Below are positions 1 to 64,000 of a stretch of 64,000 nt of DNA, piece by piece. Position 1 is the first letter of the stretch. Every line of letters starts with the position of its first letter. A model generated the notes under the pieces. That model did not search any database, was not told the origin of the DNA, and worked only from the letters and a program-made list of their open reading frames with translations. This stretch comes from Hyphomonadaceae bacterium (lineage in GTDB: Bacteria > Pseudomonadota > Alphaproteobacteria > Caulobacterales > Hyphomonadaceae). The DNA lies in contig CANJIL010000001.1 in assembly GCA_947474455.1 (NCBI GenBank), positions 186,001-250,000 of the forward strand, given 5' to 3'. The translations under genes were made by a program, and so were the position numbers.

Positions 1-184
1 CGAGTTGAAGACCAATTTCTGCATTATCATAGTCACTCACTCGATGGCCCAGGCGGCCCGCGTCTCGCAGCAGACCGCATTCTTCCACCTGGGTAAGCTG
101 ATCGAGTTCGGGCCGACCGAACAGGTTTTCACCAATCCGCGCGATACACGCACACAGGACTACATCACCGGCCGTTTCGGCTAG
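1..184 (+). CDS. pstB: PstB, phosphate ABC transporter ATPase (3' end only)
   Basis: C-terminal 60 codons of the ATP-binding subunit of the Pst phosphate importer, which energises inner-membrane uptake of phosphate by PstCA. The visible part includes the switch histidine region ([14 protein letters not shown]), then the PstB-typical tail [16 protein letters not shown] and the ending DYITGRFG followed by TAG. Reading is from base 2; the Walker motifs lie upstream of the window. phoU starts 38 nt downstream on the same strand, as expected for a pst-phoU-phoB cluster. Confidence 0.95.
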
Positions 185-190
185 TATTTC

Positions 191-210
191 TCGCCTGCAA
201 GCGCAGGCGA
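191..210. other. Perfect hairpin between pstB and phoU
   Basis: TCGCCTGC (191-198) and GCAGGCGA (203-210) form an 8-bp stem with a 4-nt loop, just after the pstB stop and directly before the phoU Shine-Dalgarno AAGGA (211-215). There is no T-run, so it is more likely an mRNA processing or stability element or a partial terminator than a full terminator. Function is inferred only. Confidence 0.45.
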
Positions 211-222
211 AAGGACAGGGAC

Positions 223-912
223 ATGACGGAACATACAGTCCGCTCGTTCTCGCAGGACCTTGAGGAGCTGACCGGCGACATCGCGCGCATGGGCGGGCTC
301 GCCGAGGACCTGCTGTCCGACGCCATCCAGGCCGTCGCCACACGCGATCTTGTACTGGCCGAAACCGTGGTCGTACGCGATCCGCAGATCGACAATCTGC
401 AGGTCGAGGTCGAGAAGAAAATCCTGCGCCTGCTGGCCCTCCGGCAACCGCTCGCCCGCGACCTGCGCCAGACGATTTCCGCGCTCAAGATCGCCTCCGA
501 GCTTGAGCGGATCGGAGACCTCGCCAAGAATATCGCTAAGCGCGCCAAGGTGCTCGACTCGATCGAGCCCACAGCCGCGCTGAAAGGCGTCGCCCGCATG
601 GGCCGTCTCGTGAACGCCCAGCTCAAGCGCGTGCTCGACGCCTATTCGGCGCTCGAGACCGACGCCGCCAACAAGGTGTGGTCGCGCGATGAGGAAGTGG
701 ACGAGCACTACCAGTCGCTCTTCCGCGAGGTCGTCACCTACATGATCGAAGACCCGCGCACCATCTCAGCGTGCGCGCATCTGCTGTTTGTCGCAAAGAA
801 TCTGGAACGGATCGGCGACCACTGCACCAACATTGCCGAGGAAGTACACTTCCTGGTGACCGGCGAACAACTCCCAACCGACAGGCCAAAAGTCGATGAC
901 CTCAACAGCTGA
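223..912 (+). CDS. phoU: PhoU, phosphate signalling complex protein
   Basis: A 229-residue all-helical PhoU, the usual length. PhoU links the PstSCAB transporter to the PhoR sensor kinase and represses the Pho regulon when phosphate is plentiful. Both PhoU repeats are visible, each with the metal-binding ExxRIGD signature: ELERIGDLAKN near residues 93-103 and LERIGDHCTN near residue 200. The ATG has AAGGA 7 nt upstream. The gene lies between pstB and phoB and overlaps phoB by 17 nt, suggesting translational coupling. No phoR is seen here; it is probably upstream of the pst genes. Confidence 0.97.
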   Translation: MTEHTVRSFSQDLEELTGDIARMGGLAEDLLSDAIQAVATRDLVLAETVVVRDPQIDNLQVEVEKKILRLLALRQPLARDLRQTISALKIASELERIGDLAKNIAKRAKVLDSIEPTAALKGVARMGRLVNAQLKRVLDAYSALETDAANKVWSRDEEVDEHYQSLFREVVTYMIEDPRTISACAHLLFVAKNLERIGDHCTNIAEEVHFLVTGEQLPTDRPKVDDLNS

Positions 913-1639
913 ACTTGAACGTCCCACCACCAGCATGCGCCCGGCCGCGGCGACGAGGCCCTATGCGCTGATCGTCGAGGACGAGCCATCGCTTGTGGAG
1001 CTGATCCGCTACAACCTCATCAAAGAGGGCTATGAAGTTGCGGTCGCGACCGACGGCGAGGAAGCCCTTCTCACGATCGAGGAGCGCCAGCCCGACATCG
1101 TCCTGCTGGACTGGATGCTGCCCAAGCTGGCCGGCATCGAGGTGGCCCGCCGCCTTCGCTCGAAGGCAGCGACGCGCAACCTGCCGATCATCATGCTCAC
1201 GGCGCGCACCGAGGAATCGGATCGCATCCGCGGTCTCGATGTTGGCGCCGATGACTACATGACCAAGCCCTTCTCGATGTCGGAACTCACCGCCCGCATC
1301 CGCGCCGTGATGCGCCGCATCCGTCCCGCACTGGCCGAGGATGTGGTCGTGGTCGGCGACATCTCGATCGACCGCGCCGCCCACCGCGTGACCCGCAACG
1401 ACCTGGAGGTCCACCTCGGCCCGACCGAGTTCCGCCTGCTGGACTATTTCATCCAGCATCCGGGCCGCGTGTTCAGCCGTGAGCAGCTGCTCGACGCCGT
1501 CTGGGGTTCGGACGTATATGTCGAAACGCGCACGGTCGACGTCCACATCGGCCGTTTGCGCAAGGCGCTCAGCAAGGGCGGCGGCGAAGACCCGATCCGC
1601 ACTGTCCGCTCCGCCGGGTACGCCCTGAACCCGGGTTAG
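896..1639 (+). CDS. phoB: PhoB, phosphate regulon response regulator
   Basis: OmpR/PhoB-family response regulator of 247 aa. The N-terminal receiver domain has the acidic pair in IVEDEP (28-30), the phospho-acceptor Asp72 in LLDWMLP and the conserved Lys in DDYMTKPF. The C-terminal winged helix (about 150-245) has VDVHIGRLRKAL and TVRSAGYAL. It binds pho boxes and activates phosphate-starvation genes. The annotated ATG overlaps phoU and gives about 22 residues before the receiver domain. A second in-frame ATG at 935, after the phoU stop, would give a more usual 234 aa; neither has a strong Shine-Dalgarno, so the start is uncertain. Confidence 0.96.
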   Translation: MTSTAELERPTTSMRPAAATRPYALIVEDEPSLVELIRYNLIKEGYEVAVATDGEEALLTIEERQPDIVLLDWMLPKLAGIEVARRLRSKAATRNLPIIMLTARTEESDRIRGLDVGADDYMTKPFSMSELTARIRAVMRRIRPALAEDVVVVGDISIDRAAHRVTRNDLEVHLGPTEFRLLDYFIQHPGRVFSREQLLDAVWGSDVYVETRTVDVHIGRLRKALSKGGGEDPIRTVRSAGYALNPG

Positions 1640-1963
1640 CCATCTCGGAACGCGCACAAGCCGCGCCTGAAAGCGTACCGCGTGCACGCGGCCCCCCTGC
1701 GAAGGCGGGTCCAGCTCTCGCGATTCGCCGGGCGCGGCATCGCTTGGCGGAGCAGCACCGCTGCTCGCCATGGGGGCCACCTGTAGCAGCCTTGGCTTAG
1801 CCTTCATGCTGAGCTGTGAGTGGAGCAAGCGTCTCTCGAACCATAGGGGCGGGCTGGCGACAGCTCCCACGTCGCCTTTGTGTCCCAAAGCGCAGGCGTT
1901 CCCAAAAAGATGACAAACCCCCGGATTGCGGCTTAAAGCCTGCGCGACACATCGGAGCCACGC
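1640..1963. other. Intergenic region phoB-purB, no gene seen
   Basis: 324 bp without a convincing gene on either strand. ORFs crossing it lack family features and run into the purB antisense frame. A segment around 1690-1745 (CTGCGAAGGCGGGTCCAG and following) resembles the short intergenic palindromic repeats found elsewhere in this window (23.4 and 62.9 kb). The purB promoter should lie near its 3' end, but I cannot define -35/-10 boxes. Confidence 0.4.
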
Positions 1964-3274
<1,311 letters not shown>

Positions 3275-3701
3275 AGCCGGATAAAAGCTGGGCCGGAGCC
3301 CCCTCCGGACTCCGGCCCAAGGCCACGATGGCGGAGCAAGCGAACACGCGGATAACGTGTACCGCCGCTCGGACCGGATCCACATGCGCCCCCCGAGGGG
3401 ACAAAGGGCGCAACCGCTAGGTGGGGCGTGAGCGGATGAAAGCTGGATCTGGTCGGACCAGACCGGCGGAGGGCCGACCTTCCAGAAGACTTTGCCGTGC
3501 CCCCGTTAAAGAAACGGGGCTCCGCGGAAAACATGTTTGCCGGATGTATTCACCATGATCCGGCCCCGGATGCGCCGGACGGGGCGTGAATCCGCCGGAA
3601 TCGCAAATGCCTACGCGGCGTTTTGGTCAACGCCGAATCTCACCAGCGAGTGCTGGCGGCGGGAAAATCTCCAACGGGAGAAACGGGACGAACGCCGCTC
3701 G
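3275..3701. other. Intergenic region purB-zeta inhibitor, hairpin-rich
   Basis: 427 bp between the convergent 3' ends of purB and the zeta-inhibitor gene. I see no coding gene. It contains several inverted repeats: the stem-loop 3290-3318, a 7-bp hairpin CCCCGTT/AACGGGG at 3501-3519, and GC-rich palindromic runs near 3555-3590. These fit transcription termination from both sides, although no clear T-tract follows them. Confidence 0.4.
3290..3318 (+). terminator. Probable purB terminator hairpin
   Basis: GGGCCGGAG (3290-3298) pairs perfectly with CTCCGGCCC (3310-3318) around an 11-nt loop, 15 nt after the purB stop. The stem is strong (9 GC-rich pairs) but no U-tract follows, so efficient intrinsic termination is inferred and not certain. 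Confidence 0.5.
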
Positions 3702-4028
3702 CTATTTCTTCTCGGACTTCACCTGGGCGACGGCGGTTTCCATCAGCTCGGCCATCTGACGCTGGAGCTGGTGGTCCGTGATCGCAACGCCGGCGGCGTC
3801 GAGGTCCCCCTTCACCTTACGGAAGACGTCCTCGTCGCCCGGGGCTTCGAAATCGGATTTCACGACTTCGGTGGCGTAGGCGGAGGCGGCTTCGCCGGCT
3901 TTACCGAGCTTTTCGGCGGCCCAGAGGCCCAACAGCTTGTTTCGACGAGCATTTGCTTTGAAACGCAGCTCCTGATCGAGGGCAAATTTACCCTCTTCAG
4001 CCCGTTCACGTTTGTCGAAACCGCTCAC
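3702..4028 (-). CDS. F1-ATPase inhibitor zeta subunit (DUF1476)
   Basis: A 108-aa basic/acidic helical protein starting MSGFDKRERAEEGKFALDQE, the hallmark of the DUF1476 family. In Paracoccus this family is the zeta subunit, whose N-terminus inserts into the catalytic interface of F1-ATPase and blocks ATP hydrolysis. The conserved N-terminal inhibitory segment (residues 1-20) and the core RRNKLLGLWAAEKLG are both present, so it should be functional. It is encoded opposite to its neighbours, between purB and purC. Its F0 targets are encoded at 30.6-33 kb; no F1 operon is in the window. Confidence 0.93.
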   Translation of the reverse strand: MSGFDKRERAEEGKFALDQELRFKANARRNKLLGLWAAEKLGKAGEAASAYATEVVKSDFEAPGDEDVFRKVKGDLDAAGVAITDHQLQRQMAELMETAVAQVKSEKK

Positions 4029-4208
4029 TACTGTCTCCCTTACGTCGCTTGCGCCCAGCGCATCTGCGCTCGATATAGCCCCTGAAACGAGCCAAAAACA
4101 CCCCCGCGACGACGCTATACGCGACGCCGCTGGCGGGATGGGCTAGGAAAGCCCCTTCCTACACGAGTCGGAGCGGGGGCAAGCCGTTTTCCGGCCAGGA
4201 GACGCAGT

Positions 4209-4970
4209 ATGGTCAAGCGCCGGAAGATCTACGAAGGCAAGGCGAAGATTCTCTATGAGGGTCCCGAGCCGGGCACGTTGATCCAGTATTTCAAGGACGA
4301 CGCGACAGCCTTCAACAACGAGAAACGGGCGGTTCTCGACGGCAAGGGCGTCTTGAACAACCGCATCTCCGAATTCGTGATGACACAGCTAAATGCCATC
4401 GGCCTACCGACGCATTTCCTGAAGCGCCTGAACATGCGCGAGCAGCTGATCCGGGAAGTCGAGATCATCCCGCTTGAGGTCATCTGCCGCAACGTGGCGG
4501 CCGGTTCGATCGCCAAGCGCCTGGGCATCGAGGAAGGCACTCCGCTGCCGCGCTCGATCATCGAGTTCTGTTACAAGAAGGACGAGCTGGGCGACCCGCT
4601 GGTCTCCGAGGAGCACATCACCGCGTTCAATTGGGCGACGCACCAGGAGATCGACGACATCATCGCGATGACCCTGCGCATCAACGACTTCCTGACCGGC
4701 CTGTTCGCCGGCGCGCGGATCAAGCTGGTGGATTTCAAGGTCGAGTATGGCCGCCTCTACGAGGGCGACATGGTCCGCACTGTCCTCGCGGACGAAATCA
4801 GCCCGGATAGCTGCCGCCTCTGGGACATCACCACCGGTGAGAAGCTGGACAAGGATCGCTTCCGCCGCGACCTGGGCGGCGTCACCGAAGCCTATGCCGA
4901 GGTTGCGCGCCGTCTCGGAATCATCAAGGAAGCGGGCGGGGCGGAAATCCTGTCCTTCTCCCAAGAGTAG
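4209..4970 (+). CDS. purC: SAICAR synthetase PurC
   Basis: Phosphoribosylaminoimidazole-succinocarboxamide synthase, 253 aa. It joins aspartate to CAIR using ATP in purine synthesis. The start [18 protein letters not shown] holds the nucleotide-binding loop (YEGKAK), followed by [17 protein letters not shown] near residue 95 and the signature VDFKVEYGR near 175, then [16 protein letters not shown] lies 7 nt before the ATG. purS follows after 22 nt, forming purC-purS; the rest of the usual purQ-purL run is displaced or absent from the window. Confidence 0.97.
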
Positions 4971-4992
4971 GCACTGAGATATAGGCGAACCG

Positions 4993-5235
4993 ATGAAAGC
5001 CACAGTCCACGTCTCGCTGAAAGTCGGCGTGCTCGATCCGCAGGGCAAGGCGGTGGGGGACGCGCTCGGCCGTCTCGGGTTTGATGAGGTTGGTGCGGTT
5101 CGCTGCGGCAAGACGATCGAGCTTGAGCTGAAAGATGGGCTGTCGAAAGCCGACGCCGAAAGGCGGGTGAAGGAAATGTGCGAGAAGCTGCTCGCGAACA
5201 CGGTCGTCGAACGCTACTCGATCGATATCGGCTGA
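4993..5235 (+). CDS. purS: FGAR amidotransferase small subunit PurS
   Basis: PurS, 80 aa, the small dimeric subunit that bridges PurL and PurQ in the three-part FGAM synthase and helps channel ammonia. The fold-typical pattern is clear: MKATVHVSLKVGVLDPQGKA, GRLGFDEVGAVRCGK, and the closing CEKLLANTVVERYSID. It follows purC by 22 nt. In many alphaproteobacteria purQ comes next; here about 1 kb of other material separates them. Confidence 0.95.
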   Translation: MKATVHVSLKVGVLDPQGKAVGDALGRLGFDEVGAVRCGKTIELELKDGLSKADAERRVKEMCEKLLANTVVERYSIDIG

Positions 5236-5252
5236 GCTTCAGGCAAACGAAA

Positions 5253-5280
5253 ATCGCGCGCCCCGGCAGGAGCGCGCGAT
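5253..5280 (-). terminator. Terminator of the entericidin-like gene
   Basis: ATCGCGCGC (5253-5261) and GCGCGCGAT (5272-5280) form a perfect 9-bp stem with a 10-nt loop. On the minus strand the stem is followed by TTTCGTTTG, a weak U-tract, so it best serves the minus-strand entericidin gene ending at 5310. It lies 17 nt after purS, so it may also stop purCS transcription. Confidence 0.7.
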
Positions 5281-5309
5281 CTGAACTCCCGGCAAGTAGG
5301 CTGTCCGGC

Positions 5310-5444
5310 CTACTTGGCTTCCTCAGCCGTTTTCGAGACCGCGTTGCCGACTGCGCCGACATCCTTGCCGACACCTGCAATCGTGTTGCACGCAGACGCC
5401 ATCAGCGGAGCAGCCAGCAGAACAGCGATAAGTAGTTTGCGCAT
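5310..5444 (-). CDS. Entericidin-like small lipoprotein
   Basis: A 44-aa ORF. It begins MRKLLIAVLLAAPLMASACN: a basic N-terminus, a hydrophobic stretch and a lipobox (MASAC) that places the lipidated cysteine at residue 19. The mature part NTIAGVGKDVGAVGNAV matches the entericidin A/B pattern (Cys-Asn-Thr followed by G(I/V)GKD). Entericidins are tiny membrane lipoproteins linked to stress or stationary-phase lysis and antidote pairs in enterobacteria; the role here is unproven. The gene is followed by a good hairpin terminator. A longer relative lies 78 bp upstream on the same strand (5523-5759). Confidence 0.85.
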   Translation of the reverse strand: MRKLLIAVLLAAPLMASACNTIAGVGKDVGAVGNAVSKTAEEAK

Positions 5445-5486
5445 GAGGGTGTCCCTTTATGTTGTCCCGAACGCGAAAGATGGCCC

Positions 5487-5506
5487 CTTGCGGCGGTTTC
5501 CGCAAG
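5487..5506 (-). terminator. Hairpin after the second entericidin-like gene
   Basis: CTTGCGG (5487-5493) pairs with CCGCAAG (5500-5506), a 7-bp stem with a 6-nt loop, 16 nt past the stop codon at 5523. No strong U-tract follows. A weak terminator or mRNA-end structure is likely. Confidence 0.45.
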
Positions 5507-5522
5507 CAGGCGGGTGGGCCTG

Positions 5523-5759
5523 CTAGTGCAGCTTGGGGCAGCCTTCCAGGACGAGACCATTCGCATCCGGCTGACAATTTGCCGGGGCCGCCTGGCCCAT
5601 GGGTGGAGGCGTCCGGGGCGAATTCGTCGCGCCCCTCTGGACGCCTTGAGCCGTGCCCGTGATGACGCCGCCAACCTCCTGCAGATCCTTGCCCAGTCCC
5701 TGCGTCGTGTTGCAGCCCGTCAGAGCGAGCAGGGCGACAACGATCATAAGCTTGTTCAT
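5523..5759 (-). CDS. Entericidin-domain lipoprotein with extended tail
   Basis: 78-aa protein from the ATG at 5759. The start MNKLMIVVALLALTGC gives a short signal peptide with lipobox LTGC and lipidated Cys16. NTTQGLGKDLQEVGGVI then matches the entericidin pattern. Unlike the 44-aa neighbour it carries about 35 further residues, Pro/Ala-rich, with two more cysteines near the C-terminus (NCQPD and EGCPKLH) that could form a disulfide in the periplasm. A longer in-frame extension upstream (to 5855) lacks signal-peptide character and was rejected. The two genes look like a duplicated pair, possibly toxin/antidote-like, but that is inference. Confidence 0.75.
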   Translation of the reverse strand: MNKLMIVVALLALTGCNTTQGLGKDLQEVGGVITGTAQGVQRGATNSPRTPPPMGQAAPANCQPDANGLVLEGCPKLH

Positions 5760-5842
5760 TTTCCCTCGAAGACCTAATTGACCGCTCACGCCATGGCTCA
5801 AGAATCTGTCCAAATTCGGGTGGCCTTTCTTGAGCGCAACAC

Positions 5843-6186
5843 ATGACCCCAGCACACTGGATGCCCATAGCGCTGCTGGTCGGGTCCAACATCTTCATGA
5901 CCACGGCTTGGTATGGCCATCTGAAGTTCAAGGGTTCTCCGATCCTGCCGGTGATCTTTGTCAGCTGAAGGATCGCCTTCGGCGAATACTGCGCGGGCGG
6001 TTCCGCCAACCGGATCGGGCATGAAGTCTAGTCAGCCGCCTAGCTGAACACGATGCGGGAAGTAATCACCCCGATACTCTTCGCGGTGATCTCCCTCTGG
6101 GTGTTGAAAGAGCCGCTGACGTGGAAGCACGCGGTTGTTTCAGCCTGATCGCGGACGGTGCCGAGTTATGTTCTGCGAGGGTTAGG
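5843..6186 (+). pseudogene. Decayed DUF486 (DMT-type) membrane protein gene
   Basis: Translating from the ATG at 5843 gives a recognisable DUF486 small multidrug-transporter-like protein: SNIFMTTAWYGHLKFKG, then [16 protein letters not shown], and [22 protein letters not shown]. The frame is broken by TGA at 5966 (probably a former Trp codon), TAG at 6029 and TAG at 6041 (probably a former Gln), with no indel over the first 100 codons. The last part ([11 protein letters not shown]) needs a frameshift near 6135 and runs into the purQ leader. The gene would have had four membrane segments. It clearly cannot make a full product unless stops are read through. Confidence 0.85.
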
Positions 6187-6255
6187 GGCGACGATTCGCA
6201 CCCCTCGCGACTCGTTGTGAAACCTGCTAGAGGCGCGGCGCAAAGGGATTTGATC

Positions 6256-6918
6256 ATGAAATCCGCCGTCATCGTCTTCCCCGGTTCAAACTGCGACCGC
6301 GACGCGCAGACCGCTCTGCGGCAAGTCACAGGGGCCGAACCGGCTATGGTCTGGCACAAGGAGGGCGCCCTGCCGAACAAGCTGGACCTGATCGTCCTGC
6401 CCGGCGGCTTCTCCTACGGCGACTATCTCCGCTCCGGCGCGATGGCGGCTGCATCCCCCATCGGCGACGCCATTCGGGCACACGCCGCCCGTGGCGGCTA
6501 TGTTCTCGCCATCTGCAACGGTTTCCAGGTCGCCACCGAACTCGGCCTGCTGCCCGGCGCCCTGCTGCGCAACGCCTCGCTCAATTTCACCTGCCGGCCG
6601 CAACCGTTGGCGATCGCGACCAACTCGTCGGCCTTCACGGCGGGCTACAAGGAGCAGCGCGAAGTCTCGTTCCCCATCGCGCACCATGATGGCAATTATT
6701 TCGCAGACGCCGCAACGCTAGATCGTCTGGAAGGCGAGGGTCGTGTCGCGTTCCGCTACATCGGCAACCCTAATGGCTCTGCGCGCGACATCGCAGGCGT
6801 GCTGTCTGAAAACGGCCGCGTGCTGGGCCTGATGCCGCATCCCGAACGTGCAATGGCTGGCCAGGAAGGCGGCAATGACGGCGTGAAGCTGTTCGAAAGC
6901 CTGATGGCCGCGGCGTAG
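6256..6918 (+). CDS. purQ: FGAR amidotransferase glutaminase subunit PurQ
   Basis: PurQ, 220 aa, the glutaminase part of formylglycinamidine ribonucleotide synthase; it supplies ammonia to PurL. Class I glutamine amidotransferase features are complete: [11 protein letters not shown] near residue 54, the nucleophile Cys87 in LAICNGFQ, and the His195/Glu197 pair in MPHPER. The ATG at 6256 gives the standard N-terminus [16 protein letters not shown] with AAGGGA upstream. A longer GTG-started frame from 6121 only runs through the DUF486 remnant. purL is not in the window. Confidence 0.96.
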
Positions 6919-7083
6919 CCACGCAGCGCCCCACGCTGGTCTGAACCGGGCCGGGCAATAGCGCGTACAAGATTCGCATCGTGCAGCGATCGGGCCTTCC
7001 CTGTTCGTGCATTAAGACATGCGGCGGTGGCCGCTGGTCTCCCAGCATCGGCGTGCGTCAGTAATCCCCAAGCGGATGTCCCT

Positions 7084-7917
7084 ATGATGAGATTCGTAGA
7101 AGCGGCAGGCGTGACCACCCATGTCGAAACGTGGGGCGCGGGCGATCCCGTATTCCTGATCCACGGCGCCTCCTCGCACATCGGCGCCTGGTTGCCCACA
7201 ATTGTCCCCATGCTCAAAAAGCAGTTCCTGGTCGCCGCCTACGACCGCCCCGGCATGGGCTACACGACCGACCGGCCCAAGGGCTCTGATACGCTTGAGA
7301 TGCAGGCGAAGGTCGCCGCTGGGGTGATCGAGCAGCTAGGACTCAAGCGGCCCATCGTGGTTGCGCATTCTTGGGGCGGCGCCGTCGCGCTGCGCCTTGC
7401 GCTCGACCGGCCTGATCTGGTTGGCGGGCTGGCGCTAATAGCCCCTGTCGCTTACGAATGGCCGGGCGGCGTCGACTGGTACAATTACTGGTCATCCAAT
7501 CCGCTGTCGGGATGGCTGTTCAACAATATCTTGGCGCAGCCATTTGCGGGCGCATCGGTGGAAGCCGGGATGAAGAGCGCATTCAGCCCGAGCGTTCCGC
7601 CAAAGGGCTGGCAGGACGCCGCGCAGGTTTCGCTCGCTGCCCGACCGAAGGCGCTTCGCGCCAATGGCGAAGACCTCGTCGCGGCCAAGCGCGAGATCAT
7701 GGGACAGCAGGCGCGCTATCGGGAGATCACGGTTCCTGTTGCGATCATAGTAGGTGATGGCGATGGCGTGGTTAGCCCGAGCATACACGCGCTGAATCTG
7801 GCGCAGGCATTGCCCAACGCCCGCATCGACGTGCTGGCCGGCGTGGGACATCTTCCGCAGGAGGCCTCGCCCGAACGCTTTCGGAAATTGTTCGACTGGG
7901 TATGCTCAACGAAATAG
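7084..7917 (+). CDS. Alpha/beta hydrolase
   Basis: 277-aa alpha/beta-hydrolase-fold enzyme. The oxyanion region LIHGASSH lies near residue 22, the nucleophile elbow HSWGG gives Ser96, the acid is probably the Asp in IIVGDGDGV near residue 222, and the catalytic base is His256 in GVGHLP. No signal peptide, so cytoplasmic. The family covers esterases, haloperoxidase-like enzymes and C-C hydrolases; substrate cannot be named. Two adjacent ATGs (7084, 7087) could start it; an upstream in-frame GTG at 7027 adds non-conserved residues. It stands alone and is followed by a hairpin and a dead dps gene. Confidence 0.88.
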   Translation: MMRFVEAAGVTTHVETWGAGDPVFLIHGASSHIGAWLPTIVPMLKKQFLVAAYDRPGMGYTTDRPKGSDTLEMQAKVAAGVIEQLGLKRPIVVAHSWGGAVALRLALDRPDLVGGLALIAPVAYEWPGGVDWYNYWSSNPLSGWLFNNILAQPFAGASVEAGMKSAFSPSVPPKGWQDAAQVSLAARPKALRANGEDLVAAKREIMGQQARYREITVPVAIIVGDGDGVVSPSIHALNLAQALPNARIDVLAGVGHLPQEASPERFRKLFDWVCSTK

Positions 7918-7937
7918 CGCGCCATCCGGCCGCCTGC

Positions 7938-7955
7938 GCCCTGCCAATGCAGGGC
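7938..7955 (+). terminator. Hairpin after alpha/beta hydrolase gene
   Basis: GCCCTG (7938-7943) pairs with CAGGGC (7950-7955) around a 6-nt loop, 21 nt after the hydrolase stop. There is no T-run. Possible weak terminator. Confidence 0.4.
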
Positions 7956-7990
7956 CCAGGGCTATCTAAGAACCATTCCAATCCGGAGAT

Positions 7991-8461
7991 TTGCGACGGC
8001 CCTGGATATCGGCATCGACGCCAAGATACGCAAGAAAGTCGCCGGTGCGCAGAGCAGGTTCTGGCCGAAACATATTCGCTCTACGCTAGGACCCATGGCT
8101 GTCACTCGAGCGTCGAGGGGCCTCGTTTCCTGACGCTGCACACCCGCTCGAATCTCAGTAAAGCAAGCTGCAGTTGGCGCTCGACCCAATCGCAGAACGA
8201 ACCCATTCGCCTGGCCCTTATGCCCCTGTCGGCAATTCGATCGCAACCAAATCGACCATCAAGAGCGATACGGGCGCGCCCTTGGACGACGAGATGCTGG
8301 CCGATATCGAGGCAAGCACCGAAACCGTTGTGAAGGCGGCGCATGCCGCGCTCGAGAGGGCGGAGGAAGCCGGCGACCAGGCGACGGCGGATCTGATGAC
8401 GCAGCGCGTCTCTATCGGCGAGAGAGCCGCGCGGTTGCTTCGAGCTCATCTGGCCAAGTAG
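7991..8461 (+). pseudogene. dps: Decayed dps (DNA-protecting ferritin-like) gene
   Basis: Three frames together spell a Dps-family protein. Frame from 8002: LDIGIDAKIRKKVA. Next frame (about 8050-8165): VLAETYSLYARTHGCHSSVEGPR and FLTLHTRSNL, matching the Dps ferroxidase helix where HW is expected (here HS). Third frame (about 8174-8461): LALDPIAER, STIKSDTGAP, and the ending TADLMTQRVSIGERAARLLRAHL. Two frameshifts (near 8045 and 8165) plus loss of the conserved Trp show it is dead. Dps stores iron and shields DNA from peroxide; another copy may exist elsewhere. The remnant ends 12 bp before the convergent M23 gene. Confidence 0.85.
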
Positions 8462-8473
8462 CCAATTACGCCG

Positions 8474-9091
8474 TTACGCCGGCAGGCCGAGCAGCAGGGC
8501 GGGGTCAGGGCAGATCGAAAGCCAGTGATCCTGCTCGCTGCGCTTGCAGACGCCGGGATAATCACCCTTGGCGGCGCCGATATCCAGGATGATCTGGAAG
8601 TGCAGGTGGGGCGGCCAGCCGCCGTTCTCGCGTTTGGTCCCAAGCGCCCCAATACGCTCGCCCGCCATGAAGGCCGTGCCCGGCTTGAGGCCCTTGAGGC
8701 TGTCGCGGTCGAGATGGCCATAGAGCGTGTGGAATTTCAGCCCGGACACTGGCGTGTGTTCAAGGATGATGGTCGGGCCATAATCGCCGGGATTGTCGTT
8801 GACCCGCGAGGAGTGGACGCGGCCGCTGAGCGGCGTGAACACGTCGGCGCCCGTCGGCGCGAAGACATCGACGCCAAGATGCACCGTGCGTGGCTCCTCA
8901 CCTTCAGGAGCAAACAGCGGCTGGTAATAGAGGCTGCGGTCTTCGCCATAGCCGCCAAAGCGGATCGCTTCGCCGGGCTTGATGTCGGCGTCGTCTAGTT
9001 TGCCCGACAGCGCGTTGTGCAGGCCCGAGATGACCTCGATGCCGGTCGGTCGGAGCGGGGCGATCCAGCGATCGTAGGCCTGGCGCGTCAT
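8474..9091 (-). CDS. M23-family peptidase
   Basis: 205-aa protein with a LytM/M23 metallopeptidase fold. Zinc ligands are visible as His71 and Asp75 in HLGVD and His164 in PHLHFQ; HTLYGHL (121-127) is the other conserved strand. M23 enzymes cut peptidoglycan cross-links. No obvious signal peptide precedes the domain from the chosen ATG, so export is unclear; it may be a cytoplasmic member. The start codon overlaps the trxB stop (TAATG), which argues for this ATG over longer upstream frames and for translational coupling with trxB. Confidence 0.85.
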   Translation of the reverse strand: MTRQAYDRWIAPLRPTGIEVISGLHNALSGKLDDADIKPGEAIRFGGYGEDRSLYYQPLFAPEGEEPRTVHLGVDVFAPTGADVFTPLSGRVHSSRVNDNPGDYGPTIILEHTPVSGLKFHTLYGHLDRDSLKGLKPGTAFMAGERIGALGTKRENGGWPPHLHFQIILDIGAAKGDYPGVCKRSEQDHWLSICPDPALLLGLPA

Positions 9092-10062
9092 TACTCCGCC
9101 GCGACCTTGGCCGGATGCGGCAGGCCTTCGAGATATTTTTCGGCTTCCAGCGCCGCCATGCAACCGAGCCCTGCCGCAGTGACGGCTTGGCGGAAGATAT
9201 CGTCCGCGACGTCGCCCGCTGCGAAGACGCCGGGGATGGAAGTGGCGGTCGAGTTCGGCGCGGTTTTGATGTAGCCGCCGAGTTTCATTTCGAGCTGGCC
9301 GGTAAAGAGTTGCGTCTGCGGCGCATGGCCGATGGCGATGAAGATGCCGTGCACGGGCTGCTCGATGATCTCGCTGGTTTTGAGATTCTTCAGCTTGGCT
9401 TTGGTCACGCTGAGCGGACCTTCCTGACCGATCACGTCGATCAGTTCGGTGTTCCAGAGGACGTTGACCTTGGGATTCTTGAACAGGCGATCCTGCAGGA
9501 TCTTTTCCGCGCGGAAATGGTCGCGGCGGTGCACGACCGTCACCTTGGAGGCGAAGTGGGTGAGGTGCAACGCTTCCTCAACGGCGGTGTTGCCGCCGCC
9601 GACGACCAGGACTTCCTTCTGGCGATAGAAGAACGCATCGCACGTGGCGCAGGCGGACACCCCGAAGCCTTTGAACTTGGCTTCGCTCTCCAGGCCCAGC
9701 CATTTCGCCTGGGCGCCGGTCGCGACCACCAGCACTTCGCAGGTGTAGATCACGCCGCTGTCGCCGATGAGTGTGAAGGGCCTCTTGTGCAGGTCGGCCT
9801 TGATGATGTGGTCCTCAACCATCTCCGTGCCAACATGGATGGCTTGGGCGCGCATCTGGTCCATCAGCCAGGGCCCCTGGATCACATCGGCGAAGCCCGG
9901 ATAATTCTCGACGTCGGTGGTGATGGTCAGCTGGCCGCCCGGCTGGATGCCCGCGATCAGCAGCGGCTTGCGCAGCGCCCGCGCGGCATAAATCGCGGCG
10001 GTGTAACCCGCCGGGCCTGAGCCGAGGATGATGATCTGGGAATGGCGTGCGGCGGCGGTCAT
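9091..10062 (-). CDS. trxB: Thioredoxin reductase TrxB
   Basis: Thioredoxin-disulfide reductase, 323 aa, a flavoenzyme that passes NADPH electrons to thioredoxin. The N-terminal FAD site is ILGSGPAGYTAAIYAARA (residues 12-29), the redox motif is CATCD near residue 142, the NADPH site is VVGGGNTAVEEALHL, and the C-terminal FAD motif is GVFAAGDVAD. The residue after CATCD is Ala where Gly is usual (CATCDAFF), a conservative change. It is coupled to the downstream M23 gene by a TAATG overlap. Confidence 0.97.
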   Translation of the reverse strand: MTAAARHSQIIILGSGPAGYTAAIYAARALRKPLLIAGIQPGGQLTITTDVENYPGFADVIQGPWLMDQMRAQAIHVGTEMVEDHIIKADLHKRPFTLIGDSGVIYTCEVLVVATGAQAKWLGLESEAKFKGFGVSACATCDAFFYRQKEVLVVGGGNTAVEEALHLTHFASKVTVVHRRDHFRAEKILQDRLFKNPKVNVLWNTELIDVIGQEGPLSVTKAKLKNLKTSEIIEQPVHGIFIAIGHAPQTQLFTGQLEMKLGGYIKTAPNSTATSIPGVFAAGDVADDIFRQAVTAAGLGCMAALEAEKYLEGLPHPAKVAAE

Positions 10063-10203
10063 GGTTCGTCCTGTTGCTGGCCCTTCCTAACGGGCCAATG
10101 CCGGGCGCGGAATGCGGTATGGCGCGCCAGCGCTGATATTCTGGGGACGCGCATGCGAACGGAAAAGGTCCGAAGCGGATCCCATTGGCTCAGTTGAGCT
10201 TTT

Positions 10204-11178
10204 CTAGCCTTTCGCTCTGCGCCCGGCCAGCAGCCCGGCGATCTTGTCCGCTGCCCGGCTTGCTTCCCGGATGGCGGCGTAGGTCCAATGGTCGAGCGCG
10301 CCTGTGAACCAGCGGGCGGCGCCTGCGGCGATGAAGCCTTGGTGGAGACGGTCGAATCGCTCGGACGCGCCCTCCAACTTAAGGATGTGGATCGGTTTTC
10401 CGAAGAAGGCCGGGTCGGCCAGCATGTTGGCGCTGTCCTCGGTAACAAGAGCGACGTCGCACATAGACAGGAAGGCGACATAGGGATTGGGACCGTCGCG
10501 TTTCTCGTCCTCCCAGAACACCGCGCCGAGGCTCTGAGCGAGTTTGCGGAAGCGGTCGCGGATCGATTGGGGTGAACGACGGGAGGCAGTGATCCAGAAA
10601 CGATGGCGATCGGCGAGCTTGCGCAGGTCCGCCTCAATGGCGGCAGCGCGGGTCTCGGTGAAGCTGTGAGTTTTCGAATCGCCGCCAAGCGAGACGAGGA
10701 CTTTCTGGCCTTCGGCGGCGCGGAGGTAGGCGAACTGCTTGTGCGCCGTGTCGATGCGGTCTTTCGAGAACCAGACCGGCGGGCCGAGGATCGGGAAGAC
10801 GTTCGGGCCGGTGAGGCTGTCGTGCTGGGGCGGGACCACAAGATCGAAGGAAGAGAGCGCGACCCTGGGGTTCTGGATCTGCACTACCAGTGCCCTGCCG
10901 GCGGAAAGTTTGCGGATCAGGCGCGAATAGGGGATGGAGCGGCGGCCTGCTGCGATCCACACATCAGGCCAGGGCGAGGCGAGCAGCGCGCGCTGTTCTG
11001 GCGGCAGGGCGGATAGCGGAGCGGGCCAGAGATCAGGGCGGAGGCAGAGTTGCAGGCCGTGCGGCTGCAGGATCACCTCGCGCGCCGGCGCCGCCATCGC
11101 CGCCGCAAGCGCCTTCGTCTGATTGAGAATGCCTGCGCGGCCGTCTGCAACGCACCAGACCGACGCGCCCGGGACCAT
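10204..11178 (-). CDS. ELM1/DUF1022-family protein (GT-B fold)
   Basis: 324-aa member of the mitochondrial fission ELM1 (DUF1022, PF06258) family. The N-terminus VWCVADGRAGILNQTKALA is family-typical, as are VQIQNPRV, VVPPQHDSLTGPNV, LVSLGGDSKTHSF and VTEDSANMLADPAFFGKP. The fold resembles GT-B glycosyltransferases, and the bacterial role is not established. It lies one base after the greA stop on the same strand, so greA and this gene are probably co-transcribed. Confidence 0.85.
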   Translation of the reverse strand: MVPGASVWCVADGRAGILNQTKALAAAMAAPAREVILQPHGLQLCLRPDLWPAPLSALPPEQRALLASPWPDVWIAAGRRSIPYSRLIRKLSAGRALVVQIQNPRVALSSFDLVVPPQHDSLTGPNVFPILGPPVWFSKDRIDTAHKQFAYLRAAEGQKVLVSLGGDSKTHSFTETRAAAIEADLRKLADRHRFWITASRRSPQSIRDRFRKLAQSLGAVFWEDEKRDGPNPYVAFLSMCDVALVTEDSANMLADPAFFGKPIHILKLEGASERFDRLHQGFIAAGAARWFTGALDHWTYAAIREASRAADKIAGLLAGRRAKG

Positions 11179-11179
11179 G

Positions 11180-11653
11180 CTACTTCCAGGAAATCGAGAC
11201 GATCTCGAACGATTTGGCGCCGCCGGGAGCTGAGACGTCAGCCGTATCGCCTTCTTCCTTGCCGATCATCGCGCGCGCGATGGGCGAGGCGATCGAAATC
11301 TTCTTCAGCGCGACGTTGGCTTCGTCCTCGCCAACGATCTTGTAGGTGAAGGTTTCACCCGTGTCCTCGTCGGTCACCTTCACGGTGGCGCCGAACTTCA
11401 CGGTCTTGCCGCTCAGCCGCGACGTGTCGATGACCTCGGCGCGCGCAAGCTTGTCCTCGAGCTCTAGAATTCGGCCCTCGATGAAGCTCTGCTTCTCCTT
11501 GGCGGCATGATATTCGGCATTCTCGGACAGGTCGCCATGACTGCGCGCTTCCGAGATCGCCGCGATGATATTCGGCCGCTCCTCGGATTTCAGAATTTTT
11601 AATTCGGTCTGCAAGGCCTCGAAGCCTTCAGACGTCATGGGCATGCGCTGCAT
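11180..11653 (-). CDS. greA: Transcription elongation factor GreA
   Basis: GreA, 157 aa, the usual length. It enters the RNA polymerase secondary channel and stimulates cleavage of backtracked transcripts. The N-terminal coiled coil starts [16 protein letters not shown] and carries the conserved acidic tip in [13 protein letters not shown] (residues about 41-53). The C-terminal FKBP-like domain includes [15 protein letters not shown]. The upstream MQR gives one alternative start codon. greA is followed by the ELM1 gene with a single base between stop and start. Confidence 0.96.
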
Positions 11654-11727
11654 AGGTAGTCCTGTTCAAACACCAGAATTAGAAGGGACATCCTGCCATG
11701 CAGACAGCAGCGGCAGGTGGAGAGCGG

Positions 11728-14700
11728 TCAAGAGTAGGTCTGAAGCGCCCCGGCTTCAAGCGGGCGTGTTTTCAACGACCGAATGGCCTGAACGGCCGCC
11801 CGCGCCCCCGAAATTGTGGTGTAGTAGGGGATTCCGTGCTGCAGGGCGGCTCGCCGGATGCTTGCGGAATCAAGCAGGGATTGCGCACCTTCCGTGGTGT
11901 TGAACACCAGTTGAACCTTGCCGTTGAGCAGGGCGTCAACCACATGCGGCTGGCCTTCCAGCACCTTGTTCACCCGCTCGACCTTGATGCCACGCTCGGC
12001 CAGGAATTGCGCCGTTCCGGCGGTGGCGATGATGGTGAAGCCGAGTTCTGCGATGTCGCGGGCGGGCTTTTCGATCACCGCCTTGTCGCTTTCGCGCACC
12101 GAAATGAACACGCAGCCTTTGGCCGGCAACGCCATTCCGGCGGCGATCTGACTTTTCAGATAGGCCGCGCCGAATGACTCATCGAGGCCCATGACTTCGC
12201 CGGTGGAGCGCATCTCAGGTCCCAGCAGCGGATCCACGCCCGGGAAGCGGGAGAACGGGAAGACGGCTTCCTTCACGGCGATACGCGGGCCGACGATGGG
12301 ACCTGGCCCGAGGTTGAAGCTCGCCAGCTTCTCGCCGGCCATCACCTTCGCGGCGATGGCCGCAAACGGCTTGCCCACCGCCTTGGCGACGAAGGGCACG
12401 GTGCGCGAGGCGCGCGGATTGGCTTCGAGCACATAGATCTCGTCCCCCTTCACCGCGAACTGCACGTTCATCAGGCCCTTGACGCTGAGCGCCCTGGCGA
12501 GCTTGCGCGCCTGTTCGGAGAGGCGGTCGACAATCTCCTTGCTAAGGGTGTAGGGCGGGATCGAGCAGGCGCTGTCGCCCGAGTGGATGCCGGCTTCCTC
12601 GATGTGCTCCATGATGCCGGCAACATGTGTCGTCTCGCCATCGCTTATGGCATCGACGTCAACCTCGATGGCGTCGGAAAGATAACGGTCAACCAGCAGC
12701 GGGGTGTCTCCGGAAACCTGCACGGCCTCGCGGACGTAGCGCTTAAGGTCGGTCTCGTCGTGGACGATTTCCATCGCGCGCCCGCCGAGAACGAAGCTGG
12801 GCCGCAGCATGACCGGATAGCCGATGCGGTTGGCGGCGGCTATCGCTTCCTCGTCCGTTCGCGCGATGGCGCTCGGCGCCTGCTTGAGGCCGATTCTGTC
12901 GAGCAGCTGCGAGAACAGCTCCCGGTCTTCGGCGAGATCGATCGAGTCCGGCGTTGTGCCGAGGATCGGCGCGCCGCACGCCTTGAGGCCCTGGGCGAGC
13001 TTCAGCGGCGTCTGCCCGCCGAACTGGACGATCACGCCCATGAATTCGCCGGCGGTCTGCTCGAGGTGGATGATCTCGGTCACGTCCTCAAGCGTCAGCG
13101 GCTCGAAATAGAGACGGTCGGATGTGTCGTAGTCGGTCGACACAGTCTCCGGGTTGCAGTTGACCATGATGGACTCGATCTTGAGATCCGCCATGGCGAA
13201 GGCTGCGTGGCAGCAGCAATAGTCGAACTCGATGCCCTGGCCGATCCGGTTGGGACCACCGCCAAGGATCATCGCTTTCTTTCGTGTGGAAGGCTCGGCT
13301 TCGTTTTGCGGCGGGATGGCCTTGCCATCCGCGCCGACCCAGCCGGTTTCGTAAGTCGAATAGAGATAGGGCGTGCGCGCAGCGAATTCGGCGGCGCACG
13401 TGTCGATACGCTTGAACACCGGGCGCACGCCATGGCTGTGGCGCGCGGCGCGGACGTCGCGCTCCTCGGCCCCGGTCAGTTTCGCTAGCCGCACATCCGA
13501 GAAGCCCATCGCCTTGATGCGTGTCCACTCATCCGCATCCTTCGGCAGGCCGTCCTTCTTGATGCGCGCCTCCTCCTCGATGATCTCAGCGATCTGGCGC
13601 AGGAACCATTTGTCGATCTTCGAGGCGTTGTGGATCTCATCCACCGACAGGCCTTCGCGGAAAGCCTGCCCGACATTGAGCAGGCGCTTCTCGGTGGGGC
13701 GCGAGAGCGAAGCGATCAGCGAATTGCGGTCGCTGCCGCCGGGGATCGACTGCTCATCGAAACCGGAAATGCCAGTTTCCAGAGAACGCAGCGCCTTCTG
13801 CAGCGACTCCTGGAACGTCCGCCCGATCGCCATGGCTTCGCCGACCGATTTCATCTGCGTTGTCAGCGTCTGGATCTGATAGTTCAGCGCCGGCTCTGTG
13901 CTCTTGTACTTCTCGAAGGCAAACCGCGGAATCTTGGTGACGACGTAATCGATGGTCGGCTCGAAAGAGGCTGGCGTTACGCCCGTGATATCGTTGGCGA
14001 GTTCGTCCAGAGTGTAGCCGACGGCCAGTTTCGCCGCGACCTTCGCGATCGGGAAGCCGGTGGCTTTCGATGCAAGCGCGGACGAGCGCGACACGCGCGG
14101 GTTCATTTCGATGACGACCAGCCGGCCATTGTCGGGATTTACCGCGAACTGCACGTTCGATCCGCCTGTCTCCACGCCGATCTCGCGCAGCACTGCGATC
14201 GAGGCGTTGCGCATTACCTGGTATTCGCGGTCGGTCAGGGTGAGGGCGGGCGCGACCGTGATCGAATCGCCAGTATGGACGCCCATCGGATCCACGTTCT
14301 CGATGGAGCAGATGATGATGCAGTTGTCCGCGCGGTCGCGGACCACTTCCATCTCGAATTCCTTCCAGCCGAGCAGGCTCTCGTCGATCAGCACCTGGCT
14401 GACCGGCGACATCTGCAGGCCGCGTGTCACGATTTCTTCGAACTCCTGTCGATTGTACGCGATGCCGCCGCCAAGCCCGCCGAGGGTAAAGGCCGGGCGC
14501 ACGATGCAGGGCAGGCCGACGATCTCCATCTGCTTCATCGCCTCGATGAAGCCAGCCTTGAGGTCGTAGGTCACCTGGCCGTCCGCGCCCTTGATCTCGG
14601 GCGAGGCGACGATCGCGGATCGCGGGCTGTCGAGGCCTATGCGATCCATGGCCTCGCGGAACTTCTTGCGGTCTTCCGCTTTCTCGATGGCTTCGGCCTT

Positions 14701-15054
14701 GGCGCCGATCATCTCGACGCCGTGCTCTTTCAGCACGCCCATCTGTTCCAGTTTCAGCGCGCAGTTGAGCGCGGTCTGGCCGCCCATGGTCGGCAGCAAT
14801 GCGTCGGGCTTTTCCTTCGCGATGATCTTGGCCACCATCTCCGGCGTGATCGGCTCGATGTAGGTTGCGTCCGCCAGCTCCGGATCGGTCATGATCGTGG
14901 CCGGGTTGGAGTTCACCAGGACCACCCGGTATCCTTCCGACTTCAGCGCCTTAATCGCCTGCACGCCGGAATAGTCGAATTCGCACGCCTGGCCGATGAC
15001 GATCGGCCCGGCGCCAATCACCAGAATGGACTTGATGTCTGTGCGCTTGGGCAT
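11728..15054 (-). CDS. carB: Carbamoyl-phosphate synthase large subunit CarB
   Basis: CarB, 1108 aa, slightly longer than the E. coli protein. It makes carbamoyl phosphate from bicarbonate, ammonia and two ATP for pyrimidine and arginine synthesis. It starts [22 protein letters not shown] and has two tandem ATP-grasp halves: EFEMEVVRD and [16 protein letters not shown] in the first, [19 protein letters not shown] and [17 protein letters not shown] in the second. The C-terminal allosteric MGS-like domain includes [13 protein letters not shown]. The small subunit is encoded 5.4 kb upstream on the same strand, not adjacent. Confidence 0.98.
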
Positions 15055-15274
15055 TTCACCGGGTCAGGCTGGAGGGCGGCAAATTGCGGCGGGTTTATCG
15101 GGGGTGAGCGGGGGGCGCAACCCTTGCAGCGTCGCAGCTGACAGAATGCGGAACGGCCCCGGGCCGGAGGGCTGCTTGCCCTTATTTGCACGCAATTCAA
15201 GCTTACTGGTTGCAGTTCTCAGGGAAGCCGATACCTGAGCAGGTTCGCGGCGAAAACGCCGGCGGGTTGAGGCA

Positions 15275-15871
15275 ATGAAGAGGACGATTCTTAGCCTGTT
15301 CGCGGGCTTCCTGCTGAGTGGTTCTGTAGGCAGTCTGGCGGACGCCCAGAACACGCTGACGCTAACACAGCCTGGCGGCGGTCTCACCAGCGCAAATGCA
15401 GCGGCGCATGCTCCGCCGACATCCACGGAAACAGCCAGAACGAGTGAAATGCCTGGCATGCTTGCCGCCCACAACGAGGCGCGCGCGCGTCTGGGCCTGC
15501 CTGCGATGACATGGTCGGCGGATCTGGCGGGCAAGGCAGCCGCGACGACAAAAATTGCGGCAACCGGTTCCTGCTCCTTCAACAAGGCCCAGAAGGCTGG
15601 CGAGACCGAAAATGCCGGCATCTTCTGGGCGTCGGGCTTGCGTCGTCTTGGCGCCGGGTCTTCAGCGCAGGAGATCTCGGCGAACTATGTCGTGTCACGG
15701 TGGAGCGAAGGGGGCGGCGATTATGATATCGCCACGGGCAAATGCCTCACCAGATCGGGCAATTGCGAGCCCTTCTCGCGCATGGTTGCGCCAAAGGCGA
15801 AAACTGTTGGTTGCGCGCGGGCGATCTGCCCCAACCAGACTCAGATCTGGGCTTGCCACTACAAGGAATAG
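15275..15871 (+). CDS. Secreted CAP-domain (SCP/PR-1-like) protein
   Basis: 198-aa exported protein. A signal peptide (MKRTILSLFAGFLLSGSVGSLADAQ, cut near residue 25) is followed by a Thr/Ala-rich linker and a CAP domain: MLAAHNEARARLGLP with the first metal-site His, then VVSRWSEGGGDYD, and the C-terminal block ICPNQTQIWACHYKE. Cysteines in the second half probably form disulfides. The canonical HYTQ segment is replaced by FSRMVAPKAKTVGC, so the usual second metal-site His appears missing. CAP proteins are secreted and functionally diverse; no specific role can be assigned. Confidence 0.85.
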   Translation: MKRTILSLFAGFLLSGSVGSLADAQNTLTLTQPGGGLTSANAAAHAPPTSTETARTSEMPGMLAAHNEARARLGLPAMTWSADLAGKAAATTKIAATGSCSFNKAQKAGETENAGIFWASGLRRLGAGSSAQEISANYVVSRWSEGGGDYDIATGKCLTRSGNCEPFSRMVAPKAKTVGCARAICPNQTQIWACHYKE

Positions 15872-15888
15872 GGCTGTCGTCCGTCCGC

Positions 15889-16431
15889 TCAGAGCCGATT
15901 GAACAGATCGGGCTGCCCCGCCGCCGTCGCGCCTTCGATCGCCAATAGCTCCAGCTTGGTCTGCGCGCCGCCGCGTGCGGAAAACCCGCCCAGCTTGCCG
16001 CCCGCAGCCGTCACGCGATGGCAGGGCACTACAATCGGCCACGGATTCTTGCCGAGCGCGGCGCCGACGTCGCGCGCAAGAAGCCGGTCGCCAAGCTGGG
16101 TTGCGATCTCGCCATAGGTGAGCGTTTGCCCGGGCGGGATCCGCCGAGCGATCTCGTACACCTTGGCGTGGAAATCCGGGACGCGCCTCAGATCGAGCGG
16201 CGTATCCAGAAGATCGGCCTTCTCGCCGCGCAGCAGCGCACGAATGCCTTCGACGACCTGAGTCAGGGCAGAAGGCGATGTTGCTTCCGTCGCATCGGGA
16301 AACTTCCGCACGAATGACCGGCGGACGATCTTCGGATCGCTTTCCGGCCGATGCGCACCGACAAGGCCCCGGCCGGACCAAGCGATGCCTGCCCAGCCAA
16401 TGGCGGTTTCAAAGACTGCGTAGTGGGTCAT
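15889..16431 (-). CDS. ogt: Methylated-DNA-protein-cysteine methyltransferase
   Basis: 180-aa O6-alkylguanine-DNA alkyltransferase of the Ogt type. It repairs O6-methylguanine by moving the alkyl group to its own cysteine. The active site VVPCHRV is intact, preceded by the helix-turn-helix part RRIPPGQTLTYGEIA and LLARDVGAALGKNPWPI and followed by GFSARGGAQTKLELLAIEGA. The N-terminal ribonuclease-like domain is about 75 residues and no Ada regulatory domain is fused. It converges with the CAP gene, 17 bp apart. Confidence 0.93.
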   Translation of the reverse strand: MTHYAVFETAIGWAGIAWSGRGLVGAHRPESDPKIVRRSFVRKFPDATEATSPSALTQVVEGIRALLRGEKADLLDTPLDLRRVPDFHAKVYEIARRIPPGQTLTYGEIATQLGDRLLARDVGAALGKNPWPIVVPCHRVTAAGGKLGGFSARGGAQTKLELLAIEGATAAGQPDLFNRL

Positions 16432-16494
16432 CCCGAAGATATATAACCGCCTGCAGCGCTCGGCAGCGGTTTTTCGGACGCCATAGTCCGCCGG

Positions 16495-16676
16495 TCAGCG
16501 TGATCTGAACTGTTCGCCGACCATTTCCTCGCTTTTGGCCCAGAGGGCGTTAGCGCGCAGTCTCAACGCCGAGCCCAGCTGACACGCCGGTCGCCAGCAC
16601 GCGCCAGCCCGCGAGACTTACGCCCTCTAGCACCTCGTCCGTTGTGGACTCGGCGCCGAATACCTTGGTGAATGTC
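16495..16676 (-). pseudogene. Short-chain dehydrogenase remnant with internal deletion
   Basis: On the minus strand 16590-16676 encodes FGAESTTDEVLEGVSLAG then WRVLATGVSAGLGVETAR, the N-terminal Rossmann motif (TGxSxGxG) of a retinol-dehydrogenase-like SDR. After TAA and a one-base shift the sequence continues ALWAKSEEMVGEQF and a stop (16495-16550), which looks like the C-terminal end of the same family. Roughly the central 250 codons are gone, so this appears to be an internal-deletion relic. It lies just downstream of ogt's start region and after the alcohol dehydrogenase gene on the same strand. Confidence 0.75.
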
Positions 16677-16702
16677 TCTCTCCGATGACCTGACGCTCGG
16701 CG

Positions 16703-17749
16703 CTAAAGTGTCGCCATGTCGATCGAGAAACGGTATTTCACGTCGCTCTTGAGCATGCGCTCATAGGCCGTATTGATGTCCTTCATCGGGATGATCTCGA
16801 CGTCGGCAGCGATGTTATGCTCGGCGCAGAAGTCCAGCATCTCCTGCGTTTCAGGAATGCCGCCGATGCCGGAACCCGAAAGGCTGTGACGGCCTGAGAG
16901 AAGGCCGAACGGGCTGACTGCCAGCGGCTTGTCCGGCGCGCCGACGAGGCAGAGCGTTCCGTCACGCTTCAGGAGAAAGAGGTACGCGTTGATGTCATGC
17001 TGCGCCGAGACACAATCGAGAATGAAGTCCAAAGAACGGATATGGGCTTTCATCTGCTGCGGGTCGGTGGAGATGACAACCTCATCCGCACCGAGCCGCT
17101 TGCCATCCTCGGCCTTCGATTTCGAGGTGGTGAACAGAACGACCTTAGCGCCGAGTGCATGCGCGAATTTCACACCCATATGGCCGAGTCCGCCGAGGCC
17201 GACGATGCCGACCTTCCGGCCAGGTCCAACTTTCCAGTGGCGCAGCGGCGACCAGGTCGTGATGCCGGCGCAGAGCAGGGGCGCGGCGGCGGCGGGATTG
17301 ATTTTTTCGGAGACCTTCAGAACGAAATGCTGATCGACCGTGACGGCCTTCGAATAGCCGCCATAGGTGAAGGCGCCGGAGATATGTTTGTCGGGCGCGC
17401 CGTAGGTCAGCGTGTTGCCGACCTCGCAATGCTGCTCCCGCCCTTCCTTGCAGGCTGAGCATGTGCGGCACGAATCGACCATGCAGCCGACGCCGACGAG
17501 ATCGCCCTGTTTGAAGCGCGTGACCCTGCTGCCGACTCTTGAAACGCGGCCGATGATCTCGTGGCCAGGCACAACCGGAAAGACCGTGATGCCCCATTCA
17601 TTGCGGGCCATGTGCAGGTCGGAGTGGCAGACGCCGCAATAGAGTATGTCGATCTGGACATCGTCGGGCGTCGGGTTGCGACGGTCGATCGTTATGGGAC
17701 CAAGCGCCGTGTCGGCGGCAGATGCGGCGAAAGCTGCGCTCTTGAACAC
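16703..17749 (-). CDS. Zinc alcohol dehydrogenase (cinnamyl-alcohol type)
   Basis: 348-aa medium-chain dehydrogenase, NADPH-dependent cinnamyl/aldehyde-reductase branch. Catalytic zinc ligands: Cys in CGVCHSD (about 39) and the GHE motif (VVPGHEIIG, about 62). The structural zinc site is the four-cysteine cluster in CRTCSACKEGREQHC (residues about 94-108). The cofactor fold has VGIVGLGGLGHMGVKFA near residue 183. Such enzymes interconvert aldehydes and alcohols; substrate unknown. It stands alone between the SDR remnant and the metallo-hydrolase gene. Confidence 0.93.
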   Translation of the reverse strand: MFKSAAFAASAADTALGPITIDRRNPTPDDVQIDILYCGVCHSDLHMARNEWGITVFPVVPGHEIIGRVSRVGSRVTRFKQGDLVGVGCMVDSCRTCSACKEGREQHCEVGNTLTYGAPDKHISGAFTYGGYSKAVTVDQHFVLKVSEKINPAAAAPLLCAGITTWSPLRHWKVGPGRKVGIVGLGGLGHMGVKFAHALGAKVVLFTTSKSKAEDGKRLGADEVVISTDPQQMKAHIRSLDFILDCVSAQHDINAYLFLLKRDGTLCLVGAPDKPLAVSPFGLLSGRHSLSGSGIGGIPETQEMLDFCAEHNIAADVEIIPMKDINTAYERMLKSDVKYRFSIDMATL

Positions 17750-17866
17750 GTGTCGTTCTCCCGAACTGGATTTCGGCCGCGACGCTAGATCCCCGCGCCA
17801 TCGCCCTCACCAACATAGTATGTGAGCGGACGCTCGCAACTGCGGCACAAATGTTTTGTGATGAGA

Positions 17867-18601
17867 TCAGGTGTAGCGCTTTGCTGTTTTCTGATCGTAA
17901 TTGGAACCGTCCCGCTTCTCGGCGCCAGCATAGCCTGTGAGCTGGTCCGCAACGAAGGAGTTGGTGCGGCGCTCCTGGCCGAAGGTGGAGGTGGGGCCGT
18001 GGCCAGGCACGAACGTCATGTCGTCGCCCAGCGGCCAGAGCTTGCCGGTGATCGAATCGATCAGGTTCTGATGATTGCTGCGCGGAAAATCGGTGCGGCC
18101 GATCGAGCCCGCGAACAACACATCGCCGACGAAGGCGATGCCAGCGTCGCGATTGTGGATGACCACATGGCCGGGCGTATGGCCGGGCGTATGCGAGACG
18201 TCGAACTTCACGCCTTCGAGTTCCAGCACATCGCCATCCTCAAGATAGCGGTCGGGCGTGACGTTTCTGAGACCGGCGATGCCGTAGCGATCGCCTGAGC
18301 TTTCGATCTGGTCGAGCCAGAACTGGTCATCCTTGTGCGGGCCAATCACGGGAACGCCCGTGCGCTCGCGGATTTCCTGCGCGGCGCCGGCGTGGTCGAG
18401 ATGGCCGTGGGTGAGCCACATCTCCTTCAGCGTCAGCCCGAAATGTTCCAGCGCGCCGAGCAGTGTGTCGATGTCCCCGCCTGGATCGATCAGCACGGCG
18501 TTTTTCGTCTCCGTGTCCCAGATCAGCGAGCAGTTCTGCTGCAGCGGCGTCACCGGCACGATGCGGATCTGGAGGCGGGTCTCGGGGCGAGCGTCGTTCA
18601 T
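17867..18601 (-). CDS. MBL-fold metallo-hydrolase (glyoxalase II-like)
   Basis: 244-aa metallo-beta-lactamase-fold hydrolase. The metal motif WLTHGHLDHAGAA (HxHxDH) lies near residue 79, followed by the later ligands in SHTPGHTPGHV and the Asp in FVGDVLFAGSIGRTD. The His near FVPGHGPTSTFGQER completes the site. The arrangement is that of YcbL/glyoxalase-II-like thioesterases. No signal peptide is seen, so it is cytoplasmic. The ATG gives MNDARPETRLQIRIVPV. Divergent from the small exported protein gene at 18712. Confidence 0.92.
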   Translation of the reverse strand: MNDARPETRLQIRIVPVTPLQQNCSLIWDTETKNAVLIDPGGDIDTLLGALEHFGLTLKEMWLTHGHLDHAGAAQEIRERTGVPVIGPHKDDQFWLDQIESSGDRYGIAGLRNVTPDRYLEDGDVLELEGVKFDVSHTPGHTPGHVVIHNRDAGIAFVGDVLFAGSIGRTDFPRSNHQNLIDSITGKLWPLGDDMTFVPGHGPTSTFGQERRTNSFVADQLTGYAGAEKRDGSNYDQKTAKRYT

Positions 18602-18711
18602 GCGCCTTAAATGACGGCGACGCGTGCCCCGCGCAAGCAGGTTTCACGGCTCGAATGCTGGTCTTGGCGGCAAATCCGTGGTCAGTTTCCAGTGTTTCGC
18701 GGGGGTTGATC

Positions 18712-19215
18712 ATGAAAACTGCTGTCGCCTGCCTCTCGGCGCTGTTCGCGTTTGCATTCATTGCGCAGCCCGTCGACGCCCAGACGCGGATAATCCGCCA
18801 TCCGGCCGAGACCGGTCAGGCGCTCACCGTCTATGTGCCGGATGGCTGGACCAACACAGCTGACCCCGACAACAACCTGATCATCGCTGCCCCGACCAAC
18901 GCCATAGCCTTCTCATTGTCGCTGGTTGCCGATGAGGCCGGCTACACGCTGGACCAGTTCGCACGCTCTGCTTTGGATGAGGCGAAGGCGCAAGCGGTGA
19001 CGCCGACGGGCGAGGACATGATCCCGCCTTTTGCCGGCAGCCGATACGCCGCGAAGATGGATATGAACGGCATGTCGCTCAGCCTCGACATGGTCATTGT
19101 GAAGGCTGACGACGGCAAGGTGGCCAGCGCGACGATGATCACGGGTCCGCAGACAACGGCGGAGGAGAGGGCTATTGGCGAGATGATACTGAGGTCGGTC
19201 CGGATCGTCCGCTAG
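18712..19215 (+). CDS. Small exported protein of unknown function
   Basis: 167 aa from the ATG at 18712, chosen because it begins with a clean signal peptide (MKTAVACLSALFAFAFIAQP, cut after VDAQ near residue 24). A longer frame upstream to 18463 lies antisense to the metallo-hydrolase gene. The mature part has ALTVYVPDGWTNTADPDNN, IAFSLSLVADEAGYTL and a final IGEMILRSVRIVR, a pattern seen in stress-linked periplasmic proteins that bind hydrophobic ligands, but I cannot name a family. No conserved cysteines. Its end is 3 bp from the convergent glycosyltransferase gene. Confidence 0.75.
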   Translation: MKTAVACLSALFAFAFIAQPVDAQTRIIRHPAETGQALTVYVPDGWTNTADPDNNLIIAAPTNAIAFSLSLVADEAGYTLDQFARSALDEAKAQAVTPTGEDMIPPFAGSRYAAKMDMNGMSLSLDMVIVKADDGKVASATMITGPQTTAEERAIGEMILRSVRIVR

Positions 19216-19218
19216 GTG

Positions 19219-20340
19219 CTAGTGCGTGCGGCGCTTGCGGAAGCCGTATGGCGTCGCTGCCGCTGCGGGATTGTCCGACAGAACCTGTGCGCGCAGCGAC
19301 GTCAGCGTGAGGCGGGTTTCCTCGAGGCGCTCGAGCTTGGCAGCCAGGCTTTCTATCTCGTTATAGGAAAGCCGCTTCGCTTCGCGCCGGCCGGTGTTGA
19401 CCGTTTCGAGAATAAAGCCAGCGAGCAGGCTGACGCCCGCAAGTACAGCGAGCATCCCGCTGATCGCAACCGCGCCCGGAACCAGCGCTCCCGCGACGGT
19501 CGCAGCGGCGAGAGCGCCGAAGCTGAGCAGCGGACGCTTGTCGCGCATGAGGCCGCCGGCCATGCCGAGGGCGCGCAGCTCGCTCTTGATGGTGGCGAGC
19601 GTCGACGTAGGGCGGACGCGGCGTGCAGCGTAGGGCGCCTGAACTTCGACGGCGATCATGCCGAGGTCGAGCGCATGAAGCGTCAGCTCGGCTTCCACGC
19701 CCGTGCTGGAGGCGATGGCCGGATAGGACTTCACGAAGCGGCGCGAGAAGGCGCGGTAGCCGGAGAACAGGTCGGTGGAGCGATCGCCGTAAATACCCGT
19801 CACCAGGCCGGCGAGCATGCGCGAGCCGAAGTGATGGTTGGCGCAGAAGGCCGCCTTGTCTTCGGTGATCCGGGCGCCGACGACCATATCTGCCTGAGTC
19901 TCTATCAGGCGGGAGACGAGGCGCGGAGCGGAAGCAGCGTCGTAGGTCGCATCGCCATCGACCATCACATAGACGTCCGCTTCGACATCGGAAAACATGC
20001 GGCGGATGACGTGGCCTTTGCCCTGGAGTGGTTCGCGGCGAACGATAGCGCCGGCTTCGCGGGCGACGGTTGCGGTGTTGTCGTGGGAATTGTTGTCGTA
20101 GACGAAGATGCGCGCGTGGGGCAGCGCGACCTTGAAGGATTTCACCACGTCGCCAATTGCAGCGGACTCGTTGCAGCATGGGATTAGCACGGCGATGTCG
20201 AGATGACGGATCGCTGGAGATATCTGCTGGCCGACAGCATGGAGCGCTGCTTCAGCGGCCGCGAGGCGCTCGTGAATATCTGCAGTGAAATCGACTGGAG
20301 GCATGGCCAACCTGTGTTTCAGATTGGCGCAAACTGCCAT
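19219..20340 (-). CDS. Family 2 glycosyltransferase, membrane-linked
   Basis: 373-aa GT-A-fold glycosyltransferase. The nucleotide-sugar site begins IAVLIPCCNESAAIGDVV (about 49-66), with YDNNSHDNTA and the metal-binding VMVDGDATYD (about 120), in the manner of dolichol-phosphate-mannose-synthase-like enzymes. Two hydrophobic segments near residues 265-320 (SFGALAAATVAGALVPG and ISGMLAVLAGVSLLAGF) anchor it in the inner membrane. It probably transfers a sugar to a lipid or polymer at the membrane; acceptor unknown. A second ATG 12 codons in (MPPVDFTADI) is an alternative start. carA lies 73 bp upstream on the same strand. Confidence 0.88.
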   Translation of the reverse strand: MAVCANLKHRLAMPPVDFTADIHERLAAAEAALHAVGQQISPAIRHLDIAVLIPCCNESAAIGDVVKSFKVALPHARIFVYDNNSHDNTATVAREAGAIVRREPLQGKGHVIRRMFSDVEADVYVMVDGDATYDAASAPRLVSRLIETQADMVVGARITEDKAAFCANHHFGSRMLAGLVTGIYGDRSTDLFSGYRAFSRRFVKSYPAIASSTGVEAELTLHALDLGMIAVEVQAPYAARRVRPTSTLATIKSELRALGMAGGLMRDKRPLLSFGALAAATVAGALVPGAVAISGMLAVLAGVSLLAGFILETVNTGRREAKRLSYNEIESLAAKLERLEETRLTLTSLRAQVLSDNPAAAATPYGFRKRRTH

Positions 20341-20413
20341 GCGTAGGTAAAGGAATTGGGTAGCAGGAACGTCAAAAACCGATAGGATTCCGCAAACAAA
20401 TCCTTCGGAAGTG

Positions 20414-21574
20414 TTACGCCGCCCTGCGTTCCGCCATCATTCTGGCGAAGCGTTCGAACAGGTAGAACGAGTCCTGCGGGCCCGGGCTTGCTTCAGGATG
20501 GTGCTGGACCGAGATGATCGGCTTGCCGGCGACCGACAGGCCGCAATTGGTGCCGTCGAACAGAGATTTGTGGCTCTCCTCCACGCCGTCCGGCAGTGTC
20601 GCGGTATCCACCGTGAAGCCGTGGTTCATCGAGACGATCTCGACCTTGCCGGTGGTGAAGTCCTTCACCGGATGGTTCGCGCCGTGGTGGCCCTGCGGCA
20701 TCTTCTTGGTCTTTGCGCCGAGGGCCAGGGCAAGCATCTGGTGACCGAGGCAGATGCCGAGGATCGGCACGCCACTGGCGATGAGCTTTTTGATCTCGGG
20801 GCCGGCATAGATCGCGGTCGCAGCCGGGTCGCCCGGGCCGTTGGAAAGGACGACGCCGTCCGGCTTGATTGCGAGGATGTCCTCGGCCTTCGTCTTGGCC
20901 GGGACGACGGTGACCCTCGCCCCGACAGCGGAGAGGTTGCGGAGGATGTTCTTCTTCACGCCGTAGTCGATCAGGACGACATGGGATTTCTGCGCTCCGA
21001 ACTTGGCGAAGCCCGGGCCGATTGACCACAGGCCATCGGTCGACTCGAAGCGCTGGCCCGAGGAGACGTTGATCGCGAGGTCGGCATTCTCGATGCCTTT
21101 CCAGTCGCGCGCTGCCTTGATCAGCGTGGGCCCGTCGAGCTTGCCAGCGCGATCGAAAGCGATGGCGGATTTCGGCATGCCGAGTTCGCGGATGCGGCGG
21201 GTGAGGGCGCGCGTGTCGACGCCTGACAGGCCGATAATGCCCCGCTTCTTGAGCCAGGCATCGAGCGTGTCGGCTGAGCGCCAGGAGGCGGGGAGAGTGG
21301 GCGTCGCCCTGAAGACAGCACCGCGTGCGCCGGCCGAGCCCTGTGTCGAGGATTCTTCCTGGTCGTCGGCGTTGGCGCCGACGTTTCCGATGTGCGGGAA
21401 GGTGAATAGGACGATCTGTTCGGCATAGCTCGGGTCCGTCAGGATTTCCTGATAGCCGGTCATTGCCGTGTTGAAGCAGAGCTCGCCGGCGGCGACGCCG
21501 GTTGCGCCGTGGCCGTGGCCCCAGAAAATGGTTCCGTCCTCGAGGGCGATGGCGCCGGTTGCAAGCTGGGGCAT
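20414..21574 (-). CDS. carA: Carbamoyl-phosphate synthase small subunit CarA
   Basis: CarA, 386 aa, the glutaminase subunit that feeds ammonia to CarB. N-terminal domain: [37 protein letters not shown] and [14 protein letters not shown]. The class I amidotransferase domain has the nucleophile in [18 protein letters not shown] and the His/Glu pair in [11 protein letters not shown] strong AGGAGG lies 8 nt upstream of the ATG. carB is downstream on the same strand but separated by seven genes, so co-transcription is unlikely and coordination would need separate promoters. Confidence 0.97.
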
Positions 21575-21987
21575 GGAAGACGCCTCCTATTCTTATATAC
21601 CGGCGACTCGGGAGCCGTCCGCGCAAACGGACGCTACGTAGGGGGGTGGGGGTGGTGCGTCAAGCGCCGCGCATGCGGGTGCGACCTCGCGAAAGGGGTC
21701 GCAAGTCGATCATGTTCGCGATGGAGGGGAATTGCAGAGGTCTGCGCGCGTGGCTGCCACTTCGTCTTGCGCGCAAGAGCCTGCCGGCCCAGGCGAGGTG
21801 CAGCGGTCGCTCATGGCTTGACGCTCGGGATCGGGTGGGGGACCGGGCTCTCTGGTGAGGGTGCGGTTCTCCACCCGGGCGGTGTTTGCTGATTCAGCAG
21901 CGCATGGCGCTCCTCCTCCCGCTCGGGGGGGGGCGGACAACGCTGAGCTTTGCACGTTCGCCTGTAGTCACGGGGGCGTGCCTTCGA
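21575..21987. other. Upstream region of carA, no gene seen
   Basis: 413 bp between carA (start at 21574) and the nitroreductase stop. It holds the carA ribosome-binding site (AGGAGG on the minus strand, 21583-21588) with TATAAG a few bases further upstream. There are inverted repeats such as the CGTCCG/CGGACG pair near 21620-21635 and a 7-bp TGCGACC/GGTCGCA hairpin near 21681-21704. ORFs through it have no family features. It may hold carA regulation; nothing specific is recognised. Confidence 0.4.
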
Positions 21988-22629
21988 TCAGCCCGTCCAG
22001 CGCGTTGCCTTCGTCGACACCGCGGGGCGTTGGCGTTCGACGGGTTTTTCCTTGGTGGTGCCGATGTAGATGAAGCCGGCGATCTGTTCGTGGCCGGTCA
22101 TGGCGAGGGCGGCGTGGACGTGGCCGTCATAGGCCGGGTCTTCGGTGATCCACACGGCCGCCCAGCCCATTGCGTTGGCGGCGACGAGGAGGTTCTGACA
22201 GAGGGCGCCGGAGCTCAGTTGTTGTTCCCAGACCGGCGTCTTCTTTGGGTCGTGATGGTTGGGGGATGAGATCACGGCAAGGATGACGGGCGCGCGCAGC
22301 GGACGCAGGAATTCGGCGGCGAGTTTGTCGTCGCTGACGTCGGGATCGCGCAGCTTTCTCGCGGCGGCGAAGATCTCGCCGAGCCTGTTGCGGGCCTCGC
22401 CCTCGATGATGAGGACGCGCCAGGGTTCGAGCTTGCGATGGTCCGGCACGCGCATGGCGAGGCGAAGCATGGCGTCGAGGTCGGCCGCGGAGGGGCCGGG
22501 CTCGGCAAGCATGGCGACGGGCGTGGAGCGGCGCAGGGCGAGAAGCTGCAGCGTGTCCGGGCTCGGGTGGACCGGCTCCAGCGGGGCGCCGAATTCAGGT
22601 TCGGGCGGAAGGTCTGGCCGGATGGGCAT
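21988..22629 (-). CDS. Nitroreductase-family protein
   Basis: 213-aa FMN-dependent nitroreductase-fold protein, start MPIRPDLPPEPEFG. The family core is clear: LLALRRSTPVAMLAEPGPS with the FMN-phosphate-binding RRS, MRVPDHRKLEPWRVLII, then QNLLVAANAMGWAAVWIT and the C-terminal GFIYIGTTKEKPVERQRP. This short subfamily resembles YdjA-type enzymes; the natural substrate is unknown. The longer upstream frame overlaps the DsbA-like gene and was trimmed. The gene starts 2 bp after that gene's stop, so the two are probably co-transcribed. Confidence 0.9.
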   Translation of the reverse strand: MPIRPDLPPEPEFGAPLEPVHPSPDTLQLLALRRSTPVAMLAEPGPSAADLDAMLRLAMRVPDHRKLEPWRVLIIEGEARNRLGEIFAAARKLRDPDVSDDKLAAEFLRPLRAPVILAVISSPNHHDPKKTPVWEQQLSSGALCQNLLVAANAMGWAAVWITEDPAYDGHVHAALAMTGHEQIAGFIYIGTTKEKPVERQRPAVSTKATRWTG

Positions 22630-22631
22630 TC

Positions 22632-23342
22632 CTAGTGCTGTTCGCCAGGGACCTGGTCGTGCGGGGTGGCCGGGGCGACGGCGTCGGCGGGCGGCGCGAT
22701 CGGCGTCGGGGCGGCGGGCTGGCCGGTGAGCGCGGAGTCGATAGCGGCCTTCATCAAGCCCCACTGGTCCTTGAGATCGGGAGCGTCGATCTTGACGCCG
22801 TTGACGAAGAAGGTGGGCGTGGAGGCGACGTCGATCTGACGGGCGTAGAGGCCGACATCATTGACGCGCTGGATGTTCTGCTTGTCGGAGATGCAGCTGT
22901 CGACCTGTGCGGGGCTGAGATGGAATTTCTCGCCGAGCGAGTGCAGTGCGGGGATGGAGTTGCCCTGCTGGGCAGCCATCACGATATCGCGCTGGCGGGC
23001 AAAGGCTTCGTCGAGGACGGCGAAGAAGTCCTCCGTTCCGGCGCAGCGGGCGACAGAGAAGATGCCGGCGTCGATGGCGCCGTGGATGGCGAATTCGCGG
23101 AAGATGAACTTGATCTTGTTCGTGTCGACGTAGTCGCTCTTCATTTCCGCATAGAAGTTGTCGTGCCAGAATTTGCAGCCAGGGCAGGTAGGCGAGCCGT
23201 ATTCGACGACAGTGACCTTGGCGTCCTTCGGGCCCATGAAGGCGTCACCCTCGACATTCACGATCTTGTCGCGGCCGGCCGGTCCGCCGCAGGCGGCGAG
23301 GGCGAGGGCGGCGAATGCGCCAGCGAGGGTCTTGGGGAACAT
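22632..23342 (-). CDS. DsbA-family thioredoxin-fold lipoprotein
   Basis: 236-aa exported thiol-disulfide protein. Signal sequence MFPKTLAGAFAALALAAC has a lipobox (LAAC) with lipidated Cys18. The thioredoxin fold with DsbA-like insertion has the active site CPGC (Cys53/Cys56) in VVEYGSPTCPGCKFWHDN, the helical insertion FFAVLDEAFARQRDIV and the cis-Pro loop ASTPTFFVNG near residue 180. A Pro/Ala-rich tail of about 30 residues follows. It is related to the pair at 37863-39271. It probably handles disulfides of exported proteins. Confidence 0.9.
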   Translation of the reverse strand: MFPKTLAGAFAALALAACGGPAGRDKIVNVEGDAFMGPKDAKVTVVEYGSPTCPGCKFWHDNFYAEMKSDYVDTNKIKFIFREFAIHGAIDAGIFSVARCAGTEDFFAVLDEAFARQRDIVMAAQQGNSIPALHSLGEKFHLSPAQVDSCISDKQNIQRVNDVGLYARQIDVASTPTFFVNGVKIDAPDLKDQWGLMKAAIDSALTGQPAAPTPIAPPADAVAPATPHDQVPGEQH

Positions 23343-23404
23343 GCAGGGCTCCGGTCTGGATTGGCGGAACCTAAAGGCTTGGGGGCGAGGGGGGAAGTCT
23401 AGGT

Positions 23405-23515
23405 CCGATCACGGTGTCATTCTTGGCTATGGCCGAAGGCCGCAGCCCGGGAATCCCGGCTTGGCGTCGTGCGAGATCGCAGACGCTTCCCGGTCGGAAG
23501 AACCGGGATTCTCGG
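23405..23515. repeat. Intergenic palindromic repeat
   Basis: GAATCCCGG (23451-23459) and CCGGGATTC (23503-23511) are perfect inverted repeats flanking about 43 nt that contain further GC-rich partial palindromes. The flank GGTGTCATTCTTGG plus CCGGGAATCC resembles the common alphaproteobacterial intergenic repeat (related to the one at 62.9-63.1 kb). It sits between divergent genes. Confidence 0.5.
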
Positions 23516-23589
23516 CACAAGGCCGAGACTGACTCCTTGCCTGAGCGGGCGAAGATGACTTTTTCGATGTTCCGGACTAAGTGCCGCGC

Positions 23590-24183
23590 ATGAGCGACAC
23601 TCCCTCCAAATGGCGCATCAAGTCCGCGCGGACGGTTTACTCGAACCGGTGGATCACCTTGCGGGAATACCAGACACTTGCGCCGACGGGGGCGGATGCG
23701 CTGTATGGGCTGGTGCACATGCACAACCTGGCGTTGGGCGTCCTGCCCATCGATGAGGACGGTTGCACTATGCTGATCGGGCAGGAGCGGTTTCCGTTCG
23801 GGCGGTATTCGTGGGAGCTGCCGGAGGGCGGCGGGTCGCCGGAGATTTCGCCGCTGAAGGGCGCGCAGCGTGAGCTGTCGGAGGAGGCGGGGCTGAAAGC
23901 CGAGGGTTGGCTACCGCTGCTGGCGGACATGCACATGTCCAACTCGGTGACGGACGAGCGGGCCTATGCGTTCATCGCGTGGCGGCTCTCGCCGGATCAC
24001 TCCTTTGCGAAGGATAGTTCAGAGGAACTATCCGTTCGAAGAGTTCCATTCGCAGAGGCGCTCAAAATGGCCGTTTCCGGCGAGATCACAGACGCTTTCT
24101 CCCTTGTCATGCTGTTCAAGACGGACCATCTGCTCCGCACCGGGGGCTTGCCTCCGGAGCTTGCGAAGCTCATGCAGGCGTGA
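23590..24183 (+). CDS. NUDIX hydrolase
   Basis: 197 aa from the ATG at 23590 (MSDTPSKWRIKSARTVYSN). The Nudix box is ELPEGGGSPEISPLKGAQ followed by RELSEEAGL, giving the REUxEExGU metal core; the box has a slightly altered loop where the first glutamate is usually spaced differently. NRWITLREYQTLAPTG and FPFGRYSWELPEGG suggest an ADP-ribose or nucleoside-diphosphate-sugar pyrophosphatase subgroup. A GTG at 23581 would add three residues. Cytoplasmic. It lies 46 bp upstream of cysE on the same strand. Confidence 0.9.
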   Translation: MSDTPSKWRIKSARTVYSNRWITLREYQTLAPTGADALYGLVHMHNLALGVLPIDEDGCTMLIGQERFPFGRYSWELPEGGGSPEISPLKGAQRELSEEAGLKAEGWLPLLADMHMSNSVTDERAYAFIAWRLSPDHSFAKDSSEELSVRRVPFAEALKMAVSGEITDAFSLVMLFKTDHLLRTGGLPPELAKLMQA

Positions 24184-24229
24184 CCGTGAGCTTGGTTTTT
24201 GGGGCGGACGGGCCCCAGGGAGAGACATC

Positions 24230-25057
24230 ATGGCGGGCGAGCGTTCGCTGGAATCACCAGCTCTGAAAACCACGGGAGCGCCTGCGCCGATCTGGCACAA
24301 GCTGCGCTTTGATGCGAAGACGGCGGCCGATCAGGAGCCGGCGCTGGCGAGCTATCTTGCGGCGACGGTTCTGAATCACGAGACGTTTGCTGAGGCGCTT
24401 TGCTATCAGCTCGCGCAGAAGGCTGGCGGGCCGGATATGAGCGCGCTGGCGATCCGTGAGATCTGCGAGAGCGCGTACAAGCAGGATGCTGCGATCGTGA
24501 CTGCGGCGGAGCGCGACCTGCAGGCCGTGCTGGATCGCGATCCGGCGACGCGGTCGACGCTGCAGCCTTTCCTGTTCTTCAAAGGATATCTCGCGCTGCA
24601 GACGCATCGCGTGGCCCATTGTCTGTGGCAGCAGGGTCGCGAGACGCTTGCCTTCTTCCTGCAGTCGCGGATGTCGGAGCTTTATTCGGTGGACATCCAC
24701 CCGGCGGCGCCGATCGGCTCGGGCGTGTTCATGGACCACGCGACAGGCATCGTGATCGGCGAGACGGCGCGCGTAGGCAATGACGTGTCGATGCTGCATG
24801 GCGTGACGCTGGGCGGCACGGGCAAGATCTACACGGACCGCCATCCGAAGATCGGCAATGGCGTGTTACTGGGCGCGGGCTCCAAGGTGCTGGGCAATAT
24901 CCGCATTGGCGACGAGGCGCGCGTGGGATCGGGATCGGTGGTGCTGAGCGATGTGCCGGCGCGCTGCTCGGTGGCAGGCGTTCCGGCCAAGCCCGTGGGG
25001 GGCGCCTGCATGAAGCCGGCGCAGACCATGGACCAGAAGTTCGACATGGGGCTTTAA
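24230..25057 (+). CDS. cysE: Serine O-acetyltransferase CysE
   Basis: 275-aa serine acetyltransferase, the first step of cysteine synthesis (acetyl-CoA + serine to O-acetylserine). An N-terminal helical domain (residues about 20-150, with PFLFFKGYLALQTHRVAH) is followed by the left-handed beta-helix of hexapeptide repeats: IHPAAPIGSGVFMDHATG, VIGETARVGNDVSMLHGVT and LGGTGK, then KIGNGVLLGAGSKVLGN. The catalytic His/Asp are in MDHATG and the second in LHGVTLGG. GGGAGAG precedes the ATG. It lies 46 bp after the NUDIX gene. Confidence 0.96.
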   Translation: MAGERSLESPALKTTGAPAPIWHKLRFDAKTAADQEPALASYLAATVLNHETFAEALCYQLAQKAGGPDMSALAIREICESAYKQDAAIVTAAERDLQAVLDRDPATRSTLQPFLFFKGYLALQTHRVAHCLWQQGRETLAFFLQSRMSELYSVDIHPAAPIGSGVFMDHATGIVIGETARVGNDVSMLHGVTLGGTGKIYTDRHPKIGNGVLLGAGSKVLGNIRIGDEARVGSGSVVLSDVPARCSVAGVPAKPVGGACMKPAQTMDQKFDMGL

Positions 25058-25070
25058 GATCCCAGGTCAG

Positions 25071-25214
25071 CTAGCAGCTGCAATCAGAGTCGTAGTCGTC
25101 ATCGCCGCTCTGGCTGTCGTAGGTGCTGCCGTAACCGTCCCAGAACTCGTCGTCGAGAAGGCAGCCCGAGCACAGGGTGAGCGCCGCGAGGGCTGCGAGG
25201 ATGGCGCGTTTCAT
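25071..25214 (-). CDS. Tiny acidic lipoprotein (cluster member 1)
   Basis: 47 aa: MKRAILAALAALTLCSGC is a signal peptide with a lipobox (CSGC, lipidated Cys18). The mature 29 residues are strongly acidic and Asp-rich (LLDDEFWDGYGSTYDS, then GDDDYDSDCSC) with two more cysteines at the very end. No family recognised. Two similar small ORFs follow upstream on the same strand (25234-25362 and 25418-25594), sharing the SGC/SGS-x-D/E-acidic layout. It converges with cysE, 13 bp apart. Function unknown; periplasmic or outer-membrane facing is inferred from the lipobox. Confidence 0.65.
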   Translation of the reverse strand: MKRAILAALAALTLCSGCLLDDEFWDGYGSTYDSQSGDDDYDSDCSC

Positions 25215-25233
25215 GTGAGGCGGGTCCTGGTGA

Positions 25234-25362
25234 TCAGCGAGCGGGTTGGGACGGATGCGGCGCGGCGAAATAGCTGTCGTCCTCGATGAAGTCGTCATCA
25301 AAGATCATGCAGCCGGAAAATCGCGTCAGAGCCGCCTGACTGGCCGGGATTGCGGATTTCAA
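25234..25362 (-). CDS. Tiny acidic lipoprotein-like ORF (cluster member 2)
   Basis: 42-aa frame from a TTG: LKSAIPASQAALTRFSGC followed by MIFDDDFIEDDSYFAAPH. It aligns by eye with member 1 (LK.AI, AALT, SGC, then acidic FDDDF versus DDEFWD). Its signal sequence is not hydrophobic enough (Ser/Gln/Arg inside), and the start codon is TTG, so it may be a decaying copy. Only 19 bp from member 1. Small ORF without independent support; its case rests on similarity to its neighbours. Confidence 0.45.
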   Translation of the reverse strand: MKSAIPASQAALTRFSGCMIFDDDFIEDDSYFAAPHPSQPAR

Positions 25363-25417
25363 TGTGAATCACTCCCAAGCCAACCCGGGACATGCATAGC
25401 ACCGCTGAAGGCGGGCG

Positions 25418-25594
25418 CTAGCGGCCGGGGACGGGAAGCTGTGCGTTTTGGTAAGGGCCCGGCCGCACAGTCGGGGCGGCGCCGTTAGCTGTCATGCAGC
25501 TGTCTTCATACCAGCAATCGAGATCTTCCTTCGTCAGTATGGAGCCAGAGCACAGCATGGCGGCGACTAGGCGGGCAGCGGCGATTTTTATCAT
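25418..25594 (-). CDS. Tiny exported protein (cluster member 3)
   Basis: 58 aa from the ATG at 25594: MIKIAAARLVAAMLCSGS is signal-like and shares the LCSG block of member 1, but the expected lipobox Cys is Ser (CSGS). LTKEDLDCWYEDSC follows, again acidic with two cysteines, then a Pro-rich tail ending QLPVPGR. The pattern (acidic WY/FW core and cysteine pair) suggests a common ancestor with members 1 and 2. Lipidation is doubtful here, though Cys15 in MLCSG could serve. Role unknown. Confidence 0.55.
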   Translation of the reverse strand: MIKIAAARLVAAMLCSGSILTKEDLDCWYEDSCMTANGAAPTVRPGPYQNAQLPVPGR

Positions 25595-25759
25595 CAATGC
25601 GTCCCCCGAGATCGCCGCTAAAAGGCTGGATTCAGCAGGCAAAGGCAAGGGCGTCTGGCCGGCAGGGTAAACAGGGCGGCTGTTGGCGGTATTTTCCGGC
25701 AGGGTTGGCGCCGAGGCGACAGGCGGCTAAGGGTCCCTGCGATAACAGTGGAGCCTGCG

Positions 25760-25969
25760 ATGAACCCGGAAACCGTAAAGCGCCTCGAAACCTATCTGAA
25801 GCGCACGCTGAACCCCGGCATCACGCTGGCGTCCCGCCCGCGCGTTACGGACAGCGTGGAAGTGGTTATCGGCGGCGAGCATGTCGGCCTCGTTTATCTC
25901 ATCGAGGACGAGGGCGAAACGAGCTACCAGCTCGAAGTCACCATCCTACAGGAAGACCTGGACGGCTGA
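25760..25969 (+). CDS. DUF3126 family protein
   Basis: 69-aa cytoplasmic protein. The start MNPETVKRLETYLKRTLNPG and the middle VTDSVEVVIGGEHVGLVYLI then DEGETSYQLEVTIL match DUF3126, a small alphaproteobacterial family of unknown function. GGAG at 25750-25753 supports the ATG at 25760; the GTG at 25748 is an alternative. It ends one base before the convergent SGNH-hydrolase gene. Confidence 0.88.
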   Translation: MNPETVKRLETYLKRTLNPGITLASRPRVTDSVEVVIGGEHVGLVYLIEDEGETSYQLEVTILQEDLDG

Positions 25970-25970
25970 T

Positions 25971-27176
25971 CTACCGGAACAGTGCGAGGTCAACCGCTTC
26001 GCCCATGATGCGGTAGCCTGCATCGTTGGGGTGCAGCCAGTCGCCTGTCTGCAGGTCGGCCTTCAGCTTCGTGGGATCTGCGGGATCGCGCATCAACGCG
26101 TCGAAATCGATCACGCCTTCGAAGCCTTCTGCCCTGCGGATCCATTCATTGACCGCGAGGCGGATCGTATTGCCTTCCGGCTTGTAATAGCGCGCGCCGC
26201 TGTAGGGCATGATGGTGGAGAGATAGACTTTGAGGCCGTGCGCATGCGCGCGCGCGATGATCTGCTTGTAGCCCGCGATGATGGTTGCCGCGTCGGGCGG
26301 AGAGGTTTTCGCCAACGTGGCGATGCCGATGTCGTTGACGCCTTCGAGCATCACCATCCAGCTGGCGCCGGGAACGGTCAGCACGTCGCGGTCGAAGCGC
26401 GCGATGGCGGCGTCCCCGGTGCCGGGCGTGTAGTAGCCCCGAACCTGGTTGCCGCTGATCCCCTGGTTGACGACCGAGCGATCCATGCCGGCCGCATGCA
26501 GTCGTTGCGCCAGCACATCAGGCCAGCGGCGGTTGGCGCCAACGGTGGACGAGTTGCCGTCCGTGATGCTGTCGCCGAAGGTGATGATGGCGCGGGTCGG
26601 CGTTGGAGAGAGGACTTCAACCGCTGAGATGAAGGGGCGTCTGGTGGTCGTCTCCTTCAGCGAAAATCCTGCGCGTGTGAAATCGCCCAGGTTGGAAATC
26701 TCCACATTCTCCATGCCGAGGGTGTGGCAGGTGCAGGGGCCGGTGGGTTCCGGGAAGAAGAGGCTGATCGAGATCTTTTCCAGCGCCGAGACGCGGAACG
26801 GTATGTTGTCGCTGAACATGGGCGACGCCTTGGGCAGTGTTGCGCCGGTCTGGCCGCCGAACAGGATCGCTGTTGGCGCGCCGGTCGGTTTACCGTCCGG
26901 CCCGGTGCGGGAAATGGTGGCCGCGCCGATCTTCAGCGGCTTGTCGCCATACTCGTTGGTAAAGCGGATGCGGACTTCGGATCCGGCGGCGGAGACGATC
27001 AGCGTCTGGCGGATCGTCTGGTTGTCGAAGCTCTGGCTATCGGGGCCCGGAGGCGCGGGCGATGCGCCCCACGCGCCAACCCAGCCGGCGCCGGATGTGC
27101 CGGTATTGAAGCCGCCTTCTGTCGCACACGCGCCGAGCGCCATCATGCTGGCGACCGCCAGGATCAGTCTGCGCAT
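25971..27176 (-). CDS. SGNH/GDSL hydrolase lipoprotein (copy A)
   Basis: 401 aa with lipobox signal MRRLILAVASMMALGAC (lipidated Cys17). N-terminal beta-rich region (GWVGAWGASPAPPGPD, RIRFTNEYGDKPLKIGAATI), then an SGNH hydrolase domain: block I FGDSITDG (Ser nucleophile), block II NQGISGNQV, block III LEGVNDIG, and block V GDWLHPNDAGY with the Asp-x-x-His pair. This two-part layout is typical of extracellular esterases that act on polysaccharide acyl groups. It is a paralogue of the gene at 28148-29350, with a dead patatin gene between them. Confidence 0.92.
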   Translation of the reverse strand: MRRLILAVASMMALGACATEGGFNTGTSGAGWVGAWGASPAPPGPDSQSFDNQTIRQTLIVSAAGSEVRIRFTNEYGDKPLKIGAATISRTGPDGKPTGAPTAILFGGQTGATLPKASPMFSDNIPFRVSALEKISISLFFPEPTGPCTCHTLGMENVEISNLGDFTRAGFSLKETTTRRPFISAVEVLSPTPTRAIITFGDSITDGNSSTVGANRRWPDVLAQRLHAAGMDRSVVNQGISGNQVRGYYTPGTGDAAIARFDRDVLTVPGASWMVMLEGVNDIGIATLAKTSPPDAATIIAGYKQIIARAHAHGLKVYLSTIMPYSGARYYKPEGNTIRLAVNEWIRRAEGFEGVIDFDALMRDPADPTKLKADLQTGDWLHPNDAGYRIMGEAVDLALFR

Positions 27177-27260
27177 TTATTCCCTCCGCTATCTTATTTC
27201 TTTTGGTGCGCCGGGCGCCTCACGTATGACAGTGCAACGCCGGGCGGCGATGCGCAATCT

Positions 27261-28141
27261 TCACCGGAACGTCAGGCGGGTCGCCTGGTCCATCTGGTTC
27301 ACGCTCATTGCGGCCCCGGATTCGTTGTCTGGCGTGATCAGGTCGACGCGGCTGCCTTCCTTGCACAAGGCCGCGACCCGGCTTGCGAGGTCATTGCCCC
27401 ATTCAGGCGATCTGCGAATACCCTCGAACTGGCCCGAGAGCATTGGCCCGCTTCATTCGCTTAAGGGCGTCAGCACCACGACGTTGGCATAGCCTGAGGC
27501 AAGGGCTGCGTGGTCGGCCGAGCGGACGCCGCCATTCATGTAGTGACCGCCGTTGACGCCGTATGTTGGCCCTGCGCCGGGCAGCGAGGTGCTGGCGATG
27601 ACCGCATCTACCAGATTGACGCCGGAGTCCCAGTCGAACGCAGCCAGCTCGCCCGCATACGCATTGATCGCCGCCACGATCATCGGCCTGTCAGGCCATT
27701 CAGGGCGAGACATGCGCGCGGCGAACTGGGCGCGGCGCCGTTACGACCCGGTGGATCCGAAAGCGGCGTCGCTTTCCAGCGCGAACGCGCCCATCGCACG
27801 GCGCAGATCGGCGGTCAAAGTGGCGGTGGCGCCTATGGCGCGCATTCACTCGAAAACCGTGGCCATGGGCGGGTACTGTGACTGGGGCGGCGGCCTGCGG
27901 TTTTGGCCCTCGCGATTCTGGGCGGCCGCTCGGACAGCACGGAAGCATAGAGTTCGGCCGGCGGTATGCCGCTACGCACCTGCGCCGCCGCCGTGGAGCC
28001 GGACGAGGCGCCGATCACGAGATCGGCTGCTTACGTCAGATCGACGCCGCCTTCGGCTAGGCCCGCAATTATGCCGAGCGTCCACGCATGTCCGGCGGAC
28101 CCGCCGCCGCCAAGAACCAGGGCAACGTTTTTTCGCGTCAC
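27261..28141 (-). pseudogene. Decayed patatin-like phospholipase gene
   Basis: Read from GTG at 28141, the minus strand gives VALVLGGGGSAGHAWTLGII (the patatin oxyanion loop), then a TAA (28031-28033), then DLVIGASSGSTAAAQVRSGI (GxSxG nucleophile). A frameshift near 27.9 kb moves to a second frame with AIGATATLTADLRRAMGAF, VDAVIASTSLPGAGP, NGGHYMNGGVRSADHAALA (the catalytic Asp-Gly region) and SPEWGNDLASRVAALC. That frame is cut by TGA (27846-27848), TAA (27741-27743) and TGA (27453-27455). Four nonsense codons and at least one frameshift make this a pseudogene, lying between the two SGNH-hydrolase genes. Confidence 0.88.
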
Positions 28142-28147
28142 TCCCGC

Positions 28148-29350
28148 CTATCGGAACAGAGCCAGGTCGACGGCCTCACCCATGACGCGGTAGCCTGCGT
28201 CGTTGGGGTGGAGCCAGTCGCCGGATTGCAGGTCGGCTTTCATCTTGGTGGAATCGGCCGGATCGCGCATCGCGGCGTCGAGATCGATGAAGCCTTCGAA
28301 GCCTTCGGCCTTGCGAATCCAATCGTTGATCTCGAGGCGGATGGCATTGCCTTCGGGCCTGTAATAGCGCGCGCCGCCATAGGGCAAGATGGTGGCGAGA
28401 TATACCTTGAGACCGTGGGCATGGGCGCGCGAGATGATCTGCTTGTAGCCGTTGATCATGGTTGCGGCGCTCGGCGGCGTGGCCCCGTTCATGCCCCCCA
28501 TGCCGATGTCGTTGACGCCTTCCAGCATCACCAGCCACTTCGCGCCGGGAACGCTAAGCACGTCGCGGTCGAAGCGGGCGACGGCGGCGTCGCCGAATAC
28601 GGCATTGCCGTAGTTAAGCACGCGATTGCCGCTGATCGCCTGATTGACGACCGAGTGGTTCATGCCGGCCGCGCGCAGACGCTCCGCGAGCACGTCGGGC
28701 CAGCGATGATTGGCGCCGATGGTGGAAGCGTAGCCATCGGTGATGCTGTCGCCGAAGGCGACGACAACGGGCGTCGGCTTCGCGGCGAGAACTTCAACCG
28801 CCGACACGAAGGGGCGCTTCGTGCTGGTTTCCTTCGGCGTGAAGCCGGTGCGAGTGAAATCGCCGGGGCTGGAGATCTCGACGTTTTCCACGCCGAGGTC
28901 GTGGCAGGTGCACTGGCCGGTGGCTTCAGGCACGTAGAGGCTGATCGAGATTTTCTCCATCGCGGTGACGGGGAAGGCGACGCTGTCGCTGAATATCGGC
29001 GACGCTTTCGGAAGCGTGACGCCGGTCTGTCCGCCGAACAGGATCGATGTGGGAGCGCCAGCCGGCCTGCCGTCGGGTCCGATGCGGGTGATGGTGGCGG
29101 CGCCGATCTTCAGCGGCTTGTCACCGTATTCGTTGGTGAAGCGAATGCGGACCTCGGATCCGGCAGCCGCGACTTTCAGCGTCTGACGGATCGTCTGATT
29201 CTCGAAGCTGTTGCTCGCCTGGCCTGGAGGGGCGGGCGGGGCGCCCCACGCGCCAACCCAGCCTGAGCCACCGGTGGAATTGAAAGCCGTTCCCGTCGCG
29301 CAAGCGCCAAGCGCCATCATGCTGGCAAAGGCCAGGACCAATCTACGCAT
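28148..29350 (-). CDS. SGNH/GDSL hydrolase lipoprotein (copy B)
   Basis: 400 aa, a close paralogue of copy A across its whole length, including the lipobox signal MRRLVLAFASMMALGAC, RIRFTNEYGDKPLKIGAATI and the catalytic blocks FGDSITDG, NQAISGNRV, LEGVNDIG and GDWLHPNDAGYRVMGEAVD. All SGNH residues are present, so both copies look active. It probably arose by tandem duplication; the remnant patatin gene (27261-28141) lies between the copies on the same strand. The stop is 6 bp from the patatin GTG. Confidence 0.92.
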   Translation of the reverse strand: MRRLVLAFASMMALGACATGTAFNSTGGSGWVGAWGAPPAPPGQASNSFENQTIRQTLKVAAAGSEVRIRFTNEYGDKPLKIGAATITRIGPDGRPAGAPTSILFGGQTGVTLPKASPIFSDSVAFPVTAMEKISISLYVPEATGQCTCHDLGVENVEISSPGDFTRTGFTPKETSTKRPFVSAVEVLAAKPTPVVVAFGDSITDGYASTIGANHRWPDVLAERLRAAGMNHSVVNQAISGNRVLNYGNAVFGDAAVARFDRDVLSVPGAKWLVMLEGVNDIGMGGMNGATPPSAATMINGYKQIISRAHAHGLKVYLATILPYGGARYYRPEGNAIRLEINDWIRKAEGFEGFIDLDAAMRDPADSTKMKADLQSGDWLHPNDAGYRVMGEAVDLALFR

Positions 29351-29541
29351 GCACTTCCTCCCCTTAACCTAACGTCTTTTCATACAGCCTACGACGAAGC
29401 GCGATGGCGCCAAGCCTCAGAATCAAAATTCAGCTAGCCAACAAACGCTTGGGCTTCGTCGATTTCCCCTGGCCGCTGATTGTTCGCGGCCGTACACGGG
29501 TCTAGCCTGACGCTGTCAAAACAACAGGTGGAGGAAACCCG

Positions 29542-30489
29542 ATGCTGCGGATGTTGGTGGGCGTTTCAGTATTCGCGCTGTCGATGGCGGCTTGCTCGCC
29601 GCAGGGGGAGCCATCTGTTCAACCGGCCGTCACGGCTCTGGAGACCGCGAAGATGCCCGTTGAGCTCGAAGATAAGTACGCGACCAGCGAAGACGGCGTG
29701 AAGATCCACTATATCGCGAGCGGGCAGGGTCCGCTTATTGTCATGATCCATGGCTTTCCCGATTTCTCGGGGTCTTGGAACAAACTGACGCCTGTGCTGA
29801 ACGACAAGTATCGTGTCGCGGCGATGGATACGCGCGGCTACAATCTTTCCGACAAGCCGGAGGGCGTCGACAACTACAAGATGGACAAGCTGGTCGCCGA
29901 CATACAGGCGGTGATCAAGGCGGAAGGCGCAAGCAAGGCGACGGTGCTTGGCCATGACTGGGGCGCCATCCAGGCCTGGAATTACGCCTTCGCGCACCCC
30001 GAGACGCTGGAGCGGTTGATCATCTTGTCAGTGCCGCATCCGGCCGGGTTCCTCCGCCAGATTGCGCAGAGCCCCCAGAACAGCAACTACGCGCGCAACT
30101 TCCAGAAGGAAGGATCGGAGAAGGAGCTGACGATAGAGAGGCTGACGCGCAGCGTCCAGGATCCGGAAGACAAGGCGAAGTACATCGAAGCGTTCGAGCG
30201 CTCGAGCACGGCGGCGATGATGAATTATTATCGCGCGAACTATCCTTCCACGCCGAAGGCGGGGGAGCCTGCACCGACCTATCCGAAGATCGACGTGCCG
30301 GTTCTCGTGATCCACGGGATGCAGGACAAGGCGCTGCTCTCGTTCGGCCATAACGACACGTGGGACCAGATCTCCAAGGACACGACGATGCTGATGATCC
30401 CGGACTCGGGGCACTTTGTGCAGCGCGACGCAGTCGACCGCGTGAACGCGCAGATCCGGAGCTGGCTGGAGTTGCATCCTACCAAGTAG
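29542..30489 (+). CDS. Alpha/beta hydrolase lipoprotein (epoxide-hydrolase-like)
   Basis: 315 aa. Signal MLRMLVGVSVFALSMAAC with lipobox (MAAC, Cys18). Alpha/beta-hydrolase fold: oxyanion motif MIHGFPDFSGSW, nucleophile elbow LGHDWGAIQAW (Asp nucleophile in HDWG as in epoxide hydrolases and haloalkane dehalogenases), a lid region with AMMNYYRANYP (the ring-opening Tyr context), and the base His in PDSGHFVQ. Epoxide hydrolase is the best family call; substrate unknown. GGAGGAAA lies just before the ATG. A hairpin (GGCCGC/GCGGCC, 29471-29491) precedes the gene. Confidence 0.88.
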   Translation: MLRMLVGVSVFALSMAACSPQGEPSVQPAVTALETAKMPVELEDKYATSEDGVKIHYIASGQGPLIVMIHGFPDFSGSWNKLTPVLNDKYRVAAMDTRGYNLSDKPEGVDNYKMDKLVADIQAVIKAEGASKATVLGHDWGAIQAWNYAFAHPETLERLIILSVPHPAGFLRQIAQSPQNSNYARNFQKEGSEKELTIERLTRSVQDPEDKAKYIEAFERSSTAAMMNYYRANYPSTPKAGEPAPTYPKIDVPVLVIHGMQDKALLSFGHNDTWDQISKDTTMLMIPDSGHFVQRDAVDRVNAQIRSWLELHPTK

Positions 30490-30523
30490 GTTCGATCTAG
30501 CGACGCCCGCGCGGTCCGAAGGG

Positions 30524-30540
30524 AGCACGAATCGCGTGCT
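30524..30540. terminator. Hairpin between hydrolase gene and atpF
   Basis: AGCACG (30524-30529) and CGTGCT (30535-30540) form a 6-bp stem, extendable with flanking pairs, between two convergent genes. No clear T-run. Weak evidence for termination. Confidence 0.35.
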
Positions 30541-30583
30541 GCTCACCAAGAGAACTAAACCAAGTAAGCAATATGGTCGCTGA

Positions 30584-31156
30584 CTAGGACAGCGCCTTGG
30601 CTGCTGCTGCGAGGCTTTTTGAGAACTCCTCGTCGGCGGCCTTGCCGGCCAGCTGATCCATGAGGATGGCGGCGGCGGCGCGAGAGGCGGTGTCGATCGC
30701 GGCCAGCTTCACGTCGCGGATGGCTTCGGATTCGGCGCGCGAGATGCGCTCCTCGGCCATTTTCTCGCGCCGGGCGATGCGTTCGACGAGGGCGGTGCTT
30801 GCGGCGACGGCGAGCTGATCGGCCTCGCGGCGGGCAGCTTCGACGATGCCCTTGGCTTCGGCCTCGGCTTCGGCGGCGCGTTTCTCGACCTCGGCCAGCT
30901 TGGCCTCGGCTTCCTTGCGGAGCGCTTCGGCGGCTGCGAGTTCGGAGGTGATCTTGGTCGCGCGGTCGTCGAGCGACTTGGTCACCGAGGCCGGGACCTT
31001 CATGTAGAGAATGACGCCGATGAAGATCAGCAGGCCGACGAACGCCCAGAAGGCCGGATCGTTGAAGTCGAACGGGCCGATGACGGGCAGAGGACCAGCT
31101 ACGGTGTGAGCCGTTTCGGCGGCGTGATCGGCGGCGGGTGCGTGTTCAGGTTGCAT
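30584..31156 (-). CDS. atpF: ATP synthase F0 subunit b (AtpF)
   Basis: 190 aa. A single membrane segment (FWAFVGLLIFIGVILYMKV, residues about 32-50) is followed by a long alanine/glutamate-rich coiled coil (EALRKEAEAKLAEVEKRAAE) that forms the peripheral stalk linking F0 to F1. Its N-terminal extension of 30 residues is Ala/His-rich. It lies one base after the b' gene, so the two form the b/b' heterodimer seen in alphaproteobacteria and photosynthetic bacteria. Last gene of the F0 operon. Confidence 0.93.
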   Translation of the reverse strand: MQPEHAPAADHAAETAHTVAGPLPVIGPFDFNDPAFWAFVGLLIFIGVILYMKVPASVTKSLDDRATKITSELAAAEALRKEAEAKLAEVEKRAAEAEAEAKGIVEAARREADQLAVAASTALVERIARREKMAEERISRAESEAIRDVKLAAIDTASRAAAAILMDQLAGKAADEEFSKSLAAAAKALS

Positions 31157-31157
31157 C

Positions 31158-31694
31158 TCAGCCTCTCAGCGCACCGGCGACGGCGCTCTTCACTGCGGCG
31201 GGCGCAGGTTTGGCGCCCGTCAGGCGTTCAGCGATCGCTGCAGCAGCGTCTTCAGCAACGGCCGAAACACTGGTCATCGCCTTGGCGCGGTTTTCGGCGA
31301 TGCGGCTTTCCGCGGTCGCGAGGCGTGCGTTGAGCGCAGCCTCGGCCTTGGCGGATTCAGCGGCAGTCCTTGCGTCCGCTTCGGCCTTGGCCTTGGCGGC
31401 AGTGTCACGGGCGCGAGCGCGGGCTTCCGCGATCTGCGCCTCGAACTGCTTCACCGAAGCGTCGGCTGCGGATGAAAGAGCGGCGGCCTTGGCGACGTCG
31501 GCCTTGATGGCCCCGTCGCGGTCTTCCACCGCTTGCTTGATCCTCGGAAGGAAGACGGTGGCGACCGCGAAGTAGAGGACGCCAAACGTCAGCACCAGCC
31601 AGAAGATCTGGGAAATCCCGAAATCTCCAATCTGGTCAAACGGGGGAAAGCCGCTTCCGGCTGCGTGCCCCGCTTCTGCCGCTTGATGCTCCAC
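31158..31694 (-). CDS. atpG: ATP synthase F0 subunit b' (AtpF')
   Basis: 178 aa, the b' subunit (AtpF2/AtpX). The membrane segment ISQIFWLVLTFGVLYFAVA (about 30-48) precedes PRIKQAVEDRDGAIKADVA and an Ala-rich coiled coil with ARARDTAAKAKAEADAR. It pairs with subunit b in the peripheral stator stalk. Its gene starts 35 bp after atpE and its stop is one base from atpF. Some databases name this gene atpF' or atpG, so the symbol is conventional only. Confidence 0.9.
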   Translation of the reverse strand: MEHQAAEAGHAAGSGFPPFDQIGDFGISQIFWLVLTFGVLYFAVATVFLPRIKQAVEDRDGAIKADVAKAAALSSAADASVKQFEAQIAEARARARDTAAKAKAEADARTAAESAKAEAALNARLATAESRIAENRAKAMTSVSAVAEDAAAAIAERLTGAKPAPAAVKSAVAGALRG

Positions 31695-31729
31695 GTCGTG
31701 GTCTCCGTCTTCCGGTCGAAGCGTCTAGA

Positions 31730-31951
31730 TCAGACTGCGAAGATCAGGATCAGGGCGATGGCGAAGCCGAAGATGCCCAGAGCTTCCGTCACGGCGAAGC
31801 CGAAGATCAGGTTGCCGAACTGTTGCGGGGCGGCCGACGGGTTGCGCATAGCGCCATCGAGGTAGGCGGCGAAGATGTTGCCCACGCCGATCGCAGCGCC
31901 GAGCATGGCGAGGCAGGCGAGACCGGCGCCGACGTAGTTAAGACCTTCCAT
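31730..31951 (-). CDS. atpE: ATP synthase F0 subunit c (AtpE)
   Basis: 73-aa proteolipid with two membrane helices joined by the polar loop DGAMRNPSAAPQQ, which contacts the central stalk. Helix 1 has the Gly/Ala-rich AMLGAAIGVGNIFAAY packing pattern. The proton-carrying carboxylate is Glu in AVTEALGIFGF in helix 2, so the ring is proton-driven. No sodium-type ligand set is apparent. Position between atpB and the b' gene is the standard alphaproteobacterial order. Confidence 0.97.
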   Translation of the reverse strand: MEGLNYVGAGLACLAMLGAAIGVGNIFAAYLDGAMRNPSAAPQQFGNLIFGFAVTEALGIFGFAIALILIFAV

Positions 31952-31981
31952 TTGTAGTCTCCTTGAGAAGTCCGTTGGTGA

Positions 31982-32740
31982 TCAGTGCGCCTCGCCCAAA
32001 GCGTCATTGAGATAGACGCATGTGAGCATGGCGAACACGTAGGCCTGGAGGAACGCCACCAGGAATTCCAGCGCAGTCACACCAACGATCAATGGCATCA
32101 CGAGCAATCCACCCATCAACATGCCGACGCCGCCCAGGGCGACGGCAAGCGAAGGAATGAAGCCGGCGAAGACTTTGAGCGCCACGTGGCCACCAAGCAT
32201 GTTCGCGAACAAGCGCATGCCGAGGCTTATCGGGCGTGACAGGAACGAGATGATTTCAATAGGCGTGACAATCAGGAGCAGCACTAACGGCACGCCTGAC
32301 GGAACGAAGATCTTGAGGAAGCCGAAGCCTTTCTTGATGATCCCCACGAGCACAACGAGGCCGATGGTGAAGATCGCCATGAAGCCGGTGACGGCGATGT
32401 GGCTGGTGGTCGTGAACCAGTAAGGCATCATGCCGACGATGTTCGCGACGAAGATGAAAGAGAACAGCGTGAAGACGAGCGGGATGAAGGGCTTCCCCGG
32501 CGCGTGGTTTACGTCCTTCACGATGCCGGCGATGAACTGGTACCAGATCTCGGCGAGAGACTGCACGCGCGTCGGCACGGTCTTCATCTTCGAGGTGGCG
32601 GCGGCGAGGAAGAGGATCAGGACGAGAATGCCCACGACCATCCAGAATGCCGAGTTGGTGAATGACAGATCGAGACCGCCGATCTTGAGATCCAACAGCT
32701 TTTCGATCTTGAACTGGTGCATCGGGTCGGTGGCTATCAT
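31982..32740 (-). CDS. atpB: ATP synthase F0 subunit a (AtpB)
   Basis: 252 aa, the stationary channel subunit of F0 that passes protons to the c-ring. Membrane helices run from about residue 27 to the end. The critical Arg sits in LGMRLFANMLGGHVALKVF near residue 180, and the last helix has FLVAFLQAYVFAMLTCVYLND. N-terminal residues 1-25 match the family (HQFKIEKLLDL). It overlaps atpI by 4 bp (ATGA), as expected for a translationally coupled F0 operon. Confidence 0.97.
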   Translation of the reverse strand: MIATDPMHQFKIEKLLDLKIGGLDLSFTNSAFWMVVGILVLILFLAAATSKMKTVPTRVQSLAEIWYQFIAGIVKDVNHAPGKPFIPLVFTLFSFIFVANIVGMMPYWFTTTSHIAVTGFMAIFTIGLVVLVGIIKKGFGFLKIFVPSGVPLVLLLIVTPIEIISFLSRPISLGMRLFANMLGGHVALKVFAGFIPSLAVALGGVGMLMGGLLVMPLIVGVTALEFLVAFLQAYVFAMLTCVYLNDALGEAH

Positions 32741-33057
32741 GCGCCGTCGCCTTCGCCCTTGGTTGCGTCGCCCTGCCGGGGCGCCTGGTTAGCCTTCGTC
32801 GCGGTGGCCACGACGTTCCGGACGCCAGCGACGAACCCGAGCATGAGGCAGATGATGACGCCCCAAGGAGAAACCTTGAAAACAGCGTCAATCCCCAGGC
32901 CCAGGACCACTCCCACAATGACGGCGGCCGCGAAGTCCGACGCCATGCGGAAGCCAAGACCCATTCCCTTGCCCGTGCTCATCTGAGCCGGGCGATTCCG
33001 TGCGTCTATCTCCGCCTGCGCCTTGGCGATCCGTTTGTTCAGATCGTCCTGGCTCAT
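32737..33057 (-). CDS. atpI: AtpI/AtpZ-family F0 assembly protein
   Basis: 106 aa, first gene of the F0 operon. Two hydrophobic segments (SDFAAAVIVGVVLGLGID and GVIICLMLGFVAGVRNVV, residues about 41-90) fit the AtpI / AtpZ-like family, which helps assemble the c-ring. The N-terminus is a charged helix with DLNKRIAKAQAEIDARN. The charged tail after the second helix faces the cytoplasm. No F1 genes are nearby, as usual in alphaproteobacteria, where F0 and F1 are separate operons. Confidence 0.9.
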   Translation of the reverse strand: MSQDDLNKRIAKAQAEIDARNRPAQMSTGKGMGLGFRMASDFAAAVIVGVVLGLGIDAVFKVSPWGVIICLMLGFVAGVRNVVATATKANQAPRQGDATKGEGDGA

Positions 33058-33231
33058 CGGAAACGTCCGCCACAGCGGGAGAAAAGTCCGTCCCTGCGTG
33101 CGACAAAGCCTTGGAAAGCCAAGGTTTCGCCGCGCGCGAAGCTATATGGGCGGCTCCGAGTCCAGTCAAGCAAATGTCATGAGGGCAAGGCTAATTAGCG
33201 CCTTGATTTTAGGCGACTATTCTGGCGGCCA

Positions 33232-34062
33232 TTACGTCGCAGCAAAGCCGCGCGCTTGCGGGCCCGTTCCAGAGGGGGCCGCGTCGCTTGACGAGCACCC
33301 CCATTGCGGCTTGGCCGCGTCCGTTATCGCAGCGCCAAGAGTTGAATGCCGCACGCCTTTGGGAGGGTCGAAGGTACAGACGGTCGCCGCCGTTTCTTGC
33401 GACATCGACTCGTAGATCGCCATGCGAAGCTCGGACTCGTCCTGCATCGCTGGCGTCTCCTCGACGATCTTGCCCGCCTTGTCGATCACGACCCGGGTCA
33501 GGTTTCGTGAAGACGCGGAGCACCCGGCCGACAACCGCTACCGCGCTGGGGACGCCGGCAATATTGCCAGCATCAACTCTCACTAACCATGCCTAGACGA
33601 GGCCGTTCTTGTCCGGCGGCCTCACCGATAGTTCGTCTACGAAGTATGTGGAGGTTGTGCTGCTGGCGGAGACCTTGACGAGGGCCGTGGGCGATCGGGG
33701 GCGTGGACGTTAACCTGGTAGGTGTCTGGCGCCGGAGCGGGACCAGGCGGTTTGGCCCTTGGCATATCAGGAGGTTGACGCCGCTGTTCGCGAACTCCTC
33801 CGGCGTCAGCACGCAGTTCTTCAGGCTGGTGAGAAGTTCGGCGCGCGTGGCTGCAGTCTCCGGATTCAGGTCATTGTTCGTAACATGCAGGTGAACCACT
33901 TGGCGCCTTGCCTGCGCCGACTGGTCAGAACAGGGCGACACGTAGATCTTCGGTCAGTCGGCGCAAAGATAGCCGCCACCGTCGGGGCCTACTGCAAGCT
34001 TTGGGTTTCCCTGTACGTGGGCAGATAGCGCGATGAGGCCGAAAAACCCGCCGCAATCATTC
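33232..34062 (-). pseudogene. Decayed gene for an exported protein of unknown family
   Basis: Several frames on the minus strand, read from about 34.06 kb to 33.23 kb, look like pieces of one protein. The first frame gives GFFGLIALSAHVQGNPK (signal-like), LAVGPDGGGYLCAD, a TGA, then PKIYVSPCSDQSAQ, NPETAATRAELLTSLKNCV and TPEEFANSGVNLLICQG. Later frames give APAPDTYQVNVHAPDRP, VKVSASSTTSTYFVDELSV and RVVIDKAGKIVEETPAMQDE with ESMSQETAATVCTF. At least one nonsense codon and three frame changes separate them. I do not recognise the family; coordinates are approximate. Confidence 0.6.
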
Positions 34063-34198
34063 CATGGAGCATGGCATCCCCCAGCAGCGCGCCTGACCGG
34101 AATCAAGCGACGCCCGCGCAAGCAGTGCAAGGGGCCAAGGGCGGCGATGTGTTTAAATGCGGCGGATGTCGTGGGACTGTTTGCCGGGGATTGGGAGT

Positions 34199-37100
34199 TC
34201 AGGCTGCGGCTAGCCTCTCGGCGGCTTGCAAGTCGACGGTGACGAGTTTCGAGACGCCGCGTTCCTGCATGGTGACTCCGAAGAGGCGGTCCATGCGGGA
34301 CATCGTCACCGCGTTGTGGGTGATGATGATGAAACGCGTGTGCGTGCGCGTGCGCATCTCTTCGAGCAGGCGGCAGAAGCGGTCGACATTGGCGTCGTCG
34401 AGCGGGGCATCGACCTCGTCGAGCACGCAGATCGGCGCGGGGCGCGAGAGGAAGACGGCGAAGATGAGCGCCGTTGCCGTGAGGGCCTGTTCGCCGCCCG
34501 ACATCAGGGAGAGCTGGCCAAGGCGTTTGCCCGGGGGCGAGGCATAGATTTCGAGGCCAGCGTCGAGCGGGTCCTCGCTTTCGGTGAGGCGGAGTTCGGC
34601 GTGTCCGCCGCCGAAGAGGGCGGTGAAGAGCGAGCCGAAATGGCTGTTCACCTTCTGGAAGGCGTCGAGCAGGCGCTGGCGGCCATCCATGTTGAGGGCG
34701 TCGATGCCTTCGCGGAGTTTGGCGATGGCGGCAACGAGGTCATCGCGCTCCTCGGTCTGGAAGCCCATACGTTTCGAGATTTCGGTGAGCTGTTCGTCGG
34801 CTTCCATGTTGACGGCGCCGAGCTGGTCGCGCGCGCGGCGTAGCTGTGCGAGGCGGGTGTCAAGTGCGTGGGCGTCGGCGACGCCTTCTTCCTGCGGTGC
34901 ATCGGCGTCGCCATGTTCCGCGCGCGCGGCGCGGGCGGCGGCAAGAACGGCCTGGACGCGGGCTTCGAGTTCTTCGAGGTCCTGGTCGAAGGCGGCGCGG
35001 ACCTGCTCGGCAATCTCGACTTCGCGGCGGATGGCGGCTTCGAGGCGGGACTCGGTGCGGACCAACGTTTCGCGCGCACTCCCGGCGCTGTCGCGTGCGG
35101 CGCGAGCGCCGAGGTCGGCTTCGCGCAACACGGCCTCGGCTTCCGCCAGCGTATCAGCGGCGGCGCGGCGAGTGCGTTCGGCGGCTTCGAGACCGGCGGC
35201 GAGATCATCCAGCCGGGTCTGAAGCGCAGCCGGCTGGTCTTTCGCCTGATCGAAGGCGGTGCGCACGTCCGTGAGCTCTCGGGCGATCGCGTCGCGTCGC
35301 GTCGAGGCTTCGCCGCTGCGGGCGAGCCATTCCTCGCGGTCACGGGTGAGTGCGGCGCGCTGGGCGGCGGCGCGTTCGGTCTCGCGTAGGAAGCGGTCGA
35401 GCTCAGCGGCGGCGCTGCGCTCACTATCGCGCGCGGTGCGGACGTTAGCGCCGAGCTTCGCGAGAATCTCACGATCGCCATCCGATGGCGCGGCAGCGGA
35501 GGCGGCCTTTGCGGCGGCGACCGATTTGGCGGCGGCGTCGCGTTCAGCGGCGAGGCGTTGGACGGTCTCGCGCACTGAGGCGGCGCGAAGCGACAGGCGC
35601 TCCACATCCTGTTCGGCGCGGATGGAAGTTTCGTGCATCTGACTGGCGGCGCGGGTCAGCTCAGGCACGTTGCGACGTGCAGCGATGAGCGTGACTTCGG
35701 CATCAGTGAGTTGTTTGGAGGCCTTGGCGCGATCCTCGGCGGCGAGGTCGCGAGCGAGACGGGCAGTAGAGATTTCGGGAACCAGCGCGGCGCGGCGGGC
35801 GCGTTGTTCAAGCTTCTCGGCGGAGGTGAGGGGAGCGTCGGCAGTGCGCACAAAGCCGTCCCAGCGCCAGAGATCACCTTCGCGGCTAACAAGGCTCTGG
35901 CCGGGGATGAGTTGCGTCAGCAGAGCGAAACCGTCGGCGCGTTCGACGAGGCCGCATTGCGTGAGGCGTGCGTGAAGTTCGGTGGGCGCTTCCACAAGTT
36001 TGCGGAGGGGCGTTGCGCCTTCGGGCAGGCAGGCGGCGATGTCGCCGTGGCGGCCAGACCAGTGGACCGGCGATTGCGTATCGACGGGAGCGTCGAGGTC
36101 ATCGTCGAGGGCGGCCGCGATGGCGCGTTCGAGGCCGGGAGCACGAATGCCGTCCATGACGGGCGGTGCGGTCGTGGCGGCCGGCTGGCGCAGGAGGCGG
36201 TCGAGGCCTTTGAGTTCGGATTCTAGCTCGCCCACTTTACGCTCCGCAGCGAGCAGCGGCGGCGTCAGACGAGCTTCGAGGGCGCGGGCGTCATCGACGG
36301 CGCGGAGGGCGGTGTTGAGCGCGGACTGTGCGGCCTGTGCTTTCTTCTCTGCGTCGGCGTGACGGACGCGCGCGGCTTCGAGCGCGGCGGTGAGTTTGGC
36401 GGGATCGCCGATGGATGCGAGTTCCTTTTCGGTGCGGCCGAGTTCGGAGACGAGGCGGGCGTGGCGTTCGTCTTCCCGCTTCACGGCGGCCTGGGCGGCG
36501 GCGGCCTCGGCCTCGGCGCGGGCGAGGGCGGTGCGGCGCTGGTCGGCTTCCTGTTCGAAAGTCTGTAGATTATTCATCGCCGTGTCGACGGCGGCGGCGA
36601 GTTCGGTCTCGCGCGCCGCCTGCGCTTTCGGATCATCAGGCGGCAGGGCGGCGAGCGCCTGGGCGGCGCGGTCGGCGCGGGTGGCGGCATCGTCGCGCTG
36701 GACGGTTTCGCGCGTGGTTGCTTCCAGCAAGCGGGTGATGTCGTGTTCTAGACGGGTCACGAGATCGCGTGCGGAGTCGCGCTCGGCTTCGAGGCGGGCC
36801 AGCTGCAGCTTGATGACGCCCAGATGGCCAGCAACTTTGGCTTCGGCGGCGCGCAGCGGCTCGATGGAGTCGCGGGCTTCCAGCTCGGCAGTCGTGGCGC
36901 GCGTGACAGTGAAGACGGTCTTCTGTTCGTCGATCCTCGCCTGCTCGAACGCTTTGCGTGCGTCGATCGTTTCGATCACAGCGCCGCGCCAGCGGGCGGC
37001 GCCGAGGCGGGCTTCAAGCGCGGCGATCTCATCCGACAGCATGCGGTACTTGCGGGCCTTGCTGGCCTGGCGCTTGAGGGAGGTCGCCTGCCGTTCGACC

Positions 37101-37699
37101 TCGGCCATGATGTCGGCCAGCTTGGCGAGGTTGTCGTCGGCGGCCTTCAGTTTCAGTTCGGCTTCGTGACGGCGCGCGGCGAGACCGCCGATGCCGGCCG
37201 CTTCCTCGAGAATACGCCGGCGGTTCTGCGGCTTGGCGCCGATCAGCTCACTAATCTGGCCCTGACGGACGAGGGCGGGCGAGTTTGCGCCTGTCGAAGC
37301 GTCGGCGAAGAGCAGCTGCACATCCTTGGCGCGCACAGTGCGGCCGTTGATACGATAGGACGAGCCAGCGCCGCGGCGGAGCATGCGGCGGATCTCGATC
37401 TTTTCTTCGTCATTGAATTCGGCCGGCGCAGAGCGCTCCGAGTTGTCGAGCAGGAGCGTGACTTCCGCCATCTCGCGGGCGGGACGCGCGTCGGCGCCGG
37501 AGAAGATGAGGTCGTCCATCTCGCCGCCACGCATGGCGCGCGCCGAGGTGGCGCCCATGGCCCAGCGCAGGGCTTCGAGCAGGTTGGACTTGCCGCAGCC
37601 ATTGGGGCCGACAATGCCGGTCAAACCCTCTTCGATCGGCACATCCACCGGATCGACGAAGGACTTGAAGCCCGCGATCTTGAGGCCGATCAGGTGCAC
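34199..37699 (-). CDS. smc: Chromosome segregation protein SMC
   Basis: SMC, 1166 aa, full length, the ATPase of the bacterial condensin complex with ScpA/ScpB. Walker A GPNGCGKSNLLEALRWAMG is at residues 31-49, with Q-loop and helical hairpin after it. Two long coiled coils (about 160-480 and 660-1000, Ala/Glu/Arg-rich) flank a hinge with APGLERAIAAALDDDLDAPV. The C-terminal ABC signature is LSLMSGGEQALTA and Walker B is CVLDEVDAPLDDANVDRF. Start MHLIGLKIAGFKSFVDPVDV is standard. Two DsbA-like lipoprotein genes lie upstream on the same strand. Confidence 0.97.
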   Translation of the reverse strand: MHLIGLKIAGFKSFVDPVDVPIEEGLTGIVGPNGCGKSNLLEALRWAMGATSARAMRGGEMDDLIFSGADARPAREMAEVTLLLDNSERSAPAEFNDEEKIEIRRMLRRGAGSSYRINGRTVRAKDVQLLFADASTGANSPALVRQGQISELIGAKPQNRRRILEEAAGIGGLAARRHEAELKLKAADDNLAKLADIMAEVERQATSLKRQASKARKYRMLSDEIAALEARLGAARWRGAVIETIDARKAFEQARIDEQKTVFTVTRATTAELEARDSIEPLRAAEAKVAGHLGVIKLQLARLEAERDSARDLVTRLEHDITRLLEATTRETVQRDDAATRADRAAQALAALPPDDPKAQAARETELAAAVDTAMNNLQTFEQEADQRRTALARAEAEAAAAQAAVKREDERHARLVSELGRTEKELASIGDPAKLTAALEAARVRHADAEKKAQAAQSALNTALRAVDDARALEARLTPPLLAAERKVGELESELKGLDRLLRQPAATTAPPVMDGIRAPGLERAIAAALDDDLDAPVDTQSPVHWSGRHGDIAACLPEGATPLRKLVEAPTELHARLTQCGLVERADGFALLTQLIPGQSLVSREGDLWRWDGFVRTADAPLTSAEKLEQRARRAALVPEISTARLARDLAAEDRAKASKQLTDAEVTLIAARRNVPELTRAASQMHETSIRAEQDVERLSLRAASVRETVQRLAAERDAAAKSVAAAKAASAAAPSDGDREILAKLGANVRTARDSERSAAAELDRFLRETERAAAQRAALTRDREEWLARSGEASTRRDAIARELTDVRTAFDQAKDQPAALQTRLDDLAAGLEAAERTRRAAADTLAEAEAVLREADLGARAARDSAGSARETLVRTESRLEAAIRREVEIAEQVRAAFDQDLEELEARVQAVLAAARAARAEHGDADAPQEEGVADAHALDTRLAQLRRARDQLGAVNMEADEQLTEISKRMGFQTEERDDLVAAIAKLREGIDALNMDGRQRLLDAFQKVNSHFGSLFTALFGGGHAELRLTESEDPLDAGLEIYASPPGKRLGQLSLMSGGEQALTATALIFAVFLSRPAPICVLDEVDAPLDDANVDRFCRLLEEMRTRTHTRFIIITHNAVTMSRMDRLFGVTMQERGVSKLVTVDLQAAERLAAA

Positions 37700-37825
37700 G
37701 CGTGGTTCCGTTACGCCCTGAAAACTGGGGCTTTCGTGGCTCTAGGGGTGGCGGGCGGCGGGGTCAATGGCTGTCGCCGGTGGGGCGATGGCTCCTTCAG
37801 CTTCGAACAATCAACTAACCCGCAC

Positions 37826-37841
37826 CCCGACTTTCGTCGGG
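37826..37841 (-). terminator. Hairpin after DsbA-like lipoprotein genes
   Basis: CCCGAC (37826-37831) pairs with GTCGGG (37836-37841) around a 4-nt loop, 21 nt after the stop at 37863. The minus-strand continuation lacks a good U-tract. It lies between the DsbA-like pair and smc and might reduce read-through into smc. Confidence 0.4.
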
Positions 37842-37862
37842 AAGAGCGGGACTCGAAGTTGG

Positions 37863-38510
37863 CTATTGTGGCAAGGCAACACCGGCCTTTGCCAGTTGGG
37901 CGTCGATGGCGGCGGACAGGTCTTCCAGTGTCTGGTCGACGTCCTTGCCGGCGATCACGAAAGTCGGCGTGGAGGTGACGAAGGCAGGGGCCCCTTTCAG
38001 GAACGCGCGGAGGGTGGCGTCGATCGACTTGTCGTCAATGCACGTGCCAACCTGATCGGCGTTGAGGCCATGGCGGGCGCCTAGGTCGCGCAGGTTCTTC
38101 TGCAGGCGCCAGGGATTGCCGCCGGATTCGATGATCTCGTTCTGGTGGTCGAAAAGATCGTCAATGACAGCGAAGAACTTGTCCTCGCCGGCGCAGCGCG
38201 CGATCGCCGCGCCGGCCATCGAGATCGGAGCGGGCGGCGTCGGCAGTACGACCCAGGCGAGCCTTGCTTTGCCTGTGTCGATGTATTTCGCCTTGAACTC
38301 GGGGAAGACCTGTTCATGGAAGGCGCGGCAGTGGCCGCAGGTCGTGGAGGCGTATTCCGTGACGAGCACCGGCGCGTTGGGATTTCCCATCACCGGCTGG
38401 CCGAGGAAGGGCGAGATCGGCACTGTGGCGAAGGGCTCGGGCTCGCGCGGCTCCTCGCACGCGGCGAGCATCAACGCGGCGGCGGCGAAGGCCAGGCGGG
38501 TGCGGTCCAT
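37863..38510 (-). CDS. DsbA-family lipoprotein (smc-proximal)
   Basis: 215 aa, lipobox signal MDRTRLAFAAAALMLAAC (Cys18). Thioredoxin fold with active site CGHC (Cys58/Cys61) in TEYASTTCGHCRAFHEQ, preceded by GNPNAPVLV. The helical insertion has KFFAVIDDLFDHQNEII, and the cis-Pro loop is STPTFVIAG near residue 185. The CGHC dipeptide is like protein disulfide isomerase, usually an oxidising or isomerising type. It is encoded 8 bp after a second family member (38519-39271), in tandem with it. Confidence 0.9.
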   Translation of the reverse strand: MDRTRLAFAAAALMLAACEEPREPEPFATVPISPFLGQPVMGNPNAPVLVTEYASTTCGHCRAFHEQVFPEFKAKYIDTGKARLAWVVLPTPPAPISMAGAAIARCAGEDKFFAVIDDLFDHQNEIIESGGNPWRLQKNLRDLGARHGLNADQVGTCIDDKSIDATLRAFLKGAPAFVTSTPTFVIAGKDVDQTLEDLSAAIDAQLAKAGVALPQ

Positions 38511-38518
38511 CTGTTGCG

Positions 38519-39271
38519 CTACGATGGCGGAGTTGCGGGAGGCGTTACGCCGGGCGTCGCAGCGGACGATGGCGTCGGCGTCGACGTCGGCGTGGGCGTC
38601 GTGGCGCCGGCGGGCGCGGGATTGCCGAGCTTCTTCTCGATCGCCGCGACGACTTCTTCCCAGGTCGGGTTGCTCACGACTTCATCGTTGATGAAGATGG
38701 TCGGGGTAGAGTTCACGCCCTTCGCATTGCCGTCGGCCTGAGACTTCAGGATCGAGGCCTTCAGGTCGGGCTGGTGGTCGATGCAGGTGAGGATCTGGTC
38801 CTGCGTCAGCCCGAATTTCTGGCCGATCTGGTTCAGCACCGGCAGCGCCGCTCCGGTCTGGGCGGCTGTGAGCAGGTCGTACTGGCGCGTAAAGAATTCA
38901 TCGACCATGTCGACGTATTTCGCCTCGCCACCGCAACGCGCGACCGACGCAAAGAGGACGCCTATCCCGGCGCCATCGATCGGGAAGTCCCGATAGATCA
39001 GCTTGACCTTGCCGGTGTCGAGATACTGCGCTTTCAGCTTGGGCAGCTCCCACTTCCAGAAATCGCGGCAATGGGTGCAGGTGAGGGCCGCGTATTCGAT
39101 CATGGTGACCGGCGCGTTCGGATCGCCGATCGGAACGTCGCCAAGAACTGGCGTAACGGCGACGGGCGTAAAGGCGCCGGCCTGCGGCTTCTGCTCGGAG
39201 CAGGCGGCCGCGAGCGCGAGCGTCGCGGCGAAGGCCAGCGTGAGCAGGCGGCGGATGGCTTGGGCGGACAT
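38519..39271 (-). CDS. DsbA-family lipoprotein (DciA-proximal)
   Basis: 250 aa, lipobox signal RRLLTLAFAATLALAAAC (Cys24). Thioredoxin fold with active site CTHC (Cys65/Cys68) in YAALTCTHCRDFWK; insertion KYVDMVDEFFTRQYDLL and cis-Pro loop NSTPTIFINDEVV. The last 35 residues are Thr/Pro/Ser/Ala-rich (TPTPTSTPTPSSAAT), a flexible tail. It probably forms an operon with DciA (72 bp upstream) and the paralogue downstream. Paralogues with different active-site dipeptides (PG, GH, TH) suggest divided redox roles. Confidence 0.9.
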   Translation of the reverse strand: MSAQAIRRLLTLAFAATLALAAACSEQKPQAGAFTPVAVTPVLGDVPIGDPNAPVTMIEYAALTCTHCRDFWKWELPKLKAQYLDTGKVKLIYRDFPIDGAGIGVLFASVARCGGEAKYVDMVDEFFTRQYDLLTAAQTGAALPVLNQIGQKFGLTQDQILTCIDHQPDLKASILKSQADGNAKGVNSTPTIFINDEVVSNPTWEEVVAAIEKKLGNPAPAGATTPTPTSTPTPSSAATPGVTPPATPPS

Positions 39272-39343
39272 GGGCGTTCCCTCGTTATCTCAGCCGGTTT
39301 TGACCAAAGCGGGGCGGCTGGTCAACGTGGCGGCCAGAAGCAG

Positions 39344-39874
39344 CTAGCCCTTGCGCAGCCCCGTAAGCACGGCTTCACCAAGCTGGGCGAGGGCGCTGCG
39401 GATGGCCCGGTTCTGGACCGGGGCGAGGCGTTTCAGCAGCGCTTCGCGCTGTTCGGACGTCAGCGGGCGGGGGATGATCAGGGCAAGCTGCTTGGGCGCG
39501 GCGGTTTGGACGAGCTTAATCGAGGTGATCTTAGAGCCGGATGCGAGGTTGACCCTCTCCAGGATGTGATCCCTGGCGTGCTGGATGATCGGGGCCGCGG
39601 CGGAGGGAACGCGCAAGTGAAGCACGCCGCCGTCCTTGCCGCGGGAGACCCGGACGGGCTGGGCAATGGCCGCGATCCGCAGGCCGACGATCTCGTTCCA
39701 GCGGGACTGCAGGGTTTCGGGCGCCGGGCCGGCCTCCTTGAGGAGTGGGCGGAGGGCGCGGGCGAGAGCGACGCCCATCGGCTTGGCGGGGCGGTAGACT
39801 GGAATGGCATGGGTCTGCGCCAGCCGAGCCTCAGCCTCGCGCTCCTTTTCCCACTTGTTCCAGTCGGTGGTCAT
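39344..39874 (-). CDS. DciA-like DUF721 protein
   Basis: 176 aa from the ATG at 39874 (MTTDWNKWEKEREAEARLA). The DUF721 core follows: LARALRPLLKEAGPAPETLQ and RWNEIVGLRIAAIAQPVRVS, then LHLRVPSAAAPIIQHARDHI and INLASGSK-like GSKITSIKLVQ. DciA proteins load or position the replicative helicase DnaB in bacteria that lack DnaC. An in-frame ATG 18 nt earlier (39892) is possible. Divergent from mutY with about 63 bp between starts. The longer upstream frame overlaps the intergenic region and was trimmed. Confidence 0.85.
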   Translation of the reverse strand: MTTDWNKWEKEREAEARLAQTHAIPVYRPAKPMGVALARALRPLLKEAGPAPETLQSRWNEIVGLRIAAIAQPVRVSRGKDGGVLHLRVPSAAAPIIQHARDHILERVNLASGSKITSIKLVQTAAPKQLALIIPRPLTSEQREALLKRLAPVQNRAIRSALAQLGEAVLTGLRKG

Positions 39875-39937
39875 GACCCTTCTTGCCAGCATTCGGGTTT
39901 CGTCGGAATGGCCACGGGCAGATAGTCTTCGGGTCAC

Positions 39938-41038
39938 ATGACCGCTCACAACCTCAGAAAGATGCTCACCGCAGTGGATCGCTGGTACCGGCGGCACGCG
40001 CGAGTGCTACCGTGGCGGGTTGGGCCGGAGGCGCGGGATCAGGGTGTGAAGCCGGACCCCTATCTGGTGTGGCTGTCCGAGGTGATGCTGCAGCAAACGA
40101 CAATTCCTCATGCTGCGCCCTACTTCGAGGCGTTCCGGAAGCGCTGGCCGAACGTGAAGAAGCTGGCCGCTGCTTCGTGGGAAGATGTGTCGGCGGCGTG
40201 GGCTGGGCTGGGTTATTACAGCCGTGCGCGCAACCTGTATGCCTGTGCACAAGTGCTTGCGCAGCGGCGCGGTTTTCCACAGGACACGAAGGGGTTGCGG
40301 GAGCTTCCTGGTGTTGGACCTTACACGGCGGCAGCCATAGCCTCGATTGCGTTCGATGAGCGGATCGCACCGGTCGATGGGAATATTGAGCGGGTTGTGT
40401 CGCGACTGTGGGCGATCGGATCAGACGGGACGGAAAAGGGCTGGCGTGCGGCCAAGGTCGAGATTGGCGAGCGAGCACAGGCGCTGGCTGACGCGCTGCC
40501 GGCGGATCGCCGTGCGGGAGATTTGGCGCAGGCGTTGATGGATCTGGGCGCGACCCTCTGCACGCTGCGCAAGCCGAACTGTCCCATCTGTCCGCTTAAT
40601 CCGATGTGCGCGGCGCGGGCCGAGGGCGAACCAGAGCACTATCCGGCGAAAGCCGAGAAGAAGGCCGTACCGACGCGGCTTGGGTCAGCGTACGTACTGG
40701 TGCGGGGCGAGGAGGTGCTGCTGGTGCGTCGCCCGCCGAGCGGATTGCTCGGTGGGATGATGATGCCTCCCGGAAGTGTGTGGAGTGAAGAAAAGCTGTT
40801 TGATCCGCTTGAGGGCGCGCCGGGGAAATTTGCGTGGGAGCATGTCGGCGAAGTGCGGCACGTGTTCACGCACTTCGCTCTGAAACTGGACGTCTGGCGT
40901 GCGCAGGCGCCGGCGCGGGCGAAGGCGGCGGGCGAGTGGATGAAAGCGAAAGATGCGCTGGCGGCCTTGCCGACCGTAGGGCGCAAAGTGGTGGCGCTGG
41001 CGGTCGGCGGCGGCAACCGGCGTGACTCGGCGTCCTGA
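39938..41038 (+). CDS. mutY: A/G-specific adenine glycosylase MutY
   Basis: 366 aa. MutY removes adenine mispaired with 8-oxoguanine. N-terminal helix-hairpin-helix glycosylase domain: SEVMLQQTTIPHAAPYFEAF, ELPGVGPYTAAAIASIAF and the catalytic Asp in VDGNIERVVSRLWAIG. The 4Fe-4S cluster is CTLRKPNCPICPLNPMC (C-X6-C-X2-C-X5-C). The C-terminal NUDIX-like 8-oxoG recognition domain includes LVRRPPSGLLGGMMMPPGS and VRHVFTHFALKLDVW. The gene faces away from DciA. Confidence 0.96.
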   Translation: MTAHNLRKMLTAVDRWYRRHARVLPWRVGPEARDQGVKPDPYLVWLSEVMLQQTTIPHAAPYFEAFRKRWPNVKKLAAASWEDVSAAWAGLGYYSRARNLYACAQVLAQRRGFPQDTKGLRELPGVGPYTAAAIASIAFDERIAPVDGNIERVVSRLWAIGSDGTEKGWRAAKVEIGERAQALADALPADRRAGDLAQALMDLGATLCTLRKPNCPICPLNPMCAARAEGEPEHYPAKAEKKAVPTRLGSAYVLVRGEEVLLVRRPPSGLLGGMMMPPGSVWSEEKLFDPLEGAPGKFAWEHVGEVRHVFTHFALKLDVWRAQAPARAKAAGEWMKAKDALAALPTVGRKVVALAVGGGNRRDSAS

Positions 41039-41459
41039 GCGGAGCATCCTGTGCTCTGGCAGGGAGGCGATCATACTTGATCACATCGGACTGAAAGTGG
41101 CTGACATTGAACGCGCGCGGGCATTCTACGATCAGGCGCTGAAGCCGCTCGGCGTCAGCGTCCTTATGGACATGTCGGCCGCGGTGACGGGATCGACGCC
41201 ATTTCTGGGATACGGTGAAGGCCGCAAGCCCTGCTTCTGGGTCAGCCAGGGGGCGCAAGCGACCGAGTTTCTGCATGTTGCCTTCGTTGCGGACAGCTGC
41301 GCGCAGGTGAACGCTTTCTATCTTGCAGCGATGGCGGCGGGCGGGCGCGACAATGGCCCGCCCGGGCCAAGGCCGCACTACCACGCAAGCTACTACGGCG
41401 CATTCGTACTCGACCCGGACGGGCACAATATTGAGGCCGTCTGTCACAAGCCTGAATAG
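41022..41459 (+). CDS. VOC-family (glyoxalase-like) protein
   Basis: Up to 145 aa from a GTG at 41022 that overlaps the mutY end by 17 bp. The domain begins IILDHIGLKVADIERARAFYDQA, the first VOC beta-alpha-beta module, and ends with YYGAFVLDPDGHNIEAVCHKPE, where His and Glu provide metal ligands. There is no ATG near the domain start; a CTG at 41049 follows GGAG closely and is another candidate. The family includes glyoxalase-like and dioxygenase-like enzymes; activity not assignable. Start is uncertain, the domain itself is clear. Confidence 0.8.
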   Translation: MTRRPERSILCSGREAIILDHIGLKVADIERARAFYDQALKPLGVSVLMDMSAAVTGSTPFLGYGEGRKPCFWVSQGAQATEFLHVAFVADSCAQVNAFYLAAMAAGGRDNGPPGPRPHYHASYYGAFVLDPDGHNIEAVCHKPE

Positions 41460-41489
41460 AATTCGGCTAACGGCCCAAACGATAGCAGC

Positions 41490-43109
41490 TCAGCCGGAGA
41501 GTGCGGCGATGTAACGGGTACGGAGCACTTTCTTGTCGATCTTGCCTGTGGCAGTGAGCGGGACCGCGTCGAAGAAGACGACGTCCGGCTTCCACCATTT
41601 GACGATGCGCGACTCAAGGAAGGCGTAGACATCGGCCTCGCTTACCGACGCGCCATCGTGGCGTTCGATGACAAGGATGGGGCGCTCTTCCCATTTCGGA
41701 TGCGGCACGCCGACCACGGCTGCAATCTTCACTCCGGGGCACGCGACCGCAACGTTCTCGAGATCGATGGACGAGATCCATTCGCCGCCGGACTTGATGA
41801 CGTCCTTCTTGCGGTCGGTGATTCGCATGAAGCCATGGGTGTCGATGGTGGCGATGTCGCCGGTGTCGAACCAGCCGTCTTGATCGGCCGCGTCTTCGTC
41901 CATCCGGAAATAGCGCTGCACGGTCCACGGGCCGCGAACGAGAAGCGCGCCTGACGCTTCGCCATCCCAAGGTAGGTCGGCGCCGTCATCGTCGACGATC
42001 TTGAGTTCGATGCCGAACTGCAGGCGGCCCTGGCGCGTCCAGATCGCCTCGTTTGTCGCCTCTTCACCCAACGCTGCGAGCTCGGGCGTGGGGGTAGCGA
42101 CGACCCCAAGCGGACAGGTTTCCGTCATGCCCCAGATCTGCAGGACGGTGACGCCGAATTTCTTCTGGAACGTCTCGGCCATCGCGCGCGGCACGGCCGA
42201 GCCGCCGATGACGAGGCGTTGCAGCGTGGCTGGCGTCTGGCCGGTTTTTTCAAGCTGGGCGAGATACATTGTCCAGATTGTGGGGACGCCGCCGGAGAAG
42301 GTGACGCCCTCGTTGACGATGAGTTCCTGCAAGCTCGCGCCATCCATCTTGTCACACGGCATGACGAGCTTGCAGCCGTTGATGGGGGCGGTGAACGGAA
42401 GCCCCCACGCAGTGGCGTGGAACAGGGACGAGCAGGGCATTACAACATCGAATGCGGTAAAGCCGAATGCGCCGGCCAGTCCCGCTGCCATTGCGTGAAG
42501 CACGACGGCGCGGTGTGAATAGAGGACGCCTTTCGGGTCGCCCGTGGTGCCTGACGTGTAGCAGAGGAATGCGCCGGCGTTCTCGTCGGTTCTTGTCCAG
42601 GCGATCTCCGGGCTTTCAGCGACGAGAAGGGATTCATAACCGCGCGCGTTCACTATTCCGGGCGTGTGGCGTTGCTCATCGGACAGCATGATGAAGGCGC
42701 GAATGCCCGGAAGCTGCGGCGCAAGACGCTCGACCAGAGGCAGGAAGTTGCGGTCGAACAGCAGAATGCCGCTTTCGGCGTGGTTGAGCGTGTAGGCGAT
42801 CTGCTCGTCGAACAGGCGCGGGTTCACCGTGTGCAGGACGCCGCCTATGCCGGGGACGGCGTAGAACAGTTCGAGATGCCGGTGGGTGTTCCACGCCAGC
42901 GTGGCGACGCGATCGCCCGGCTTTACACCCAGACGTTTCAGGGCGTTTGCGGCTTGCGCGGAGCGGCGCAGGCAGCCAGCGTAGTCGTAGCGCCAGATCG
43001 GTTCATCAACGAGGCGGGAGACGATCTCACGCCGTGCGTGGGCGGAGGCTGCGAACTTTAGGATATCGATAATCTGCAGCGGCGGCGTCTGCATCAGGCC
43101 GGTGCTCAT
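41490..43109 (-). CDS. Fatty-acid-CoA ligase (AMP-binding)
   Basis: 539-aa adenylate-forming enzyme. AMP-binding motif [18 protein letters not shown] is near residue 195, IWGMTETCP is A5, [20 protein letters not shown] is A7, and [16 protein letters not shown] is A8. The catalytic Lys is in [13 protein letters not shown] near the C-terminus. These features fit medium/long-chain fatty acyl-CoA synthetases of the AlkK/FadD type. No signal peptide, so cytoplasmic. It converges with the VOC gene, 30 bp apart. Confidence 0.93.
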
Positions 43110-43214
43110 GGGCGCTCCTCGAATAGTCTCGCAGGCAGCTTAGCGCAGATTCAAGAGTTGTTCAGTCGTTGGTTTGCTGCGGCTGCACGCGCAGCGACCA
43201 GAGCCATTGGTGCA

Positions 43215-43247
43215 AGTGAGTTCGCCGCGCGTGTGAGTTCGCCGCGC
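43215..43247. repeat. Short tandem repeat, 2 x 17 bp
   Basis: The unit GTGAGTTCGCCGCGCG occurs at 43215-43230 and again at 43232-43247, a period of 17 bp, in the gap between the acyl-CoA ligase and cytochrome c genes. The repeat is not coding in an evident way and shows no flanking direct repeat or transposon end. Probably a slippage product. Confidence 0.7.
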
Positions 43248-43319
43248 GCGTTCGCGCTGACCCGAAGGGCGAACATCGAAACGGTCTGTCGTGCGCCCAA
43301 GTAAGGCGATGCCGGTTGC

Positions 43320-44069
43320 TTAGTGCGGAGCAGGCGCCGCTGGTGCAGGCGGCGGTGCGACCACAGGCGCGGCCGGGGCTGGAGCGCCGGGAGCCGGCGA
43401 GGTCTCGCCCGGAACAGCAGCGGGAGCAGCGCCATCGGCAGGAGCCGCGGGAGCGGGGCCATCAGCGGGCGGAGCCGCGCCGCCTGCGGCAGGAGCCGTC
43501 GCCGAAGCCGGAAGCGGGGCGGGCAGCGGCACGCTTTCGCTGCCGAGTGTGCGCAGGTACGCGATAAGGTTCGCGCGGTCCTGCTGGCCGGTGAGGCGGC
43601 TGTTGATGCCGGCGAAGTTCATCGCCGTGCCCGCCGCGAAGTCTTTCGGACGTTCGATGAAGTGATCGAGGTTCTCGTAGGTCCAGGCGCCCTCGTGCTC
43701 CGAGAGCGAGCCATTGCCTGTCGAATACTTGAACCCCTCGTGCGAGGCGATGTCGCGGCCAAGAACACCATAGAGGTTCGGGCCCTGCATGTTGGCGCCG
43801 CCCTGAGTGAAGGTATGGCACTGGAGGCACTTTTTGTGCTGCTCCTCGCCCTTCGCGACGTCGGCGTTGGAGATCAGTGTGAAGTAGTCGCGCACTTCCG
43901 GAGCAGTGGACTCGCCTGCGGCAACCGGCTCCGGCACGTCGACGAGATAGCCCGGCTTTTCATGATGCGCAGTGTGGAACAGGGCGTGTGAGGCCTCGTT
44001 CAGGCCGATCACCGCGAGACCGGTCCCGAGGATGCAGAAGGCGATCTTGTTGAAGCCCAGATCACTCAT
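43320..44069 (-). CDS. Membrane-anchored cytochrome c (CycM-like)
   Basis: 249 aa from the ATG at 44069. One N-terminal membrane anchor (KIAFCILGTGLAVIGL, about 8-23) and a class I cytochrome c domain with heme-binding CLQCH (Cys81, Cys84, His85) and the sixth ligand Met150 in GTAMNFAGI. FALGEEQHKK-type helix and the closing LIAYLRTLGSES complete the domain. It resembles CycM/cytochrome c552, which carries electrons from bc1 to cytochrome oxidase. The last 60 residues are an unusual Ala/Pro-rich tail (APAAPADGAAPAAV). A longer upstream frame was trimmed. Confidence 0.9.
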   Translation of the reverse strand: MSDLGFNKIAFCILGTGLAVIGLNEASHALFHTAHHEKPGYLVDVPEPVAAGESTAPEVRDYFTLISNADVAKGEEQHKKCLQCHTFTQGGANMQGPNLYGVLGRDIASHEGFKYSTGNGSLSEHEGAWTYENLDHFIERPKDFAAGTAMNFAGINSRLTGQQDRANLIAYLRTLGSESVPLPAPLPASATAPAAGGAAPPADGPAPAAPADGAAPAAVPGETSPAPGAPAPAAPVVAPPPAPAAPAPH

Positions 44070-44261
44070 GGTCTGACCGTGCTCCAGTCCCTGAAAAGCG
44101 GGGCCCCAAAAACGTCGACTCGCGCCCGCACGCGCCGCGCTTTCTGGCATTTTAGGGGTGGGGCGGCAACCGGTGGAAGCCCGACGAAATGACGCACAGC
44201 AAAACGGGCTAAACCCCTATTTCGGTTGCTCTCTTACGCGCGTTGGTAGCATAGAGGCCGC

Positions 44262-45113
44262 ATGGGCAAGATTGCTTTCCAAGGGGAGTTGGGCGCCAAC
44301 TCCCATATCGCCTGCCGCGAGGTCTATCCCGACCTCGAACCCTTGCCGTGCGCGACGTTCGAGGATGTTTTCGCGGCGGCTGCCAGTGGCGATGCCGAAC
44401 TGGCCATGATCCCTGTGGAAAACTCCATTGCCGGCCGGGTGGCGGATATCCACCACCTCCTGCCGACGTCGCCACTGCACATCGTCGCCGAGCATTTCAT
44501 GCCGATCCGCTTCCAGCTGATGGGCCTGAAAGGCGCGAAGCTGGAGAGCATCACGGGCGCCCACAGCCACATCATGGGGCTTGGCCAGTGTAGAAATTTC
44601 CTGCGGACGCGCGGAATCAAGGCGAAAACCGCAGCCGATACGGCCGGGGCCGCACGTGAAGTGGCGGAGGCCGGCGATCCCACTCAGGCGGCTATTGCGC
44701 CGCGGCTGGCTGCGGAAGTCTACGGCCTCGATATCCTTGCCGAGAACATCGAGGATGCGGCCCACAACACCACACGTTTCGTTATTATGACCCGCGATGC
44801 AGGCCTGCCCGAGAAGACGTCCGGCGTGACGTGGGTGACGGCCTTCGTCTTCCGCGTACGTAACGTGCCGGCCGCGCTCTACAAGGCAATGGGCGGGTTC
44901 GCGACCAACGGTGTGAACATGACCAAGCTGGAAAGCTATCAGCTCGGCGGGTCATTCAACGCGACGCAGTTCTATTCCGAGGTCGAGGGCCATCCCGACG
45001 ATCCGGCCGTGCAGCGGGCGCTCGAGGAGCTGGGGTTCTTCTCGACCCAAGTACGCCACCTCGGAGTTTTCCCAGCGCATCCCTATCGGTCGACGGCGGC
45101 CGGACGGGCGTAA
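44262..45113 (+). CDS. pheA: Prephenate dehydratase
   Basis: 283 aa, a stand-alone prephenate dehydratase without chorismate mutase. It turns prephenate into phenylpyruvate in phenylalanine synthesis. It begins MGKIAFQGELGANSHIACRE, then has AELAMIPVENSIAGRV, the key TRF motif in HNTTRFVIMTRD (near residue 172) and a C-terminal ACT domain for phenylalanine feedback (TWVTAFVFRVRNVPAALYK, then NMTKLESYQLGGSFNATQFY). The ACT motif is ESYQ where ESRP is usual, common in this lineage. The gene lies alone, with no upstream gene on its strand. Confidence 0.94.
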   Translation: MGKIAFQGELGANSHIACREVYPDLEPLPCATFEDVFAAAASGDAELAMIPVENSIAGRVADIHHLLPTSPLHIVAEHFMPIRFQLMGLKGAKLESITGAHSHIMGLGQCRNFLRTRGIKAKTAADTAGAAREVAEAGDPTQAAIAPRLAAEVYGLDILAENIEDAAHNTTRFVIMTRDAGLPEKTSGVTWVTAFVFRVRNVPAALYKAMGGFATNGVNMTKLESYQLGGSFNATQFYSEVEGHPDDPAVQRALEELGFFSTQVRHLGVFPAHPYRSTAAGRA

Positions 45114-45429
45114 GAGACCGTTTACCATGACAATCCTGCCACGGACGGATTCTGCCCTTTCAAGGTCACAATTGGGGAGCGGAAATCATGTCCGGGCGTT
45201 GTCCAGACGCACGCATATCCCGATTTTCAGCCATTGAATCGCGCGTTTTAGGGCATTCAAAGTACCCGGTTAGTATTCGTGCGGTCGACGGAAGAATTCG
45301 CCACGTTTCTGACATAAACGTTGAACCAAGCACAACTTTCTCTACTTGGTGTGGCGCCTACGCAACCTACTCGGGTTTAATCCTGAACTTGAGAGGAACT
45401 GGTTTGTCGCGCGTCTATTTAGGCTGCAT

Positions 45430-45449
45430 ACCACCCTACGCTGGGTGGT
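45430..45449 (+). promoter_or_regulatory. Leader hairpin upstream of outer-membrane protein
   Basis: ACCACCC (45430-45436) and GGGTGGT (45443-45449) pair perfectly (7 bp) around the 6-nt loop TACGCT. It is one of three stem-loops in the leader. It may be an attenuator, a small-RNA site or a stability element; no T-run follows, so it is not a typical terminator. Confidence 0.5.
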
Positions 45450-45559
45450 TAGTTGAGACGAGACGGAAGCCTCCTCGAGTTAGGGGGCAACGAAGCGGCT
45501 CAGAGCTGAAACCAGAGCGGGTATCACCGGTGGGATCACGTAACGCCGCCGGAACCCTG

Positions 45560-45577
45560 CTCCAGACACAACTGGAG
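45560..45577 (+). promoter_or_regulatory. Hairpin sequestering a Shine-Dalgarno
   Basis: CTCCAG (45560-45565) and CTGGAG (45572-45577) form a 6-bp stem with loop ACACAA. The right arm contains GGAG (45574-45577), which sits 8 nt before the ATG at 45586 and is the only good ribosome-binding site there. The ribosome site would be hidden when the hairpin forms, so translation may depend on temperature, a protein or a base-pairing RNA. Six base pairs give moderate stability. Confidence 0.55.
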
Positions 45578-45585
45578 TCTTCCCC

Positions 45586-46065
45586 ATGAAACTGAAACTT
45601 GCCCTTGCTGCGGCGTCGATGCTCGTCGCCCCGGCCTTCATGACTGCCAACGCGCAACAGTCCAACGTCTACGTCTCGGGCGGTTATACGCAATTCGACG
45701 GTGACGGCGGCGCTGAACTCGGCGGCATAACCGGTCGTGTTGGCGTCGGATTTGGACCGAACTTCGCTGTCGAAGGCGAAGGCTCCTTCGGTGTGAAAGA
45801 CGACAGCGGCACAGAGCTCGACAGCGAACTCGGCATCTTCGCCGTCGGTAAGCTGCCGATCAGCCCGCAGCTCGAACTTATTGGCCGTGTAGGCGCGTCG
45901 CGCATCGAAACGTCGCCAGGTGGCGATTTAGATGGCCTTGCCTATGGCGCCGGCGCCCAGTGGAACCTGACGCCGGTAGACGGCATCCGCGGCGACTGGA
46001 CCCGTCACGACTATGACGAAGGCGATGTCGATGCGTGGACGCTGTCCTACGTCCGCGGCTTCTAA
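45586..46065 (+). CDS. Outer-membrane beta-barrel protein
   Basis: 159 aa. Signal peptide MKLKLALAAASMLVAPAFMTANA (cut near 23), then alternating hydrophobic strands typical of an eight-stranded barrel (NVYVSGGYTQFDGD, AELGGITGRVGVGFG, PQLELIGRVGASRIE) and a C-terminal Phe (LSYVRGF), the sorting signal for the Bam machinery. The protein is small and acidic. It resembles OmpA-like/OmpW-like porins of the alphaproteobacterial type (OmpA-N or MipA-type fold) and its exact family is not recognised. It is followed by a strong terminator. Leader structure suggests post-transcriptional control. Confidence 0.85.
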   Translation: MKLKLALAAASMLVAPAFMTANAQQSNVYVSGGYTQFDGDGGAELGGITGRVGVGFGPNFAVEGEGSFGVKDDSGTELDSELGIFAVGKLPISPQLELIGRVGASRIETSPGGDLDGLAYGAGAQWNLTPVDGIRGDWTRHDYDEGDVDAWTLSYVRGF

Positions 46066-46099
46066 CCAGTCTCTCTCGCAAGAGACCGTCTGATACGAG

Positions 46100-46137
46100 A
46101 CACCCCGCGAGCGATCGCGGGGTGTTTTCCTTTTTGC
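46100..46137 (+). terminator. Strong intrinsic terminator
   Basis: ACACCCCGCGA (46100-46110) pairs with TCGCGGGGTGT (46115-46125), an 11-bp stem with a 4-nt loop, followed by TTTCCTTTTT. It lies 35 nt after the outer-membrane protein stop. It is the best intrinsic terminator in the window. Confidence 0.9.
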
Positions 46138-46174
46138 TCATCGTGGTGCAAGGATCGGCGCACGGGAGGACTGC

Positions 46175-46804
46175 GTGACCGAGCTCACGATCCAGCCGCT
46201 TGCCGGTGCAGACATTGATGGCCTGAACGAGGCCTATGCCATTTATCACGACGCGATCGAGCTGTCCGAGCAACGCACAGAAGCCGTGTTCAAGGCGCTG
46301 GCCGATCGGCCAGACTACCGGTTTCTCGTCGCCCTGCGTGGAACGGCGATGGCGGGTGTCGCAGTGTCATATATTCCGCGCGAGAGTGATTTCTGGCTGT
46401 TCGAATACGCGGCTGTTGCGAAGGCGGAGCGGGGCGCGGGGGTTGGCGCGCGGCTGTTCATGGCGAGTCGGCTGACGGCGGGCCTTGGCCGTGTGGGGCT
46501 GATCGAAGTGGATGTCGACACGGGAACAGCGGGGCAGGCGCAAAGGCTAGCCTTCTACGCGCGGTTAGGGTGCAGGCGATTGCGTGGGCTGGATTACCTC
46601 CTGCCGCTTGAAACGTTCGGTCAGCCACCGCCGATGTGCCTTCTGGCGCTTGCGCCGCCGGGTGTGGCGTTTATCGGTGTAGACACGATCGAACGCTGGT
46701 TGCGCGGCATCTACGCCGACGTCTATGACAGGCAGCTCGATGATCGCCGCTTAGCGCGCATGATCGATCCGTTGCCGGACGACGTCGCGCTCGAGGCGCT
46801 TTAG
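46175..46804 (+). CDS. GNAT-family N-acetyltransferase
   Basis: 209 aa from a GTG (TELTIQPLAGADIDG). Acetyl-CoA-binding motif A is visible as EYAAVAKAERGAGVGARLFMA near residue 80, following the beta strand FWLFEYAAV. The C-terminal half is longer than in minimal GNAT proteins (RRLRGLDYLLPLETFGQP and on), which may form a substrate lid. Substrate unknown. It converges with nudC; the two stop regions overlap by 4 bp. Confidence 0.82.
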   Translation: MTELTIQPLAGADIDGLNEAYAIYHDAIELSEQRTEAVFKALADRPDYRFLVALRGTAMAGVAVSYIPRESDFWLFEYAAVAKAERGAGVGARLFMASRLTAGLGRVGLIEVDVDTGTAGQAQRLAFYARLGCRRLRGLDYLLPLETFGQPPPMCLLALAPPGVAFIGVDTIERWLRGIYADVYDRQLDDRRLARMIDPLPDDVALEAL

Positions 46805-47769
46805 CTTCGCTCAAGCCAGGCCTTGATGACGTGGTGAGCGATGGCGAAGCTGGGCGGCGCTAAGGCTTCCGGGTTCGCTCCAGCCATCATTGCTGCGGTT
46901 TCTTCGCGCGTGAACCAGCGAGCGGCTTCGAGTTCCATGGCGTCGACCGTGATGTTTTCACCATCGGCTTCGAGAATGAGGCCGATCATCAGCGAGGACG
47001 GGAACGGCCAGGGCTGGCAGAACAGATAGTCGGCGCGGGTGGAGCAGCGGATGCCGGCCTCCTCGAAAATCTCCCGCGCGGCGGCCTGCTCGATGGTTTC
47101 TCCGGGTTCAACGAAGCCGGCAAGGCACGACCAGAAACCGGGACGCCAAGCGGCCTGCCGTCCGAGCAGGCATTTATCGGCCCGCACAGCGAGCATGATC
47201 GCGACAGGGTCGACGCGCGGAAAATGCTCCATTCCGCAGGCGGCGCATTTTGATTTCCAGCCGGCCTCCTCGATACGGGTGGGCGCGCCGCAGTTGGCGC
47301 AGAAACCGTGGCGACGGCGCCATTCGAAAAGCGCGCGGGCTGTCGCCGCCGCTCCGCCATCAAACGCGTTCATAGCGGAGGCCGCGACTCGGAAATCCTC
47401 GAACACGCCAAGACCGGCGATGGGGGACGCATCGACGCTGAACGATGATGGCAGTTCGAGTGCGTAGACGGGTGCGCCTTGCGCGGTCTGGCCGAGAAAC
47501 ACACGGGTTGCGTTCGGACAAAGTGTTCCGGCCTGCGCGCCAAGCCATTGCAGCGGTCGACCGGGCGCAAGGCGGGCACCGACTTGCGCAGGCGCGGAAG
47601 GCGGCCCCGATCCTTCGACGAGCGGCAGGCCTTCGCGCATTAGCAGGATCTGAACGTCAGGTGATGCGAAGGCGGCATCAAGCCATTGAGGATCCCGCCG
47701 ACGATGGGCGGCGCGTTCCAGCCCCGCCGGAACCAGCGGTATGGCGGCTGCGGCCTCGGACAATGGCAC
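46801..47769 (-). CDS. nudC: NAD(H) pyrophosphatase NudC
   Basis: 322 aa. NudC hydrolyses NADH/NAD to NMN and AMP, and removes NAD caps from RNA. The central zinc ribbon is CANCGAPT...CAACG (two CxxC pairs, near residue 175). The NUDIX box follows as GFVEPGETIEQAAAREIFEE then AGI, and the NADH-specific motif SQPWPFPSSLM appears as CQPWPFPSSLMIG. Length and order (N-domain, zinc, NUDIX) match E. coli NudC. It starts 3 bp after the stop of the TIR-domain gene on the same strand, which is a striking partnership. Confidence 0.95.
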   Translation of the reverse strand: MPLSEAAAAIPLVPAGLERAAHRRRDPQWLDAAFASPDVQILLMREGLPLVEGSGPPSAPAQVGARLAPGRPLQWLGAQAGTLCPNATRVFLGQTAQGAPVYALELPSSFSVDASPIAGLGVFEDFRVAASAMNAFDGGAAATARALFEWRRRHGFCANCGAPTRIEEAGWKSKCAACGMEHFPRVDPVAIMLAVRADKCLLGRQAAWRPGFWSCLAGFVEPGETIEQAAAREIFEEAGIRCSTRADYLFCQPWPFPSSLMIGLILEADGENITVDAMELEAARWFTREETAAMMAGANPEALAPPSFAIAHHVIKAWLERS

Positions 47770-47772
47770 GGC

Positions 47773-48876
47773 TCAGAGCTTCCTGATGTTCGACCGGAAG
47801 CTGCGTATCGCACGATGTCCGGCGAGGGCGCCATAGATGATGAAGGCGATGACGGAAAAACCGGCCCAAGCGATGCAGAACCACTTGAGGAAGTTCATGA
47901 AGTCCGCGCCTTCGAGATATCCCCTGTCTATCCCACTGAGCATCACGCCCGCGCCTGCGAGGAAGAACATGGCGGATGTGGCTAGGTATTTGAGGAAGGC
48001 GTCGAGGGCGGGCCGTCGGCGCAGATAATAGCGCACCGGGAATACGAGCGCGCCATAGAGGCCTGCGAAGGCGAGGCAGTACAAGGCGATGACGGCGACG
48101 CCGCGATCCGACGTATCGGGCGTATATTGGCCGGCTGTGGTGATGAGCTGCCAAGCCGCGATGGCTATCCAGCCGGGCACGAGAAAAAGCCAGTCGATAT
48201 AGCGGAAGGGCGGAATGTCCGGCAATTTCCCGATCGGCTTTCCTCCGGAGCCGGCCCGGCCAACATAATCCTTCGTTTTGGTCGACGCTGTGCGGCCCGG
48301 ATCGACAGCTTCGTGGATTAGCTCGCCAATCGCATCGTCGAGCTTCTGTTCTTTGTCCTTGAGCGTCTGTTCGCGCGCCGGCGCTGCCGCCTGGGGCGGC
48401 GGTGCGGCCAACTTCTTCGATTTCAGGACTTCGTCAGTACGCCCGCTGGCGAGACCGCCCTCCGACTTGCCGGCGAGCCTGGCGAGGTGTTCGACCAACT
48501 CATCGATATGCGCCATCGGATCGGGGAAGACCTGGATCCAGTTGCGGTCGGCGAGTTCATAGAGATAGGCGCCGCGCGGCTGGGTGTTCTCGATCAGGAT
48601 CGGAACGACCGGTTTGGCCAGGGAGTCGGCGACCGCAAGTTCCTTCTTCAGCTGGCGGGAGGAGTTGCACTCCTCCGAGAAGAAGATCGCCAGCATGTCC
48701 GAATTGGTGAGGGCTTCGACGATGGTTTCGCGCCAGTCGGCGCCGCCTTCGATATCGGCGTCGTACCAGACGCGAACGCCGCGCGCCTCAAGCCGGCGCA
48801 CCACCGATGCGACCAGTTCACGGTCCGCCCGCCGGTAGCTGACGAAGATCTCGTACTTATTCGCTGTCGCAGCCAT
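47773..48876 (-). CDS. TIR-domain protein with C-terminal membrane segments
   Basis: 367 aa from the ATG at 48876. Residues 7-130 form a TIR domain: box 1 YEIFVSYRRAD, WYDADIEGGADWRETI, then FFSEECNSSRQLKKEL, where Glu79 matches the catalytic Glu of NAD-cleaving TIR proteins. A Pro/Ala-rich linker (130-220) is followed by four predicted membrane helices (about 225-245, 262-285, 303-322, 338-360). TIR domains often hydrolyse NAD in immune or cell-death systems or act as scaffolds; here the anchor places it at the inner membrane. nudC follows after 3 bp. A five-residue longer start is possible. Confidence 0.88.
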   Translation of the reverse strand: MAATANKYEIFVSYRRADRELVASVVRRLEARGVRVWYDADIEGGADWRETIVEALTNSDMLAIFFSEECNSSRQLKKELAVADSLAKPVVPILIENTQPRGAYLYELADRNWIQVFPDPMAHIDELVEHLARLAGKSEGGLASGRTDEVLKSKKLAAPPPQAAAPAREQTLKDKEQKLDDAIGELIHEAVDPGRTASTKTKDYVGRAGSGGKPIGKLPDIPPFRYIDWLFLVPGWIAIAAWQLITTAGQYTPDTSDRGVAVIALYCLAFAGLYGALVFPVRYYLRRRPALDAFLKYLATSAMFFLAGAGVMLSGIDRGYLEGADFMNFLKWFCIAWAGFSVIAFIIYGALAGHRAIRSFRSNIRKL

Positions 48877-48984
48877 GACGAGGCGCCCCACGCGCTGGCG
48901 GTTTAAGAGGCCTTGGGCCCGTTTTGGTCGATTCTGCCAGCATGGCTATCCCGCGCACTTAAAATCAGCGATTCAGCCTCAGCA

Positions 48985-49013
48985 TTGCAGACGGAGCTTC
49001 ATGTTCCTATAAC
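48985..49013 (+). promoter_or_regulatory. Sigma70-type promoter of the SRP RNA gene
   Basis: TTGCAG (48985-48990) as -35 and TATAAC (49008-49013) as -10, with a 17-nt spacer. The expected start is about 6 nt after the -10, near 49019-49021, agreeing with the 5' end of the SRP RNA stem at 49018. Confidence 0.7.
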
Positions 49014-49015
49014 AC

Positions 49016-49116
49016 CAGTGCAGGTTGGTTGCGGACGAGCGGTTCGCCAACTCGGTCAGGTCCGGAAGGAAGCAGCCGTAACGAGTTTAGCTCGGGTCGC
49101 GACCAGCCTGCGCCCT
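49016..49116 (+). ncRNA. ffs: Bacterial SRP RNA (4.5S RNA)
   Basis: Small signal-recognition-particle RNA, partner of Ffh for co-translational membrane targeting. The universally conserved tip is present as GGTCAGGTCCGGAAGGAAGC (49054-49073), containing the GGAA tetraloop and the Ffh-binding symmetric loop (AGCAGCC). The 5' arm GTGCAGGTTGGTTGCG (49018-49033) pairs fully with the 3' arm CGCGACCAGCCTGCGC (49098-49113), including G-U pairs. Placement directly before dnaX is common in bacteria. Ends are approximate. Confidence 0.95.
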
Positions 49117-49192
49117 CATCGCCTGAAGTGCTCCACATCCGCATTTTGCCAACGGGTTGGCGATTCCGCGCCTGATGCGCCATATAGGGATC

Positions 49193-51070
49193 ATGGCCTC
49201 TAAAAAGCCCCCGAAACCCCCGTCCGACGGACCGGAAGGCGATGTTGCGGAACCCCGCGACACGATGACCGCGTCGATGTTCGCGGATGATGGTCCGCTG
49301 GGCCCGCCAGCCTATCAGGTGTTAGCTCGCAAATATCGGCCGACGCGGTTCGAGGATCTGGTCGGCCAGGAAGCCATGGTCCGGACGCTTACCAATGCGT
49401 TCAGGACTGGGCGCATAGCACATGCTTTCATGCTGACCGGCGTGCGCGGCGTGGGAAAGACCACGACGGCGCGGTTGCTGGCGCGCGCATTGAATTACCG
49501 AACGAGAGATTGGGAATCGAACACCGAGGGCAAAACTCTCGTCGACCACCCTTTCATGAATCTTGACCCCCCTGGAGAGCACTGCGCCTCGATCATGGAG
49601 TCGCGTCATCCTGATGTGCTGGAGCTCGACGCGGCGTCGCACACGGGCGTGTCCGACATGCGCGACCTGCTGGACGGCGCGCGCTATGCGCCGGTGAGCG
49701 CGCGCTACAAGATCTACATCATCGACGAAGTTCACATGCTGTCGACGGCGGCATTCAATGCGCTCCTGAAGACGCTGGAAGAACCGCCGCCGCATGTGAA
49801 GTTCATCTTTGCCACCACTGAAATCCGCAAAGTGCCGGTGACGGTGCTTTCGCGGTGTCAGCGTTTCAACCTGCAGCGCTTCTCAACCGAGGCCCTGACA
49901 GAGCATCTAGCGAACATCTGCAAGGCGGAAGGCGCGAAGGTTGCGCCCGAGGCGCTCGCGCTGATCGCGCGGGCCGCGGAAGGATCGGCGCGCGATGCGC
50001 TGTCGATCCTGGATCAGGCGATCGTGCAGGGCGACGGGAAAGAGGCCAGCGTCGAGCAGGTGCGCGACATGCTCGGCCTGGCGGACCGGTCGCGCGTGCT
50101 GGACCTGATGGAAAAGATCATCGCTGCTGACCATCAGGCGGCATTGACCGAAGCAGCGGCCCTGCTCGAGCAGGGCGCCGATGCGCCGGTGCTGATCAAG
50201 GATCTGATGGACAGCGTGGTCGAAATCTCGCGCGCCCAGGCGCTCAAGGATGGTTATGCCTTCGTCGGCCCGGCCGACTGGGGCAAGCGAACGAAAGCCA
50301 TGGCGGCGCAGCTTTCACCTGCGCAGTCGGCGCGAATGTGGCGATTGCTCCTGCAAGGATTCGAGGATTGCGCGCGGGCGCCGGATCCGTCGGCGGCCGC
50401 GCAGATGGTCGTGTTGAGGATGGCCGCTGCCGCGAGCCTGCCCTCGCCGGAAGACGCCATGCAACTCATGGCGGGTGGGGCCGCTGTGCCGACCCCAAAG
50501 TCCCGACCTGAGCGCGAGCCTGTGCGAGCCGAAGCGCCTACGGCGTCAGCGACCGTGGCGCAAGACGATCATCACCACCCCGTCGTCCGCATGTCGTCGC
50601 TGCACGAGATCATCGCAGAGCTCGAAGTGCGGCGGGAAGCCTCGCTGAAATATGAGATCGAGCGTTTCGTCCGGCCGGCCGAAATCGACTTCGGACACTT
50701 CCGTTATTCGGCGGCGCCGAACACGCCATCGAACCTGTCGCAGAAGATCAAGGACTGGCTGGAAAGCGTCAGCGGCGTCGAGTGGGAAGTGTTGCAGTCC
50801 GATGACGGCGGGCCAGAGAGCACCAGCGAGAAACGCAAGCGCAGGGGCCGCGAGAAGTTGCAGGCCGCGCAAGCGCATCCGCGCATCGCCGAGGCTCTGC
50901 GGCTGTTTCCCGGCGCGCGCGTGCTGCGCGTCGACGACCCAGATGCACAGGAAGAAATGGACGATGCACCCGAGCCGGCGCGGGCAAATATCATCCATGT
51001 CGATTTCGGCCATCGCGAGAGGGTCGAAGGAATCGTACCTGATCTCGAAGAGCGCGAGGACGACGAATGA
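49193..51070 (+). CDS. dnaX: DNA polymerase III subunits gamma/tau DnaX
   Basis: 625 aa from the ATG at 49193 (MASKKPPKPPSDGP), with AGGGA 5 nt upstream. The clamp-loader ATPase: Walker A TGVRGVGKTTTARLLARAL, Walker B IIDEVHMLS, SRC arginine finger VTVLSRCQRFNLQ, and domain III RDALSILDQAI. The zinc module is atypical: only one cysteine (GEHCASIMESRHPDV) stands where four are usual. A C-terminal region from about 430 on is tau-type. It overlaps the ybaB gene by 4 bp (ATGA), a translationally coupled pair. Confidence 0.96.
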   Translation: MASKKPPKPPSDGPEGDVAEPRDTMTASMFADDGPLGPPAYQVLARKYRPTRFEDLVGQEAMVRTLTNAFRTGRIAHAFMLTGVRGVGKTTTARLLARALNYRTRDWESNTEGKTLVDHPFMNLDPPGEHCASIMESRHPDVLELDAASHTGVSDMRDLLDGARYAPVSARYKIYIIDEVHMLSTAAFNALLKTLEEPPPHVKFIFATTEIRKVPVTVLSRCQRFNLQRFSTEALTEHLANICKAEGAKVAPEALALIARAAEGSARDALSILDQAIVQGDGKEASVEQVRDMLGLADRSRVLDLMEKIIAADHQAALTEAAALLEQGADAPVLIKDLMDSVVEISRAQALKDGYAFVGPADWGKRTKAMAAQLSPAQSARMWRLLLQGFEDCARAPDPSAAAQMVVLRMAAAASLPSPEDAMQLMAGGAAVPTPKSRPEREPVRAEAPTASATVAQDDHHHPVVRMSSLHEIIAELEVRREASLKYEIERFVRPAEIDFGHFRYSAAPNTPSNLSQKIKDWLESVSGVEWEVLQSDDGGPESTSEKRKRRGREKLQAAQAHPRIAEALRLFPGARVLRVDDPDAQEEMDDAPEPARANIIHVDFGHRERVEGIVPDLEEREDDE

Positions 51071-51393
51071 AAGACCTGTCCGACATCATGCGTCAGGCAC
51101 AGCAGATGCAGCAGCGCCTGCAGGAGGCGCAAGAGAAGATGGAGCAGCTCACCGCCGAGGGGGCCTCGGGCGGCGGGCTGGTGAGGGTAACGCTGAGGGG
51201 CAAGGGCGAGCTGGCCGCGCTTGTCATCGATTCGTCGCTGATGACGCCGGGCGATCGGGAGATGGTCGAGGATCTGGTAAAGGCCGCTCACGCCGATGCG
51301 CGACGTAAGCTGGATGATGCAATGGCCGAGGCGATGAAGAACGCGACGGGCGGCTTGGGCGGCATGCTGCCGGGGTTCAAACTGCCGTTCTGA
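51067..51393 (+). CDS. YbaB/EbfC nucleoid-associated protein
   Basis: 108 aa, the usual length. MKDLSDIMRQAQQMQQRLQEA is the alpha-helix that opens the family, then the beta-core GGLVRVTLRGKGELAALVID and the closing amphipathic helix DLVKAAHADARRKLDDAM followed by a Gly/Met-rich tail. YbaB binds DNA non-specifically as a dimer. It normally precedes recR in the dnaX-ybaB-recR operon; here recR is not downstream. Confidence 0.95.
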   Translation: MKDLSDIMRQAQQMQQRLQEAQEKMEQLTAEGASGGGLVRVTLRGKGELAALVIDSSLMTPGDREMVEDLVKAAHADARRKLDDAMAEAMKNATGGLGGMLPGFKLPF

Positions 51394-51717
51394 TCACGGC
51401 CCGCCGCCAGGCTTTTCGCCATCGACGCTATCGACCCTCTGCCGCAGCGAGAATTTCGGCGTTGGGGTGATATGTGGCGCTGTCTCTTCTTCCTGCTTTT
51501 TCTTGGGCGCCGGTCGGATGCGGCGGAAGATACGATAGGCAAGGACGCAAAAGAGGAGACCGGCGCCGCCGAAGAACAACCACGGCATGTTGTGCGAGTT
51601 CATGACGATATCGCCAACGAAGTTCAATCCGCCTGGCGTAAATCCGAGGATTAGCAATATCGTCGGCGCTGCCACGCCGATAACGATCAGGGCGATTTCT
51701 CTGAATTTCAGATCCAT
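51394..51717 (-). CDS. Two-helix membrane protein, unknown function
   Basis: 107 aa with no recognised family. Two hydrophobic segments are visible: EIALIVIGVAAPTILLILGF (about 7-26) and LFFGGAGLLFCVLAYRIF (about 47-64), followed by a basic, Lys/Pro-rich cytoplasmic tail (RRIRPAPKKKQEEE). Convergent with ybaB with no intergenic base (TGATCA). It occupies the place where recR is expected. Membrane location is inferred from hydrophobicity alone. Confidence 0.65.
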   Translation of the reverse strand: MDLKFREIALIVIGVAAPTILLILGFTPGGLNFVGDIVMNSHNMPWLFFGGAGLLFCVLAYRIFRRIRPAPKKKQEEETAPHITPTPKFSLRQRVDSVDGEKPGGGP

Positions 51718-51809
51718 GTATGCAGTTTATCACAATGGACGGCGACTTTCGCAAGAGAAGCCCCCGCCTGAGGTTTCGGTTGGCCGCAGGTTCGGGCTAG
51801 AAGGTCGCC

Positions 51810-52730
51810 ATGTCATTGCGCATTGCCTTCATGGGGTCGCCCCAGTTTTCCGTTCCGACACTGGAGGCCATCCTGGCCGCCGGGCACGATGTAGCCTGCG
51901 TCTATTCTCAGCCGGCTCGGCCGGCGGGTCGCGGCAAACAGCTTACCAAGACGGCCGTGCATGAGGCCGCGGAGCGTCATGGCCTCGCGGTCCGCACACC
52001 GGAGAATTTCAAGGCCGCCGCCGATCGTGAAGCTTTCGCCGCGCTGAAGGTCGATACGGCGGTGGTGGTGGCCTATGGGCTGTTGCTGCCGAAGGCCATT
52101 CTCGAGGCGCCTCGACTGGGCTGTTTCAATATTCACGGCAGCATCCTGCCGCGCTGGCGAGGCGCCGCGCCGATCCACCGCGCCGTGATGGCGGGCGACA
52201 AGATCACCGGCGTGCAGGTGATGAAGATGGATGTGGGTCTCGATACGGGTCCGGTGATGCTGACGGCGACCACTCCCATCTCCGGAGACGACACAACCGG
52301 CGATGTGCACGACCGGCTTTCCGCGCTCGGCGCAGGCCTTATGATCGAAGGGCTTGCACTGCTTGAGGCTGGGCCGGTGACTCTGCATCCACAAGCGGAA
52401 GAAGGCGTCACCATCGCGACCAAGGTGAACCCGGCGGAAGCGCGGATCGATTGGGCGAGGCCGGCTGCGGATGTCAGCGCGCATGTGCGCGGCCTGTCTC
52501 CCTTCCCGGGCGCATGGTTCGACCTGGATGGGCAACGCATCAAGGTGCTGCATGCGAAGACTGAACCTGGCCGGGGTAAACCGGGCGAGGTGCTAGATGA
52601 CGGCCTACTGGTCGCTTGCGAGAGTGGGGCTGTGCGCCTTACCCGCTTGCAGAGAGCCGGGAAGGGGCAGATGACTGCTGTGGAATTCCAACGCGGGGCG
52701 CGCATAAGCGGGGGGCGGCATCTGACGTGA
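51810..52730 (+). CDS. fmt: Methionyl-tRNA formyltransferase Fmt
   Basis: 306 aa. Fmt formylates initiator Met-tRNA using 10-formyl-tetrahydrofolate. Start MSLRIAFMGSPQFSVPTLEA, folate-binding region GCFNIHGSILPRWRGAAPIH (residues about 106-125, with the catalytic Asn/His), and MDVGLDTGPVM. The C-terminal OB-like domain includes SPFPGAWFDLDGQRIKVLHA. The usual partner def is not directly upstream. It is followed after 10 bp by a GNAT gene and then truA. Confidence 0.96.
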   Translation: MSLRIAFMGSPQFSVPTLEAILAAGHDVACVYSQPARPAGRGKQLTKTAVHEAAERHGLAVRTPENFKAAADREAFAALKVDTAVVVAYGLLLPKAILEAPRLGCFNIHGSILPRWRGAAPIHRAVMAGDKITGVQVMKMDVGLDTGPVMLTATTPISGDDTTGDVHDRLSALGAGLMIEGLALLEAGPVTLHPQAEEGVTIATKVNPAEARIDWARPAADVSAHVRGLSPFPGAWFDLDGQRIKVLHAKTEPGRGKPGEVLDDGLLVACESGAVRLTRLQRAGKGQMTAVEFQRGARISGGRHLT

Positions 52731-52740
52731 AGGAGTCGGC

Positions 52741-53247
52741 GTGTCCGAAGCAAGAACCCGGATCATGATCGAGGCGGACAAGCCGGCCGTGCAGGATCTC
52801 ACGACGCGCGCCTTCGGTCAGCCCGATGAAGCGCGCATCATCCAGCAGCTCGAGCGCGACGGTGACGCCGATCTGCAAATGGTTGCCGAGTTGGATGGTC
52901 AGATCGTTGGTCACATCCTGTTTTACGGCATGGGCGTGTTCGGCAAGGTGAGCGCTGTGGGGCTTGGGCCGATGTGTGTTGATCCATGGGTGCAGAAGGA
53001 AGGCATCGGTTCAAAGCTCGTGACAGCCGGGCTGAAAGAAATGCATGACATGGGCGCGTCCATCATCTTCGTGGTGGGACATGACTGGTTCTATCCGAAG
53101 TTCGGTTTCACCGTGGAGGCGGCGGCGGAGTTCGAGACGCCGCTGAAGGGACCTCACTTCATGGCGCGTCGTTTCCGCTTTGGCCCGCCCATGTCGGGAA
53201 GGCTGATCTTTCCGGACGCGTTCGGGGTTCCCATTGCCCCGCTATAA
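52741..53247 (+). CDS. GNAT-family N-acetyltransferase (YhbS-like)
   Basis: 168 aa, GTG start ([20 protein letters not shown]). Motif A appears as [20 protein letters not shown] then KLVTAG, with the Q/RxxGxG-type loop QKEGIGSK. C-terminal [19 protein letters not shown] is characteristic of YhbS-type predicted acetyltransferases. Substrate unknown. It lies 10 bp after fmt and overlaps truA by 14 bp, so the three are likely co-transcribed. Confidence 0.87.
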
Positions 53248-53989
53248 GCTGACGTTGGAATACGATGGCGGCGCTTTCGCGGGCTGGCAGCGGCAGGACG
53301 GCGCGCCTTCCGTGCAGCAGGCGCTCGAGGAGGCAGCCGAAGCGCTCGATGGCGCGCCGGTTCAAGTGATCGGCGCCGGGCGGACGGATGCCGGCGTGCA
53401 CGCGACAGGACAGGTCGCCCATCTCGACCTCCGCAAGGAGATCCGGGCGGGCAAGGTGCGGGATGCGCTGAACGCCCATCTGCGGCCGCACGTTATTTCC
53501 GTCCTGGAATCGGAGGACGCTCCGGCCGACTTCCACGCGCGGTTCGACGCGACGGGCCGCAGCTATTTCTATCGCATCAAAAACCGGCGGCCTGAGCTCG
53601 CGCTCGATCGCGGCAGGGCATGGCGGGTCCCCGTGGAACTGGACGTAGACGCGATGCATCGGGCCGCGCAGGTACTGATTGGGCGCCACGATTTCTCGAC
53701 CTTTCGCGACAGCAAGTGTCAGGCTGACACGCCAGTAAAAACACTCGATGCGATCAGCGTTGAGCGACAGAGTGAGGAAATCATCGTGCGCACCACGGCG
53801 CGCTCGTTCCTGCACCGGCAGGTGAGGTCGATCGTTGGCTCGCTTGTCGATGTTGGGCGCGGGCGCGAGTCAGTCGCGTGGATCGCAGAGGTTCTTGCCG
53901 CGGCCGATCGCACGAAATGTGGGCCGGTTGCGCCGGCAGAAGGCCTCTATCTGGCGTCCGTATCCTACGAACCGCGGAAGAATCAGTAG
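53234..53989 (+). CDS. truA: tRNA pseudouridine synthase TruA
   Basis: 251 aa from a TTG inside the previous gene ([20 protein letters not shown]). TruA modifies U38-40 in the tRNA anticodon arm. The catalytic aspartate is Asp52 in [14 protein letters not shown]. Other motifs are [33 protein letters not shown], and [22 protein letters not shown] 14-bp overlap with the GNAT gene and the weak start suggest translational coupling. It converges with tamB, overlapping by 7 bp. Confidence 0.95.
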
Positions 53990-56900
53990 TCCTTCTTCCA
54001 GCGGACAGCGATCTTCGTGTCGCCATTGGCCTGAGCGGACGAGATGATGGAAAGCTCCTTCCGGGGCTCCCATTCGACTTCTGCGCCGACGCCGCCTGTG
54101 CCCCCTGCGCCCGCCTGCACGTAGACGTCATCCGCGATATACTTCCCGGCTGAGACGGTCGCGATGCCGCCTTCTGCGCCGAAGCTGACGCGGTCGAGCC
54201 CGGTCGCGCGACGAACCAGGCCGACAGGATCGAAGCCCGCCTGGCCGCCAGCCAGCTGTGCAAGGCCCGCCGCGAGCTGCGCGGCCTCGAAGGCCGTGAG
54301 CTCGGCGGCCGATCGGCCGAACAGGACGCGCGCGAGAATTTCGTCTTGCGGCAGCGACGGGGTCGATTCCAGCGTGAATTTGGGTTCGACCGGCGTGCCC
54401 GAGACGCGGACGGTGGCGGTGATGTCGTCGGCGGTTCGCTCGGCGGCGATGTTTATGCGCGCGCTGCGGATCGGACCGCTGAGGCTGATTGTCCCGGTGT
54501 CGAACTGGAAGCGGCGGCCGGCAAGGTCGAGATCGCCGCGCACAAGCCTCGCCGTGCCGTTGATCACCGGATCGGAGACCGGGCCGGTGATGCGGAAGTC
54601 GGCTGACCATTCCGTGTCGAGACCGCGTCCGAATACCACTATGCGGCGCGGCGCCGTGACCTTGAGATCGAGCTGCATGGGACGCTGCCATGGCGTCGAT
54701 GACGCCGGCGCAACACCACCTTGATCGGGGAAGTTGACGCGGCGGATGCCAGCGATGGTGGGAATGGCCGCCGCCGCCGGCTGTTCGATCGAAATCCTCG
54801 CCTGTGAGACCGTCAGTTCGCCCGTTACGCGGATCGCCTCGGCGTCAAGCGTGACGGCGCCGCTGCCGGACGCGACGGCCATGCGATCGTCGCGGCCCAG
54901 CGCGCGCAGGTTGGTGGCGGAGAAGTTGATGCCGCCGCTGATGGCGCCGCCCCAGCGTATGCTTCCATCTGCCGTGAGCTGGCCGCCCTTGCCATCTGTT
55001 GCAGTGACGCTGGTGAATCGCGCCTGGTTGTCGTCAAAGTCGCCGCGCGCCGTGATGTCGCGAAGGCTCAGTCCCGTCTCGCCATGGTCGTAGGCGCCTT
55101 CGGCGACATTGAAGCCGCCTGACAAATTCGGCCGTGACAATGTTCCGGCGACGCGCACACTGGCCTGCAACCGGCCGCGCAGTGATTGATCCTGAGGCCC
55201 GAACAATGCCCACAGCTGCTCGGCCCTTCCGGTGAGATCAAGCTGGGCCGAGAGCGGCGTTGTCGTGTTCGGATGGATATTCAAGCCATCTCCAACGACC
55301 ATTTCTTCGCGCGAACTTGCAGCCAGCTTGAAGCCCTGACCTTCGCCTTGCGCCGCGGCGGTCAGTACGCCATTCCGCAGCTGACCTGTGAAGTGGAGCG
55401 AGACCGGATCGGCCGTCACACCGACAGGATTGGCGTTGGCGATGGCGAGGTTGAAGTCGCCGGTCGCAACACCGGCCGTGTTGGCGAATGTCAGCGAGCC
55501 GGTCAACTCGCCGTTGACCGGTGTGATGCGGGCAAGACGCGACAGGCCGTGCAGGTTGATGCCAGACAGCTGGAGGTCGGCTGTCGCGCGATCTTCGCGG
55601 GACGCAAGTCTCGCGCCGATCTGGCCGCGGAACGCCGCAAGGTGCGCATCAAGGCTCCATCCGCTGGCACTGTACGTCCACAGCGCTGGGCGCGATGTGC
55701 TGACTGGCAGTTGGTCGATCGCGCCATCGAGCGTGGCCTCGCCGGACCAGGCGTCAGCAGCGCGCACAGCCGTCGTGTTGAACGCGACATCGATCGGCGC
55801 GCCAAGCATGCCCTTGGCGCGGACCTTGAGAACGGCGTTGTCGTTTGATGCGTCCGCGTCGAATGTCAGAAGATCGACGCGCATCAGGCCGCTACGCAGA
55901 TTGGCAAGTTCGCCGCTGACATCCACGACGAGCTCTTCGCCGAGCGACATATTGCCTTTCGCCGTCAGCGTGCCGCGCTCGAGACCGGCAATGCCGGCAA
56001 GCGGACCGAAAGCGTCGAAGGTCGCGGAGAAGGCGCCATCGGCATAGACGAGGCGCTGAGCGTTGAGGCGCAGCTCGCCCAGACTGGCGCGGAGATTGAT
56101 AACGCGCATGTCGCCATTGCCGGCCTGGATGCGGCCGTTCGCGAGGAAAGCCCGTTGGCCAGACGCGCCACGCAGTGCGAAGTCGCCCGCGATTGCCTCG
56201 CCCAGCCGCGCATCGATCTCACCGGCTAGGCCCTCAATCGTGAGCCCAGCGGCAGTAACCGCGCCGTCAGTCAGTCGGATAGCGATGATCGGCGTCTTCG
56301 TGTTGCCCGTGACGTCCGCGGCGAAGTCGAGCGCGCCGATCGAGGCGCCGGAAAGATCGAGCGCGCGGGTCAGCTGTCCCTCGGCGCGAGCGTGGATCGC
56401 GCCGTCGTCGGCGACCCGACCGCTCAGGTCGGCGCGTATGCCTGCTCCGGCAATGGAGCCGGATTCAACAATGAGGCGCCCATCGCTGAAGACAGCAGAC
56501 AGCCGCATGCGGGGTTCTGCTCCGGCAAGTTGCGAAAGCACGGCGATCGGGGATGAGACTTCGCGACCCTGCGCGTCTGCCGTGATGCGGATGGGCTTGT
56601 TGTATCCACCACGGTTCACGCTCCACTCGCTGCGCGCTGATCCTGTGAGCGGCGCCACGTCGGCAAGACTGGCAAAGCGGGCCGTGCCGCGGAACGTCAT
56701 CCCGCCATCGCGGATGCGGTAGACGCCACGCGCCGAGACGTCGCCGGGAGCGCCACGCAAAACGCTCCGGTAGATCTCAACGATCTCCGTCCGCAAGTTC
56801 ACCTCGCCACGTGTCGCGGCTGTGTAGCGGGCAGGGCGAAGATCGCGCAGTGCGTCGACGCGGCCATTGTCGATGATTGCCGCGGACGTCTCCCAGGAGA

Positions 56901-58128
56901 TCACCGAACCATCCTTGGCCACCGTGATGGGTGCGGCGATGCGCGAAGCGCGACCGGAGGGCCAGACGATGTTCGTCGCCGTGACGTCGCCTTTCCACGT
57001 GAAATCCCCAAGGCTACTGAGCGCGAGTTCGCCATCCGCATCGACCTTCCCGGCAATCGGCGGGGCCACCAACGCGAGGTCGAGTCCGGTTGTCGCCAGG
57101 CGCAGAGGGCCGGCGAGCGCCCATGTTTCGAAATCAACTGTCGCCGCAAGATCGATCACGCCCGCAGGCGCAACGAGCTGTAGCAAGGCGGGCGACCGCT
57201 TGAGGTTGGCAAGTGCGGTCTGCCCGGAAAGTTTCACCGTGCCGCCCGCACGCTCGGTCAGCGGCGACAGCAGCGGCCAGAGGTCGGCGGCGACCTTCGC
57301 GGTGAGCGTCGCGCTGGAAGCGTTGCGCGAAACGTCAAAGCTCGCCGCCTGTTCGCCGCCAAAGCTCAAACGTGCACCGCCGGAGAACTGCGCCAGCGTG
57401 CCGTCGACGCGGCCTTCGAACGCGACGGCCTTGTCCGGCGGTCCCTGCACCAGTGTAGAGATCAGCCCAGCGGCCGGGCCAGCGACGGTTGCCGCGCCCT
57501 TCAGTGCGCCGGTGGTCGACCATTCGGCTGTGATGTCGGCCCGATCCGCGGGACCAGAAACCGGCGAGAGCGTCAGTTTCGCAAAGCCCGAGGCATCGCG
57601 CCGGCGCGCCGCGCCCGCGGCAAACCGGTAATGGGCATCCAAGCCCGTGACGTCCCCGGCAATATGCAAGTCGTCGATCGTGGCTTCGTCCAGGTTCAGT
57701 CCGATCTCCAGGGCGGATCCTTCCTCGGGCGGCGCCGTCACATGCGGCGCGCGCAGCACGTCGACGGTCTCGATCTTGACCTTGCTGATCTCGAGTTCGC
57801 CCGCGAAGAGCGCGGTTGGCGTCCATTCGATGCGCGCATTCTTCGCCCGCAGCCAGACGCCATCGTCGTCTACCAGCGCGATGTCTCCTATGCTTGCAGC
57901 TTCCAGCGGGTCGCCCTTCAGGCCCTGAACGCGAATCGTGCCGAGCGGCCCAAGTTTTCGGCCGTCGATCTGGGAGGCGATGAAGGCGCGGCCGCTGTCG
58001 CTGGTGATCCAAAAGCGCAGTCCAACCGCCGCCGCGGTCAGCGCGAACGCCGCGATGACAACGCTAAGCGCCATCCGCAGCCAGAGCGGCAATTTCCTGC
58101 GACGGGGTTTTGTTTCCGCTGTGTCCAT
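53983..58128 (-). CDS. tamB: TamB, translocation and assembly module subunit
   Basis: 1381 aa, very large, with a single N-terminal membrane helix ([22 protein letters not shown], about 15-36) and a long beta-rich AsmA/TamB-like body (repeated [12 protein letters not shown]-type strands) spanning the periplasm. The C-terminal DUF490/TamB domain has [20 protein letters not shown]-like [36 protein letters not shown] and [10 protein letters not shown]. TamB bridges the inner membrane to TamA and is linked to lipid transport and outer-membrane assembly. It starts at the last base of tamA (58128), so the two are coupled. Confidence 0.93.
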
Positions 58129-59957
58129 CAGAAGGCCTGCCCGATGGAGATATAGATCTGGAAGTCAGCGTCACCGTCCTTTTTGTTCAGGGGAACTGCA
58201 ATGTCCGCCCGCAGCGGGCCGAAGCCGGTGTAGTAGCGAACGCCGGCGCCAGCGCCAAAGCTCATGCTGTCGATCGGCGGCTCGACGTTCGAACCCGCGG
58301 CGCCAGCGTCGACAAAAGCAGCGTAGCCGAGTGTGTCGGTGGCGCGATAACGCATTTCCGCGCTCATTTCGATCAGTGAGCGGCCGCCGACGAGCTGGCC
58401 CGTGCGATCGCGCGGCGAGATGGACTGGTATTCATAGCCGCGCACTGAACCGCCGCCGCCGGCGAAGAACAAACGATCCGGCGGTGCGCCGTTCGGGCCA
58501 ACGATGGTGCCGATACGTCCGCGCAGAGCGCCGACGAAATCGCCTTCAGTCCCGAAGTCGGAATAGATGCTGGCTTCGGCGCTGATCTTGCCAAAAGCGA
58601 TGTTGGTATCGCCGTAGGTGAGGCCCGGCTCGATGCCGACGCGTGCGCGCACACCATTGACCGGATCGAGGATGTCGCGAACGCCGACATACTCGGCCGT
58701 GCCTGATCCCGTCAGTAGGTAGACGTCGCGGCGATCTCCGCCGAGCGCCTTGGCCTGCGAATCGAGAATGCTGGCGAAGCCTGCTTCGACGCCCAAGGCG
58801 GCGCGCAGGCGCGGCGTGAGCTGTTCTTCCAGCGTCGCATGCACGTTCGCGCCGGATTGATCGAACGCATCGGTCTCGAAGTCCTCGATCTCCGCGCCGA
58901 CCTCGAGGATGCGGCCATACTTGCCGATGTGCGGCAGGCGATAGGACGCGCCGGCGCGCCGCTGCAGCGTCGCGACCTGCGCGGAGAGCGTGAGCGAGTC
59001 GCCCCAACCGCTGTAGTTGCGCAGCTCCCACTCGCCATCGACTCCGGCGCCTTCGCTGGTGGACGCAGATGCGCCAAGCGCGATCGTACGACGTTCGCGT
59101 TCGCGCAGCTCCACGATGACATCGCGCGGCCCGGCCGATGGGGCGGCGGCTGGCGGGTCCGCGCTGAGCTCTACGGTGGCTGAATCGAACAGGCCGGTCT
59201 CAGCAAGGCGAACGCGGAACTCGTCTAGCTTGGCGGGCGTGTATCGCTCATTGGCGCCCCAGGGCCGAAGGTTCTCGATAAACTGCTGCTTGGTCGCATC
59301 CAGCCCGGCGATGTTGAGCTTGCCGAACGAGGCGCGAAGGCCGGGTCTTAGCTTGAAGGTGATCTCGACTTCGCCCGTCGCCGCATCCGCCAGCGCATCG
59401 ACGGGATCAGCCTTCACATCTGGATAGCCGGCATTGCGCAAGCGAGCGATGAGCGCATCGCCTGTTTCGATCACAGGCTGCGCACGGGCGGGGACGCCGG
59501 GATCGAACGGCGAGAGCAGCGTGTCGAGTTCCATGCGCGTGGTCTCGTCGGGCGTTGCATCGAGATAGTCGATCCGCGCGGACGAATAGATGAACAGCGG
59601 CCCAGGCCTCACGTTGACGGCCCGTGTGAACGTGTCGACGCCGGCCGCAACCGGCTCGGCTTCTGCCTGGTAGTATCCTTCGGACTCAAGGAAGGTCGCG
59701 ACGAAGCCTGCGGTGCGTTCGGCCTGGCGGCGCGCTTCGAACAGCGTCGTCGGCGCGGGCTCTTCGCGCTGGATCTCCTTGAGGCTGTCCACAAGCTTGT
59801 CGGGAGTACCGTAAATCGCAACGCGACCCGCCTTGCCATTCCCCTCTTGCGCGAAGGCGGCCGGAGCGAAACAGGCGCACAGGCTAAGCGCCAGGACCCA
59901 GAGGACCCGGACGGTTCGACCTGCATGTCGTCCGCCGAACGCCATTGACACACTCAT
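58128..59957 (-). CDS. tamA: TamA, outer-membrane assembly factor
   Basis: 609 aa of the BamA/TamA (Omp85) family. Signal region MSVSMAFGGRHAGRTVRVLW then LALSLCACFAPAAFAQ. Three POTRA-like repeats in the first half (e.g. TPDKLVDSLKEIQREEP, GYPDVKADPVDALADAATG, LRPGLRASFGKLNIAGLDA) and a C-terminal 16-strand barrel with FFAGGGGSVRGYEYQ (the Omp85 VRGY motif) ending YISIGQAF. It helps insert autotransporters and other proteins. It overlaps tamB by one base. A nearby ATG a few codons later (MAFGGRH) is an alternative start. Confidence 0.93.
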   Translation of the reverse strand: MSVSMAFGGRHAGRTVRVLWVLALSLCACFAPAAFAQEGNGKAGRVAIYGTPDKLVDSLKEIQREEPAPTTLFEARRQAERTAGFVATFLESEGYYQAEAEPVAAGVDTFTRAVNVRPGPLFIYSSARIDYLDATPDETTRMELDTLLSPFDPGVPARAQPVIETGDALIARLRNAGYPDVKADPVDALADAATGEVEITFKLRPGLRASFGKLNIAGLDATKQQFIENLRPWGANERYTPAKLDEFRVRLAETGLFDSATVELSADPPAAAPSAGPRDVIVELRERERRTIALGASASTSEGAGVDGEWELRNYSGWGDSLTLSAQVATLQRRAGASYRLPHIGKYGRILEVGAEIEDFETDAFDQSGANVHATLEEQLTPRLRAALGVEAGFASILDSQAKALGGDRRDVYLLTGSGTAEYVGVRDILDPVNGVRARVGIEPGLTYGDTNIAFGKISAEASIYSDFGTEGDFVGALRGRIGTIVGPNGAPPDRLFFAGGGGSVRGYEYQSISPRDRTGQLVGGRSLIEMSAEMRYRATDTLGYAAFVDAGAAGSNVEPPIDSMSFGAGAGVRYYTGFGPLRADIAVPLNKKDGDADFQIYISIGQAF

Positions 59958-60097
59958 CGCCGTCGCCGGCGTTCACATAGTTTATCGCTGCGCAGGCGAC
60001 AGGTTTCGCGAAGCAAGCATTACGCCGCGGCGGGTTCATGGCGATGCGGGATTCACCATGTGGCGGGTGAGGTCGCGCCGGGTCTTCTCGCCAATGC

Positions 60098-61246
60098 TCA
60101 GGCCGCGGCGAAATAGCTGGCCAGAAGGCGATAATATATCCGGCAAAGCGTTTCGATTTCGTCGACCAGAATGCACTCATCCACCTTGTGCGCCATTTCG
60201 TTCCGTACACCGAGTTCCGCGACAGGGCAGACATCCTTGATGTAGCGGGCATCCGACGTGCCGCCGCCGGTCGTGAGCTGCGGTTCTCGACCTGTCTCGG
60301 CCTTCACCGCGCTGACGATCAGATCGGTAAGCTTACCTGGCTTGGTGTAGAACGCCTCGCCCGTCACGCGCTGCTCGACGCTGACGGTCACCCCCTTCTC
60401 GGTGGTGCTGATCAGGTCGGCGATACGCGCCATCAGAACGGCGCCGGTATGTTTGGGGTTGAACCGGATGTTGAACTTGGCGGTAGCGGCCGCCGGTATG
60501 ACGTTGTGCGCCGGGTTGCCCACGTCGATGGTCGTGATCTCAAGGTTAGACGGCTGGAAGCCGGGACTACCGTCGTCGAGCTTCATTGCGCGCAGTTTAG
60601 CTAGCGCGTCAAGCAGCACCGGCATCGGGTTGGCGGACTTTTCCGGGTAGGCCGCATGGCCTTGCTTACCGACCGCCTTCACCACCGCGTTGAGCGATCC
60701 GCGTCGCCCGTTCTTGACGATGTCCGCGATCACGTCTTCCGACGTGGGTTCGCCCACGATGCAATGGTCTATCACCTCGCCCTCCGCGATCACAGCGGGC
60801 AGCAGGCGGCGGGTTCCATGGAGGCCTGGGCCCTCCTCATCGCCTGTGATCAGCAGCGAGATCGACCCCGGCGGAGCGCCATGATCCGCTAGATAGCGCG
60901 CCGCCGCCGAGACGAACGCCGCGATCGCGCCCTTCATGTCGGAAGATCCGCGCCCGTAAAGCACGCCGCCGCGGATCTCCGCGCCGAACGGGTCGACCGT
61001 CCAGCCCGCGGCGTCGCCCACTGGCACGACGTCCGTATGGCCCGCGAAACAGAAATTGGGAGAGGCTCCCCCGAGCCGGGCGTAGAGGTTGTCCACTCCC
61101 TCGAAATGATAGCGCCTGGTCCGGAACCCCAGTGATTCGAGGGCGTCGGCCAACACATCCTGCGCGCCGTCGTGGCAGGGGGTCACCGTGGGTTGGCGGA
61201 TCAGGGCCTGGGTCAGCGCTACCGGGTCGTGCGTGAAATCGTTCAT
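60098..61246 (-). CDS. dapE: Succinyl-diaminopimelate desuccinylase DapE
   Basis: 382 aa, an M20-family zinc hydrolase that makes LL-diaminopimelate for lysine and peptidoglycan. Metal-ligand motifs: FAGHTDVVPVGDAAGW (His/Asp), GRGSSDMKGAIAAFVSAA (catalytic Asp and bridging Asp), DEEGPGLHGT (catalytic Glu and Glu ligand), then VGEPTSEDVIAD and the last His in GVRNEMAHKVDECI. The dimerisation lid lies between about 180 and 290. Start MNDFTHDPVALTQALIRQP. Stands alone, 140 bp after the tamA start. Confidence 0.96.
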   Translation of the reverse strand: MNDFTHDPVALTQALIRQPTVTPCHDGAQDVLADALESLGFRTRRYHFEGVDNLYARLGGASPNFCFAGHTDVVPVGDAAGWTVDPFGAEIRGGVLYGRGSSDMKGAIAAFVSAAARYLADHGAPPGSISLLITGDEEGPGLHGTRRLLPAVIAEGEVIDHCIVGEPTSEDVIADIVKNGRRGSLNAVVKAVGKQGHAAYPEKSANPMPVLLDALAKLRAMKLDDGSPGFQPSNLEITTIDVGNPAHNVIPAAATAKFNIRFNPKHTGAVLMARIADLISTTEKGVTVSVEQRVTGEAFYTKPGKLTDLIVSAVKAETGREPQLTTGGGTSDARYIKDVCPVAELGVRNEMAHKVDECILVDEIETLCRIYYRLLASYFAAA

Positions 61247-61318
61247 GGCGGGGGTTTAGCGCGGCCCGGTAGTGCTGGGAAGGAAGACCCCGATGTTCAG
61301 TCGCTGAGCGGGTAATAC

Positions 61319-61348
61319 TTGCCTCGCGCCCTTATACGCCGGTATTAG
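61319..61348 (+). promoter_or_regulatory. Possible promoter of the OmpA-like gene
   Basis: TTGCCT (61319-61324) and TATTAG (61343-61348) are separated by 18 nt, about 50 nt before the ATG at 61400. The pair fits a sigma70-type promoter loosely (4-5 of 6 matches in each box). Prediction only. Confidence 0.35.
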
Positions 61349-61399
61349 TTTGGGTGAGCATCCGGCCCGGAAAACACGCGGCTGGGGATCGAGGAGAAG

Positions 61400-62818
61400 A
61401 TGGGCCAGACTCCCAGCTTCAGCGATCATTTCACCAGACGCCCCGCGCTGGGAGCGAATGGCGTCTCTGTGCCCGGAGGCCGGCCGGATCGTTTCAAGGA
61501 AAAGGCGGAGCGAGCTGTCGCCAAGAAAGCCGCTCTCGCGCCAGCCATCCAGCCGAAACCCACCCTCGCTCCGGCGTCCACTGCAGCCAAGATCGAAGCG
61601 CCTCGGGACGCTTTCGCCCCTCGGCCTGCCGAGGCGCCGCGCCAGAATATGTTCACGCGGCCCCGGCCTGCGACGTCTGCAAAAGGCTTCGCGAAGCCGG
61701 CGCCTGTCCCCGCGCCGCGTCCGCCCGAGCCCAAACCGCCTGAACTGAAGAAGGCCGGCCTTCGCGTGGTCCCCTCCCACCCCGCCATCGCTTCGCTCGA
61801 CAGCGAACCGGTCGAGGTGAAGTACCAGGACCTCAAGCGCGAGGAAGAAGCGCGGCGGAAATGGATGGCGAAATCGTCCTCGCTCGTGCTGGTGAATGGC
61901 GGCTCTTCAGCGGCGGCCGATGTCATCGACAGGCCGCCGCCCGCGAGCACCGACAAACCAGCAGCCAAGCCTTCTTCAGTCACGCCCCCGCCTCTGGATA
62001 TTCCCCCGCCGAAGGCGCATTCGGGTGATGGAGGCGGTGGCGGAGCGCCAGTCGTTGCGGCGGCGCGCGAGCGGGCGTTTACGCAGGACGATCTCGTCGG
62101 CGTCGTGTTCGGCGTTGCTATGCTTGCGCTGTTGCTGCTGTGGATCATGCGGGGCAGGCCGGAAGAGCAGGGCGATGATCGCATGCTCGGCATCCAGTCC
62201 GCCTCGACCGAGCCACTGGCGGCGGCGCCTCCGCCGCCAGCGCCACTGGTTGATCCGTTCGGCGATGCACCTGTCAATTTGAAGCCCACCGGTCCGATTC
62301 CCGATGCGACGCCGGCCGATACGAACACTGGCGTGCTGGAAGCTATGCCCGCCCCGGCGCCGCCGGTGGCGCCCAAGGTCGCAGCGCCTGCGGTCGCTGC
62401 GGTCCCGGCTGCTGCGCCGATGGCGACCGCCGATCGCACGATGCGCGCGTGGTTCTGCACAGCAGGCAGCGCGCTCACGCCGGGAACGAAAGCGGCGATC
62501 GAGCGCGAGATGTCGGACTTCAAGGCGGCGTTCGCCGGCAAGGAGCTGGTCGTTCGCGGCTATGCCGATACGCGCGGGTCGAACGTCTACAACGCGGCGC
62601 TCAGCGGCGAGCGGGCGAATGTTGTCGCTGACTTCCTGCGCGCGAACGGGTTGACCGTCACGGAGGCGCGTGGGCTGGGCGAACTCGAAGGGCTCGCCGA
62701 CAACCAGAACTGCGCCAATCAGCGGCGCGTCGATGTCTTCGTCAAAGGCGGCCCCGGCGAAACCCCAAGCCGCGCCTGCGCACCGGAGCCCAGGGATGAA
62801 GAACTGATCTGCCGATAG
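61400..62818 (+). CDS. OmpA-family protein with long disordered N-terminus
   Basis: 472 aa. Residues 1-225 are Pro/Ala/Lys-rich and look disordered (e.g. KPAPVPAPRPPEPKPPELKK) with no signal peptide. One membrane helix follows (LVGVVFGVAMLALLLLWIM, about 231-250). After another Pro/Ala linker comes an OmpA-like peptidoglycan-binding domain (about 350-455): VVRGYADTRGSNVYNAALSG, ERANVVADFLRANGL and NCANQRRVDVFV. The topology suggests a cytoplasmic N-terminal arm and a periplasmic wall-binding domain, as in inner-membrane OmpA proteins such as MotB-like anchors. Confidence 0.85.
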   Translation: MGQTPSFSDHFTRRPALGANGVSVPGGRPDRFKEKAERAVAKKAALAPAIQPKPTLAPASTAAKIEAPRDAFAPRPAEAPRQNMFTRPRPATSAKGFAKPAPVPAPRPPEPKPPELKKAGLRVVPSHPAIASLDSEPVEVKYQDLKREEEARRKWMAKSSSLVLVNGGSSAAADVIDRPPPASTDKPAAKPSSVTPPPLDIPPPKAHSGDGGGGGAPVVAAARERAFTQDDLVGVVFGVAMLALLLLWIMRGRPEEQGDDRMLGIQSASTEPLAAAPPPPAPLVDPFGDAPVNLKPTGPIPDATPADTNTGVLEAMPAPAPPVAPKVAAPAVAAVPAAAPMATADRTMRAWFCTAGSALTPGTKAAIEREMSDFKAAFAGKELVVRGYADTRGSNVYNAALSGERANVVADFLRANGLTVTEARGLGELEGLADNQNCANQRRVDVFVKGGPGETPSRACAPEPRDEELICR

Positions 62819-62930
62819 GGCGTGCGGATCTGTTCCCGCTGGTGGCGGGTTTCTGATTTTGGAATTGCGCGCGGTTGCCCTGAGCCGCCGCGTTTGCTGT
62901 TGGTGTGCACCTATCCCACGTCGATGCTGC

Positions 62931-63063
62931 GGATCGACCCCAGACGAAAGCTGGGGTCCAGGACCACAAATGTTGATGCGCCTGGCACGAGGGCATGAGC
63001 ACTTATGCCCCTGGGTTCCCGCTCTTCGCCATCCACGCTTCGGCGGGAATGACGGTGATGGGG
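62931..63063. repeat. Alphaproteobacterial intergenic palindromic repeat
   Basis: Two hairpins in tandem. GACCCCAG (62936-62943) with CTGGGGTC (62951-62958) is a perfect 8-bp stem. TTCCCGC (63016-63022) with GCGGGAA (63043-63049) is a 7-bp stem followed by TGACG. This arrangement (GGGTCC... TTCCCGC... GCGGGAATGACG) matches the short intergenic repeats scattered through many alphaproteobacterial genomes. Confidence 0.75.
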
Positions 63064-63097
63064 GAGGCGTGTTGTCATCAGGCTTTGGAGCTTCAGC

Positions 63098-64000
63098 CTA
63101 CCAGCCGCATTCCTGGCCGGCGTTCTGTTCCTTGAGCCAAGTCTGCAGCGGGGCGAAGTAGGCGACGAGGGCGGAGCCGTCGATTTCGCGCGTGCCGGTG
63201 AAGGCTTCGAGCGCGTCCGGCCAGGGTCTGCTGGCGCCCATTTCGAGCATCTTCGCGAACTTCGCGCCGACGTCCCTGTTGCCGTAGATCGAGCAGCGGT
63301 GCAGCGGCCCGGTCCAGCCGGCCTGTTCGCACGCGGCCTTCTGGAACTGGAACTGCAGGATGAAGGACAGGAAGTAGCGCAGATAAGGCGTGTTGCCCGG
63401 AATGTGGAATTTGGCGCCCGGATCGAACGCATCGGCCGGGCGTGTCCCCGGCGGGACGATGCCCTGGTACTCCCGACCGAGATCAACCCATGCCTGATTG
63501 TACTGTTCCGGTTTCACCTCGCCGCGGAAGACGCGCCAGCGCCATTGATCGACCTTCAGGCCGAAGGGCAGGAAGGCGATCTTCTCGAGCGCGCGGTCCA
63601 TCAGCAGGCCGAGATCGGCTGAGGCCGGCGGCACGTTGGTGATAAGGCCGATCTGCTTCAGGTATTCCGGCGTGATCGAGAGGGCTATGAAATCGCCGAT
63701 GGCTTCATGGAAGCCGTCGTTCGCGCCGTTCTTGAACAGGAAATCCTGCTTGTTATAGGCGCGTTGGTAGAAGTTGTGGCCAAGCTCGTGGTGGACGGTG
63801 GAGAAGTCCTCCGCGTTTATCTGAGTGCACATCTTGATGCGCAGATCCTCGATGTTGTCGACGTCCCAGGCCGAGGCGTGGCAGACGACTTCGCGGTCGC
63901 GCGGGCGCACGATGAGCGAGCGCTGCCAGAAGGTTTCGGGCAAGGGGGCAAGGCCAAGCGAGGTGAAGAAGGCCTCGCCGGTTTTCACCATCTTGATCGG
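63098..64000 (-). CDS. M2-family metallopeptidase (ACE-like), 5' end cut
   Basis: C-terminal part (about 300 aa visible) of a peptidyl-dipeptidase A / angiotensin-converting-enzyme-like peptidase; its start is beyond the window. The zinc motif HHELGH (HExxH) is present, with the third ligand Glu in NDGFHEAIGD 24 residues on, and the typical DFSTVHHELGHNFYQRAYN context. FRGEVKPEQYNQAWVDLG and the closing region RCSIYGNRDVGAKFAKM are family blocks. Bacterial M2 enzymes are mostly secreted dipeptidyl peptidases. Confidence 0.93.
   Translation of the reverse strand, partial: PIKMVKTGEAFFTSLGLAPLPETFWQRSLIVRPRDREVVCHASAWDVDNIEDLRIKMCTQINAEDFSTVHHELGHNFYQRAYNKQDFLFKNGANDGFHEAIGDFIALSITPEYLKQIGLITNVPPASADLGLLMDRALEKIAFLPFGLKVDQWRWRVFRGEVKPEQYNQAWVDLGREYQGIVPPGTRPADAFDPGAKFHIPGNTPYLRYFLSFILQFQFQKAACEQAGWTGPLHRCSIYGNRDVGAKFAKMLEMGASRPWPDALEAFTGTREIDGSALVAYFAPLQTWLKEQNAGQECGW

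Follow-up and report, generated by a model that had tools for sequence, protein, structure and literature searches.

A conserved gene pair of a TIR-domain membrane protein and NudC in Hyphomonadaceae, with a plausible link through NAD chemistry

Introduction

According to the available text of PMC10937652, the bacterial TIR proteins AbTir, BtpA and PdTir carry out a Glu-dependent release of nicotinamide from NAD-RNA, whereas four other bacterial TIR proteins tested do not. There, NudC produced 5'-phosphate RNA in vitro from ADPR-RNA as well as from the product of AbTir, and joint work of TIR proteins and NudC was suggested, its occurrence in cells being left open (PMC10937652). In AbTir, the W204A replacement lowered both NADase and decapping activities, this Trp being important for activity and cyclization, and the Trp-to-Ala mutant gave an additional product with the mobility of linear ADPR-RNA; the activity of TIR proteins on RNA was also linked to positive charge near the site (PMC10937652). 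With respect to the WxxxE motif, the Trp is essential in AbTir, whereas the matching W240 of TcpC is dispensable for NADase activity, as stated in the available part of PMC11374754. TIR domains are also widespread in antiviral conflict systems, as the available part of PMC9503650 describes. In Thoeris, a TIR protein acting on NAD (ThsB) and an effector (ThsA) form a two-gene unit. In TIR-STING and other TIR effectors, the TIR domain is joined to further modules.

Here, we have analyzed a stretch of 64,000 nucleotides from a Hyphomonadaceae bacterium (hereafter, the window), for which an initial annotation had described a TIR-domain membrane protein encoded just upstream of nudC and proposed that the two are functionally linked, possibly as an NAD-depleting defence. 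No report of a TIR-NudC operon could be found in our literature searches.

Results and discussion

Organization of the locus

The features of the locus are as follows.

46175..46804, plus strand: GNAT acetyltransferase gene, convergent with nudC, whose end it overlaps tail to tail; outside the unit
46801..47769, minus strand: nudC, encoding an NAD(+) diphosphatase of NudC type (322 aa; GTG start; Pfam and NCBIfam)
47773..48876, minus strand: gene of the TIR-linker-4TM protein (367 aa; open reading frame from ATG to TGA; Pfam TIR_2 and AlphaFold model)
47777..47802, minus strand: 3' end of the TIR gene, possible hairpin AGCUUCC/GGAAGCU over the AGGAAG ahead of nudC (z only -1.04 in the window)
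47779..48201, minus strand: four predicted membrane helices (residues 226-366; AlphaFold), ending in RAIRSFRSNIRKL
48202..48465, minus strand: linker, residues 138-225 (AlphaFold, mostly pLDDT below 50)
48466..48855, minus strand: TIR domain, residues 8-137 (Pfam, AlphaFold, Foldseek and VIA-align)
48640..48642, minus strand: codon of Glu79, the predicted catalytic residue in RQLKKEL, conserved without exception in the 13 full-length relatives
48652..48654, minus strand: codon of Gln75, at the site (E-4) of the WxxxE Trp; all 13 full-length proteins have Gln here
49020..49114, plus strand: small bacterial SRP RNA, in divergent orientation to the TIR gene
49211..51070, plus strand: dnaX, a divergent neighbor (start chosen within its open reading frame)

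Both genes of the pair lie on the minus strand, and the coordinates of their open reading frames place the TIR stop 3 bp ahead of the nudC start, exactly as initially annotated. The identity of NudC was likewise borne out: it contains the Pfam domains NUDIX, Zn_ribbon_NUD and NUDIX-like, and the NCBIfam model of NAD(+) diphosphatase (PRK00241) scored 189.4 bits against a cut-off of 158. It also has a CQPWPFPSS stretch, which we take to resemble the NudC motif. One NudC match was present in the genome of the window, as was one Zn-ribbon match (150 of 190 candidates scored). TIR_2 could be identified at seven places in the same genome, and two of these matches (L004 and L006, on C57 and C43) contain an in-frame TAG. 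All neighbors scanned (pheA, an outer-membrane protein gene, the GNAT gene, the SRP RNA and dnaX) were housekeeping or ordinary genes. The nearest named records to the TIR protein came from Hyphomonadaceae metagenome-assembled genomes (80% and 75% identity). It should be noted that the GNAT gene was present in 12 of the 15 g1 loci and was not found in G093, G094 and G101.

The TIR domain and the membrane part

Pfam TIR_2 matched residues 10-127 of the protein (E 1.8e-22), and an AlphaFold model built on an alignment of 13 relatives consisted of a TIR fold, a low-confidence linker (about residues 140-222) and four long helices (pLDDT 71, pTM 0.42). A single-sequence search of the PDB with the TIR protein gave no TIR match at E 0.001, whereas profile and fold searches did. 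AbTir was the best solved chain both by profile (8e-07; the match spans profile positions 2-64, with the catalytic Glu outside this range) and by Foldseek (4.9e-06, TMt 0.82). In VIA-align, where the list for the whole model was taken up by the TIR part, AbTir reached Z 17.0 over 126 residues with an rmsd of 1.9, in a tie with a Hydra TIR. The initial annotation had also named E79 in RQLKKEL as the catalytic residue of this domain, and the assignment holds as a prediction: E79 is the predicted catalytic Glu of helix C, and an offset of 129, which would place it on E208 of AbTir, is consistent with the aligned ranges (7..136 and 134..267).

We further analyzed this site in the full-length set, which comprised 13 proteins from 12 genomes and included nine at nudC. 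Glu79 and the adjacent Lys77 and Lys78 were invariant in all 13, and Glu79 is under constraint in these forms. The Trp that the WxxxE motif of TIR NAD glycohydrolases calls for is absent, all 13 proteins having Gln75 in its place.

The four membrane helices claimed for the protein were recovered by AlphaFold at residues 226-246, 256-285, 290-317 and 323-366, and three of them were above the threshold of a simple hydropathy scan. When the four-helix part was modeled alone, confidence was higher (pLDDT 88, pTM 0.74), and the TIR protein is predicted to be tethered to the membrane through this part. No PDB match to it was found at E 0.001, which is not in itself proof of a new fold, and no consistent Pfam family could be assigned to it; the protein as a whole had no recognized ligand-sensing domain.

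Compared with described systems, the locus shows both similarities and differences. It shares with AbTir and the other deNAMing TIR proteins a TIR domain with a catalytic Glu (predicted here) and the company of NudC, which follows TIR in the in vitro decapping of NAD-RNA. Those proteins differ in being described, in the available text, as coiled-coil plus TIR domains with no membrane helices named, as well as in the Trp that is Gln75 here; that text also mentions no nudC operon (PMC10937652). The NudC protein itself resembles the NAD(+) diphosphatases of PRK00241 in its Zn ribbon, its Nudix domain and a score above the curated cut-off, and differs in lying behind a TIR gene with which it is probably translated. 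The layout resembles Thoeris in being a two-gene unit with a TIR protein; however, the second gene is nudC, and no ThsA-type effector was present among the neighbors scanned. The joining of TIR to another module is reminiscent of TIR-STING-type effectors, a difference being that no ligand-sensing domain was recognized here. Searches with defence models gave partial matches of the TIR domain alone in PADLOC (best 36.7 bits; ThsB 20.4 bits) and no full-length defence match. The NCBIfam model ThcB4, which has a cut-off of 220 bits, scored 24.2 bits, and Pfam ThsB_TIR matched 3 of the 15 members of the mixed alignment of long and short forms.

Distribution and evolutionary history of the pair

NudC was identified at E 1e-25 in 102 of the 105 genomes of the family to which the window belongs, and all 102 loci were read (the window and 101 stretches). 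Of these 102 genomes, 17, all from four genera, had a TIR gene at nudC. Thus, the pair is not a quirk of one assembly, and the possibility raised with the initial annotation, that the adjacency is confined to this strain, does not hold. The 17 cases consist of 15 of the 101 stretches, called with a TIR profile iterated from relatives, the window, and G103, in which a contig end inside the gene leaves the membrane part alone. This number is a lower bound, since some stretches are cut by contig ends. The other 85 genomes, with no TIR gene found at nudC, include G100, in which the contig ends inside nudC and the presence of TIR cannot be judged. The profile recovered seven of seven TIR loci in the window's own genome, all of which were part of its iteration set. 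Outside the family, none of 43 nudC loci had a TIR gene; this is a small sample, derived from 120 genomes of the phylum, 45 of which had NudC, minus two belonging to the family. With regard to nudC itself, an in-frame TAG in G035 (L056) and a match in two pieces in G015 (L134) may each reflect sequence error or decay.

On a wider scale, searches with the TIR-4TM profile (E 1e-20, at most five candidates scored per genome) gave matches spanning the whole profile in the window's family only among 398 genomes of the order, and in the window itself only among 385 genomes of the class, both sets being samples of larger groups. Proteins of the same kind could also be identified in G088, G090 and G021, on a contig other than that of nudC, and no NAD-linked neighbors of these genes were recognized when the lists of open reading frames were inspected by eye. 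In G090 (L057:3335-5559), two tandem TIR-4TM genes lie away from nudC, near TauD-like and enoyl-CoA-hydratase-like genes as judged by eye. In another family of the class, G530 (L118) and G633 (L119) each have three tandem TIR genes (open frames of 284-327 codons), which match the TIR part alone and have nudC on another contig.

In a FastTree phylogeny of NudC, DnaX, PheA and YbaB from 28 genomes, rooted at the midpoint, all 17 genomes with TIR at nudC fell in a single clade that comprises four genera (support 1.0). G094 and G101, in which TIR is absent and nudC faces dnaX directly, are nested inside this clade beside G093 (0.82). The gene dnaX was found in 31 of 101 nudC stretches of the family and in 12 of 43 outside it, which suggests that the nudC-dnaX neighborhood is old and that TIR probably entered it by insertion. 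The simplest reading of this tree would be a single insertion of TIR beside the older neighborhood, followed by one loss in G094/G101, and the pair looks to have been vertically inherited. It should be noted that the tree of NudC alone was less resolved, with G094/G101 joining G087, and g4 was not part of the clade of g1+g6+g9 (100/99). The TIR tree joined the g4 proteins to the ones found away from nudC in G088, G090 and G021 (100/100), so transfer or a second insertion event may have given rise to the g4 TIR genes.

Short forms and selection

Seven g1 genomes had a short form of the TIR protein, which lacks helices one to three and some of helix four, yet the gene still lies before nudC. They form one clade in the species tree (1.0, G100 included), and their TIR proteins also grouped together (94/98). 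Position 79 is replaced in four of the seven, by Leu (G092), Met (G095) and Gln (G096 and G102), and Glu79 is retained in G091, G097 and G104; the case of G092 rests on the alignment, since a Glu is found there one position earlier. At least two replacements could be placed on the tree, all inside the short clade. The loss of Glu79 from four of seven short forms that stay ahead of nudC shows that part of the clade with TIR at nudC can do without this residue.

TIR_2 was recognized in all 15 members of the mixed alignment of long and short forms, and 11 residues (R16, D18, G33, D39, S67, A83, D84, E96, P100, G102 and W113) were invariant across it. For the short pairs G092/G095, G096/G102 and G097/G104, dN/dS of TIR was 0.20-0.37 versus 0.03-0.13 for NudC; thus, short TIR genes are not free pseudogenes. 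In the long pair G000/G098 the values were close (0.16 for TIR and 0.14 for NudC), and in G000/G099 they were 0.43 and 0.14. Overall, dN/dS of TIR exceeded that of NudC in all eight genome pairs compared (up to 0.44 versus 0.13).

Spacing of the pair

Based on start codons read from the sequence, 14 of the 17 pairs were tight. Six of them (G092, G095, G096, G097, G102 and G104) overlap by one base in TAGTG, and six others (the window, G087, G093, G098, G099 and G103) have a gap of 1-6 bp, so that 12 of 14 tight pairs, from three genera, have such minimal spacing. The gap is wider in G078 (25 bp) and G091 (up to 99 bp). In three g4 genomes, the distance between the TIR gene at the locus and the nudC match is 253, 263 and 1209 bp, and the largest gap (G034) contains a convergent gene. 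The usual tightness suggests that TIR and nudC are probably translationally coupled, and co-transcription would be expected for such an arrangement.

Possible roles of the TIR-nudC pair

The conserved tight pair and the constrained Glu make a functional link between TIR and NudC through NAD chemistry plausible. We tentatively favor, at somewhat less than even probability, a reading in which a catalytic TIR feeds NudC, with RNA or free NAD as the substrate. A membrane-anchored TIR enzyme would break the nicotinamide-ribose bond of NAD, either free or as an RNA 5' cap, and the NudC made with it would hydrolyze the ADP-ribose-type product so formed at its pyrophosphate. Both NAD cleavage by TIR and the action of NudC on its product are steps that we infer. 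On the RNA route, NAD-RNA would be converted to (cyclic) ADPR-RNA and then to 5'-phosphate RNA; with free NAD, ADPR would be formed and split into AMP and ribose phosphate, NudC being the clearing arm. The pair fits, without proving, the two-step scheme of NAD-RNA decapping set out in the available text of PMC10937652, and a tight conserved TIR-nudC pair is what joint decapping would predict. Thus, the part of the initial proposal that links the two proteins gained support from the conserved pair, the constrained Glu and this scheme, whereas the replacement of Glu79 in four of the seven short forms speaks against it. The invariant Lys77 and Lys78 next to the Glu also count in favor of a catalytic TIR that feeds NudC, given the link drawn between positive charge and RNA activity (PMC10937652), as do AbTir being the closest solved chain and the similar dN/dS of the two genes in G000/G098. 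Further points against it are Gln75 in place of the WxxxE Trp (although this Trp is dispensable in TcpC), the 85 of 102 family genomes with no TIR found at nudC, the TIR-4TM proteins of G088, G090 and G021 encoded on other contigs, the convergent gene that parts the two in G034, the higher dN/dS of TIR in all eight genome pairs and the single-sequence PDB search with no TIR match.

A more specific version, which we consider unlikely, is that the pair is a dedicated membrane-tethered unit for NAD-cap removal: TIR would make an ADPR-type cap, perhaps a linear one because the Trp tied to cyclization in AbTir is Gln here, and co-translated NudC would convert it to 5'-phosphate RNA for decay, TIR having become a non-catalytic partner in a sub-branch. 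If so, NudC would become specific for NAD caps, which on its own it is not. More generally, a conserved TIR-nudC pair with no recognized defence gene alongside is a genomic hint of joint use in one lineage, and such use would suggest that a bacterial TIR protein can have a housekeeping role. The pair also offers a two-gene system for testing the decapping order of PMC10937652, as its available text gives it, in cells, and the natural series of full-length forms, short forms with Glu and short forms without it could separate catalytic from non-catalytic roles.

Several other explanations have to be weighed against a catalytic TIR that feeds NudC. The TIR protein might mainly act at the membrane as an adaptor or sensor that positions or controls NudC, with TIR serving as an interaction fold and enzyme activity being secondary or lost. 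The short forms lend this some weight, since they keep TIR_2, the 11 invariant residues and a dN/dS of 0.20-0.37 while position 79 has become L, M, Q and Q in four of seven; however, a pure scaffold is hard to square with Glu79 and Lys77/78 being invariant in all 13 full-length forms, and we regard this explanation as somewhat unlikely. That the two genes are chance neighbors held by vertical descent, with no shared function, seems distinctly unlikely. A single insertion into an old nudC-dnaX neighborhood would account for the spread, and TIR_2 occurs at seven places in the genome; minimal spacing in 12 of 14 tight pairs of three genera and purifying selection on TIR argue otherwise. The defence role initially proposed found no support and is unlikely. 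In its abortive-infection form, a phage trigger would activate the membrane TIR and NAD would fall, with NudC limiting or feeding TIR. The wide occurrence of TIR domains in antiviral conflict systems (PMC9503650, available part), the partial PADLOC matches and the ThsB_TIR matches are in its favor, but the neighbors are ordinary, inheritance looks vertical and defence models match part of the TIR domain only, which makes this form very improbable.

A further explanation is a link mostly in cis, by which nudC would have come to depend on translation of the inserted TIR gene (through coupling or a hairpin site), making loss of the TIR gene difficult. The last TIR codons in the window, AGG AAG CTC, hold the likely ribosome site of nudC (AGGAAG), which was paired in 9 of 12 g1 loci (minimum-energy fold, read by eye), and conservation of the TIR 3' end persists where the remainder of the gene has diverged; the TAGTG overlaps in six pairs point in the same direction. 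However, longer junction folds were within 1.6 s.d. of shuffles in seven of eight cases, TIR-4TM proteins away from nudC likewise retain the R-x-F end, and G094 and G101 keep nudC without a TIR gene. Protein constraint may account for the junction sequence instead of a hairpin. We therefore treat the hairpin over the nudC ribosome site as a minor lead, and dependence in cis as quite unlikely to explain the pair.

With regard to codon use near the junction, the Ile codon of RAIRSF (47806-47808 in the window, minus strand) was the uncommon ATA in 10 of 12 g1 TIR genes. Elsewhere in the 14 TIR genes compared, ATA accounted for 15 of 209 Ile codons.
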